Origin: a virus
DNA: 35,509 nt
Strand: one strand, 5' to 3'
IMG/VR virus record: IMGVR_UViG_3300014050_000074
Location: 1-35,509 of that record
Numbering within the stretch: the first letter of the stretch is position 1; each line of letters opens with the position of its first letter. The notes under the pieces were generated by a model. It made no database searches. It was not told the origin of the DNA and saw only the letters and a program-made list of their open reading frames with translations. The translations under genes and the position numbers were made by a program. This document shows, piece after piece, positions 1 through 35,509 of this stretch.

Positions 1-147
1 CGCAGCCCCAGCACCGAGACCAAGCCCACCAACACCAGTCCGAATAATACGATCCCCCCAAAAACGCTGGTAGTCTTGGGGTGAAGGTTTGCCAACAGGG
101 GCAGCTGCGGGTGGGACATTATTGGCGAGCTTTTCGAGTGTGGTCAT
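1..147 (-). CDS. Partial unknown protein, glycine-rich (3' end outside window)
   Basis: The ATG at 145-147 opens a frame that runs without a stop off the left edge, giving 49 residues beginning MTTLEKLANN. A Pro/Ala stretch at about residues 11-20 is followed by a glycine-rich hydrophobic segment (GVGGLGLGAGA) of the kind seen in the putative virion proteins at 5.7 and 18 kb. It lies 12 nt past the stop of the gene at 160-507, so it is probably in the same operon. The function is unknown; membrane association is inferred only from the glycine-rich end. Confidence 0.6.
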   Translation of the reverse strand, partial: MTTLEKLANNVPPAAAPVGKPSPQDYQRFWGDRIIRTGVGGLGLGAGAA

Positions 148-159
148 GAGGCGTACTCA

Positions 160-507
160 CTATGTCTTGGGCGGGATCATGCCATAAACCTGCGCCCATT
201 CAAGCCAGACGCGAAAATGTTTATTGTCATCATCCCAATTGTCGCTTCGTTTTAACAGCCGGTACCAGCCGTTCACAATTTTATCATTTATGTCGTCAAA
301 TTCGGCTTTCTGGTTCACGTCCCACAGCTCGAACATTTTGGACTTAAAATCGTACTGCAGCTCGATATTTTCAAGCTCGTCCTGTTTTAAGTCGTTCCGC
401 TGCCCAGAGCCCAGCACCGGAAAGCCGTCCAGCGTTCCGGGCCAGTTCAGGCGCGCGTTGTTGTGCTGCGAACCGCCAATCTCGCCGTGATATTTACGGA
501 GACTCAC
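160..507 (-). CDS. Hypothetical phage protein (115 aa)
   Basis: It starts at a GTG (505-507) preceded by an AAAGG ribosome site. The protein is soluble, charged and rich in aromatic residues in its second half, including a run of Trp, Tyr and Asp residues between about residues 58 and 107 (FELWDVNQ, WYRLLKR, WLEWAQVYG). No signal peptide, membrane segment or catalytic motif is seen. I do not recognise the family. Tight packing with its neighbours (3 nt to the gene upstream) supports it being real and co-transcribed. Confidence 0.6.
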   Translation of the reverse strand: MSLRKYHGEIGGSQHNNARLNWPGTLDGFPVLGSGQRNDLKQDELENIELQYDFKSKMFELWDVNQKAEFDDINDKIVNGWYRLLKRSDNWDDDNKHFRVWLEWAQVYGMIPPKT

Positions 508-510
508 AGG

Positions 511-867
511 TTACCTTTCTGGCCGGTATAAACGTAACTTCTTGTTCGTTTTCGCCCGCGCGGCGTACGCCTTATACGCTGCCGCCAGTTCGCGCGCCTT
601 CAGATCCTCTTCGTCCACGTCGGGCTCAGTCAGCTTGCCGGCCAGATGTCCAGCCAAGCCACCGCCGACTGTCGCCAGCATGAGCGGTGTATACGCCACG
701 TTGCCCAGCGCGTTCCACGAGTCAGCCATCGACGGCAATTCCAGCGCCGACTTGATAAACGAGCTGGCCGCTTTGACGCGCGCATTCAGGGCTTCGCCGG
801 TCAGCTGTTCTTCGGCGCAGCGCTTGAGAAAGCCAAGCTTGAAAGCTTCTTTTTCAGTGACGTCCAT
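511..867 (-). CDS. Small protein with an N-terminal tag-like helix and glycine-rich segment
   Basis: The ATG at 865-867 is chosen because a GGAG lies 9 nt upstream; the open frame extends further back but has no comparable site. The N-terminus (residues 1-25) carries EAFKLGFLKRCAEEQLT, which resembles the short helical tags I associate with environmental phage virion proteins and loosely matches the YEFG tag at 16-22 kb. A hydrophobic glycine-rich stretch follows (about residues 55-72), then a very basic C-terminus (KTNKKLRLYR). The start lies one base from the preceding stop. A virion or membrane-associated role is inference. Confidence 0.6.
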   Translation of the reverse strand: MDVTEKEAFKLGFLKRCAEEQLTGEALNARVKAASSFIKSALELPSMADSWNALGNVAYTPLMLATVGGGLAGHLAGKLTEPDVDEEDLKARELAAAYKAYAARAKTNKKLRLYRPER

Positions 868-868
868 G

Positions 869-1363
869 TCAGAAGTCTCCGGGCAGAATAAGTTTTTTGG
901 CGGGCGCTCCGACGGAAAAATCCGGGGTAACTTGTTTACCCGTATCTTTGCCGACTGGTAACGCACCCGGCAGCGCAGTCGTAAAGTTTGCGCCGCTGGC
1001 CATCGATATCTTACTCTTTCTGCCCGGCCGGTGTCGCATAAACCACGCGTCGACTACCGGATCATTACGGTCGCCCTGCTCTTTGGCCTCTTTTGTGACC
1101 GCAATCATATCTTCAATTGCCCGCTGTAAAGCAGCCCGGTCAGCCGATAACCACGCGGCTTTTCCGGGGTTTTCCGCAGCAATCGTGCGCAACCGTTTGG
1201 CCTCGTCGCTGATGGCCTGCGCCCGCTGTAGAAATTCTTTACGGGTGAGGACGAAAAACTCGCCCGTCTCCTCGTCATGCAGGCAGATAAAGCCGTTTTT
1301 GGCGTAAAACTTCAGACTGCCGTACGTATAGCACTTTCCGGTCGTTCCGTGTCCGGCGGGCAT
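869..1363 (-). CDS. Hypothetical phage protein (164 aa)
   Basis: The start at 1363 has an AAGGTG site about 7 nt upstream. The N-terminal 50 residues look like a small beta-rich domain (YTYGSLKFYAKNGFICL, then EETGEFFVLTRKEF). A helical, charged middle (about 50-105) and a low-complexity tail follow. The family is not recognised. It overlaps neither neighbour: 8 nt separate it from the gene upstream and 1 nt from the gene downstream, which points to a single operon of small accessory or structural proteins. Confidence 0.6.
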   Translation of the reverse strand: MPAGHGTTGKCYTYGSLKFYAKNGFICLHDEETGEFFVLTRKEFLQRAQAISDEAKRLRTIAAENPGKAAWLSADRAALQRAIEDMIAVTKEAKEQGDRNDPVVDAWFMRHRPGRKSKISMASGANFTTALPGALPVGKDTGKQVTPDFSVGAPAKKLILPGDF

Positions 1364-1371
1364 TCAGCACC

Positions 1372-1728
1372 TTACTTCGTGGGGATCGGGCAACTGCCGC
1401 CTTCACAATCGCTTGTTTTCACAGGCGGCAGCGGTTTCACTTGCAGACGCATAGCGGGGTTCAGCCCGTTACTCTGCATCCTGACTTTGTCGCCAGTCTT
1501 CGGCTCGCAGTCGGGGCAATCGGTCCACGGGTGATTGCTGTCACCGGTCGGGATCTTGCCGGTGCCCTTGCAGCGCGTGCAGTCCTTCGTATCGACCAGC
1601 GGCTTGGTTACTGGCGAATCAGGAAGCAAAGCAGCGTAAGCAACCTCTGCAGCGACCATCCCGATATAGTCTTTTTTGGGCGGTTCGGCATAGGTCACCG
1701 GAGCAAGCGCGAAGATCCATTCGAACAT
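1372..1728 (-). CDS. Exported small protein with CxxC zinc-binding pairs
   Basis: I prefer the ATG at 1726-1728 because it gives a hydrophobic signal-like start (MFEWIFALAPVTYAEPP, probable cleavage near AYA/AEP). A longer frame back to 1806 would overlap the protease gene by 49 nt. About residues 50-75 hold CTRCKGTGK and CPDCEP, a DnaJ-like zinc-finger arrangement of two CxxC pairs, with a further Cys pair near the C-terminus (CEGGSCPIP). DnaJ-type fingers bind one zinc per two pairs; here only one set is present. An exported zinc-stabilised protein is likely; the role is unknown. Confidence 0.55.
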   Translation of the reverse strand: MFEWIFALAPVTYAEPPKKDYIGMVAAEVAYAALLPDSPVTKPLVDTKDCTRCKGTGKIPTGDSNHPWTDCPDCEPKTGDKVRMQSNGLNPAMRLQVKPLPPVKTSDCEGGSCPIPTK

Positions 1729-1757
1729 GATTGTGCTCACACAAGAAATAAAACTGA

Positions 1758-2783
1758 TCAGATGAATCCGCGGGCGCCGTAGCTTTTCAGCTTCTTCGGC
1801 GGCCACCCGTTTACGCCCGAGATCGCCACCATGTAACGATTTTTGATATCAGACCATCGAGCCCAGAAAGCACCAACAGGAATGTCGATGTTAGTACCAA
1901 AAATACGGCGGCTTCCGTCATTCCACGCGCCCCAGCTGTTTTGAATCAATACCAGCGGTTCGCTGTACAGTTTCTTTATTTCATCGCGGTCGTCAACAGC
2001 AAGATACGCGAGCGCATGCGCCCAGCCGCCCTTGCGCTTACTTACGCCGTTGGCGTCCCGTTCGGCCGAGAAGCCTTCGCTCCCGCAGCTACTTACGCAG
2101 TAACCGTTCGCGAGCAGATCGCGCAGCGCTTCAAACTCTTCAACCTCGGTAACCGTCTGAACGCGATGATTCTCGCCGATCTTGCGCCACGACTCGGGCG
2201 GTGTGCGGGAGCCATACAAACCGGCGTTGCGTGCCGAGTATTGCGTGAAGTCGACGTCAATCTCGTCGTACTTTTTTCGGAGCCAGAGGCCGCTGTCGTT
2301 TAACAGAACTTGCGCAGCTTCCGCGCAGCTCCACCCGTCGCCGCCGTGCCGGCGCCAGTTGTAAATCGCTTCGGTACTCAGCACGCCGTTGAGCCGCGCC
2401 GTGGTGGTGACCTCCGGCGCGCCTTCTAACCTGCCGCTGTTCGGATCAGGAATGCCGCTCGTGATCTCGCAGCACATGGTACCCAGCGCGGCATTGCGGC
2501 TCGACCAGCTGACGCAGTCGCCGCGACCTTGCGCTCCACCCGGCAGGCAATCCGGGTAGAGCTTCAAGATCTCAAGAAACGGGAGGCTTAGCTTCCCTTT
2601 GCCTGTTTCTTCAAGCTTGTATGTCGAGCATGCCATGGCGCCGTCGGGGATACCACCGGCGGACTTGATCTGATCGCGCAGCGCTTCAGCGGCTTCGGGG
2701 TTGCCATACGCGCCCACAAAGCCGCTTTCATACGCTGCCACGACGTCATATACATTACTGAAAAACTGTTCTTTGTCGGCCAT
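1758..2783 (-). CDS. Papain-like (C1A) cysteine protease
   Basis: This 341-residue protein shows the papain catalytic triad in order: Cys90 in GDCVSWSS, His256 in GWAHALAYLAV and Asn282 in IQNSWGAW. The spacing fits C1 peptidases, and the NSWG motif is diagnostic. No N-terminal signal peptide or inhibitor propeptide is obvious; residues 1-80 are mostly helical. The start has GGAGAG 5 nt upstream. It lies in a block of small exported or membrane proteins with a matrixin protease 1.2 kb away. Cleavage of host surface or virion proteins is possible, but the substrate cannot be read from the sequence. Confidence 0.8.
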   Translation of the reverse strand: MADKEQFFSNVYDVVAAYESGFVGAYGNPEAAEALRDQIKSAGGIPDGAMACSTYKLEETGKGKLSLPFLEILKLYPDCLPGGAQGRGDCVSWSSRNAALGTMCCEITSGIPDPNSGRLEGAPEVTTTARLNGVLSTEAIYNWRRHGGDGWSCAEAAQVLLNDSGLWLRKKYDEIDVDFTQYSARNAGLYGSRTPPESWRKIGENHRVQTVTEVEEFEALRDLLANGYCVSSCGSEGFSAERDANGVSKRKGGWAHALAYLAVDDRDEIKKLYSEPLVLIQNSWGAWNDGSRRIFGTNIDIPVGAFWARWSDIKNRYMVAISGVNGWPPKKLKSYGARGFI

Positions 2784-2802
2784 GACATCTCTCCGGCATA
2801 CG

Positions 2803-3258
2803 TTAAGCGGTCGGCTCTTCGTTCTTTTCCTCGCGGACCAGCGTCACACCAAACGCACCGGGCTGCGCGGGCGGAAGCGTGTCTTCGGCGACAAACTCCA
2901 GCACAGCGGGCTCAGAGCGGTTACCGGCGTCATCGACGTCCACCAGCGTGAGCAGCACCGACGCGCCCTGTGGCACGCTGATTTCGCCCAGCTCCGTGGT
3001 GTCAGCCGGAAAGACTTTGAACTCGTCGACCGGGTTGGTGCCGTTGATCGCGACAACCAGCTGGCGCTCGACAACGTCCGCATCAACAACCGGACCGACA
3101 GAAACTTTGTAAACAAGCACATCAGCCATAGTGGGATTGCTCCTGATTTGGGAAACAGTCAAGGCTACCGGGGCAAACGGCGCGTTTAAAAACAACGCCA
3201 TCACCACCAGCAGCCACACGATCAAACACAACAGCACCGCGGCGGTGACAAGCGCCAT
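2803..3258 (-). CDS. Membrane-anchored beta-sandwich (Fn3-like) protein
   Basis: From the ATG at 3258 the protein begins with a long hydrophobic anchor (LVTAAVLLCLIVWLLVVMALFL, residues 3-24). A domain of about 95 residues follows with alternating hydrophobic strands, an NGTNPVDEF loop and a DVDDAGNRSEP turn, typical of fibronectin-III or Ig-like modules. A second in-frame ATG at 3127-3129 has a better ribosome site (AGGAG) and would give the soluble domain alone, so two products or a later true start are possible. The start at 3258 lies next to the stop of the upstream gene. Surface adhesion or carbohydrate binding is inference. Confidence 0.5.
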   Translation of the reverse strand: MALVTAAVLLCLIVWLLVVMALFLNAPFAPVALTVSQIRSNPTMADVLVYKVSVGPVVDADVVERQLVVAINGTNPVDEFKVFPADTTELGEISVPQGASVLLTLVDVDDAGNRSEPAVLEFVAEDTLPPAQPGAFGVTLVREEKNEEPTA

Positions 3259-3259
3259 C

Positions 3260-3712
3260 TTACTTAGCCGCCGTTGCCGAATTAACGACAACAGTACATG
3301 CCTCCACCAGTTTCTTTAGTACGTCGGGCGTCACTGCAACAACATCATCCGTGCCAACGCTCTTAGCGAACACGCTCTCAATCGCCTCGTCCAGTCCCGG
3401 GTACTTACCGGGCTCTTCGATGGCGAGCTGCAGCGTGTTCTGCTGTGTCAGTTCCCACTTCTCTGTTGTTGTCAGTAACTCAGCAGCTTTCGGCCGCTGC
3501 AGCACGTGAATCAAACCGCTATACACGCTGATCACGCGCGCTTTTTCTTCGGGCGTAGCCGGCGTCAGCAGCTTAACAATCGTGGCGTCAGTCGGTCCTT
3601 CAGGTACGACAACTTCCGGCGTCGGCACGGTCAAAGGCTTTAGCGGCAGCCCGTTCGGGAAAACAAGCGAAACCAGCAGCAGTAACCCGGCGACCCAAAC
3701 AAGCTTCTTCAT
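3260..3712 (-). CDS. Exported hypothetical protein with signal peptide
   Basis: The start at 3712 follows AAAAGGTG. The N-terminus (MKKLVWVAGLLLLVSLVFPNG) is a textbook signal peptide or membrane anchor, followed by a Pro/Val-rich linker (residues 25-42) and a helical domain of about 100 residues. No catalytic motif is recognised. It overlaps the upstream gene by 4 nt (ATGA), so translation is probably coupled. Phage proteins with signal peptides are often lysis accessory or superinfection-exclusion factors; nothing here decides between them. Confidence 0.6.
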   Translation of the reverse strand: MKKLVWVAGLLLLVSLVFPNGLPLKPLTVPTPEVVVPEGPTDATIVKLLTPATPEEKARVISVYSGLIHVLQRPKAAELLTTTEKWELTQQNTLQLAIEEPGKYPGLDEAIESVFAKSVGTDDVVAVTPDVLKKLVEACTVVVNSATAAK

Positions 3713-3990
3713 ACAACACCTTTTGAGGGCTGTTCATACTCCACAATGACACGCAGCAAAGCAGTGCACGCATCGACGCCTTCTTTGCAGCCTTCGGCGG
3801 CGAGTTTGTCGCGCAACTTGGTGACAGACAGAATGTCGTCCACAAGCGGAACGGCGATCGAGTCATGAACGGCCGGTGCGTTTGTTGTCGTCGCGCGCAC
3901 AACCTTCAGCTTCGCCAGCAGTTCTTTCCGGTACGCGACCGCCAGCAGGCCGCAGAACAAACAAGCACAAACTAATTGAAACGCAGTCAT
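3709..3990 (-). CDS. Small membrane-anchored protein (93 aa)
   Basis: A strong GGAGGAG site precedes the ATG at 3990. Residues 1-20 (MTAFQLVCACLFCGLLAVAYRK) form one transmembrane or lipoprotein-like segment followed by positive residues, so the rest would face the cytoplasm or periplasm as a helical domain of about 70 residues. The family is not recognised. Its stop overlaps the start of the exported protein at 3260-3712. An i-spanin-like pair is conceivable for these two adjacent small membrane/exported proteins, but no Rz/Rz1 hallmark is seen. Confidence 0.55.
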   Translation of the reverse strand: MTAFQLVCACLFCGLLAVAYRKELLAKLKVVRATTTNAPAVHDSIAVPLVDDILSVTKLRDKLAAEGCKEGVDACTALLRVIVEYEQPSKGVV

Positions 3991-4025
3991 AGCTCCTCCA
4001 GTGTTAGCAGCAGTTTGCTATTTTA

Positions 4026-4850
4026 TCAGGTTTTCGGCACGAGTACATACGGCCGACCATTAATAACAAGTGTGCCGTTGATCTGCAAACCGGCATCTTT
4101 AGTAATGGGGTAAGGTTTCGTACGTTTGCCGTAAAGTTTTATGATTTCCGCAATGTCGCCCTCTTGCGGCTTTGTAACGTTCGGGTCGTAATACGGCGCC
4201 ATGAGGTTGCCGGCGTTTAAGTGCGGCAAGCCCAGCGCATGACCCAGTTCATGGCAGATGACAGCGACGGCCATATTGAATGACCAGTCTTCCGCCTCGT
4301 CGAACATCTGATCGAGCTGGACGTTCTCCGCAACGCCACACGGCAGTTCGCTCCACGCCAACGTGCCGCCTTTGTTATCTAAACCGTTCTTCTTGCCGAC
4401 GCCGGAGCGGGCGTAAATGTTCGCCTTCTTGTGCGTGTCCACGCGGACCGGGTCAACCATGCAGACCTCGGCCCACTGCGAGAACGCAATGTCGTACGCC
4501 TCGGCGACTTGAGCGTTTGTCAGCCCCGGCAGATGGATCTCGTGGTAATACGAGATGTTCGGCATCGGCCACTTGCAGGGATCGCCACCGGGGGCTGTGA
4601 TGTTGAAATCAGGCAGCCCGCAGCGGTGACGATTGATGCGATGCGCGGTCTTCGGGCCGACTGTGCCGGTGGGATTCAGGCCGTTGAATTCTTGGAACGT
4701 CCGAATCGCCTTTTGCAGCTCTGCCCCTTTGATCTTTTTGACCTGAGCCAGCGTTTTGTCGCCGAAGTACCCCAACGAGTGGAGCCGTCGGAGAATTTCA
4801 CTGATGGGCAGAACATGAGCATCGCTGTGTATTGTTGGCTTCCGTGCCAT
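4026..4850 (-). CDS. Matrixin-type zinc metalloprotease with peptidoglycan-binding-like prodomain
   Basis: The domain order copies matrix metalloproteinases. Residues 17-75 match the PG_binding_1 fold (LHSLGYFGD, LQKAIRTFQEFNGLNPTGTVGPKT). Next comes RCGLPD (76-81), equivalent to the PRCGxPD cysteine switch that keeps the zymogen inactive. The catalytic domain has the zinc motif HELGHALGLPH (200-210) and a Met-turn at NLMAPYYDP (Met217). TLAWSELPCG near 163-172 corresponds to the substrate-edge region. The site AAGGA precedes the start. No signal peptide is visible. A role in degrading host or virion proteins after Cys-switch activation is inferred from the family. Confidence 0.85.
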   Translation of the reverse strand: MARKPTIHSDAHVLPISEILRRLHSLGYFGDKTLAQVKKIKGAELQKAIRTFQEFNGLNPTGTVGPKTAHRINRHRCGLPDFNITAPGGDPCKWPMPNISYYHEIHLPGLTNAQVAEAYDIAFSQWAEVCMVDPVRVDTHKKANIYARSGVGKKNGLDNKGGTLAWSELPCGVAENVQLDQMFDEAEDWSFNMAVAVICHELGHALGLPHLNAGNLMAPYYDPNVTKPQEGDIAEIIKLYGKRTKPYPITKDAGLQINGTLVINGRPYVLVPKT

Positions 4851-4871
4851 AGTGCGCGTCCTTGCAAAATG

Positions 4872-5276
4872 CTAGTGCGCGGCAGCCAACTCCATTAACC
4901 CGGCCGCCGTCGAATCATCAATTGTAGCACTCAGGTCGTACACTGCGTTAACAATCGGGTTCGACTTGGTGTATTCAATCCCGGCCTTTGCGCAGTGCTC
5001 GCGCCACAGATTGTTTAACCGCCGACGCAAGCGCATTAACTTACGGGGCGGCAACGTACGCAGTTCTCGCATCCGCTGCTGAATAGCCTCGGCCGAGCTT
5101 TGCTCACGACAGTGAATGATCACCTGCACCAGAATCGAAATGATCATGATGATGGTGATCGGATCAAACTGATACGTGTTGCCGCCCTTTGCGGCCAGCT
5201 TTTCCGTGAGCCGGTCGCTGAGGGCAGACAACGCGGGCGATTCTTGAATACGGCGTTGTAATTCTTCCGTGGTCAT
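4872..5276 (-). CDS. Hypothetical protein with one transmembrane segment and basic helix
   Basis: The ATG overlaps the upstream stop (TGATG), suggesting coupled translation with the holin-like gene at 5276-5647. Residues 36-55 (FDPITIIMIISILVQVIIHC) form a single hydrophobic segment. After it comes a strongly basic helix (RMRELRTLPPRKLMRLRRRLNNLWREHC) and a soluble tail. This is a single-span membrane protein with a cationic cytoplasmic part. The family is not recognised. Confidence 0.55.
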   Translation of the reverse strand: MTTEELQRRIQESPALSALSDRLTEKLAAKGGNTYQFDPITIIMIISILVQVIIHCREQSSAEAIQQRMRELRTLPPRKLMRLRRRLNNLWREHCAKAGIEYTKSNPIVNAVYDLSATIDDSTAAGLMELAAAH

Positions 5277-5647
5277 CAGTTCCCCACTCGTTCAGCCCGC
5301 ATCTTTTCGACCGCCACCGCTTCCATGTAGCGATACCGGGCGTCGATCATTTGGGCGCGCAGTTCAGTGCGACCAGCCAGATACTTCCAGATCAGCGCGC
5401 TGTTGAGCACGACCACCTGCGTGGCGCCAACAATCGCCGTCACAGCCTTGACCAGCGTCTCGGCCTGCGACTGATCGACCCAGCCGATAAGAACACCGAC
5501 GGCAATCAGGTTGCTCACGGCGCCGATTGCCATGGTCCAAAACTCAGGTGTCAGCCAGTTGTTGGAATCAACATTTACGTCGTCCGCCGCGGCATTTAAC
5601 ACACGCAGTTCTTCACGTACCGTTTCAACACTCTTCTTCGTGGCCAT
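5276..5647 (-). CDS. Two-span membrane protein, holin-like
   Basis: AAAGGAG 5 nt before the ATG at 5647 selects this start; an upstream in-frame start at 5704 has no site. After a charged N-terminal helix, two hydrophobic segments (about 37-55, WTMAIGAVSNLIAVGVLIGW, and 66-88, AVTAIVGATQVVVLNSALIW) are joined by a short acidic loop, with a long charged C-terminal helix after them. The size and two-helix hairpin fit class II holins and also minor membrane proteins common beside phage structural genes. No endolysin is adjacent, so holin is only a possibility. Confidence 0.5.
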   Translation of the reverse strand: MATKKSVETVREELRVLNAAADDVNVDSNNWLTPEFWTMAIGAVSNLIAVGVLIGWVDQSQAETLVKAVTAIVGATQVVVLNSALIWKYLAGRTELRAQMIDARYRYMEAVAVEKMRAERVGN

Positions 5648-5710
5648 ACGTTCTCCTTTAAGTGAAGGCACGGGGTATTGTACCGCCCGACCATAATTAC
5701 GCAAGACAAA

Positions 5711-6754
5711 CTACCGCCCAAACAAGCTAGGTACGACGGCGTGCATCATGCCGCCCCATAAACCCATCTCTTGTAACTTATTTTGCCCTTCCGGCGTTAA
5801 CCCGGCGAGCGCAGCCAAGGTTTTGCCGGCAACCGTGGCCGTGGCTAGCCCGACGCCCGCAGAGGCAATCCCGCGGACAACGTCGATGGGCCGGATGATG
5901 GGGGAGTTCATGTTCGTGCTAATCCCGGACATGAGCCCGGTGGCGGCTGCAGCGAACTGCGGCGGCGTATGCTGCTGAAAGCCACGGTACATACCCATAT
6001 TTACGTCCTGCCACGCGGCCTGATTGAACTGCGGCACAGACACGGTTGGAGAAAACATCGGTTCGTTTAAAAACGCGCCAGTCGCTCCGCCCATGGGCGC
6101 AGACGAGTCCTTCTCCATCTTCTCTTCGTACGGGTAAACGACCGGGGTTTTGTTATTTGTAAACAGACCCTTGAGCGTGCTCGTTCGCATGGCCCGGGCA
6201 TTGGCGTATGAGTTCAACCCCGCCAAACCCGCACCGCCCAGCGCGCCAATCATGCCCAGCGTGCGGCGCAGCTTACCGCGCTGTAAATACCGGGCGGGGA
6301 AAAACTGCTCTACCAGCGTGCCAGCGCCGTAACCCAGTCCGCCGGCCAACAATCCGGCCACGATACCGTTGGACAGCGGCGTCGGCCCGCCCAGCAGTTT
6401 GTTGCTCGCGTTCCACACCGGCGCGAGGCCGGGAACTAGCGAACCCTGCTTGATGACGATCTCGGCGTCCGGGTCCACTTCGGTACCGCTGAGCTGAATC
6501 GCTGACACGTTGTCGATCCCGGCGGCGTGCATGTCGGCCGCGTAGGCGTCAAACGCTTCTTTTGTTAACGTCACTGGCGTATACAAGGCGATGGAATTCA
6601 CGTCCGGCAGCCATGTCGCCGCAGTCGTCGCCAGCACGTGCGCTTGTGTCGCCGCTTTTTCATGCGCGGCCTTCAAACGGAGCGCCAGCGGGAGCAGCGT
6701 CGCAACGCGCTCAGGAACCGACTGCCACTCGTACAACGTGCTCGCGTGGTCCAT
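5711..6754 (-). CDS. Putative virion-associated protein with glycine-rich membrane segments
   Basis: This 347-residue protein has a helical N-terminal half, then glycine/alanine-rich hydrophobic segments (about 130-150, GIVAGLLAGGLGYGAGTLVEQF; 165-182, GMIGALGGAGLAGL; and near 300-320). They resemble the segments of the putative internal virion proteins at 16.5-22 kb. No enzymatic motif is seen. Its start lies 6 nt past the stop of the gene at 6761-7027. It may be an ejected or internal virion protein able to insert in membranes; this is inferred from composition only. Confidence 0.5.
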   Translation of the reverse strand: MDHASTLYEWQSVPERVATLLPLALRLKAAHEKAATQAHVLATTAATWLPDVNSIALYTPVTLTKEAFDAYAADMHAAGIDNVSAIQLSGTEVDPDAEIVIKQGSLVPGLAPVWNASNKLLGGPTPLSNGIVAGLLAGGLGYGAGTLVEQFFPARYLQRGKLRRTLGMIGALGGAGLAGLNSYANARAMRTSTLKGLFTNNKTPVVYPYEEKMEKDSSAPMGGATGAFLNEPMFSPTVSVPQFNQAAWQDVNMGMYRGFQQHTPPQFAAAATGLMSGISTNMNSPIIRPIDVVRGIASAGVGLATATVAGKTLAALAGLTPEGQNKLQEMGLWGGMMHAVVPSLFGR

Positions 6755-6760
6755 GGATAC

Positions 6761-7027
6761 TCAGCGCCCAAAAGACAGCATGAACTTGATAAATACCACC
6801 AGCCACGCCAACAGGCCGCTGATAGCGAAAAAAACGATGACCGCGCTCAGACTGACCACGCGCCCGAGCTTCTGAATGGGGATGTCGCGCAGCAGTTTCC
6901 ACGCCTTGAGGTAATCAACCGCGCCGGGTTGCTTCGGCGGTGTGGGTTCCGGGGTCGGCGCCGGGGTGTCGGGCTTCTTTTTCCGTCCCAGCAGTTCGTT
7001 GAGCTTATCAAGCAGCGGTGTCGCCAT
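6761..7027 (-). CDS. Small C-tail membrane protein with Pro-rich linker
   Basis: The ATG at 7027 has GGGGGAAG upstream and lies inside the last 20 nt of the preceding gene; the longer open frame to 7093 lacks a site. It encodes 88 residues: a short charged helix ending in RKKK, a Pro/Thr linker (TPAPTPEPTPP), an amphipathic region, then one strong transmembrane helix (about 60-84, LSAVIVFFAISGLLAWLVVFIKFML). This is a tail-anchored topology. The function is not recognised. Confidence 0.55.
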   Translation of the reverse strand: MATPLLDKLNELLGRKKKPDTPAPTPEPTPPKQPGAVDYLKAWKLLRDIPIQKLGRVVSLSAVIVFFAISGLLAWLVVFIKFMLSFGR

Positions 7028-8447
7028 GTGGCTTCCCCCAGTTCTTAATCGTGTCAAAGACGTCGTTGCCGTACAGCTGCGTCGCCTTGTCAAACGTGTT
7101 CATCTGCGGCAGCGTTCCAGTCGCAGCGGCTTGCGCCATCTCGTAGCGGTAACGCGGATCGAGCATCGAACGGTACTGATGGGCCTTCATGCGCGACGCC
7201 AGAATGAAATCGCCGCGCTGTTTGGCCTTCATCAAGTGATCGACGACGTTTTCGTACACCGGTTTGCCGTGATCAAACACAAACGGCGTGCGGAAGTTCA
7301 ACAAGTTGCCAAACTGCTGCGCATACACGCTGTTGGTGGCCGCTTTGACGTGCGAACCGACAACTCCGGCTGGCGCATGAAACCGAAACTTCGTCGGCGT
7401 GTGCGTAATGCCCTTGTACTTCGGCTTTGGGTCGTCCACGTGCCAGTCCTGCGGCGCTTGCGCGATTAATCGCCGCAGGATCTCGTGCTTGCGGTCGTAA
7501 TCGCGGCGATCCGAGTGCGTTTTGGCCGCCCGGAGTTCGTCGAGGATGCGCGGACGGGCTGGTGTGTCGTCCTGCTCCGCGCCTTTCTCTATTTCTTTGA
7601 CTTTTTCGTAGTACTGCGGATCTTCGGACAGGTGATCTTTGGCAATTTCTTTGGCAATTTGATCATTTCTTGTGTGTTCGTGCTCATGTTTAGCTCCTTC
7701 GGCTAAGGCAGGCGCAGAAAAATCCCGATCGGGTAAATTATCGGCTTCACCGCCCGGTAACAGGTCTTTTTTTACCGAGCGGGAAAGATCGTTGGCCGCT
7801 TTTAGTTCTCCCCTACTGATGGGGTTACTAAACCTATGCTCTTCGTCACTTTCGGCAGGGGTTTCGTAACCCTTGGCCTTGCCGTTGTCGAGGAGAATGC
7901 CCTTGCGGCGCACGGCAACAGTGATGTGAAACGGGTGATCGCCGTTAGGCAGAGCCGACAGGCCGTAGCTCTTGCGCAAAGTCGCCAGAGTGGGCGCAGA
8001 CACCTGAATCGCCCAGACTTTGCTGATGTGGCCGCCGCCGTCAGGTGTAATTTCTTTCAGGCCGCTCAGCGTATAGCCAAACATGTGGCCGCGCTCGTTG
8101 ATTTTGTCCGCGCCGACTTGGTTCACCTCGTCGGCGGTCATCACCGAAATGTGCGCGTTTAAGAGTTCCTGCTTGTCGCCGAGATTCCACACGCCGGCGG
8201 TGGGCAGTTCCGCGCCCGGTTCCGTCATGGCGTCGAACACGCCGCGGATAAGGGCGTTCGGTACAGATAACAAAAGCCAGCCGGACTTGGCGAGATAGAG
8301 ACGGCCAGCCAGCGGGTAACTCATGGCGGCTTGTTTTCCGCCCACACGCTGTAACCAGCCAAACGCATTGCCGGCCGCATATGCCGGATGCTTGCGCAGG
8401 TACTCAGGCTGCCACGCCAGCGGATCTAACGCAGATAAGCTATCCAT
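7008..8447 (-). CDS. 2H phosphoesterase-like domain protein (479 aa)
   Basis: The N-terminal third carries two His-x-Ser/Thr motifs in the spacing and strand context of the 2H phosphoesterase superfamily: AHISVM (His99) and FHITVAV (His174), with the RKSYGLS segment between. 2H enzymes act on cyclic phosphates and 2'-5' linkages of RNA or nucleotides. Residues about 200-340 are acidic and helical (AKHEHEHTRND; EKVKEIEKGAEQDD), and the C-terminal 130 residues are of unknown fold. GAAGG precedes the start. The long extra region and the surrounding structural-type genes could mean it is carried in the virion. The catalytic call rests on the two motifs only. Confidence 0.55.
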   Translation of the reverse strand: MDSLSALDPLAWQPEYLRKHPAYAAGNAFGWLQRVGGKQAAMSYPLAGRLYLAKSGWLLLSVPNALIRGVFDAMTEPGAELPTAGVWNLGDKQELLNAHISVMTADEVNQVGADKINERGHMFGYTLSGLKEITPDGGGHISKVWAIQVSAPTLATLRKSYGLSALPNGDHPFHITVAVRRKGILLDNGKAKGYETPAESDEEHRFSNPISRGELKAANDLSRSVKKDLLPGGEADNLPDRDFSAPALAEGAKHEHEHTRNDQIAKEIAKDHLSEDPQYYEKVKEIEKGAEQDDTPARPRILDELRAAKTHSDRRDYDRKHEILRRLIAQAPQDWHVDDPKPKYKGITHTPTKFRFHAPAGVVGSHVKAATNSVYAQQFGNLLNFRTPFVFDHGKPVYENVVDHLMKAKQRGDFILASRMKAHQYRSMLDPRYRYEMAQAAATGTLPQMNTFDKATQLYGNDVFDTIKNWGKPHGDTAA

Positions 8448-8461
8448 AGCGCGCCTTCAAA

Positions 8462-8533
8462 CTGCCTGAGTAGGACTCGAACCTACAACCCCAGCATTAA
8501 CAGTGCCGTGCACTACCATTGTGCTATCAGGCA
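8462..8533 (-). tRNA. tRNA-Asn (anticodon GTT)
   Basis: A complete cloverleaf can be drawn on the minus strand. The acceptor stem is TGCCTGA/TCAGGCA (8527-8533 with 8463-8469). The D arm is GCACAATGGTAGTGC, the anticodon stem CGGCA/TGCTG with loop CTGTTAA (anticodon GTT), a 5-nt variable loop follows, and the T arm is GTAGG-TTCGAGT-CCTAC. The discriminator is G and no CCA is encoded. Asn(GTT) is the only tRNA I see here. It sits between the 2H-like gene and the holin-like gene, a typical phage location for supplementing host codons. Confidence 0.93.
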
Positions 8534-8538
8534 ATCAT

Positions 8539-8688
8539 TCACGGGGTTGCACTTACCGTTGGCGCAATCGTACTCCCAACTGCGTGATGTGCTACCGCCG
8601 CATAAGCCGACACCAGCAGCATAAGGCAGAAGAACGCTGAAGCACCCCACGCGGCCACGCTCAATTGTTTACGAATGGTCATGGTCAT
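8539..8688 (-). CDS. Small single-span membrane protein (49 aa)
   Basis: The ATG at 8688 has AGGAG 10 nt upstream and overlaps the end of the upstream holin-like gene. The product is MTMTIRKQ followed by a hydrophobic stretch (about 12-30, AWGASAFFCLMLLVSAYAAVA) and a short polar tail. A tiny membrane peptide directly after a three-span holin-like gene could be a holin antagonist or spanin fragment, but there is no diagnostic motif. The start is uncertain; an ATG three codons upstream has poor spacing. Confidence 0.5.
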   Translation of the reverse strand: MTMTIRKQLSVAAWGASAFFCLMLLVSAYAAVAHHAVGSTIAPTVSATP

Positions 8689-9052
8689 GTTTTGCATGCT
8701 CCTCGGAATCGATGTGGCGATTGATCTCATCCCGGTCTCGTTCGTGGTGGATGATGACTTTGATCCCCGCGCCCGATAACAGCGAAATCACTAAATCTGT
8801 CAACGTCGAACCGCCCATGCCCGCCAGCACGCAAATGCCGATCAGGCCGTAGACGTTTTCCGCTTTTCGGTAGTTTTGATACCAAATCAGCGCAATGGCG
8901 AGGCCGAGAAACCCGGCGTTCAGCATGGCGCTGATCACCGCTAGTTTAGAGAGTTTCTTGGCAAACCGCAAAAGCGTTGCCAGCCCAGCAAAAGCAGCTG
9001 CGCCAAATGCGCTAAAAAGCACCGACAACGAATGTAATGTTTCGTCGTCCAT
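8669..9052 (-). CDS. Three-span holin-like membrane protein with His-rich tail
   Basis: From the ATG at 9052 the protein has 127 residues with three predicted transmembrane helices (about 5-25, 38-57 and 66-92; the last two are MLNAGFLGLAIALIWY and GLIGICVLAGMGGSTLTDLVISLL) and a charged C-terminus ending HAKHDHDHS. Length and topology fit class I/III holins such as LydA-like proteins, which form membrane lesions at lysis. The ribosome site is weak. It follows the structured RNA at 9088-9311 directly, so that RNA may influence its expression. Holin is a reasoned guess. Confidence 0.5.
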   Translation of the reverse strand: MDDETLHSLSVLFSAFGAAAFAGLATLLRFAKKLSKLAVISAMLNAGFLGLAIALIWYQNYRKAENVYGLIGICVLAGMGGSTLTDLVISLLSGAGIKVIIHHERDRDEINRHIDSEEHAKHDHDHS

Positions 9053-9087
9053 GATTTTTAACTGCCTGTAGTTGTTGAAGTTATAAA

Positions 9088-9311
9088 TTGTGTCAAAAGC
9101 CCCTGCGATCCCCTGTCCGCAGGTCCTATCCCGACCGAAGTCGCGATTCCGCAGCAACTTTCAAGGATATAATTTATCCCGTGTGGCATTTGCTGCTCCT
9201 CCGCCCGTGAGCCCGACAAAATCTGACCACGGAACCGTGTAACCCTCGCAGCATCCCTGCTTTGAAAGTCACTCCTAACCAGCCGGCCACCACGACTAAC
9301 TTTTGACACAA
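9088..9311 (-). ncRNA. Candidate structured RNA closed by a perfect 12-bp helix
   Basis: On the minus strand, TTGTGTCAAAAG at 9300-9311 pairs perfectly with 9088-9099. Inside are fully nested helices: an 8-bp helix 9262-9269/9157-9164 enclosing hairpins 9248-9260 (GCAG/CTGC), 9228-9239 (CACGG/CCGTG) and 9165-9180 (GGATA/TATCC). Outside that helix are hairpins 9132-9143 (CGAC-TTCG-GTCG, a stable UUCG tetraloop) and 9102-9123 (6 bp, CCTGCG/CGCAGG). Seven helices with no conflict in 224 nt argue for a real multibranched RNA rather than a coding gene. No known RNA family is recognised. It lies between a GDPD-like gene and the holin-like gene. Confidence 0.6.
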
Positions 9312-9325
9312 CCCCATTTTACAAC

Positions 9326-9357
9326 TTTTATCCGCCGCAAGATAAAGGCGGATAAAA
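9326..9357 (-). other. 11-bp stem-loop upstream of the structured RNA
   Basis: TTTTATCCGCC (9326-9336) and GGCGGATAAAA (9347-9357) form a perfect stem with a 10-nt loop. It lies between the end of the gene at 9396-9851 and the structured RNA. No T-tract follows on either strand, so a classical intrinsic terminator is not clear; it could be an mRNA-end stabiliser or a processing site. Confidence 0.5.
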
Positions 9358-9395
9358 AGATTTGGGTCGGCGCTAAATTGTCAAAGAGCGATGGA

Positions 9396-9851
9396 CTAAA
9401 TGTAACGCGCTGGGCAATTGCTGCACAGGCCAGCCGGCTCAAATTGCTCGACCCAGCCGGGCGCGTCTTCGGGTAGAAAGGCGATGGATCGCGCGGCCAA
9501 CTCGCGCGGCGACGGCGTCCAGATAAACTGCGCGCTGGTGAGCGTCGGCCCAGCTTCGTTCACAAGAAACGCGTGCGCATTCACGTTGCACAACGCGTCC
9601 AGTGTTTCGGCGTCGTAGCAGCGGGACCAGACGCGCTGATTGGAGAAGAAACTGGGCGGGGCAACGTTAAACCCCCCGTCAAAGGGAAGCAAAAAACTCC
9701 CTTGATGAAACACAACTTCGGCGCAGACGTGCCAACCAGCTTTGAGTGCGGCCTGCAGGTATGCCAGCCGGTTTTCCTTGTCCGGCCGCGGTCCGTTGAT
9801 GTTTCCGAGATGTGCAATCAAGATGCCGTCGAACCGTGTCCCGCGCCCCAT
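9396..9851 (-). CDS. GDPD-like (glycerophosphodiester phosphodiesterase fold) protein
   Basis: The 151-residue sequence follows a short phosphodiesterase-like family I recall from phages and polysaccharide loci: IAHLGNINGPRPDKEN near 12-27 (equivalent to the HRG...PEN start of GDPD barrels), a second strand with an acidic residue (AEVVFHQG, 44-51), then TLTSAQFIWTPSPREL and RSIAFLPED near the C-terminus. Canonical GDPDs hydrolyse glycerophosphodiesters using metal held by Glu/Asp/His; the usual GHD is replaced here by PFDG, so activity is uncertain. GGGGAG precedes the ATG. A role on cell-envelope or glycan phosphodiesters is inference. Confidence 0.55.
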   Translation of the reverse strand: MGRGTRFDGILIAHLGNINGPRPDKENRLAYLQAALKAGWHVCAEVVFHQGSFLLPFDGGFNVAPPSFFSNQRVWSRCYDAETLDALCNVNAHAFLVNEAGPTLTSAQFIWTPSPRELAARSIAFLPEDAPGWVEQFEPAGLCSNCPARYI

Positions 9852-9939
9852 ACCGACTCCCCTGACTTGTTATTAATCGCCACGTGTTTCGCATGTGGCG
9901 TATCGTACTCGTGACCGCAGTGCGTGTCTACGAAACAAA

Positions 9940-10971
9940 TCAGAGAATCTTCGCGGCGATTAAGCAACCGCGAGCGACGGCGTGCAGCGGATCCTTGGCG
10001 TGGCGCACTTCTTTCACCGGCAGCGGAAAACCGTTCTCGGCCAGCTTCTTCGTGAACATTTCCACGAAGCCCTTGGCCCGCGTTGTCCCGCCGGCTACAG
10101 ATATCAAAATCGGCTCTTTGAATTTCGGCAGCGCTTTGTGATCCAGCAGCGCGGCGGCCAGCTGCTTCGTCGTGTAGTCGATCAGGCGCTCGTAATACAC
10201 GCTCACGGCGGCCAGAATCGTATTCTCGTTCTGCTCGCCAATGACAAACGTGCCGTGTTCTTTTTCAGCCTGCACAACAGAGTCGGGCTCGTTCGTGGCC
10301 ACGGCTGTCATGCGGTCGATCCAGTCGCCTGACTTCGTGGTCGAGAACAGCACGGTCGGCTCGCCATTGAGCATCACGCACACGTTCACCATACCGGCGC
10401 CCCACGACAGGCCGATGCCGGTGTAGTCGTCGTGTTCTAACTCCGAGTAACACAGCGCCTCGGCCTCGTTAATAGCTCGCGCCGCATAACCCTGCTCCGC
10501 CAGCACGGTGCGCACCACGTCTTCGTGATACGCCACGTCGAAATCATCGTCCTCTTGGTCGACGGGCTGCGCCGGGACACAGAAGATCAGCTTTTCGTTG
10601 GGGGTGCTGGCGGTGCCCACGACTTCCTTGAGAATAAACGCCAGTACGCGCTTGGCCTCTTTTTCCTTGGGGCTGACCACGCCGCGGTACATGGGACGCT
10701 TGGCCGAGTCGTTGCGCTCGACGGCTTTCTCAATGGCGTCTTGGCCGAGAATAATGAAGCTCCCGTCGGCGTCCTTCACGAACACCTTTCCCTGCAGGCC
10801 CTTCTCGATCATCTTCGTGGCCACGGGCGTCGTCGGCTTGATGATGTAGAACGCGTCCCGGAAATCCTTGTATTGGACGTTGCCGACCACGTGCGGATCC
10901 GTGGTGGAGTTGGCGGCTGCATCTTGCGCCAGCACAATAAACGATGTCCCGACGTCTAAACCCTTTGCCAT
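9940..10971 (-). CDS. Actin-like ATPase (ParM/MreB-type filament protein)
   Basis: The 343-residue protein carries the actin-fold signatures in order: phosphate-1 loop GLDVGTSFIV (4-13), the connect-like NEAEALCYSEL (168-178), phosphate-2 GIGLSWGAGMVNVCV (185-199) and the adenosine motif ISVAGGTTRAKGF (near 294-306). Length is normal for bacterial and phage actins. These polymerise with ATP to segregate plasmids or position phage DNA in the cell. GAAAGG precedes the start. It lies 2 nt after the small membrane protein at 10974-11315, which may be its anchor or adaptor. No parR-like DNA-binding gene or iteron centromere is evident next to it. Confidence 0.85.
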   Translation of the reverse strand: MAKGLDVGTSFIVLAQDAAANSTTDPHVVGNVQYKDFRDAFYIIKPTTPVATKMIEKGLQGKVFVKDADGSFIILGQDAIEKAVERNDSAKRPMYRGVVSPKEKEAKRVLAFILKEVVGTASTPNEKLIFCVPAQPVDQEDDDFDVAYHEDVVRTVLAEQGYAARAINEAEALCYSELEHDDYTGIGLSWGAGMVNVCVMLNGEPTVLFSTTKSGDWIDRMTAVATNEPDSVVQAEKEHGTFVIGEQNENTILAAVSVYYERLIDYTTKQLAAALLDHKALPKFKEPILISVAGGTTRAKGFVEMFTKKLAENGFPLPVKEVRHAKDPLHAVARGCLIAAKIL

Positions 10972-10973
10972 GA

Positions 10974-11315
10974 CTATTTACCTTTCAACTGGGCCAGCTT
11001 GGATACAGAGGAACTAATATCATCTTGTGTCTGGATCGTTTTGCCAAGAGTAAAGTCCTGCGTCTTTTGCATGCCGACGGTGTTAATTTCGCCAACGTAT
11101 TTGCCGGTATCGATTGCGATCTTGCCGCTCACAGGTCCAGTTGTGTCTTTCATGGCCGCGCGCAACGTATTGGCTACAGGCGCCGCGGGCGTGAAGTCGC
11201 GGGGCGTGACACTAACCAGCCGCGCTACCAACCAGTCGAGCCGGCCGATCGCGTAGCCCAGCGCGACACTCCCGGCGACGATTAAAACCAAGATAGAGTA
11301 CGGCAGGATTAGCAT
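10974..11315 (-). CDS. Membrane-anchored protein next to the actin-like gene
   Basis: The N-terminus (about 3-24, ILPYSILVLIVAGSVALGYAIG) is one transmembrane helix; the remaining 85 residues are polar and Thr/Ser-rich with a coiled-coil-like end (SSSVSKLAQLKGK). It overlaps the upstream GIY-YIG gene by 7 nt and ends 2 nt before the actin-like gene, so the two are very probably co-translated. The arrangement suggests a membrane adaptor for the filament; there is no sequence homology that I recognise to back this. Confidence 0.6.
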   Translation of the reverse strand: MLILPYSILVLIVAGSVALGYAIGRLDWLVARLVSVTPRDFTPAAPVANTLRAAMKDTTGPVSGKIAIDTGKYVGEINTVGMQKTQDFTLGKTIQTQDDISSSVSKLAQLKGK

Positions 11316-12013
11316 GTTTCAGGCTTGCGCCATCCCCGGTGTGACTTGATGCGACCGCAGTTGACGCTGCGCATATGGCAGTCGCTTAAGTTATTTTTAC
11401 GGCAGAAGTCTTTGAGGTTGTGAATCGTGGTCAGCTCGCCGTCGGGGTTCAAAAACTGATACGTTTTGGAGTATTTTTTGCTGATCGCCTGTCGGCCACG
11501 GGCGCGAATCTCCTGCATCTGTTCTTCAGGAATCGCGTGCAGGCCGGTTTTTAACTCCACTGATTTCGTGCCGCCGATGCTGGCCCATTTCAGGTGCTGT
11601 TTCCGTGTCATGTTCAAGAAGCCGCCGCCATTCGAGATCGAGCGCTCCAAGGCGATGCGGCGCTGCGCGTCAGTGAGCAGGAACCGGCCGGCAGCGTTGC
11701 GGTTCAGACAGACTTCCGGGCCTAAATACTCCGTGTTGGCGTGGGCGTTTTTAATCAGCGTGGTTTCGGTGTCGGACAGCTCTTTGGCGGCTTTCTTCGA
11801 GGCCCGGCGCTTTTCGGCCCGCAGGATTACTTTCAGCGCGTCGGCCTGATATTCCGGGTGCGTCGGATCGTTGTACTGGGCAAACGTCACCGGCGACCCA
11901 AAGTACTGGTGGTCGTCTTCGGGGGCTTTGTCAGTGATGCGCGAGCCGTAGTAAAACTTGTAACCCAGCGACGGGTACAAGATCACGTACAGGTAGTACC
12001 AGCGTTTGGCCAT
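11309..12013 (-). CDS. GIY-YIG-type homing endonuclease with NUMOD-like C-terminus
   Basis: Starting at MAKRWYY (12013), the first 30 residues match the GIY-YIG core (YLYV near 7-10, FYYGSR near 20-25). A conserved-looking Glu/Asn region follows near 90-105 (ETTLIKNAHANTE), where the catalytic Glu of this family lies. The C-terminal 45 residues (FLNPDGELTTIHNLKDFCRKNNLS, then GWRK) match the NUMOD/IENR DNA-binding repeats of homing enzymes. Such genes are mobile within phages. It stands alone, not inside an intron that I can see. The start is a choice between 12013 and an upstream in-frame codon. Confidence 0.72.
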   Translation of the reverse strand: MAKRWYYLYVILYPSLGYKFYYGSRITDKAPEDDHQYFGSPVTFAQYNDPTHPEYQADALKVILRAEKRRASKKAAKELSDTETTLIKNAHANTEYLGPEVCLNRNAAGRFLLTDAQRRIALERSISNGGGFLNMTRKQHLKWASIGGTKSVELKTGLHAIPEEQMQEIRARGRQAISKKYSKTYQFLNPDGELTTIHNLKDFCRKNNLSDCHMRSVNCGRIKSHRGWRKPETC

Positions 12014-12039
12014 GCACTGAATCCGTTCAGTGAACATTG

Positions 12040-12078
12040 CGGGGTTAGATCCGTCTAACCGGCCGGGTATTAATTTAC
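12040..12078 (-). other. Paired small hairpins between genes
   Basis: Two short palindromic stems lie side by side between the HAD gene and the GIY-YIG gene. On the minus strand these are GGGTA/TACCC around an AT-rich loop and GGTTAGA-CGGA-TCTAACC, separated by CCGGCCGG. No T-tract follows. They may mark mRNA processing or a target-site remnant of the mobile endonuclease gene; this is only suggested by position. Confidence 0.35.
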
Positions 12079-12079
12079 C

Positions 12080-12511
12080 CTATTGCGGTAGCATTTCTAA
12101 AATTGGCGGCCAGTAACTCTCAGGGTGCACAACCTTGGGTGTAAAAATCGGCAGGGTTTCGCAGACGTTTACCGTGCCGTCAATCCGGGCTAACTGGGCG
12201 GGTGTTAATCCGCCCACGCCCTCGGGCAGGTCGTCGATCCAGATATCGATGTGAATGCCCAGCTGCTTGGTGATCTCGCGCTTGGGCAGGTGGTTGCAGA
12301 ACACACACCGCGTCAGCAGGCTAAACGTACGCGGGCCGAACGTGTTGTATAACTCCGCGCGGCTGTACGGCGTCTCGGTGCGGCCGGTCACGCAATACAC
12401 CTTGTGGCCGCGCTGCGTAAACATGCGAATCATCGTCCGCCACATGTCCACGTCGCTGGTGAACGTGCGGTCAAAATCAATCGCAATGCTGGTCGGCCGG
12501 TACGGATTCAT
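12080..12511 (-). CDS. HAD-superfamily phosphatase
   Basis: The HAD motifs are clear: motif I IDFDRTFTSD with Asp12 and Asp14, motif II VTGRTE near 42-47, a Lys in HLPKREITKQ, and motif IV IDIWIDDLPEG near 89-99. There is no large cap, so it belongs to the small-cap (C0-like) type acting on macromolecular or nucleotide phosphates. It overlaps the upstream gene by 4 nt. Nearby deaminase and methyltransferase genes suggest a role in nucleotide or nucleic-acid phosphate removal; the substrate is unknown. Confidence 0.75.
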   Translation of the reverse strand: MNPYRPTSIAIDFDRTFTSDVDMWRTMIRMFTQRGHKVYCVTGRTETPYSRAELYNTFGPRTFSLLTRCVFCNHLPKREITKQLGIHIDIWIDDLPEGVGGLTPAQLARIDGTVNVCETLPIFTPKVVHPESYWPPILEMLPQ

Positions 12512-13077
12512 TCCGCGTCGTTGTGCACGCCGTCTTCGACCTCGCGGACATAGCGCATGCGCCGCTTGTATTTCACGCGCTCGATAAACGCCGTGGGCGT
12601 CGAGTAGCGGCGGCAGACATAGTCCACGATCTTGTCCACCAGCTCCGTGCGCTTGTCCTGATACTCCGTTTCCGGCCAGCGCCCGTACAGGTACGACACC
12701 TCACCGACGCAGCCGTCAAACAGCGGCGTGATAGTCGCCCGATAGAGCGTGATGTTGCGAATTGAGTCCGGGGAGTTCCCGCGCATCGTGCGCTTGGGGC
12801 AGCGGGTCTCGATGAGAAACACGACGCGCTGCGGCGTGTGAATATCCAGCCGGCCGACGGAACAGGCGTCCATGTCCAGTTCGATGTGCAGGTTTAGGTC
12901 GTTGCGCATCTCCTTGAGCATCGCGTCGAGATCCGCTAGCGACGTGTCCAGCGCGGCGCTCGGGTCGTCCGCTTTACCGTCTTCGGCCAGCTTGATGTAG
13001 CGCTGCGCCCGGCCAATCACCCCCGCTAACGCCCCCAGAAACGTGGGTACTTCGTCGGCAACGTCGTCACTGTACAC
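12508..13077 (-). CDS. Hypothetical protein (189 aa)
   Basis: The protein has an acidic helical N-terminus (1-65), then a beta-rich region (VGRLDIHTPQRVVFLIETRCPKRTMR; ITLYRATITPLFDG) and a basic C-terminal helix (ERVKYKRRMRYVREVE). No catalytic motif or membrane segment is seen. It overlaps both neighbours (11 nt with the coiled-coil gene upstream, 4 nt with the HAD gene downstream), so it is clearly part of the same operon. I do not recognise the family. Confidence 0.6.
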   Translation of the reverse strand: MYSDDVADEVPTFLGALAGVIGRAQRYIKLAEDGKADDPSAALDTSLADLDAMLKEMRNDLNLHIELDMDACSVGRLDIHTPQRVVFLIETRCPKRTMRGNSPDSIRNITLYRATITPLFDGCVGEVSYLYGRWPETEYQDKRTELVDKIVDYVCRRYSTPTAFIERVKYKRRMRYVREVEDGVHNDAE

Positions 13078-13282
13078 GATTCAACTCCTGTATACGTGTT
13101 TCCAGTTCGTTGATCTTGCGCCGGGCTTCCTGATGATCCGCCGCGGCTTTGGTTACCATGCCGGCAATCAGTGAATTCAGCCGGTCCAGCTCGTCAGCGG
13201 CTGCGTCAAGCGTCTGCCGGTCGACCATGCCGTGCATCGTGCGCAGTTTCTTACTGAGATGGTGTCGCGTGTCGTCACTCAT
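13067..13282 (-). CDS. Small coiled-coil protein (71 aa)
   Basis: The sequence is almost wholly helical, with heptad spacing in residues 25-70 (LDRLNSLIAGMVTKAAADHQEARRKINELETRIQEL). It overlaps the deaminase stop by 4 nt and the next gene by 11 nt. It is likely a small dimeric accessory protein; no DNA-binding motif is evident. Confidence 0.6.
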   Translation of the reverse strand: MSDDTRHHLSKKLRTMHGMVDRQTLDAAADELDRLNSLIAGMVTKAAADHQEARRKINELETRIQELNRVQ

Positions 13283-13764
13283 AGCTCAATCTCCTTCCCG
13301 TCGCGTAAAAGTTTTACGCCAACTTTGTCGGTGATCCGGCGGCAGATAATACCGGCTTCGCGCAGCATCTCGTCGGCGCGTTCGATGCTTTCTTTCCATG
13401 ACCCGTGCGCTTCCGGGTACGCCAGCCCCACGACTTCGTGAATCCCGGCAATGATGATCGCCCGGGCGCAGTCGGTGCAGGCAAACCACGGGCAGTAGAG
13501 CGTGGCGCGCTTGGTGGGAATGCCGAGTCTGGCCGCGGTATAAATAACATTACGCTCGGCGTGCTCGATGTAGTTGTACTTCATCGGGCGTTCAAGGCGC
13601 TCGGCGCGATGTTGGACATCCGGCGGCAGGGTGTTGGCTGCGGCTACGTTTTCGCCGCGCTCGGCCACCAGCACCGCGCCGTTTTGCGTGTGCGGATCAT
13701 CGGACTGCGTGCGAGCGACGTTACAGGCGACGCGCAGGAAGAACGGATCAAGAGTTGCGTGCAT
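13279..13764 (-). CDS. Deoxycytidylate deaminase-like zinc enzyme
   Basis: The zinc deaminase motifs are intact: His68-Ala-Glu70 in YIEHAERN and Cys96/Cys99 in CPWFACTDCARA, in the order and spacing of the CMP/dCMP deaminase superfamily. Phage dCMP deaminases make dUMP for thymidylate synthesis. The length (161) is typical. The sequence TLPPDVQHRAERLERP before the His motif fits the substrate loop of dCMP or related deaminases. No thymidylate synthase is seen within the window. Specificity for dCMP rather than another base or nucleoside is inferred. Confidence 0.78.
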   Translation of the reverse strand: MHATLDPFFLRVACNVARTQSDDPHTQNGAVLVAERGENVAAANTLPPDVQHRAERLERPMKYNYIEHAERNVIYTAARLGIPTKRATLYCPWFACTDCARAIIIAGIHEVVGLAYPEAHGSWKESIERADEMLREAGIICRRITDKVGVKLLRDGKEIEL

Positions 13765-13770
13765 GGCTGT

Positions 13771-14032
13771 TTAACAAGAGATGCGGGTTGGATACTGGCA
13801 GCAGAACCGCTCGTGTTCCGCTTGTGCTCGTGTGACGTAGGGGCGAAGGAGGCGCTTGGACACGTTTAAAACCCAGCAACCAGTACCCGGCACCACGGCT
13901 GTCCAAGTGTGGTGCGAACGCCGGGAGGACGACCGGCGTTCTGCGGCGTCACTTCCGGTCCGGCGCAGAACAGGCGGGAGTGACCTGCTCGCAGCACAAA
14001 ACCGGCCGCCATGCCGCAACTTTCCCGCATGT
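13771..14032 (-). other. Gene-poor 262-nt spacer with hairpins
   Basis: No convincing gene fills this stretch. Small inverted repeats are present: CACCAC/GTGGTG (13891-13896 with 13909-13914), a 7-bp TTCTGCG/CGCAGAA (13939-13945 with 13964-13970), and GTCACT/AGTGAC (13948-13953 with 13979-13984), which would be a pseudoknot or alternative fold. An open frame with a GTG start near 13860 would give a 30-residue Cys/Arg-rich peptide without a ribosome site. A structured leader for the deaminase operon is possible. Confidence 0.35.
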
Positions 14033-14581
14033 TTATTTCCTCGGATCCATCATGTTCAGCTTGCGCAGCTGTCGGTGATCCACGTCAGCCAGAATGCGCT
14101 GGATATGCCGGGCGTCCTCGAAGCTATCCTGCAGCTGATCCTCGTAGAACACTTCAAGGTATGCTGCCGCGACTTTATCATCGAGGCTCTTCAGCTGTTC
14201 GAGCCGCTTGGCGTAGTTCACGACGACTTGGCGTTCCAGCGTGTGCGCCTCGATTAAGATATCTTCGACGCGCGTGTACGTCTGGAACGGATGTCCGCCG
14301 GCGCAGGGCTGAACGAAGTCAAACCCGTACAGGCAGTCCAAGAACTGCTGCACGTGATTCAGCTCGCCCTTGGCCGCATCGGTTAAGAACTCTTTGTACT
14401 CTTCCGCATGCAGGCCCGTGACGGCGCTGGCGTGGTAGAGATAGAACTGCAGGTGCGTCCACTCGTTCTGCAGGTCGTCGTTGATCAGGCTGACGAACTG
14501 CGCCAGCGTGTAAATACCCGGATCACCCGCGGGCCCCGGCTCGCCGCTCTGGTTGGTCACGCCAATATCGCCCGGCATCAT
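14033..14581 (-). CDS. Ferritin-like diiron protein (bacterioferritin/Dps-type fold)
   Basis: After about 25 residues of Gly/Pro linker, helix A has NDDLQNEWTHLQFYLYHASAV (Glu40 in the ligand position) and helix B has AAKGELNHVQQFLD (Glu73...His76, the ExxH ligand pair). A second pair of helices contains EAHTLERQVVVNYAKRL and YEDQLQDSFED. This four-helix ExxH pattern defines ferritin-like proteins. They oxidise and store iron or handle oxygen radicals. It overlaps the methyltransferase stop by 4 nt. Whether it forms a cage or is a monomeric diiron enzyme cannot be told. Confidence 0.65.
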   Translation of the reverse strand: MMPGDIGVTNQSGEPGPAGDPGIYTLAQFVSLINDDLQNEWTHLQFYLYHASAVTGLHAEEYKEFLTDAAKGELNHVQQFLDCLYGFDFVQPCAGGHPFQTYTRVEDILIEAHTLERQVVVNYAKRLEQLKSLDDKVAAAYLEVFYEDQLQDSFEDARHIQRILADVDHRQLRKLNMMDPRK

Positions 14582-15105
14582 AGTCCCGTCTCCTTCAGGT
14601 AAGCCGCCAGCCGCTCGGCCTGCGGTGTTTCTTCTTTGATGATCTGGTCGAAGCAGACCGCGCCGTACTGCCGAAAGATCTGCACGTTATTTACAAACCA
14701 GCCCATATGGTAGCCCGCGCGCATAAAGCTGCATAGATGCGTTGTGGCGTAGTCGTCCAGCACGTAGTTCTGTCGAGCAAATAAATCCGCCCAGTACTCT
14801 TTGGGTTGACAGTTAATGTGCCCGTGTCCGCCCTGTCCGGGTTGCGCCGCGCTGAAGATTACGGTCGGCGCTGTCTGCACTAACTTCTGCACAAACGCCG
14901 CGGCCAACTCGGGGGCGATATGCTCCGCGACTTCCAGACACAGGCACATGTCGTAGTTGCGGTACATATCAAACTGCGGATTGAACACGCTGAGCTTGTC
15001 ATATGGGCAGCGCGGATCGGGGTCCACGCCATCGACTGTAAAGCCAGCCTTGCGCAGCGCATCGACGTAAATCCCGGGGCCGCAGCCGACATCAAGAATC
15101 CGCAT
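14578..15105 (-). CDS. Class I SAM-dependent methyltransferase
   Basis: The ATG at 15105 has GGAGG 5 nt upstream. Motif I is at the very start (ILDVGCGPG, residues 3-11), with an acidic end of strand 2 (VDGVDPDP) and motif post-I CLEVAEHI near 60-67. HGHINCQPKEYWADLF near 94-110 resembles the C-terminal region of small-molecule and sugar methyltransferases in capsule clusters. The lack of residues before motif I makes it compact (175 aa). The substrate is unknown. It overlaps the nuclease-like gene upstream by 14 nt and the ferritin-like gene by 4 nt. Confidence 0.75.
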   Translation of the reverse strand: MRILDVGCGPGIYVDALRKAGFTVDGVDPDPRCPYDKLSVFNPQFDMYRNYDMCLCLEVAEHIAPELAAAFVQKLVQTAPTVIFSAAQPGQGGHGHINCQPKEYWADLFARQNYVLDDYATTHLCSFMRAGYHMGWFVNNVQIFRQYGAVCFDQIIKEETPQAERLAAYLKETGL

Positions 15106-15706
15106 ACTGGCCTCCGCGGACGAGATTGGCAAAGCCCGCCACGTCGTCGGGCGGGATCAGCAGTTTCGAGATGGGCGCGTTCCAGCAATTCCATTTGAAC
15201 GTCCAGTCATCCCAGCTGCTGGAATCCACTTCGCCCTTGGCTGCAAACGTCGCCACATTGAAAAACTTCTCTTTGGGGAGAAAACCCAGAATCCACGCCC
15301 GCTCGCAGTCCTTGTGAATTCGCACGAAGCAGTACCAGTCGCACAGCTGGCGGATATTGGCGTCGCAGACCGTGCAGTTATAGAACGAGCGGGGCGGTTT
15401 GTCGTAGTTCTGCAGCTTGGTCTTCACATCCACGCGACCCAGAATCTGATTTCGCAGATCCCAGTTATAGATATCATCGCCCGTGGACCGGACCCACTGC
15501 TGCTCGTAGAAGTCGTAAATAACTTCCTCGCCCAGCAAACCCGTGAAGACGCCTTGGCCTTCTTTGATCGAGTCGTTGAGGTAGTTGCGGCCGAAGCGCT
15601 CGATCACGCGGGCCGTCATGTCTTCTTCCCGGGCCAGTGCGCGTTCTAATTGGCCCGTGGTGATAGGAACTTCCAGAACATGGCGGTCGCAGCGTACTGC
15701 TGACAT
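15092..15706 (-). CDS. PD-(D/E)xK-like nuclease candidate
   Basis: The start at 15706 has GAAAGG. Residues 57-97 read GLLGEEVIYDFYE ... YNWDLRNQILGRVDVKTK, matching the core of the PD-(D/E)xK fold: helix Glu60/61, Asp83, then Asp93-x-Lys95 on the next strand. A Cys-rich part (NCTVCDANIRQLC) and a conserved-looking tryptophan-rich tail follow. Similar short phage proteins serve in DNA repair or packaging-associated cleavage. The assignment rests on the motif pattern, not on overall similarity. Confidence 0.5.
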   Translation of the reverse strand: MSAVRCDRHVLEVPITTGQLERALAREEDMTARVIERFGRNYLNDSIKEGQGVFTGLLGEEVIYDFYEQQWVRSTGDDIYNWDLRNQILGRVDVKTKLQNYDKPPRSFYNCTVCDANIRQLCDWYCFVRIHKDCERAWILGFLPKEKFFNVATFAAKGEVDSSSWDDWTFKWNCWNAPISKLLIPPDDVAGFANLVRGGQYADS

Positions 15707-15777
15707 GTGCTTCCTTTCAGGGGTGGGCGCAGTGTAATGCACCCCCTGAAAGCAGGCAATAGAACCGCGCCTATTAG
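15707..15777 (-). promoter_or_regulatory. Leader with stem-loop ahead of the nuclease-like gene
   Basis: This 71-nt gap between the PhoH stop and the next start contains GGGGTG/CACCCC (about 15720-15745) on the minus strand, forming a stem just before the AAAGG ribosome site. It could modulate initiation. No T-tract is present and no copy of the 42-nt promoter motif is found here. Confidence 0.35.
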
Positions 15778-16485
15778 TTACAGCTTTTTTAAGATCGCTG
15801 CGACGAGTGGATGCCGCACGACGTCACTGTGGGCAAACTGCACAACGTCAATGCCCGCCACGCCCTTGAGTTTCGTAACAACTTCGTTCATGGGCGGTGG
15901 CGAGATCGGTAAATCAGTCTGCTGCGGATCGCCCGTCACGATGATCTTCGAGTTCTGCCCGAAGCGCGATAAAAATAACTTAAACTGCGTGTACGTGGCG
16001 TTCTGGGCCTCGTCGAACACGCAGATCGAGTCGTTGAACGTGCGGCCGCGTAAATAACACAAGGGCGCCAGCACCACGGCTTTGTTTACGAACTCGCGCT
16101 TGGGGCCGAACTTGCCCAAGAGCACGTCCATGGTGTCGTACAGCGGCTGCATGTACGGGTTGACCTTCTCGCCGAACGAGCCCGGGAGATAGCCGAGCTT
16201 TTCACCAGCATCGACAATCGGGCGTGTCAAAACGATCTGGCTGGCACGCTTGGCCAGAATCTCGTTGATCGCGTACGCCATGGCCAGAAACGTCTTGCCC
16301 GAGCCAGCAGAGCCGAGCAAGAACGTGATGTCGTTGTCAGAGAGGGCTTTCCATGCCCGACGTTGTGTTTCAGTGCGCCATTCGATCTCGCATGGTGTCA
16401 GCGGCGCTTTGGCTTTTTCCTGTTGTTCCTGTCGTTTCTTGGACTTCTTTTCGGCTCTCCGCACATTCCTTTGTTTGGCAGCCAT
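15778..16485 (-). CDS. phoH: PhoH-family ATPase
   Basis: The protein has Walker A GSAGSGKT (58-65), TRPIVDAGEKLGYLPGS (87-103), Walker B VFDEAQN (156-162) and sensor TGDPQQTDLP (184-193), the full PhoH signature. A basic N-terminal extension of about 30 residues (RRAEKKSKKRQEQQEKAK) precedes the domain. PhoH is very common in large marine and freshwater phages; it is an RNA-helicase-like P-loop ATPase whose phage role is unsettled. The length is close to the ATPase domain alone, without the PIN domain of PhoH2 types. Confidence 0.92.
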   Translation of the reverse strand: MAAKQRNVRRAEKKSKKRQEQQEKAKAPLTPCEIEWRTETQRRAWKALSDNDITFLLGSAGSGKTFLAMAYAINEILAKRASQIVLTRPIVDAGEKLGYLPGSFGEKVNPYMQPLYDTMDVLLGKFGPKREFVNKAVVLAPLCYLRGRTFNDSICVFDEAQNATYTQFKLFLSRFGQNSKIIVTGDPQQTDLPISPPPMNEVVTKLKGVAGIDVVQFAHSDVVRHPLVAAILKKL

Positions 16486-16518
16486 ACAGACTCGCTTTCA
16501 CGATGCAATGTTAATAAG

Positions 16519-18078
16519 TTATTTATCCTCCGATTTTTCGGCAGGTTTCGCAGCCGGTTTCTTCACCGGCGGCTTGGTCTTGCCGCTCCTCGGAGGTACG
16601 AGATCCATCTTCTGAAACGGAAACGCAGATACTTTTTCGCTGGTCTGCTTGCTGTTGGTCGCGTCCGTCGGCGTGGGGCTGGTCGTCTCACGCTGCTTGT
16701 CGTCCACGAGCTTGCTCATGCCGCGCGAGCTGGGTGTGCAGCTCATCTCGGTCTTGCCGCGCGCAGCACTGGAAACAGCCTTCTTTTCTTTCTTCTTCTT
16801 GCTGCCCACCGGGCGGCACGAGTCGTTGCTGTACGGCTTCTTGCCCGGGACTGGTTCATAGCCCTTCCAGCACCGACCCGCAATCTTCTCGCCAAAGCTC
16901 AGCGCCGAGCCTTGCTTCACGCCGTTCACGCTGGCGTTTTGCAGCTGCGGCATGAGCTGTTCAATGATATTTCTATTGTGCGTCAGGAAGTCGTACATCT
17001 GCCGACCCTGCTCGCTGTTCATGTTGGGGTCGCGGCCCATGAGCATCGTGGTGCCGAACTCAGGACTTAACTTGCTCAGCGCATTAATCTGGTCCATGGG
17101 GTTGCCGCCACCGCCGGCCAAGCCGTACAGCGCGTTGGCGCCTTGCCCCACCATGCGGCGCGGACCGTCGCCGAACATGCCGGCACCAGCGGCGCCCAAA
17201 CCAGCGGCGCCCAAGCCCAGTGCGCCCATCGCGCCGCCCAACCCCGCGTTGCCGCGACCGCCCATGAACGCGCCGGCCAAGGCCAGCGGAACACCGGCGC
17301 CGATTGCGTAGCGCGCCTCGATCGGCAGGCTGTTCCACATACCCATCAGGCCGCCGTTATTGGGCGCGGCTTCCATGTGCTGACCTTGCGCCAGCTGTGT
17401 ATTCATCTGCTGCGCGTTGATGTTCCCTTCGCTGGGCTCACCGCCACCGCCGCCGAGCAGCTGGCTGCCGTAGTGCAAACCCGCGGCGCCCGTACCAGCA
17501 CCCACGGCCAGATTCAGCGGATTGCGCGCATTGGTCATCGCCGACGTGCCGCCGCCTAGATATTCAGGAATGTGCTTGGCCATGGCCTGTGTGCGGCCGA
17601 CCGTCGCGTCACCAAAGCGTTGGCCAGCAGCGCGCGGGCCATTTCCCATCACGCCCTGCACCAGATCGTCAGCTTTGTTTAAACCGCGGCGCATCGTGTT
17701 CATCGTGCCCTGACCGAGTGAACCGACGGCGTCCACAGCTTGGCCGGCTAACCGACCGGGTGTGCCGTGATACAGACTCTTGGCCTGCCCCTCGATGCCA
17801 CGACGAGCGGCGTCCAGACGGCTGGGAGCAGCGGGCTTCGCAGCCAGCGGGACCGCTTTGTAACGATCCTTGAGCGGAATAGTTAACGGATCAACCACCT
17901 GCGGGCGCATCTGGCGCGCATAGCCGCGCGTGGCCGCCGTGCCCTGCTGCACAGCCTTGCGGCCGGCGTTTGCAATCTCGTCAGCAGCGGTGGTGGCCAT
18001 GCGCTTTGCAGCTGCGCCCCAACCTGCGGCTGCCTTCTCGTTGTTCCCGAGCAGTAAACCAAATTCATATGCGTTCAT
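16519..18078 (-). CDS. YEFG-tagged putative virion protein with CWKGYEPVPGKKPY motif
   Basis: The ATG at 18078 (MNAYEFGLLLGNNEK) is preceded by CAGGACG and gives 519 residues. The N-terminal tag matches that of three other proteins in the window. The middle contains long Gly/Ala-rich hydrophobic stretches (about 250-330) typical of internal or membrane-inserting virion proteins. Near residue 410, CWKGYEPVPGKKPYSNDSCRP matches a short Cys/Lys motif I recall from giant viruses and large phages, followed by Lys-rich, disordered sequence to the end. No enzyme motif is seen. A virion role is inferred. Confidence 0.6.
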   Translation of the reverse strand: MNAYEFGLLLGNNEKAAAGWGAAAKRMATTAADEIANAGRKAVQQGTAATRGYARQMRPQVVDPLTIPLKDRYKAVPLAAKPAAPSRLDAARRGIEGQAKSLYHGTPGRLAGQAVDAVGSLGQGTMNTMRRGLNKADDLVQGVMGNGPRAAGQRFGDATVGRTQAMAKHIPEYLGGGTSAMTNARNPLNLAVGAGTGAAGLHYGSQLLGGGGGEPSEGNINAQQMNTQLAQGQHMEAAPNNGGLMGMWNSLPIEARYAIGAGVPLALAGAFMGGRGNAGLGGAMGALGLGAAGLGAAGAGMFGDGPRRMVGQGANALYGLAGGGGNPMDQINALSKLSPEFGTTMLMGRDPNMNSEQGRQMYDFLTHNRNIIEQLMPQLQNASVNGVKQGSALSFGEKIAGRCWKGYEPVPGKKPYSNDSCRPVGSKKKKEKKAVSSAARGKTEMSCTPSSRGMSKLVDDKQRETTSPTPTDATNSKQTSEKVSAFPFQKMDLVPPRSGKTKPPVKKPAAKPAEKSEDK

Positions 18079-18229
18079 GGGCGTCGTCCTGTTTTGATAT
18101 CTGTGTCGGGGGTTGTTCAGCGTAGGTGCAGCGGCCGCCTTCGCAGCAGGTTTCCAGAATGATGCGGCAAAACGGGCACACAAGCTTGCCGCGGATCTCG
18201 ATGCCCGGGCTTTCGCACTGCGGGCACAT
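18065..18229 (-). CDS. Zinc-ribbon-like small protein (54 aa)
   Basis: The ATG at 18227-18229 overlaps the upstream stop as TAATG, and the frame ends at TGA 18065, 14 nt inside the next gene. The product begins MCPQCESPGIEIRGKLVCPFC and contains CPxC and CPFC pairs plus CC...C near residues 28-34, an arrangement that can bind zinc. A polar tail follows. The coupled start and two-sided overlap support expression. It resembles tiny zinc-ribbon proteins of phages; any RNA or DNA binding is inferred. Confidence 0.65.
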   Translation of the reverse strand: MCPQCESPGIEIRGKLVCPFCRIILETCCEGGRCTYAEQPPTQISKQDDAHERI

Positions 18230-18801
18230 TACCACTCGAACTCCACGGGTCGCTGCGTCTTGTAGTTAAAGTTCACGTCGATGGGCGAGCGCAGACGCAC
18301 GCCGGGGATCGGCAGTCTGGGGGCCACAGCAGCGGTACCGCCAAGCAGGCCAGCGGCAGCCAGTGTCGGCACGCCGTAGCTGGTATCAGCCAACTGCGCG
18401 AGACCACGACCACCCGTTTGCATTGCGTTGCCCACAAAGTTCGTGGCATGACCGACGCCGCGGGCTGTCCGACCAGCCAGTCGGCCGCCGTAACCCAGCG
18501 CCGGCATCACGTCGCCATATGCGCCGGTGTTCGCCGCGCCGTGGTCGATCAGGTTCTTGCCGCCCTTCATGGCCTCGCGGCCGAGCCCCTTAGCCAGCCC
18601 AGCAGCGCCGCCCGTGACCTGACCCACGCCCTGCAGGCCGTTGCCAAAGCCACGCACCACATGTCGCGCGCCCTCGTTGATCGTCTTGGCGCCGCGCATC
18701 GCCGCAGTGCCGGCAGCGCTCATGCGCGCACCCACCGTGCCCCAGTTAATCGCTGTCTTTTCTAACTGCCCGATCTGGGCACCAAACTCATACGGCGTCA
18801 T
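18229..18801 (-). CDS. YEFG-tagged glycine-rich protein (190 aa)
   Basis: The N-terminus MTPYEFGAQIGQLEKTAINWG shares the tag with the genes at 16519 and 18817. The rest is dominated by Gly, Ala, Arg and Asn in amphipathic repeats (GGAAGLAKGLGREAMKGGKNL; LGYGGRLAGRTARGVGHATNFVGN) and ends in a beta-like segment. No catalytic residues are seen. It has a short leader and lies 15 nt after the upstream gene. It is probably a sibling of its two neighbours and may be packaged into the virion; this is inference from the shared tag and composition. Confidence 0.6.
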   Translation of the reverse strand: MTPYEFGAQIGQLEKTAINWGTVGARMSAAGTAAMRGAKTINEGARHVVRGFGNGLQGVGQVTGGAAGLAKGLGREAMKGGKNLIDHGAANTGAYGDVMPALGYGGRLAGRTARGVGHATNFVGNAMQTGGRGLAQLADTSYGVPTLAAAGLLGGTAAVAPRLPIPGVRLRSPIDVNFNYKTQRPVEFEW

Positions 18802-18816
18802 GTAAACTCTCCTAAG

Positions 18817-19515
18817 TTAAAAACCTGCCAGCGGCTGATGAGCGGCGCCACCCCCGAACGAACCGGGATTGGCTCCCATCGGCTGTTGATATTGTTGCGG
18901 CGGCATGTTTCCGCCGGCGGCTGAGCCCGCGCCGGCCATTGCCATGCCAAGCGTGCCGACCGCGCTGCCCAGCGGTACAAATTGCGCGGCCTGCATCGGA
19001 TTCTTAATCGCCGCGTTATACAGTTTGCCGGCGCTTCCGGGATTTTGCGCAAGGGGCGCATACTTTTGAATGCCGCGGCTGATCGTCTTGTTCGTGTTTT
19101 GAATCATGCGGGCGCCGTCGTCAGCAAAACGCGCGGCATTCGTCGCCACCGCTTTGCCGATCTGCGGCATGCCGGCGCGAGCGAGCGCTTTGCCGCCTTG
19201 GACGAGGCCCTTGGTGGCGCCCCGGGCTGCAAAGCCGAAGCCGGGCAGGAAGCTCAGCGCCCCAGACAAGCCAGCCATGCCCGCGTCCATCCAGCGGCCG
19301 TTATACAAGTGCCGCGACACGTCGTTCACCGCCGTGGGCACACCCGTAAACGGGTTCGAGTACAGCGCGAGGTCTTGGACGAGTCCGCGCTGTGTCGGAT
19401 CCAGCTGGCCCGTCATGCCGCCGGTGCCGAACGCCACGTTGCCGAGCATGCTGCCGCCGTCGCTCTGCTTTTCCAGCGTATGGCCGACGCGATAGCCAAA
19501 TTCGTAGGGCTGCAT
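18817..19515 (-). CDS. YEFG-tagged glycine-rich protein (232 aa)
   Basis: It begins MQPYEFGYRVGHTLEKQ, the same tag as the two following genes. A helical region with a hydrophobic segment (GLSGALSFLPGFGFAARGATKGLV, about 83-106) and a Pro/Gln/Gly-rich C-terminus (PPQQYQQPMGANPGSFGGG) follow. No enzyme motif is present. The adjacent pair of similar architecture suggests tandem duplication and divergence. A structural or ejection role is inferred. Confidence 0.6.
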   Translation of the reverse strand: MQPYEFGYRVGHTLEKQSDGGSMLGNVAFGTGGMTGQLDPTQRGLVQDLALYSNPFTGVPTAVNDVSRHLYNGRWMDAGMAGLSGALSFLPGFGFAARGATKGLVQGGKALARAGMPQIGKAVATNAARFADDGARMIQNTNKTISRGIQKYAPLAQNPGSAGKLYNAAIKNPMQAAQFVPLGSAVGTLGMAMAGAGSAAGGNMPPQQYQQPMGANPGSFGGGAAHQPLAGF

Positions 19516-19532
19516 GGGGCGCTCGTCTTTTG

Positions 19533-19907
19533 TTATCTAAACTTGGTGCACTTTCGGCGGGACATTTTCGCCCGAAAGTTACGGGCCATCTGCCGGACGT
19601 CTTTATTGTAACAATGATAGCTGAAAAAGTGCCCAAACATGAAGTGGCAGGGCGTTTCGCACAAAGTGATCAGGTTATTTTCGACTAATTCTAGTTCAGG
19701 CGCAATGCTCACCGGGAAAATGTGGTGCACGGTTAAATTTGTCGTGCGGCCACAGACTTCGCAGGCCGGGTGCTTCGCTAAATGTTCTGCCCGGACGCGT
19801 TTCCATGCGCCAGCCCGCTGTCGGAGGTCGAGGATATGTCGCGGGCGTAACCAGATCGGCAGCCATGTGTCGCAGAATTTAAAGAAGAGCGACACGAGGA
19901 ACTGCAT
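19533..19907 (-). CDS. HNH endonuclease
   Basis: The protein contains CEVCGRTTNLTVHHIFPVS (Cys49, Cys52, His61, His62) followed by ENNLITLCETPCHFMFGH, the beta-beta-alpha metal HNH core with a zinc-ribbon Cys set. The N-terminus has a basic stretch (RPRHILDLRQRAGAWKRVRAEHL) likely to contact DNA. Free-standing HNH genes are frequent as homing or packaging-associated nucleases in phages. It starts inside the reading frame of the DUF5522-like gene upstream; AGGTG lies just before the ATG. Confidence 0.8.
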   Translation of the reverse strand: MQFLVSLFFKFCDTWLPIWLRPRHILDLRQRAGAWKRVRAEHLAKHPACEVCGRTTNLTVHHIFPVSIAPELELVENNLITLCETPCHFMFGHFFSYHCYNKDVRQMARNFRAKMSRRKCTKFR

Positions 19908-20029
19908 GGTTTCACCTGTGTGCTGCCTTTGGTGTACGGCGGATCATACGGACAGTTTTGACATCGCTTGCCACAACATTTGCGCTGCGCCAGTAACATC
20001 TCGCGGGACAGGGGCTGATACTTAGTCAC
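19778..20029 (-). CDS. DUF5522-like Cys-rich small protein with long overlapping tail
   Basis: Residues 1-35 (MTKYQPLSREMLLAQRKCCGKRCQNCPYDPP) match the CCGxGCxxCPY pattern I associate with DUF5522, a small protein of unknown function in bacteria. That family is normally about 50 residues, yet here the frame continues to residue 83 through the HNH gene in another frame (overlap 130 nt). The tail is low-complexity Ser/Cys, so the real end may be altered by a frameshift, or the overlap is genuine. The ATG overlaps the upstream stop. Confidence 0.5.
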   Translation of the reverse strand: MTKYQPLSREMLLAQRKCCGKRCQNCPYDPPYTKGSTQVKPCSSSCRSSLNSATHGCRSGYARDISSTSDSGLAHGNASGQNI

Positions 20030-20279
20030 GGGCGTTGTATTTCACGACGATGTACGTTCCGAGAAACGCGCCGACCGCCAAGGGAACGACGTACAGCGGA
20101 TTCTTAGAATACGAAATCACCCCGTACGCGCCCAAGCTATACAAGAAAGAACTGACAATAGCCGCTTTGGCTGCTTGGCGCTTGCTGACGCAGATGACGT
20201 ACAGCGCGTACAAAATATCGATCACGACGTACGTCACGAAGATGATCAGCGCAGTCGTCCAGCTGAAGTCGTGAAGCAT
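20022..20279 (-). CDS. Small polytopic membrane protein (85 aa)
   Basis: From the ATG at 20279 the product has three hydrophobic segments (about 8-29, WTTALIIFVTYVVIDILYALYV; 39-54; and 61-80, LYVVPLAVGAFLGTYIVVKY) with short basic loops. It overlaps the DUF5522-like gene by 8 nt. No family is recognised with certainty; an inner-membrane transporter-like or superinfection-related role is possible. The upstream extension to 20360 lacks a ribosome site. Confidence 0.55.
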   Translation of the reverse strand: MLHDFSWTTALIIFVTYVVIDILYALYVICVSKRQAAKAAIVSSFLYSLGAYGVISYSKNPLYVVPLAVGAFLGTYIVVKYNARD

Positions 20280-20290
20280 AGCGCCCGTCG

Positions 20291-20641
20291 TTAAATCACT
20301 GCGGTGTGCGTAAACTGTTTCTCGTAGTGCGAATAAATCTCGGCATAGGCCACACCCCACGCGGCGTCATGGGCTAACTTATTGAACGCCTCGTCGGTCT
20401 TGGCTTCGTCCAGCCGATGGTTCCACGCCCGCGCATGCGCCCACTCATGAATCAAGACATCCATGGAGCGCGATTCATCCAGACTCTTGTCGATCTGGAT
20501 GTGGAACTTCTTGCCCTGTTTCCAGCAGCGACCCTCTAACTTTGCGAGCTTTACCCGGCGCACACTCACGGGAAAAGCTGCGGGACACTCCGCTTTGAGC
20601 ATCCGCAGGAGGGCATTGTAATAACGAAATCGAGCCGCCAT
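20291..20641 (-). CDS. HExxH (SprT/minigluzincin-like) metalloprotein
   Basis: AGGAGG precedes the ATG at 20641. The centre of this 116-residue protein has LIHEWAHARAW (His65, Glu66, His69), a zinc-protease motif, with downstream candidate ligands in FNKLAHDAAWGVAYAEIY. The N-terminal half has basic beta strands (VRRVKLAKLEGRCW, KKFHIQID). The size fits the small SprT-like/minigluzincin proteins frequent in phages. Whether it is proteolytic or only binds metal is unknown. Confidence 0.6.
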   Translation of the reverse strand: MAARFRYYNALLRMLKAECPAAFPVSVRRVKLAKLEGRCWKQGKKFHIQIDKSLDESRSMDVLIHEWAHARAWNHRLDEAKTDEAFNKLAHDAAWGVAYAEIYSHYEKQFTHTAVI

Positions 20642-20721
20642 GCTCTGAGCCTCCTGAAGGGCATCCTTGCCACAACAGGGCGATTATACATGGCGGCTCG
20701 ACGTTTGCCTGCAGAGATTTA

Positions 20722-21876
20722 TTACCAGTAATTTTTTGCTTCTTGCCGCGCCAATACTGAGCCCGGCTGTTTTTTTGCCAGCGCATCTGCCGGGGCGCGT
20801 TTCATATTGGAGCGAATTAAATTCTGCAAATACTGCCGAAAATCCGGCATGACAGCGTCGCCCGGCGTATGGCCAAACAACGAGTGGCCGGGAGCGTTTA
20901 AATAGATTGGCGCCCGGAACGTCCCGCTGTTATGGGCTGCCCGCAAAGCCGCGCCGGATGCTGTACCGGCGCGTGCCGGCACTAATTTGTTCAACGCGGA
21001 ATCCGACAGTTGCATCGCGGCGTCAATTAATTTTTTAGACGAACTTTCTTTCACTTCTTCGTCGCCCTTGTCGTCTTTCTCTTCGGCTTCAGGCTTTTCG
21101 TCTTTCTCGGCGGGTTTTTCTTTCTTCTTCTTGCCGATGCTGGCGCCGATGTTTCCACCCAGATGCGCTCCGGCACCGAGGCCCAGCGCGCCGCCGCCGA
21201 GTAAACCCAGTCCAGCACCATGCGCACCGCCCATCGCGCCGCCAGTGAGCGCGCCCAGAATGCCGCCGCCGGTCAGGCCCGCTAAACCACCGACACCCGC
21301 ACCCAAGCCGCCACCGATGGCCGACAGCATCGAGGCTTCTTTCTTCTCCCACGAGGGCTTGCCCAAGAAAGCACTTGTGCCGGCGTACCCGGCGCCGCCG
21401 CCAAGAGCAGCACCAGCAGGAGCACCAACACCCACCGCGCTGGAAATATTGGCCATATTTCTCGCGCCCCGTCGCGCCCACGCCCGTGCCCCCACGCCGC
21501 CCGGAATCCGCGGCGTCTTTTTGCCCTTGATCAGCATGAGCGCTGCCAGAATGCCGGCCGGAATGCCAGCCGCCGCGCCCAACGTCGTGCCCGTGGCTTT
21601 CACAGCCCCGCGGCCAGCACCTTCCATGCGGTGGCCTTCGGGCGATGTCATGGCACCCATCCCAGCGCCCAGCAAGCCCGGGCCCAGAAACGCCTGCTTG
21701 CCCATGGTTTTTCCAATCTGCATTCCAAACTGCTGCGGAGTTGCGGCCATACGGTCACCTGTAGCTTGTACGTGGTTTTGAATCTTTCGGGAAGCGACGT
21801 GCTGCATGATCTTCTCAAACAGCTTGCGCCGCGTCAGCATCATCTCGACGGTTTTGCTCACGGGAAGCGGCGGCAT
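20722..21876 (-). CDS. Glycine-rich putative virion protein with degenerate YEFG tag
   Basis: Two starts are possible. At 21876, 2 nt after the helicase stop, a basic helix (TRRKLFEKIMQHVASRK) precedes the rest. At 21750, MAATPQQFGMQIGKTMGKQAF, with AGGTG upstream, would align the protein with the tagged siblings. The middle (about 60-270) is strongly Gly/Ala-rich with repeated membrane-compatible segments, then an acidic/basic low-complexity linker (KKKKEKPAEKDEKPEAEEKDDKG, partly shown), then a helical C-terminus. The composition is like that of the proteins at 16.5 and 18 kb. A pore-forming or internal virion role is inferred. Confidence 0.55.
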   Translation of the reverse strand: MPPLPVSKTVEMMLTRRKLFEKIMQHVASRKIQNHVQATGDRMAATPQQFGMQIGKTMGKQAFLGPGLLGAGMGAMTSPEGHRMEGAGRGAVKATGTTLGAAAGIPAGILAALMLIKGKKTPRIPGGVGARAWARRGARNMANISSAVGVGAPAGAALGGGAGYAGTSAFLGKPSWEKKEASMLSAIGGGLGAGVGGLAGLTGGGILGALTGGAMGGAHGAGLGLLGGGALGLGAGAHLGGNIGASIGKKKKEKPAEKDEKPEAEEKDDKGDEEVKESSSKKLIDAAMQLSDSALNKLVPARAGTASGAALRAAHNSGTFRAPIYLNAPGHSLFGHTPGDAVMPDFRQYLQNLIRSNMKRAPADALAKKQPGSVLARQEAKNYW

Positions 21877-21878
21877 GA

Positions 21879-24443
21879 TTACTCGTCCGTGTCGAGAATG
21901 CTGTGGATCGCTGGCTCAACGGGTTTTGGATATTTTAACCGGCGGCGAGCTTGCTTTAAAAGCGGGACTGGCTCGTCGGTTGTTAATTCACGGCGGCGAC
22001 GCTTGAGATACTTTTGTAACTCCTGCTCCTGATAGGCTTGGAGCATGGTTTTTACTTCTCCGGCGCGCTCCCGGGCGACCAGTTTCGTGGGATCAATGGC
22101 CCAGTGCCGCAGCGCCCAGCCACGTCTCGGTGTGGGATCTTTGCTGAACGGGCCGCCATGGCGCGCCTTGAAGCTCGCCCAGCGCTTAATTTGGCGCGTG
22201 TCTTCGTCGGGGATCCTGCGGCCCGAATTATAGTTCTGGTACCACTCCAGCCAGCCCTTCGGATCATGCTCGGTCACCCATTCGGGCTTCCACTCTCCTA
22301 AACTCGCAAGCCGTGGGCCTTCTTTTTCGTACAGTGATTTGTACACGCCCAGCGCATGTAACTGGCCCGGCGTATAGTCTGGCTGGAAGTCTGGTAACTC
22401 AGCGCTCAGCTTTTCGCGTTCTTTCTCGTCCTTGTAGCGCGAGCCTTCTTCCTTGAGGATCTGCCGGAAGATCTCGTTCAGGCGTTCTTTATCCGCGGTG
22501 AGATGTTCCAGTACCTCGTCGCCCGTACGCTCACGCTGATAGCCCATGAGCTTGCCCAAGAAGCTCGGGTCTTGGCTGGCACTTAGATATCTTTGGACTT
22601 TGACGTTCTTGAGTTCTTCCGGGAGACCGACGTGCGAGTCAAAGCGCAGACCACGGCCACGGGCTTGCTGGCTGCGCGACTCATGCCAGTGCGGGTCTAA
22701 GAGCTGGATCAGACTCGTGCCCTTGGTCGACAAGCCTTCGGCGCCAGCAGGGCCGATCAAGAGCGCCCGCAGCTTGCCTTGGTTATATGCGTCCACGGCA
22801 GCTTGGCGCGCCTTTGGGCTGACGCCGCCGTGGAAAAACGCATGCGGGATCTTGGCTTTCTCTAGGCCGGCTGCGTAGGGCGCCAGACCAGAGTCAATGA
22901 AGTTCGAGTAAATGATGGCCTTCTTGCGCTTGTCTTCGGCGAGTGTCTGCTGGAGGTTTTTAAACGCTGTCTGGAGCTTCGCGCTCTGGGTAAACGCCTT
23001 GGCCGGGTCTTTGTCGGCCCGGAACGGCTGCGTGGACAGACTCACTTGGCGCAGGCCAGTTAAGAAACTGTTTAACTTCGCCAGCTCGTCCTTGGACAGC
23101 GGAAACTCTTGGTCGAGTTTCCAAAGAAAGCCCGGCGGAATCTTCGTCCGAATAGCTTTTTGGATCTTCTGCTGCTCGGCGCTCAACGGGACGCGCACGA
23201 CTTCTTCATTCACGTTCACGCCGTCAGGAGTCTTGCTGGGCTGGTAATCGACTTTGCCGCGCAGCAAGTTGCGCAGTTCTTTCTCGTTCTTGACGACTGG
23301 CTTGACGCCCGGCTTCGCACCACGCAGCCAGCCCAGTAAGCCCGGCCGCACGGTCTTATAGTCGATGTAGCGTTTTTCGAACTCTTCCGGTGTGATCGAC
23401 TTGTTGTGCAGCATTGATAACAAGTTCGCCAAGTCCGTCGGTGAGTTCGTGATCGGCGAGCCTGTTAATAACAGCAGGCGCTTGGCCTGTGCAGCAGCTT
23501 CAGCAGCTCCGGCAGAACTCGCGCTGCCCGGATTGCGGAGCCTGTGCGCCTCGTCCATGATGAGTGTCTTAGGCGGCGTCTGGAACTTTTTGCCCAGCGC
23601 TAGCCCCGTGTAGCTCATGATCTCCGGGTTCGAGTTGCGCGTAAACTTCTTGATCTCTTTGTCGAAGTTGCCCCTGAGACTGGCCGGAACCACCACGCCG
23701 TAGTCTTCGCCGTTTTGTTCCTTGGCGGCTTCGGCGGCGGCCAGCGACGAGAGAGATTTCCCAGAACCCAGCCCGTGATACACAAGCAGGCGGGGATCTT
23801 CCGTCGAGATCCGGTCGGCAATGCGTTGCTGGTGTTCTTGGAGTTGAATATCGGGAAGCAGTTCGGCACTCTTTTGACGCAGCCGCTGAATTAACTTATC
23901 AATATCTTGTCCGGGTTTGTATTTCACCGTGTCGGGCAGTTTGCCGTACTCTCGCAGCGTATCTTTGTGGAAGTTATGCACGAGCGTGGTCATGTGCCGT
24001 TTTTCTTCCTCGACCTCGGGCGTCCACTGCTTATCGGGATTCTTCTCGTACCGGCGTCGCTGCCGTTCCAGCCGCTGCTGATATGCCTGCCGCATCGAGG
24101 GATTAACGTGAATGCGAGTAAATTTTTGAAGCAGCTCTGGCGGCAGATATGCGAGCTGCGTGCCTTCAATAACGGCCGGCGCCTTCGTTTCTTCCAGCGT
24201 CTTGAGCGCCGTATCCCGCATCAGCTGGCGAAACTCGTCGTGCTTGGGCGAGCCGAGCGGAAGATGATTATCTTTGTCATTATTTGCAAGAAACGCTGTG
24301 AACGCCGGCTGATGATCCACCTGCGCTACTGGGCGCTGCAGCTTTTCAGCGAGTGCTTTGGCCAGCGTAGATTTACCGGCGCCGCTGTGCCCGCTCACAA
24401 GAATATGGCCGGGCGGCGGGTCGTCGTCGAGAATGCTGTTCAT
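21879..24443 (-). CDS. Fusion: P-loop kinase + SNF2/SF2 helicase + viral C-terminal domain
   Basis: Residues 1-170 form a P-loop kinase-like domain (Walker A GHSGAGKST, 18-26; VIEGTQ near 91-96) resembling zeta-toxin/AAA_33 polynucleotide kinases. Residues 195-650 are an SF2 helicase of SNF2 type: motif I YHGLGSGKS (222-230), motif II MDEAH (296-300), motif III LLTGSPITN (about 325-333), then a helicase C-lobe with FHGG, LLIGPAGAEGLS and QARGRGLRFD. The C-terminus (about 735-830) has GWLEWYQNYNSGRR...RQIKRW, a domain I recall from large-virus proteins. The combination is unusual. It probably remodels nucleic acids; the kinase substrate is unknown. Confidence 0.8.
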   Translation of the reverse strand: MNSILDDDPPPGHILVSGHSGAGKSTLAKALAEKLQRPVAQVDHQPAFTAFLANNDKDNHLPLGSPKHDEFRQLMRDTALKTLEETKAPAVIEGTQLAYLPPELLQKFTRIHVNPSMRQAYQQRLERQRRRYEKNPDKQWTPEVEEEKRHMTTLVHNFHKDTLREYGKLPDTVKYKPGQDIDKLIQRLRQKSAELLPDIQLQEHQQRIADRISTEDPRLLVYHGLGSGKSLSSLAAAEAAKEQNGEDYGVVVPASLRGNFDKEIKKFTRNSNPEIMSYTGLALGKKFQTPPKTLIMDEAHRLRNPGSASSAGAAEAAAQAKRLLLLTGSPITNSPTDLANLLSMLHNKSITPEEFEKRYIDYKTVRPGLLGWLRGAKPGVKPVVKNEKELRNLLRGKVDYQPSKTPDGVNVNEEVVRVPLSAEQQKIQKAIRTKIPPGFLWKLDQEFPLSKDELAKLNSFLTGLRQVSLSTQPFRADKDPAKAFTQSAKLQTAFKNLQQTLAEDKRKKAIIYSNFIDSGLAPYAAGLEKAKIPHAFFHGGVSPKARQAAVDAYNQGKLRALLIGPAGAEGLSTKGTSLIQLLDPHWHESRSQQARGRGLRFDSHVGLPEELKNVKVQRYLSASQDPSFLGKLMGYQRERTGDEVLEHLTADKERLNEIFRQILKEEGSRYKDEKEREKLSAELPDFQPDYTPGQLHALGVYKSLYEKEGPRLASLGEWKPEWVTEHDPKGWLEWYQNYNSGRRIPDEDTRQIKRWASFKARHGGPFSKDPTPRRGWALRHWAIDPTKLVARERAGEVKTMLQAYQEQELQKYLKRRRRELTTDEPVPLLKQARRRLKYPKPVEPAIHSILDTDE

Positions 24444-24455
24444 AAACCGCGTGAC

Positions 24456-25322
24456 CTATTTTGACTCATTTATATCTAAATGGGTCGCCGGCTCTGGACC
24501 CGTGGTAGCCTGCGCGGCAAGCGCTAGCTCGTACTGCTTGATCTGCGATTCTACCCAATCCTTGTACAAACTCACACGGGTAAACGCGCTCTCGTCGCCA
24601 TACGTGCCGTCCGGTTTCTTGTCGGCGGCCATGAGGAACGAATTAATTCCCGCTAATTTGTTACCAATGAACATGCCGCCGCCCGAATCACCCGGCGTGA
24701 TCATGAATTCCAAAGGAAAGCGCGCGGACCCTGTCGACGGCGTGCAAATTAACACCGTGTGCGTCATGGCGTCTATTTTATTGTGCCCGGCGCGTCGTTT
24801 GTGATCGCCGCGCTTGATATCAAAACCCGTGGAGAACGTGCCCGGAAAGCCAAAGCCGGCGAACGTAATCGCTTTTCCCAGCTCGTCGTCGTGTTTGTAC
24901 AGCTCGGGATAAAACTCCGCCTTGAAGTCTTTGCTGGAATATCCCACAGCTACGTCGTGCATGCCAAACTTGCCGTCCTCAAAGTCCTTGTGCACGACGA
25001 CATGCGACAGGGGATACTCTGTGTTGTCGTCGCGCAGGATCGTGGCCCCGGATGTCCCCTTGAGCACATGCCCGGCCGTGAGAATCCAGTTGGGCCTGAT
25101 GATCACCGCGGAGCCATACTGGTCGTGCTCTTTCAGCGGGCACTCGGGGTTATCGCACGGCGCTTTCGCTCGGATGCGCACCACGTTGGCAAACTGTCGG
25201 CCAAACTCGACATATTTATCGTCGGGGGTGTTGGGGTCGATCGTGCCGGCGCAAGCGTGCCGCGCGACGGTAAAAATAATAACAAAACGAAGTAGCCGGG
25301 CGAGAAATTCTTGCACATTCAT
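24456..25322 (-). CDS. Exported trypsin-like serine protease
   Basis: From the ATG at 25322 the protein begins with a signal peptide (LARLLRFVIIFTVARHACAG, cleavage near 25). The S1 triad is intact: His85 in LTAGHVL, Asp123 in MHDVAVGY and Ser213 in TPGDSGGGMF, with the oxyanion Gly. Cys56 and Cys61 may form a disulfide. The length (288) is that of chymotrypsin-fold proteases with no extra domain. It should act outside the cytoplasm or after release. It lies between virion-like genes; a role in host-surface or virion processing is possible. Confidence 0.85.
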   Translation of the reverse strand: MNVQEFLARLLRFVIIFTVARHACAGTIDPNTPDDKYVEFGRQFANVVRIRAKAPCDNPECPLKEHDQYGSAVIIRPNWILTAGHVLKGTSGATILRDDNTEYPLSHVVVHKDFEDGKFGMHDVAVGYSSKDFKAEFYPELYKHDDELGKAITFAGFGFPGTFSTGFDIKRGDHKRRAGHNKIDAMTHTVLICTPSTGSARFPLEFMITPGDSGGGMFIGNKLAGINSFLMAADKKPDGTYGDESAFTRVSLYKDWVESQIKQYELALAAQATTGPEPATHLDINESK

Positions 25323-25360
25323 GGCACGCCCCAATCTTGTTTTAGCGCAAACTGATTAGT

Positions 25361-27346
25361 TTATATGCGCTGTTGCGGTTGCAGCAGTTTCATTGATTTT
25401 GCAAACATGTGGGGATCCAGCTTGGGTTGCGGCGGGAGTTTGGGCGAGCGGAGCAGTCCTTGACCAAGACCAGTTAATCCGTAACCAGCGGCACCCATGA
25501 GGCCCATGGCGCCTAGACCCGCGGCTGCGCGCCCACGAAAACCTTTGGTGAGATCGCGTAACGCCTGCGCTTTGTGCGTGACTAACACAGGCTCAAACAC
25601 ATCGCTCAGCGCCACGCGATTCGGCAGATACGTCGATGGTGCGCCGGAGAAACGACCTTTGAACAAGTTTCCAAACATGCGGGCTGGACCCGCGCCGCAA
25701 TGGCCTCCCCGACAGTCACCGCCAAACAAACGGCGAAAGCGGTTGAGGCCCAGTACTTCGCTTACGGCAGTATTACCGGCTCCGGCGGCGTCATACGGAT
25801 CCACGCCCATCCGCTTGGCTTGCTCTAAGAATTCTTTTTCCCCAAACGTTTCTTTGGCCCGCATCCAAAGCGTGGGTTTCTGGCCGACCGGCGTTGTTTT
25901 GGGGTCACGATAATACCCGCGCGGATTCTGGCTCGAACCCTCTGTGACCGTGTGTTTGTACACCGTGTCACCCCAGTGCGGGACCAACTCTTGCGGGCGC
26001 CGATCAAGCGCTTCTTGAATTTCTTTCGTCAGCCCTTCTGGCGATGTGTTGTATTTATAGTTGTCAAGCCAGTTGCGCATGCGCACCCGCAAGCCCGGCC
26101 AGCCGCGCCGCCACCAACCGTCCGCGACATCTTTTGCTGCCTCTGGGGCGTTGGAAAAAATGTAATCCACCGGCGTCTGGCCCGCGTTCGTCGCGCTCAT
26201 GCCGCCGTGTAATAAACTCGGCACCACGGTCTCAAACTGCTTCGGTTTAAATAACTTGGATTTGAGCAGGGCGTTGGGATTACCACCAGCGGCTTCGATC
26301 AGGGATTCGACCGTCTGCTTCTGCGCTGGTGTCTTGAGTCCACGAGCTTCTAAGTTCTTGGCCAAGCGATCCCAACGCTCGCCATCGGTCATGCGCAGGT
26401 CAGCAGCGATTTGCTTGAGCTTGGGGTTCTTGGCGGCCAGCTCATCGAAGCGTTTGGCCAGCGCTTCCTGCCGGTCAGCCTTGCCCGTGATGTACTCTAA
26501 TTGGCGCTCGAAGTTCTTGGCGTCTGTGCGTGGGCCGCCAAAGAACCCGGTCTCGCTCGTGGGCCGCCAGCGCTCATGAACTTTCTGTCCGCGGCGATAT
26601 AGCTCACCAGTCTGCGTGTTCCCGGAGTTCTCGGCGATGTCTCCCAGCAGGCTTTTCAGGCGCGACACCGACGTGGTTTTTGCCTGCTGAAGCTTCTGAA
26701 TTGCGTTGGCATCAGGCCGCGGGACTTGTGGTTGGGGGGCATTAACGCCTTTGCGTACAGCGTCGTCGTAGGTGCTCCATGCACGCTCTCTGGCTTTCAG
26801 TTCTGCCAGTTGCTTGGTGCGAGAGCGTAAATATTCTTTGTAATTCCCATAGCGCTGCGTGCCCGTCATGTCCTTCGCATCGCCCGCCACGCGCTTGCGC
26901 CACGCCTTGGGATTGCTGGCCATCTCGGGTGAATATAATTCTCCACGGTCGTTCATTAAGAACGAGAGCGCCGGACCTAGCTCGCCTTCCGGGGTGTTCG
27001 TGAGCTTCCAATGTGGACGCACATAGGGCCCGGCAACTTGGCCGTGCGCGCCGGGACCGCCAGAGGCTGTATGCGAGCCCCGCACCAGAATATCAGTAAA
27101 CGTATCGCCGCCACCCTGTAAGCCAGACAGGCCGAAGTCCCCCGGCTGGATCTTTTCCATGACCTTGCGCAGGTCAACATTGCCATTGGGGAGCGTGGCG
27201 TCTTCGGCCGATTCGAGGATCTTCTTGTACTGCGGATACTCGTAAAGCAAGTATTCCAGCAAACTGGCGGTTGGCAAACCAGCGGCAGCCGCGGCTCCCA
27301 CAGGCCGGTAATCGAACGGAGCGTTATTCTGGTCAGCTGGGGGCAT
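25361..27346 (-). CDS. Large putative virion protein (661 aa)
   Basis: It begins near DYRPVGAAAAAGLPTASLLEYLLYEYP and has a long helical, charged centre (residues 170-360, rich in Lys/Glu/Gln). The region near 500-580 contains GGDCRGGHCGAGPARMF, and the Gly-rich hydrophobic C-terminus (about 610-635, AAAGLGAMGLMGAAGYGLTGLGQGLL) is like that of the other structural candidates. No catalytic motif is recognised. It starts about 75 nt after the terminator at 27421-27482, so it may be the first gene of a long transcript. Its size suggests a structural or ejected protein. Confidence 0.6.
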   Translation of the reverse strand: MPPADQNNAPFDYRPVGAAAAAGLPTASLLEYLLYEYPQYKKILESAEDATLPNGNVDLRKVMEKIQPGDFGLSGLQGGGDTFTDILVRGSHTASGGPGAHGQVAGPYVRPHWKLTNTPEGELGPALSFLMNDRGELYSPEMASNPKAWRKRVAGDAKDMTGTQRYGNYKEYLRSRTKQLAELKARERAWSTYDDAVRKGVNAPQPQVPRPDANAIQKLQQAKTTSVSRLKSLLGDIAENSGNTQTGELYRRGQKVHERWRPTSETGFFGGPRTDAKNFERQLEYITGKADRQEALAKRFDELAAKNPKLKQIAADLRMTDGERWDRLAKNLEARGLKTPAQKQTVESLIEAAGGNPNALLKSKLFKPKQFETVVPSLLHGGMSATNAGQTPVDYIFSNAPEAAKDVADGWWRRGWPGLRVRMRNWLDNYKYNTSPEGLTKEIQEALDRRPQELVPHWGDTVYKHTVTEGSSQNPRGYYRDPKTTPVGQKPTLWMRAKETFGEKEFLEQAKRMGVDPYDAAGAGNTAVSEVLGLNRFRRLFGGDCRGGHCGAGPARMFGNLFKGRFSGAPSTYLPNRVALSDVFEPVLVTHKAQALRDLTKGFRGRAAAGLGAMGLMGAAGYGLTGLGQGLLRSPKLPPQPKLDPHMFAKSMKLLQPQQRI

Positions 27347-27420
27347 AGCGCGGCCGGCGATTTTGATAGCAATAGCACAATTCTACTGGGACTTATTCTA
27401 TTACAAAAGCGCTGATAGCT

Positions 27421-27482
27421 AAAAAAAGGCGCCCAAGACAACGAGTCAGGGGCGCCTCAAACCGTTCCGAGGAGGACGGTTT
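27421..27482 (-). terminator. Tandem-hairpin intrinsic terminator
   Basis: After the gene at 27491-28111, the minus strand forms AAACCGT/ACGGTTT and then GGCGCCC/GGGCGCC (27450-27456 with 27428-27434), followed directly by seven Ts and the tag AGCTATC. This is a strong rho-independent terminator ending the transcript that starts at the 28.2-kb promoter. Confidence 0.85.
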
Positions 27483-27490
27483 AATTAACA

Positions 27491-28111
27491 TTAGGCCGCG
27501 GCAAGGGCCTGCTGACGCGCAACGGCGATCTGCTCGGCGTTCACGCCGGCCTTGAGGAACGTGTAGCACGCCTCAGCCAGCACGCCGCCGGTGATGGCGC
27601 TCGACATGATGGCGACCATCTTGCCGACCTCGATCGAGGCGCCGGCCGCGAGGGCGACGCCGCCCACGGTGCCGCCGACCAAGATGCCGCCTGTGATGCC
27701 GACGCCGATGGCGGCAGCAGCGCAGAGCGCCTTGATCGCGAACGTGTGCGCGGCCACCCAGTCGATGTTCTGGGAGGACACCACGTTCTTGACGTACGCG
27801 AACGCCTCGCGCGCCTTGCCGGTGGCGACCTTGATCTGGTCGCTGATCCAGCTCAGCACGCTCGCGCACCACTCATAGATCGAGTGGAACACTTTGCCCA
27901 TGAACTCGTACACCGCCGTGGCGGCGTATACGAGGCCATCGAGCAGGGCGTCGAGTGCCTGTCCAGCGCCGAGGGCCAGCGCCGTCACCGGGCCGTACTC
28001 AGCGGCGGGCTCGGGAGCGGGCTTGGCGCGATTGACCTTGCCCTTCTTGCTCTTCGCCTTGATGCCGCCATGGATCGCCTGACGCTTGCCACCGACTTTA
28101 CGCAGAATCAT
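27491..28111 (-). CDS. Abundant-type membrane protein (206 aa)
   Basis: AGGAG lies before the ATG. Residues 1-35 are very basic (KVGGKRQAIHGGIKAKSKKGK), suggesting nucleic-acid or membrane-surface contact. Helical segments follow, then a long Gly/Ala/Val hydrophobic region (about 125-185, KALCAAAAIGVGITGGILVGG and beyond) able to span membranes two or three times. Codon use is strongly GC-biased, and the gene has its own promoter, leader hairpin and terminator, implying high expression. It is likely a major virion or membrane protein; the family is not recognised. Confidence 0.65.
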   Translation of the reverse strand: MILRKVGGKRQAIHGGIKAKSKKGKVNRAKPAPEPAAEYGPVTALALGAGQALDALLDGLVYAATAVYEFMGKVFHSIYEWCASVLSWISDQIKVATGKAREAFAYVKNVVSSQNIDWVAAHTFAIKALCAAAAIGVGITGGILVGGTVGGVALAAGASIEVGKMVAIMSSAITGGVLAEACYTFLKAGVNAEQIAVARQQALAAA

Positions 28112-28169
28112 CTGATGTTCTCCTAAAACATAGACCAGTTACACAGAAGCTCGGGTAACCTCGTCCGAG

Positions 28170-28192
28170 GACGCCAATAACACATTGGCGTC
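28170..28192 (-). promoter_or_regulatory. Leader stem-loop at the predicted transcript start
   Basis: GACGCCAAT and ATTGGCGTC form a perfect 9-bp stem with a 5-nt loop, starting at the GACG that ends the promoter motif. The hairpin would sit at or near the 5' end of the mRNA for the gene at 27491-28111 and could protect it from degradation. Confidence 0.6.
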
Positions 28193-28230
28193 ATTAGATA
28201 TACCCGGCTTTTGGCTTTTATTTAGATATC
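28189..28230 (-). promoter_or_regulatory. Phage-type promoter, copy 1
   Basis: This is one of four gapless 42-nt elements. An upstream box TATCTAAAT (positions 3-11) is followed 19 nt later by a -10-like TATCTA (31-36) and TGACG (38-42). It drives the gene at 27491-28111. The first bases overlap the TGA stop of the amidase gene (28229-28231). Spacing to the gene start is about 80 nt. Confidence 0.7.
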
Positions 28231-29350
28231 AGCCAAGAGACCGGGTTTTCAGGACCAGCTTTTCCTGCGCGGGCCATAACAGCATTTGCTGCATGGTATC
28301 CACGCTGGTGACATCCTTGAGCAGCGCGAGGGCTGCCTGCGGATTCGCCTGTACTAACTCGGGTGCTGGCATCGCTTCCTTGCGAGCCCGCGTGAGATCG
28401 TCATAGCGGCTGTACGTATCCCACATCCAATCTTTGCCGTTCTTGGGGTTGTGCTTTTTCAGCTCGCCCTGAACGTAATGATTGGTTTGCACAAGGCCGT
28501 GTTTCCTTGTGCGGATGTAGGTATGTTCGCCGGTATGACTGACGACCGCGTGGTCTTTACTTTGCGTACCAACGACATGGGCAAAGAACGGCACCATGGT
28601 TTGTTGGGTTCGCAAGTGAAAGACCAGCTTCTCGTAGCTTGGCATCTTGTCGCAGACTGCTCGCACCCGCTGTAACGCAGGCCACGCATACAGAAACTGC
28701 GGAACCGATGCCACGGTTTTAACAACCGAAGTTAACATGCCCCACCAGCTCTCATCGCTTTCGTCCTCGTCAACGCAGGACTTCACGATGGGAGCTTGAT
28801 TCACGACCAGCGCCCACTTGTCACACATGGCTGATACCACGCCCACCATGCCCGCAACGCCCACAGATGTGTAGCTTTTGCGGCCGCGATGGAAGCGAAT
28901 CAGCTTCGTGTGTTTCCCGGTGGAGGGCGGCGTGACCCAGTCCATGTTACGCACGATCACAGGACTGGAATTCACATCGAAGCTGGCGGAACTGCACCCA
29001 CAACCGTACATCTCCGAGAGAGACGTAAAGTCGTAAATTAAGTTCCCCAGCAGGAGTTTGCCGACAGGAATTTCCGCATGCCGGGCAATGCAGCGGAGTT
29101 CCTGCGGGTATTCGAGGCCGGTCTGTTCCAAGAGCCAGCGCCCGATATACCCACTGCCGCTTGCCAAAGACTTGATGACGCTGCGCACAGTGTCAGACAA
29201 GTGTGGCAAGACTTCCTCGTCGATATGGGTTTCCACATCGCCAAGGATTGACTGGATTGCGTCGCCATTTTGAATAGCAAACTCAGTCCAGCGCTCATCG
29301 GCAGGCTCGTCCAGATCGATGTCGTGGACTTTGCCAGTGAAGAGCTTCAT
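28229..29350 (-). CDS. Acid ceramidase/NAAA-like Ntn hydrolase
   Basis: The 373-residue protein follows the cholylglycine-hydrolase/acid-ceramidase pattern: an N-terminal helical part with CIARHAEIPVGKLLLGNLIYDF (87-108), then YGCGCSS (115-121) where Cys117 or Cys119 would be the autocatalytic nucleophile, RNMDW (134-138), TSVGVAGMVGVVSAM (161-175), WALVVNQAP (179-187) and a later QTNHY. In this family an N-terminal peptide is cut off to expose Cys, and amide bonds of N-acyl lipids are hydrolysed. A site GAAAGGGAG precedes the start. Attack on N-acylated lipids or signals of the host is inferred. Confidence 0.72.
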   Translation of the reverse strand: MKLFTGKVHDIDLDEPADERWTEFAIQNGDAIQSILGDVETHIDEEVLPHLSDTVRSVIKSLASGSGYIGRWLLEQTGLEYPQELRCIARHAEIPVGKLLLGNLIYDFTSLSEMYGCGCSSASFDVNSSPVIVRNMDWVTPPSTGKHTKLIRFHRGRKSYTSVGVAGMVGVVSAMCDKWALVVNQAPIVKSCVDEDESDESWWGMLTSVVKTVASVPQFLYAWPALQRVRAVCDKMPSYEKLVFHLRTQQTMVPFFAHVVGTQSKDHAVVSHTGEHTYIRTRKHGLVQTNHYVQGELKKHNPKNGKDWMWDTYSRYDDLTRARKEAMPAPELVQANPQAALALLKDVTSVDTMQQMLLWPAQEKLVLKTRSLG

Positions 29351-29622
29351 GACTGGCTCCCTTTCGGTTTCGGCGCCAAGCCAAAGTCGTCGTCTTGGCC
29401 CGGAAACGGCACCGGGATGTTGAGCTTATCGCAGCACTGGGCGACGAGATCTTCCAGCTGCGCGATCGTCTTTTCAGCCCGTTCGACCCGCTCAAGGACT
29501 TTGTGCAGCGAGACGGCCAAGAAGCCGACCACGCGCCCCAGCTCTTTGTTGCTGTCTTCCGCCGGCACCGAAACATCGTCGGGAAGCCACTTGTTGATGT
29601 CCGTCTCAAACATCTGACTCAT
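29347..29622 (-). CDS. Small coiled-coil protein (91 aa)
   Basis: AAGGAG lies upstream of the ATG at 29622. Residues 28-68 form a heptad-rich helix (KELGRVVGFLAVSLHKVLERVERAEKTIAQLEDLV, given in part) followed by a Pro-rich tail. Its stop overlaps the start of the amidase gene by 4 nt, so it is co-translated with it and is the first gene after promoter copy 2. It may be a chaperone, scaffold or partner of the amidase; the family is not recognised. Confidence 0.6.
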   Translation of the reverse strand: MSQMFETDINKWLPDDVSVPAEDSNKELGRVVGFLAVSLHKVLERVERAEKTIAQLEDLVAQCCDKLNIPVPFPGQDDDFGLAPKPKGSQS

Positions 29623-29684
29623 CGGTCATTCTCCTTGGCTGCTAAAGCGCAGCAGGACACAGATCAGCCCAATACACTACTGGG

Positions 29685-29726
29685 CGTCACTGAATATGAC
29701 CGGAATTGGGCTTTTATTTAGATATC
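29685..29726 (-). promoter_or_regulatory. Phage-type promoter, copy 2
   Basis: The motif has TATCTAAAT, 19 nt, TATTCA and GTGACG, in gapless register with copies 1, 3 and 4. It drives the coiled-coil gene and the amidase. The TAA stop of the gene at 29714-30766 lies inside the upstream box (positions 11-13). A weaker leader hairpin (GCCCAG/TTGGGC) follows the GACG. Confidence 0.7.
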
Positions 29727-30766
29727 AGCGCGTGGGCTAACTTCACGCCAAACTCGTACGCACTGGAGCACTTGCAGTTCCATTTGCGCAGGGACTTGTT
29801 AATGCGCGAGTCCGGGTCTTTCTTGGTCTTTGCGCCAGTCTCGTGCTTCTTCATGCCACACATCCGGGAGCAAAACGAGTTCTGACGCTTGGCCCGGTCG
29901 CCCTTGGGATTACTCTCGGTCACCGGGGCTTTGAGATTTCCACCCGTCGCTTTGTTGTAGCTGGCGCGGCCCTTGGCATTGAGCCCGCCTTCTTCATTCT
30001 TGCCCGCAGCCCGTTGCCACGCAGGTGTGCCAGCCAGTTTTTCGCCGCCCATGCCCTTCGCTGTGCCGAACGACGCATTGCCATTGATATCCCCCGACGA
30101 GGAGATCGCGCCGAAGGAGTTAATCGGATTGGCGTTGGGAGAACTACCACCACCGACAGGCGGTAACTGGCCAGAGGCGCCGGGTGTGCCCATGTTCGCC
30201 GGCTGTGTGGCTTGCGCGGGCTGAGCAGGCGCTTGGGGAGCTTGTGGCTGCATGCCCATGGGGAGTGGCGTACCCATCGCGGGCATGGCGTATCGTTTAA
30301 TTCCGGCGTTGGCAGGGACCATGGCGGCTTCGCGGGCCTCCATTTCGGCCCTTTCGTTCTCTAAAGCCTGCATGATGGGCTGCGACAAAACAGCGGAAAG
30401 TTTCGCCATGATGCTATTTATGCCATTTCCCTGCATATTTGACTTATTTTCGTGCCCGCAGCTTTTGCCCTCTGTTTTGACGACCTGCGGAGGATTTTCG
30501 CCCGCTTCTGTAGGCTTGTCGCTATGGGGCTGGGTGATTCTGACCTCTGTAACACCCGCTTTTTTACAGATTTTGTCGTAAATACTTAGCGCCAAAGAGC
30601 TTGCGGCGGATTGTTTATCAGTTGTTTCTTTACTTTCAGACTTGTCTTTGTCGGATACGTACATGGGGAGCTTCTTTTTGGTTGGATACTCGTGTGCCCA
30701 GCGTTTCGCGATGTCTGGATGCGCAGCCCAGAGAAACCGACGCTGTTTTTCTGAGCGAAAGGGCAT
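29714..30766 (-). CDS. Multi-motif putative virion protein (PFRSEKQRRF / DUF6321-like / C-terminal YEFG)
   Basis: The ATG at 30766 gives MPFRSEKQRRFLWAAHPDIAKRWAHEYP, a motif repeatedly seen at the start of phage structural proteins. A Gln/Pro/Ala-rich linker (about 150-205) follows. Near residues 270-335, GGLNAKGRASYNKATGGNL ... NSFCSRMCGMKKHETGAKTKKDP match the pattern I recall as DUF6321 from giant viruses and large phages. The last 16 residues (SAYEFGVKLAHALISK) repeat the YEFG tag, here at the C-terminus. The ribosome site is weak. Frames starting further upstream would run into the divergent thioredoxin gene. Confidence 0.6.
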   Translation of the reverse strand: MPFRSEKQRRFLWAAHPDIAKRWAHEYPTKKKLPMYVSDKDKSESKETTDKQSAASSLALSIYDKICKKAGVTEVRITQPHSDKPTEAGENPPQVVKTEGKSCGHENKSNMQGNGINSIMAKLSAVLSQPIMQALENERAEMEAREAAMVPANAGIKRYAMPAMGTPLPMGMQPQAPQAPAQPAQATQPANMGTPGASGQLPPVGGGSSPNANPINSFGAISSSGDINGNASFGTAKGMGGEKLAGTPAWQRAAGKNEEGGLNAKGRASYNKATGGNLKAPVTESNPKGDRAKRQNSFCSRMCGMKKHETGAKTKKDPDSRINKSLRKWNCKCSSAYEFGVKLAHALISK

Positions 30767-30854
30767 TGGCGTAGCTCGTGTGGATGGCGCCGCGGCTGTT
30801 CCCAAGCTGAATACGCCTATTTTGCCACAAGGGGCGTGAGAAGAAAAGGGCGCA

Positions 30855-30872
30855 TCGGGTGTCTGGTATAGT
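30855..30872 (+). promoter_or_regulatory. Possible extended -10 promoter for the thioredoxin gene
   Basis: The divergent spacer (30767-30929) contains TGGTATAGT at about 30864-30872, an extended -10 sequence without a good -35 box, 57 nt before the plus-strand start. It does not match the 42-nt phage motif. A GTCG/CGAC hairpin lies just before the GGAGG ribosome site of the gene. Confidence 0.4.
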
Positions 30873-30929
30873 GAGAAGGTGTTTTGACCCACTACATCTG
30901 TCGTCTTTGGGGGCGACAAGGAGGGCGCC

Positions 30930-31259
30930 ATGCGGTTCGTGATAATTTTACTGGTGTGGCTGGTGTGCGTATTGAGTCTGGGGAAGGCTGCGGCTGAGAG
31001 TGTGTTAATGTTCTCGGCGGACTGGTGTAAATACTGCCAATTAGCCAAAAAAGACATGCTGGAGAACGCCGACGAAGTAGATACGTGGGCGGTGGAAGTT
31101 ATTGATACGGATGTTTCGAAAGAGTTGGTGAAAGAGTACGGCGTGAAGAGCTTACCGACGTTTATTTATCTAAACGACGCCGGGGAAGAGCTGGATCGGC
31201 AGGTTGGCTACAAGGGCTACCGCCAGTTGAAGCGCTGGGTTGAGAAGAATAAGCGCTGA
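30930..31259 (+). CDS. Exported thioredoxin-fold protein
   Basis: This is the only convincing plus-strand gene. AAGGAGG precedes the ATG. A signal peptide (FVIILLVWLVCVLSLGKAAAE, cut near 22) leads to FSADWCKYCQLAKKDM, with the active-site Cys33-x-x-Cys36, and the cis-proline loop KSLPTFIY (Pro76). At 109 residues it is a bare thioredoxin domain. It should work as a disulfide exchanger outside the cytoplasm, perhaps for the Cys-containing exported phage proteins (trypsin-like protease, CxxC protein at 1372). This link is inference. Confidence 0.8.
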   Translation: MRFVIILLVWLVCVLSLGKAAAESVLMFSADWCKYCQLAKKDMLENADEVDTWAVEVIDTDVSKELVKEYGVKSLPTFIYLNDAGEELDRQVGYKGYRQLKRWVEKNKR

Positions 31260-31264
31260 TAGCT

Positions 31265-31307
31265 AAAAAAAGCGCACGCAGGGTCAGGGTGCGATACCTG
31301 CGTGCGC
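31265..31307 (-). terminator. Intrinsic terminator
   Basis: On the minus strand an 11-bp stem (GCGCACGCAGG at 31297-31307 with 31272-31282) is followed by seven Ts and AGCTATC. It ends the transcript of the gene at 31314-31538 and faces the 3' end of the thioredoxin gene, keeping the two convergent transcripts apart. Confidence 0.85.
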
Positions 31308-31313
31308 CTCCGC

Positions 31314-31538
31314 TTACGGGGCCGAGAGGGTTGTCCACTCGGCGTCGTAAGTCTGTTCCAACGGATTGATGATCCGGGGCTTGGGCTCCGGGGCAGGCTT
31401 CAAGACCTGCAGCTGGGTCGGCGTCACGGGCTGTTGCCAGCGCGCCGTGAACTCCTCCCAGCCTTCGGGCGGTCGGCACTTGTCCGACGCCCAACCCAGA
31501 AACGCCAAGCCACCAAACAGCGCAAGAGCCGTGGCCAT
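31314..31538 (-). CDS. Small membrane-anchored protein (74 aa)
   Basis: GAAAGGAA lies before the ATG at 31538. The N-terminus (MATALALFGGLAFLGWASDK) is a signal anchor or transmembrane segment. The rest is Pro/Trp-rich with an extended tail (PAPEPKPRIINPLEQTYDAEW). It is the single gene of a unit with its own 42-nt promoter, leader hairpins (GACGGA/TCCGTC and GGCGTA/TACGCC) and terminator, which implies strong or separately timed expression. The family is unknown. Confidence 0.65.
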   Translation of the reverse strand: MATALALFGGLAFLGWASDKCRPPEGWEEFTARWQQPVTPTQLQVLKPAPEPKPRIINPLEQTYDAEWTTLSAP

Positions 31539-31600
31539 ATTATTTCCTTTCTATAAAGCGGACGGAGCACTGGCGTAGTAATTTTTGGCTTACGCCTATC

Positions 31601-31642
31601 CGTCACTAAATATGACCGGAAACAGGGCCGAATTTAGCTAGT
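31601..31642 (-). promoter_or_regulatory. Phage-type promoter, copy 3
   Basis: TAGCTAAAT, 19 nt, TATTTA and GTGACG align without gaps to the other copies. It drives the gene at 31314-31538, about 65 nt downstream. The TAG stop of the 26-codon gene at 31638-31718 is positions 3-5 of the motif. Confidence 0.7.
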
Positions 31643-31718
31643 CCCAGATAATGATATCCATGCCCATCTCGGCGTCGTCTTCGTCGTACTCGGTCCAGAT
31701 GGTGAAAGGCGCGGCCAT
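31638..31718 (-). CDS. Tiny acidic protein (26 aa)
   Basis: GGAG lies 6 nt before the ATG at 31716-31718. The peptide (MAAPFTIWTEYDEDDAEMGM and six more residues) is strongly acidic. The stop TAG is part of promoter copy 3. The upstream region is a dense set of inverted repeats. Tiny acidic phage peptides often inhibit host nucleic-acid enzymes, but nothing here proves that; coding is supported only by the ribosome site and position. Confidence 0.45.
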   Translation of the reverse strand: MAAPFTIWTEYDEDDAEMGMDIIIWD

Positions 31719-31762
31719 GGCTGGGTCTCCAAGAAGGGGTGTTTAAGCCCCGCCATTGTACC

Positions 31763-31778
31763 GTTTTGTTAACAAAAC
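31763..31778. repeat. Perfect 16-bp palindrome
   Basis: GTTTTGTTAACAAAAC reads identically on both strands. It lies 36 nt from the nested inverted repeat and 45 nt upstream of the tiny acidic gene. It could be a dimeric regulator operator; a second inverted repeat CTGTAAGA/TCTTACAG lies between the two. Confidence 0.6.
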
Positions 31779-31813
31779 CCATTCTGTAAGAAATACGCGT
31801 AAGACAATCTTAC

Positions 31814-31914
31814 AGCTATTTGACGTAACATATTGATGCGCAAAGACTTACGGCAAACAGGAATTAGTTGCTTGTCTTAAGTGCTTGCGCGACAGCTACT
31901 TACGTCAAATAGCT
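31814..31914. repeat. Nested long inverted repeat (hairpin of about 100 nt)
   Basis: Perfect 15-bp arms AGCTATTTGACGTAA (31814-31828) and TTACGTCAAATAGCT (31900-31914) enclose an imperfect second hairpin (GCGCAA with TTGCGC, then ACTTA with TAAGT and a short AGCA/TTGC stem). The arm at 31914 abuts the T-tract of the terminator at 31915. The region is AT-rich for this genome. It may be a replication origin, an operator array or a small folded RNA. Confidence 0.65.
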
Positions 31915-31970
31915 AAAAAAATCCTGCACGGCTGGTCCCGAAAGACCGACCGCGGCGTCTGCACTGCAGG
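31915..31970 (-). terminator. Intrinsic terminator closing the large RNA
   Basis: The stem CCTGCA...TGCAGG (31965-31970 with 31923-31928) contains an inner GGTC-TTTCGG-GACC hairpin and is followed by TTTTTTTAGCTAT on the minus strand. It ends the region read from promoter copy 4. Confidence 0.8.
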
Positions 31971-32366
31971 AGCAACCCTGCAGCCGTACGCCTCCGATGT
32001 GGCGGACTTGGCAGTCCGAGCCCCGTGTGCGGATTAGACACGTAGGGGCTTTGTGGTGCGTCCTCGGGCTGCAGCGTTCCTTGGGAACGGCTTACGGCAA
32101 CCTGTAACACACACTATCCACGTAGCGCTCCTGACGATAAAGACGTTTCAGGAGAGCCAATGCGTCGGCGCTCTAAAGCAGCACACCGACGGCAGAGAAT
32201 TCGCGCGCAATGAGAGGCGCGTTCCCAGACCACGTTGCCATGGTCGCAGCACACACTATTACGGAGTGTTACTGCCGTGGCGCCTCCGTGTGGTGTTGTG
32301 CAGTACACCGGGCGTCCACAGCAGGCCGAAGTTTCATCGGCACCCTACTTATTAACGTGGCAGGTT
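31915..32366 (-). ncRNA. Candidate large structured RNA (about 450 nt)
   Basis: No gene of quality exists here on either strand. The minus strand folds into many nested hairpins: CTGCAGG/CCTGCAG (7 bp), CGGACT-GCCA-AGTCCG, CGTTCC-CAA-GGAACG, CTCCTG/CAGGAG with inner ACG/CGT, GTCGG/CCGAC, and GACCATG-GCAA-CGTGGTC with a GNRA loop (32228-32245). AACCTG (32361-32366) pairs with CAGGTT (32099-32104), closing about 270 nt. It ends in the intrinsic terminator. Size and style recall the ornate phage RNAs GOLLD and ROOL, but I do not recognise their conserved parts. Confidence 0.5.
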
Positions 32367-32395
32367 CCCACAGCGTTATGACCAACCATCAACCG

Positions 32396-32422
32396 CCGCT
32401 GGCCGTCACACTCGGCCAGCGG
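32396..32422 (-). other. 9-bp stem-loop after the small Cys-containing gene
   Basis: CCGCTGGCC/GGCCAGCGG with a 9-nt loop begins 10 nt after the stop of the gene at 32432-32655. It has no T-tract, so it may stop or slow degradation from the 3' side or be the 5' edge of the structured RNA. Confidence 0.6.
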
Positions 32423-32431
32423 TGAATCGCG

Positions 32432-32655
32432 CTAGGCGACCTTCTCGAACTCGGCGTCGATAACCGTATAGCTATCGAAGTCGTCGTTCAGGATCGCCGC
32501 TTCTGCCGGGATGCACTCGCAGACGCCCAGTTCAAGGCCGCAGTGCAGGCAGTGTTCAATATCGACATCAGCTGGCGTGATCACGAGCACAAGCATCATG
32601 TCACGGTAGTCGTCCACATTGACCTTCACTGCCGGGTTGTTGCGAAGCTGAGCCA
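32432..32655 (-). CDS. Small acidic protein with a CxxC/CxC cluster (74 aa)
   Basis: AAGGAGG 8 nt before the ATG at 32655 decides the start. After a hydrophobic strand (MMLVLVITPADVD) comes CLHCGLELGVCEC (about 41-53), a possible zinc site of four Cys, then an acidic tail (DDFDSYTVIDAEFEKVA). It is the first gene after promoter copy 4 and has a leader of about 170 nt. Zinc binding and a regulatory role are inferred. Confidence 0.65.
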
Positions 32656-32833
32656 TTATCTCGTCCTCCTTGAAGAGAAATAAAACAACCGCCGTCTCGT
32701 GGCGGCACAACGCTAATGGTCTCTCGCCATTAGACGGCCCCACCTATCACCGGGCAGGGGGTACGGCGAGGGGTGCTATAACTTCATGCGTAAGGCCAGT
32801 GCAATAGGCACTGCCGCGGCAAGAGCTATAGGT
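32656..32833 (-). promoter_or_regulatory. Long structured 5' leader (about 175 nt)
   Basis: Between promoter copy 4 and the ATG at 32655 the minus strand has hairpins CAGTGC/GCACTG, CTAATGG/CCATTAG and CCGCC/GGCGG, the last followed by TTGTTTTATTT just before the ribosome site. The final hairpin plus T-rich run could attenuate transcription. No known riboswitch aptamer is recognised. Confidence 0.45.
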
Positions 32834-32875
32834 CCTCAATAGATATGCCGTGTTTTTGGCAGATATTTAGCTATG
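32834..32875 (-). promoter_or_regulatory. Phage-type promoter, copy 4
   Basis: TAGCTAAAT, 19 nt, TATCTA and TTGAGG align gaplessly with copies 1-3 (the most divergent copy). It stands 13 nt after the T-tract of the terminator at 32888 and reads into the small gene at 32432-32655 and the structured RNA. Confidence 0.65.
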
Positions 32876-32887
32876 GCGCGGATAGCT

Positions 32888-32923
32888 AAAAAAAGCCGGC
32901 AAGGAAGCGCATCCCTGCCGGCT
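32888..32923 (-). terminator. Intrinsic terminator
   Basis: AGCCGGCA/TGCCGGCT (32916-32923 with 32894-32901) forms an 8-bp stem followed on the minus strand by a seven-T tract and AGCTATC. It ends the structured RNA at 32985-33333. Confidence 0.85.
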
Positions 32924-32984
32924 TTACGGAGTTAACGAGATCCGCGCTCGTGCCGAAGCGACCAATCGGCCGCCAAAAGATTCG

Positions 32985-33333
32985 TTAGCACAAGAAACGC
33001 TCGTGAGGACAGGTATCACTACCCACCTACGCCCTGCAGCCGTTTGTTAGGTCACGGACAGATGCACGTTGTACGGACGCGCGTCTTTGTTATTTAAAAC
33101 TAGCCCGGCAGGTCTTTCACCTGCACCACCCGCTCCCCTAGCCATAATGTAGTGTAGTCGAGTGGAGTCACTTGGAATAGCCACGAGGCCCGGGCGGGGC
33201 TGCCCGCTATTCCGCCATCTACCCTAACGGTTCCTGCAAAACATTTCACGAAAGCTGCTCGTTGTTTCAGCCCTCTGCATGCACCTAGAGATAGGTTCAT
33301 ACACATGCTTCTCACGAGCGTTTCTTGTGCCAA
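32985..33333 (-). ncRNA. Candidate structured RNA closed by a perfect 20-bp helix
   Basis: GCACAAGAAACGCTCGTGAG at 32988-33007 is the exact reverse complement of 33311-33330, so a minus-strand transcript folds the 303 nt between them into a closed domain. Inside are GGAATAGC/GCTATTCC (33174-33181 with 33206-33213, with an inner GGGC/GCCC), GCATG/CATGC with ACCT/AGGT (33277-33308) and GCAGGT/ACCTGC (33108-33124). An intrinsic terminator follows 65 nt later. A 98-codon frame in the region has no ribosome site and no protein-like features. This looks like a new ornate phage RNA. Confidence 0.6.
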
Positions 33334-33359
33334 CGCGGGTATTGTAACACCCGAATGCG

Positions 33360-33644
33360 CTACGTCAACGTGTCGATATAGTGCTGCGTAGAGCACACAT
33401 ACCGCGTGACGATATCCTCGGCTTCACTGCCCGGGCAGCGCTTGTCCATTTCTTGAACAAGGTTGCCCATCGACCTGCGAATATTTAACAGTGCGCGCCG
33501 AAGCTGTTTTAACTCAACCTCGGCGTCTGTCTTATACCGCGTCCCTGCGCTCGTCGTCACCATCGGTTCCAGCGCCTCCTTCTTGTGTACCACTTCGTCC
33601 CACCATTGGTTGTTCCACTTCACTGCTGTCTTGCTCGCCGGCAT
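33360..33644 (-). CDS. Hypothetical helical protein (94 aa)
   Basis: The protein is helical and charged, with RRALLNIRRSMGNLVQEMDKRCP in the centre and two Cys residues. Its first 113 nt overlap the end of the gene at 33532-33825 in another frame, which is longer than usual for this genome; one of the two ends may therefore be wrong. No family is recognised. It is the last gene before the structured RNA. Confidence 0.5.
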   Translation of the reverse strand: MPASKTAVKWNNQWWDEVVHKKEALEPMVTTSAGTRYKTDAEVELKQLRRALLNIRRSMGNLVQEMDKRCPGSEAEDIVTRYVCSTQHYIDTLT

Positions 33645-33825
33645 TCTGATACGCGATTAACAACGCGTCCTTGAGGGTGTCAATCAGGGTGTTTGCGCAC
33701 GTGTCTACGACTTTACGCTGATACTCCAGCTTGTCAATCGTTTCGCGCAGCTCGTCTCTGGTTTTCACCAGCGTTTCGGCGAGTTTGAGCAGTCCTTGCG
33801 CCATCGCTATCGACAAGTTATCCAC
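33532..33825 (-). CDS. Hypothetical coiled-coil protein (97 aa)
   Basis: The GTG at 33823-33825 is chosen because AAAGGAG lies 5 nt upstream; the frame opens earlier, overlapping the preceding gene. Residues 10-50 are a long amphipathic helix (LLKLAETLVKTRDELRETIDKLEYQRK). The C-terminal 30 residues, polar and Gly/Asp-rich, lie in the overlap with the gene at 33360. The function is unknown. Confidence 0.55.
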   Translation of the reverse strand: MDNLSIAMAQGLLKLAETLVKTRDELRETIDKLEYQRKVVDTCANTLIDTLKDALLIAYQNAGEQDSSEVEQPMVGRSGTQEGGAGTDGDDERRDAV

Positions 33826-33835
33826 GGGTTCTCCT

Positions 33836-34135
33836 TTACCGCAGGTCATCGAACGAATCTTTCAGGCCAATGGCGCGATCGCCTAGATAGCGCGCCACAC
33901 GATCCATGACTTCGACAATGCTTTGGTTTTCGTGTACTCGCCGGGCCTCCGTCGGCGAGTATGCACCAAAGCACGTGACTTTCAGCATGATCGGCGCATG
34001 CTCCGCATCAATATCGCATTCGGTCACCTCAATCGACTCGATGTGACCCATCTGATTGCCGATCATGCCGTCAGACAAAGCGTAATCGCAGGCGTCTCGC
34101 AACGCATGCACGAACCAGCGAAGATTGCTGTCCAT
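33836..34135 (-). CDS. Hypothetical protein (99 aa)
   Basis: A small alpha/beta protein: an N-terminal helix (LRWFVHALRDACDYAL), a beta pair (HIESIEVTECDIDAEHAPIMLKVTCFG) and a C-terminal helix. No catalytic or metal motif is evident. It begins 1 nt after the upstream stop and ends about 10 nt before the next start, so it belongs to the same operon. Confidence 0.55.
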   Translation of the reverse strand: MDSNLRWFVHALRDACDYALSDGMIGNQMGHIESIEVTECDIDAEHAPIMLKVTCFGAYSPTEARRVHENQSIVEVMDRVARYLGDRAIGLKDSFDDLR

Positions 34136-34136
34136 A

Positions 34137-34427
34137 TCAGCCAGCCTCCTTCGCCGACACGCGGGGATTCGCGCTCTCCTCCAACTCGTACCGCACGTCT
34201 CGCCACTTCTCCAGCAGCATGAGCGCGAGCGGCGAGTCGGGGCTGAGCCGAATCAGGAACTCCTCGATCTCCGGCATCAGCGCCGCGAACGCCAAGATCT
34301 TCCCGTCCACGCTGGCCGTGTTGTTGATCTCCAACACGTCCGAGTTCCGCTTCGGGCAGTGCAGCCAGCCGCGGAGATGATGCGGACCGGGCTGGCTGTT
34401 GATCGGCTTCAGAACGGCCTCGTACAT
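34137..34427 (-). CDS. Hypothetical protein (96 aa)
   Basis: AGGAG lies before the ATG at 34427. The first half has short strands (AVLKPINS, LRGWLHCPKRNSDVLEINN) and the second half helices (LMPEIEEFLIRL, LALMLLEKWRDVRYELEES). It is not recognised. The high GC and clear ribosome site support coding. Confidence 0.6.
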   Translation of the reverse strand: MYEAVLKPINSQPGPHHLRGWLHCPKRNSDVLEINNTASVDGKILAFAALMPEIEEFLIRLSPDSPLALMLLEKWRDVRYELEESANPRVSAKEAG

Positions 34428-34451
34428 GAAACGCTCCTTTGAGGGTGAAAG

Positions 34452-35105
34452 TTAATCCTTGAGACCACCAATCGCCTTTTGAACATGCTCCGGCAGGACA
34501 CAAAACTTCAGGCGGTTAATTGCCTTGTAGTCGTAGTTCTTGTCCTTGGTGTCGGAGTAGTTCAGAAACCACAGGAACGGTTGCACTGTCCACTGCGCCA
34601 ACAGCCGACCGTTCTCGCGCAATTGCTTCAGGTGTGTAAACACGCCCTCGCGGCCGTCAAAATCCCCGGCCCAAACGTGATTGTTTTCGGGTTCGTGGCC
34701 ATAGTCGCCCGAAGACCTGACACGCCACGCCACTTCAGTGCTCGCAGGCACCCAGTTGTAGTACACCTTCGCCGTGTTCACGCTTTTCCGGTCGTAGGAT
34801 TCCGTCGTGAGCAACAGCCCGTCAGGATGCCACCAGATCTCGTAAACATCGTTTCGGTCGCCGTGGGTTTCGTGGTACACCTTCTCGAACCCGTGTCGCT
34901 CTACCACCCGCACGTACTCGGCGTACGGCATGCGGAAGTGCGTATCACCAAGCACGCTGAATACGTCTTCCTTTTGCGCTGACAGGTGTTGCAGCAGGAC
35001 GAAACCCAGCGCGCTGGCCTCTTTGCCGGGGCCGACTTCTTTCTCTGCTTCGTGCAGCGGATCAAACTTCTGCAGTTTCAGTGCGTGTTCTTCAAGCGCG
35101 TTCAC
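34452..35105 (-). CDS. Hypothetical protein (217 aa)
   Basis: The start is a GTG with GGAG 6 nt upstream. The N-terminal 60 residues are helical and acidic; the rest is rich in aromatics and beta strands (YEIWWHPDGLLLTTESYDR; AKVYYNWVPAS; HVWAGDFDGREG; WTVQPFLWFLNYSD). No signal peptide or known catalytic motif is seen. The strand-rich WW-type pattern could be a ligand-binding domain; I do not recognise the family. Confidence 0.6.
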   Translation of the reverse strand: MNALEEHALKLQKFDPLHEAEKEVGPGKEASALGFVLLQHLSAQKEDVFSVLGDTHFRMPYAEYVRVVERHGFEKVYHETHGDRNDVYEIWWHPDGLLLTTESYDRKSVNTAKVYYNWVPASTEVAWRVRSSGDYGHEPENNHVWAGDFDGREGVFTHLKQLRENGRLLAQWTVQPFLWFLNYSDTKDKNYDYKAINRLKFCVLPEHVQKAIGGLKD

Positions 35106-35116
35106 AGAATGCTCCT

Positions 35117-35314
35117 TCAGGGGTAAATGGGGTAAAGCTTTTCATCGAACTTCACGAACGACGGCAACCCGTGTTCGTTTGGCAGCCGAGCCGCCGGGTC
35201 ATCAACGACACGATCGTCGACTTTTACGCGACCCTCAACGATCACGCGCCGGGCCACGGACGTGTCGATGTTGGCGCACTGTGACAACACATCAACCAGC
35301 GACATCGTAGCCAT
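35117..35314 (-). CDS. Small S4-like RNA-binding protein
   Basis: The ATG at 35314 has GGGA 6 nt upstream; an earlier GTG in frame would overlap the preceding gene. SLVDVLSQCANIDTSVARRVIVEGRVKVDDRVVDDPAARL (about residues 4-43, in part) follows the S4 domain pattern (helix, ARRxIxxGxVxVDxxxVxDP) of tRNA synthetases and pseudouridine synthases, here alone in 65 residues. Binding of structured RNA is expected; the ornate RNAs nearby are plausible but unproven targets. Confidence 0.55.
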   Translation of the reverse strand: MATMSLVDVLSQCANIDTSVARRVIVEGRVKVDDRVVDDPAARLPNEHGLPSFVKFDEKLYPIYP

Positions 35315-35316
35315 GA

Positions 35317-35509
35317 TTAATCCCACAGGGCTTGATAGTACTTGCCGAACAGAGTCGTTCCACGGCGGATACGCTCCTCGTGTGCTTTCAATCCTTCGAA
35401 ATCACACTTCACCCGCTTGATGTGCTCGGTGATGTTATCAATATCGGCCAGATCATCTCGACCCTGCCAGAACTTATTGTCGTGATCAGGGTCGTTCAAT
35501 TGCTCGAAC
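35317..35509 (-). CDS. Partial hypothetical protein (5' end outside window)
   Basis: The frame is open to the right edge with no stop; the visible part ends ...TLFGKYYQALWD. It is charged and helical (IDNITEHIKRVKCDFEGLKAHEERIRRG). A TTG near 35499 could be a start but lacks a clear ribosome site, so the gene probably begins outside. Its stop overlaps the next start region. Confidence 0.45.
   Translation of the reverse strand, partial: FEQLNDPDHDNKFWQGRDDLADIDNITEHIKRVKCDFEGLKAHEERIRRGTTLFGKYYQALWD

Follow-up and report, generated by a model that had tools for sequence, protein, structure and literature searches.

A conserved structured RNA ahead of a small membrane protein gene in large freshwater phages, possibly a cis-acting 5' leader

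The DNA analyzed here (the window) is a virus record of 35.5 kb from IMG/VR (IMGVR_UViG_3300014050_000074, positions 1 to 35,509). On its minus strand a structured RNA domain of approximately 224 nucleotides, consisting of seven helices (P1 to P7) and a pseudoknot, occupies positions 9088–9311. Downstream of it lies the gene for a small membrane protein of 127 amino acids (8669–9052, minus strand). The label "holin-like" for this protein was inferred from its small size and several hydrophobic stretches. Searches against holin families gave no PHROG match, and the LydA-type Pfam family PF16083 matched in one member with a non-significant E value of 0.28. A tRNA-Asn at 8462–8533 was the sole Rfam match in the window at the gathering score, and ARAGORN gave it too. 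The minus strand also encodes a 479-amino-acid protein with a 2H phosphoesterase domain and DUF5661 (7008–8447), which lies downstream of the RNA in most homologs, and a matrixin-type metalloprotease with a peptidoglycan-binding domain and weak matches to endolysin families (4026–4850). At 9940–10971 (minus strand) an actin-family protein is encoded which matched Pfam Volactin with an E value of 1e-62. This family has been described in haloarchaea, and relatives are encoded in no fewer than 241 matching stretches of IMG/VR contigs.

A compact seven-helix domain had been proposed for positions 9088–9311 by a sequence-only reading of the window, and these coordinates proved to be accurate. The minus strand of the segment folded with a minimum free energy of −89.6 kcal/mol compared to −69.05 ± 3.99 kcal/mol for 200 dinucleotide shuffles (z = −5.15), and none of the 200 shuffles folded as well. 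The plus strand folded less well (−62.7, z = −4.20). The perfect 12-bp closing helix P1, with all other stems nested inside it, was borne out by complementarity and by the minimum free energy fold: on the minus strand UUGUGUCAAAAG (9311–9300) pairs exactly with CUUUUGACACAA (9099–9088). P1 encloses the hairpin P2 (AGUCG-UGGUGGC-CGGCU, 9281–9297), P3 with a nearly invariant apical hairpin on a fast-evolving stem (9239–9272), the hairpin P4 (CCGUGGUCAG...CACGG, 9205–9232), P5 with an outer and an inner helix (9151–9196), the hairpin P6 (9129–9146) and the hairpin P7 (9102–9123) with its invariant loop AGGGGAUC at 9114–9107. The C(UUCG)G tetraloop claimed earlier is present in P6 at about 9146–9129. 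Across the family the order from 5' to 3' is P1 (12–17 bp), P2, a GGUUAG linker, P3, P4, a GGNGG linker, P5, P6 and P7.

Relatives, on contigs reaching 211 kb, were found by searching IMG/VR with the neighbouring proteins. Wherever a relative of the 127-amino-acid gene occurred, the segment preceding it was recognisable. Twenty distinct members were aligned with MAFFT independently of any covariance model. RNAalifold returned the same helix set P1 to P7 from this alignment, with 68 pairs, 47 of them compensatory, and a consensus energy of −91.8, to which covariation contributed −13.8. A covariance model detected 71 copies in 89 loci and further full-length and partial members among loci obtained with a second DNA pattern. 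In an alignment of 52 distinct homologs, which leans towards the structure because, in contrast to the 20-member alignment, it was fitted to the covariance model, 96.9% of the pair cells were standard pairs compared to 81.2% in column shuffles. When the partners were slid by 1–3 columns as a control, 36–43% were paired. Changes on both sides were observed for 53 of 71 pairs in the 52 homologs, the number of double-change cells was 704 (212 in shuffles), and the covariation score was 0.548 (0.247 in shuffles).

All seven helices were kept in the 52 homologs. Both-side changes occurred in 14 of the 16 pairs of P1, whose 5' strand (9300–9311) and 3' strand (9088–9099) covary in this set. The cells of P2 were paired to 100% and four of its five pairs covary; all five modelled basal pairs of P3 covary. 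P4 cells were paired to 97.4%, the outer and inner helices of P5 to 100% and 95% with 11 of 13 pairs covarying, and P7 to 99.1%. In P6 all seven pairs covary; the stem sequence is free and many members carry the UUCG loop. The structure is kept by compensatory change in the relatives, and the segment is a conserved structured RNA.

Three features go beyond the earlier description: a pseudoknot between P2 and P5, the nearly invariant P3 loop and the invariant P7 loop. Mutual information calculated without a structure prior recovered the helices and singled out the column pair 30–141, which belongs to the pseudoknot. In this 5-bp interaction GUGGC in the P2 loop (9290–9286) pairs with GCCAC in the internal loop of P5 (9187–9183). 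It was paired in every sequence, and three of the five pairs showed changes on both sides (C-G/U-A/U-G, U-A/C-G/U-G and G-C/A-U/G-U). Conservation reached 95% or more in 81 columns, of which 38 are unpaired. This exceeds the needs of folding and therefore points to a binding partner or a complex tertiary core.

The window itself has a 43-codon open frame, and a conserved 43-residue peptide in place of the stems had been named as the observation that would speak against an RNA. This peptide is excluded, since the frame is broken and the stems are kept. In about half of the homologs the frame has 5–25 codons (full range 5 to 86), and its AUG is replaced by AUA in several members. Extension of the holin-like frame upstream through the RNA was rejected likewise, as it is closed in 45 of 47 homologs and open in the remaining 2. 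Considering all frames on both strands, no frame was stop-free in more than 5 of 49 homologs, and lengths vary without regard to multiples of three. A small peptide gene or mere base composition as the origin of the stems can practically be dismissed in view of the broken frame in most homologs and hundreds of compensatory cells.

No Rfam 15 family matched at gathering or relaxed thresholds when three diverse members (the window and two distant homologs) were used for the search which the sequence-only reading had named as a check. A Flavo-1 fragment from these scans was spurious (E value 2.7, outside the RNA). In the literature outside subscription journals no description of this RNA was found. 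Almost certainly it represents a new structured-RNA family.

The RNA was located directly upstream of the 127-amino-acid gene in all 80 loci detected by a profile search for that gene, which agrees with the position claimed for it. Its upstream neighbour varies (volactin, a 151-amino-acid gene and others). The linkage of 80 out of 80 is weaker than it appears because the clade is syntenic in general; the RNA polymerase gene, too, is always found 11–13 kb downstream. The proximity of the tRNA, to which meaning had been attached, is incidental: many members have no tRNA-Asn or have it at a distance of kilobases. Thus, from the earlier suggestion of a regulatory or free-standing RNA the real, conserved, structured minus-strand RNA remains, and the tRNA link has to be dropped.

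The carriers of the RNA are large freshwater phages, and the RNA is kept in dozens of relatives as a single copy per genome. As far as searched, it was found only in a clade of phages of approximately 200 kb which possess their own multisubunit RNA polymerase. In all 11 searched RNA-bearing contigs above 100 kb this polymerase (Rpb1/Rpb2 domains) is encoded 11–13 kb downstream of the RNA. Neither the RNA nor the holin-like gene was matched in five contigs (68–211 kb) of related volactin phages, and four RNA-less relatives gave no match to the RNA polymerase. The closest cultured polymerases, from Salmonella phage Arash and Vibrio phages D69, D148 and D181, are approximately 32% identical; in Arash the polymerase gene lies near the portal and capsid genes. 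The covariance model gave no match in the cultured phages Arash and D69, and in annotated phages a DNA search revealed no copy of the RNA and no match to the holin-like protein was obtained. Five exact pattern matches in bacterial genomes, considered as host or prophage copies, were attributed to chance, as none gave a covariance-model score.

Directly upstream of P1 a −10-like element, TAAAAT, was detected at 9316–9321 (minus strand). The nearest hexamer of the TANAAT type is located 13–16 nt before the conserved P1/P2 anchor, a distance window of 4 nt, in 42 of 49 homologs and 34–35 nt before it in five, in which an extra hairpin precedes P1. Such a hexamer occurred in the broader range of 10–22 nt in 6.5% of shuffles. 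In the promoter alignment TG at −15/−14 and TT at −36/−35 stand out. The conservation of the −10 box in this alignment is inflated because the box was chosen by score, to which TG contributed weakly and TT not at all. The sequence CTTTGACAATTT was rejected as the −35 element of a normal promoter: it has no −10 element at 16–18 nt, and the conserved −10 element is mostly about 33–60 nt away. We infer with good support that transcription is driven by a sigma70-type promoter of the RNA's own and that the RNA lies at the 5' end of the product. The predicted transcript start is near 9311, about where P1 or, in members that have it, the extra hairpin begins. This hairpin (for example UUUGCGCG-UGAAAA-CGUGCAAA) is found in a divergent clade (L139, L161, L164, L192, L173 and L062), where it sits between the −10 box and P1, about 25–40 nt before P1. 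After P1 no intrinsic terminator was found; the next ten bases are merely AU-rich with no conserved U run. P1 and the start codon are separated by about 0–50 nt of unconserved sequence.

Just after the 151-amino-acid gene lies the sequence GCTCTTTGACAATTT (9375–9389, minus strand), which is identical to the E. coli rrnB boxA at 14 of 15 positions. By sequence it is a candidate antitermination site containing the boxA core; a working site would be bound by NusB-S10. Upstream of the RNA, sites with at least 11 of 15 identities were found in 34 of 48 homologs (~70%) compared to 1.9% of shuffles, mostly at a spacing of 40–60 nt. In the 204-kb relative G012 the site is unique in the genome. It is absent in the part of the family in which volactin directly adjoins the RNA. 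The boxA of rRNA operons is both required and sufficient for the recruitment of antitermination factors, and it precedes structured RNAs which are closed by leader-trailer helices (PMC10250234). BoxA has also been reported to shield a long noncoding leader from Rho (PMC4807359). The site in the phages is located upstream of the RNA's own promoter and could therefore act only on read-through transcripts from the volactin side. The arrangement resembles an rrn leader in that a boxA-like site precedes a structured untranslated RNA closed by a long helix, but here boxA precedes a second promoter, is missing in part of the family, and the RNA has no similarity to rRNA.

The loop of P3 contains CAGGGAUG (9252–9259, minus strand), a motif of the CsrA/RsmA type (CANGGANG). 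The cap reads CA(G/U)GGAUG in 51 of 52 homologs, while the stem beneath changes freely. In 50 of these homologs it occupies the same column, and in L066 it is shifted by an insertion in the stem. Several members read UACAGGGAUGUA at this position, and L197 has no GGA in the cap. A GNRA tetraloop was rejected as the conserved feature of P3, as several members have UGGA in place of GGGA. The first loop base alternates between G and U and the GGA core is kept, which would break a GNRA loop but suits the CsrA consensus. This consensus has been given as (A/U)CANGGANG(U/A), and as RUACARGGAUGU for E. coli (PMC4353343, PMC6692469). Besides P3, the only further conserved GGA in a hairpin loop is that of P7, present in all full-length homologs.

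Consequently, the P3 hairpin (CANGGAUG), perhaps together with the P7 loop, may bind CsrA/RsmA of the host and thereby control the operon or titrate CsrA. We consider this rather doubtful; the cap is a lead, not proof, with eight bases, one clear site and a position far from the start codon. In its favour, the motif is placed in a hairpin loop, as in RNAs bound by CsrA/RsmA, in 51 of the 52 homologs and on a fast-evolving stem, and its GGA core fits the published consensus (PMC4353343, PMC6692469). However, so short a motif could be a loop making a tertiary contact, it is missing from L197, and it lies ~200 nt from the start codon and not over a ribosome site. Like CsrB/RsmZ-type RNAs and CsrA-regulated leaders, the new RNA displays the nearly invariant hairpin; unlike them, it combines a single perfect site with a fold that is highly structured and strongly conserved, and it shows neither clustered sites nor one over the start region. 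The many sites and looser fold of known CsrA sponges also count against CsrA binding. A CsrA site would be compatible with a leader as well as with a free RNA.

Taken together, we propose a new structured RNA family that forms a 5' leader transcribed from its own promoter and acts in cis, and we assign this joint claim a probability of roughly 0.52. As a mechanism, the cis-acting leader is the most likely one (about 50%). Transcription would start at the RNA's own sigma70-type promoter and, with no intrinsic terminator, proceed through the holin-like gene to the genes that follow it. Upon transcription the RNA would fold into a compact domain, whose conserved loops might recruit a partner. Candidates are RNA polymerase or Nus factors, or host CsrA at the GGA hairpin of P3. 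This partner would then set the level of transcription or translation of the downstream block, which includes the membrane protein, structural genes and the phage RNA polymerase. The upstream boxA may protect read-through transcription of the long untranslated stretch from Rho. The near-fixed distance of the −10 element from P1 and the constancy of the downstream gene (80 of 80 loci), while the upstream neighbour varies, argue for a leader. Against it count the lack of a visible expression platform or a masked ribosome site and the variable, unconserved linker between P1 and the start codon. The special case of an antiterminator similar to the put RNA of phage HK022, in which the nascent RNA would bind host or phage RNA polymerase and confer resistance to termination across the late genes, appears unlikely. 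Here, too, the RNA sits at the predicted start of a transcript, as putL of HK022 is found just downstream of PL, but put RNA is only ~70 nt long with two stem-loops (PMC9378689) and dissimilar to the seven-helix fold of 225 nt. Put RNA is defined by binding RNA polymerase and suppressing termination; the new RNA is known here from its sequence. The RNA was found only in phages with their own RNA polymerase and was absent from the volactin relatives in which no polymerase was found, a correlation confounded by phylogeny; moreover, Arash and D69, the phages with the nearest cultured polymerases, do not carry it. A classical riboswitch controlling the downstream gene is very improbable. Conserved unpaired junctions do lie beside a membrane-protein gene, but the aptamer would have to be joined to an expression platform, and neither an alternative terminator/anti-terminator nor a sequestered ribosome site was seen, the linker after P1 is variable, and no Rfam riboswitch matched.

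The cis-acting leader explains the data only slightly better than a free RNA excised at P1, and the two readings are close. In the latter, which we regard as a credible alternative with somewhat less than even odds, a trans-acting RNA would arise both from its own promoter and from upstream transcription that reads through under boxA protection. P1 would serve as a helix of the leader-trailer type, and cleavage in or beside P1, of the RNase III type or another, would set the RNA free to act alone or as a ribonucleoprotein on a host or phage target. The compact domain closed by P1, with its 38 unpaired, at least 95% conserved columns, goes beyond the need of a simple leader, the AU-rich flank after P1 is variable and unconserved, and there is one copy per genome. 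The order of boxA, leader and long closing helix resembles pre-rRNA (PMC10250234). On the other hand, neither a terminator nor a processing signal was found, and the RNA was never seen away from the holin-like gene. A helix of 12–17 bp is also short for a substrate of RNase III. So stable a P1 suits a leader and a free-standing domain alike. A more far-reaching version seems improbable to us: a new class of RNA which the phage makes in the manner of rRNA, with a promoter of its own, boxA upstream and a long helix closing it, and which serves as an RNA or RNP machine for infection. Such a machine might, for example, capture host CsrA, or engage the phage multisubunit RNA polymerase and so switch on the late and lysis block.

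Only a small number of strongly conserved structured RNAs are known from phages, most of them of obscure function. Like GOLLD and ROOL, the new RNA is phage-borne, has an elaborate structure with a pseudoknot supported by covariation, and is of obscure function. GOLLD expression rises during lysis (PMC12286853). In contrast to GOLLD and ROOL, with about 650–800 nt or more, it measures ~225 nt and is fixed ahead of a membrane-protein gene instead of being tied to tRNA islands. The GOLLD and ROOL covariance models gave no match in the whole-Rfam scans of the three members. These RNAs are further characterized by a homo-oligomeric RNA cage; membership of the new RNA is judged here from sequence alone. 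That it times lysis, as had been suggested, would be a guess. Should the RNA turn out to be the leader of the late block in these polymerase-encoding phages, it would reveal how they time their lysis and virion genes; if free-standing, it would constitute a new class of phage RNA. The mechanism is directly testable, since the RNA is present once per genome beside a constant neighbour and has a predicted start, a hairpin that is a candidate for protein binding and a candidate antitermination site.

Two minor observations concern other genes. In the relative G012 the RNA polymerase consists of a beta subunit fused to the front of beta' (1472 amino acids, L247:10501–14919) and a separate back part of beta' (626 amino acids, L247:7638–9518, minus strand). 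In the window, positions 28229–29350 (minus strand) encode a protein matching AAT acyl-transferase and an NAAA-beta amidase domain, which is unusual in a phage.
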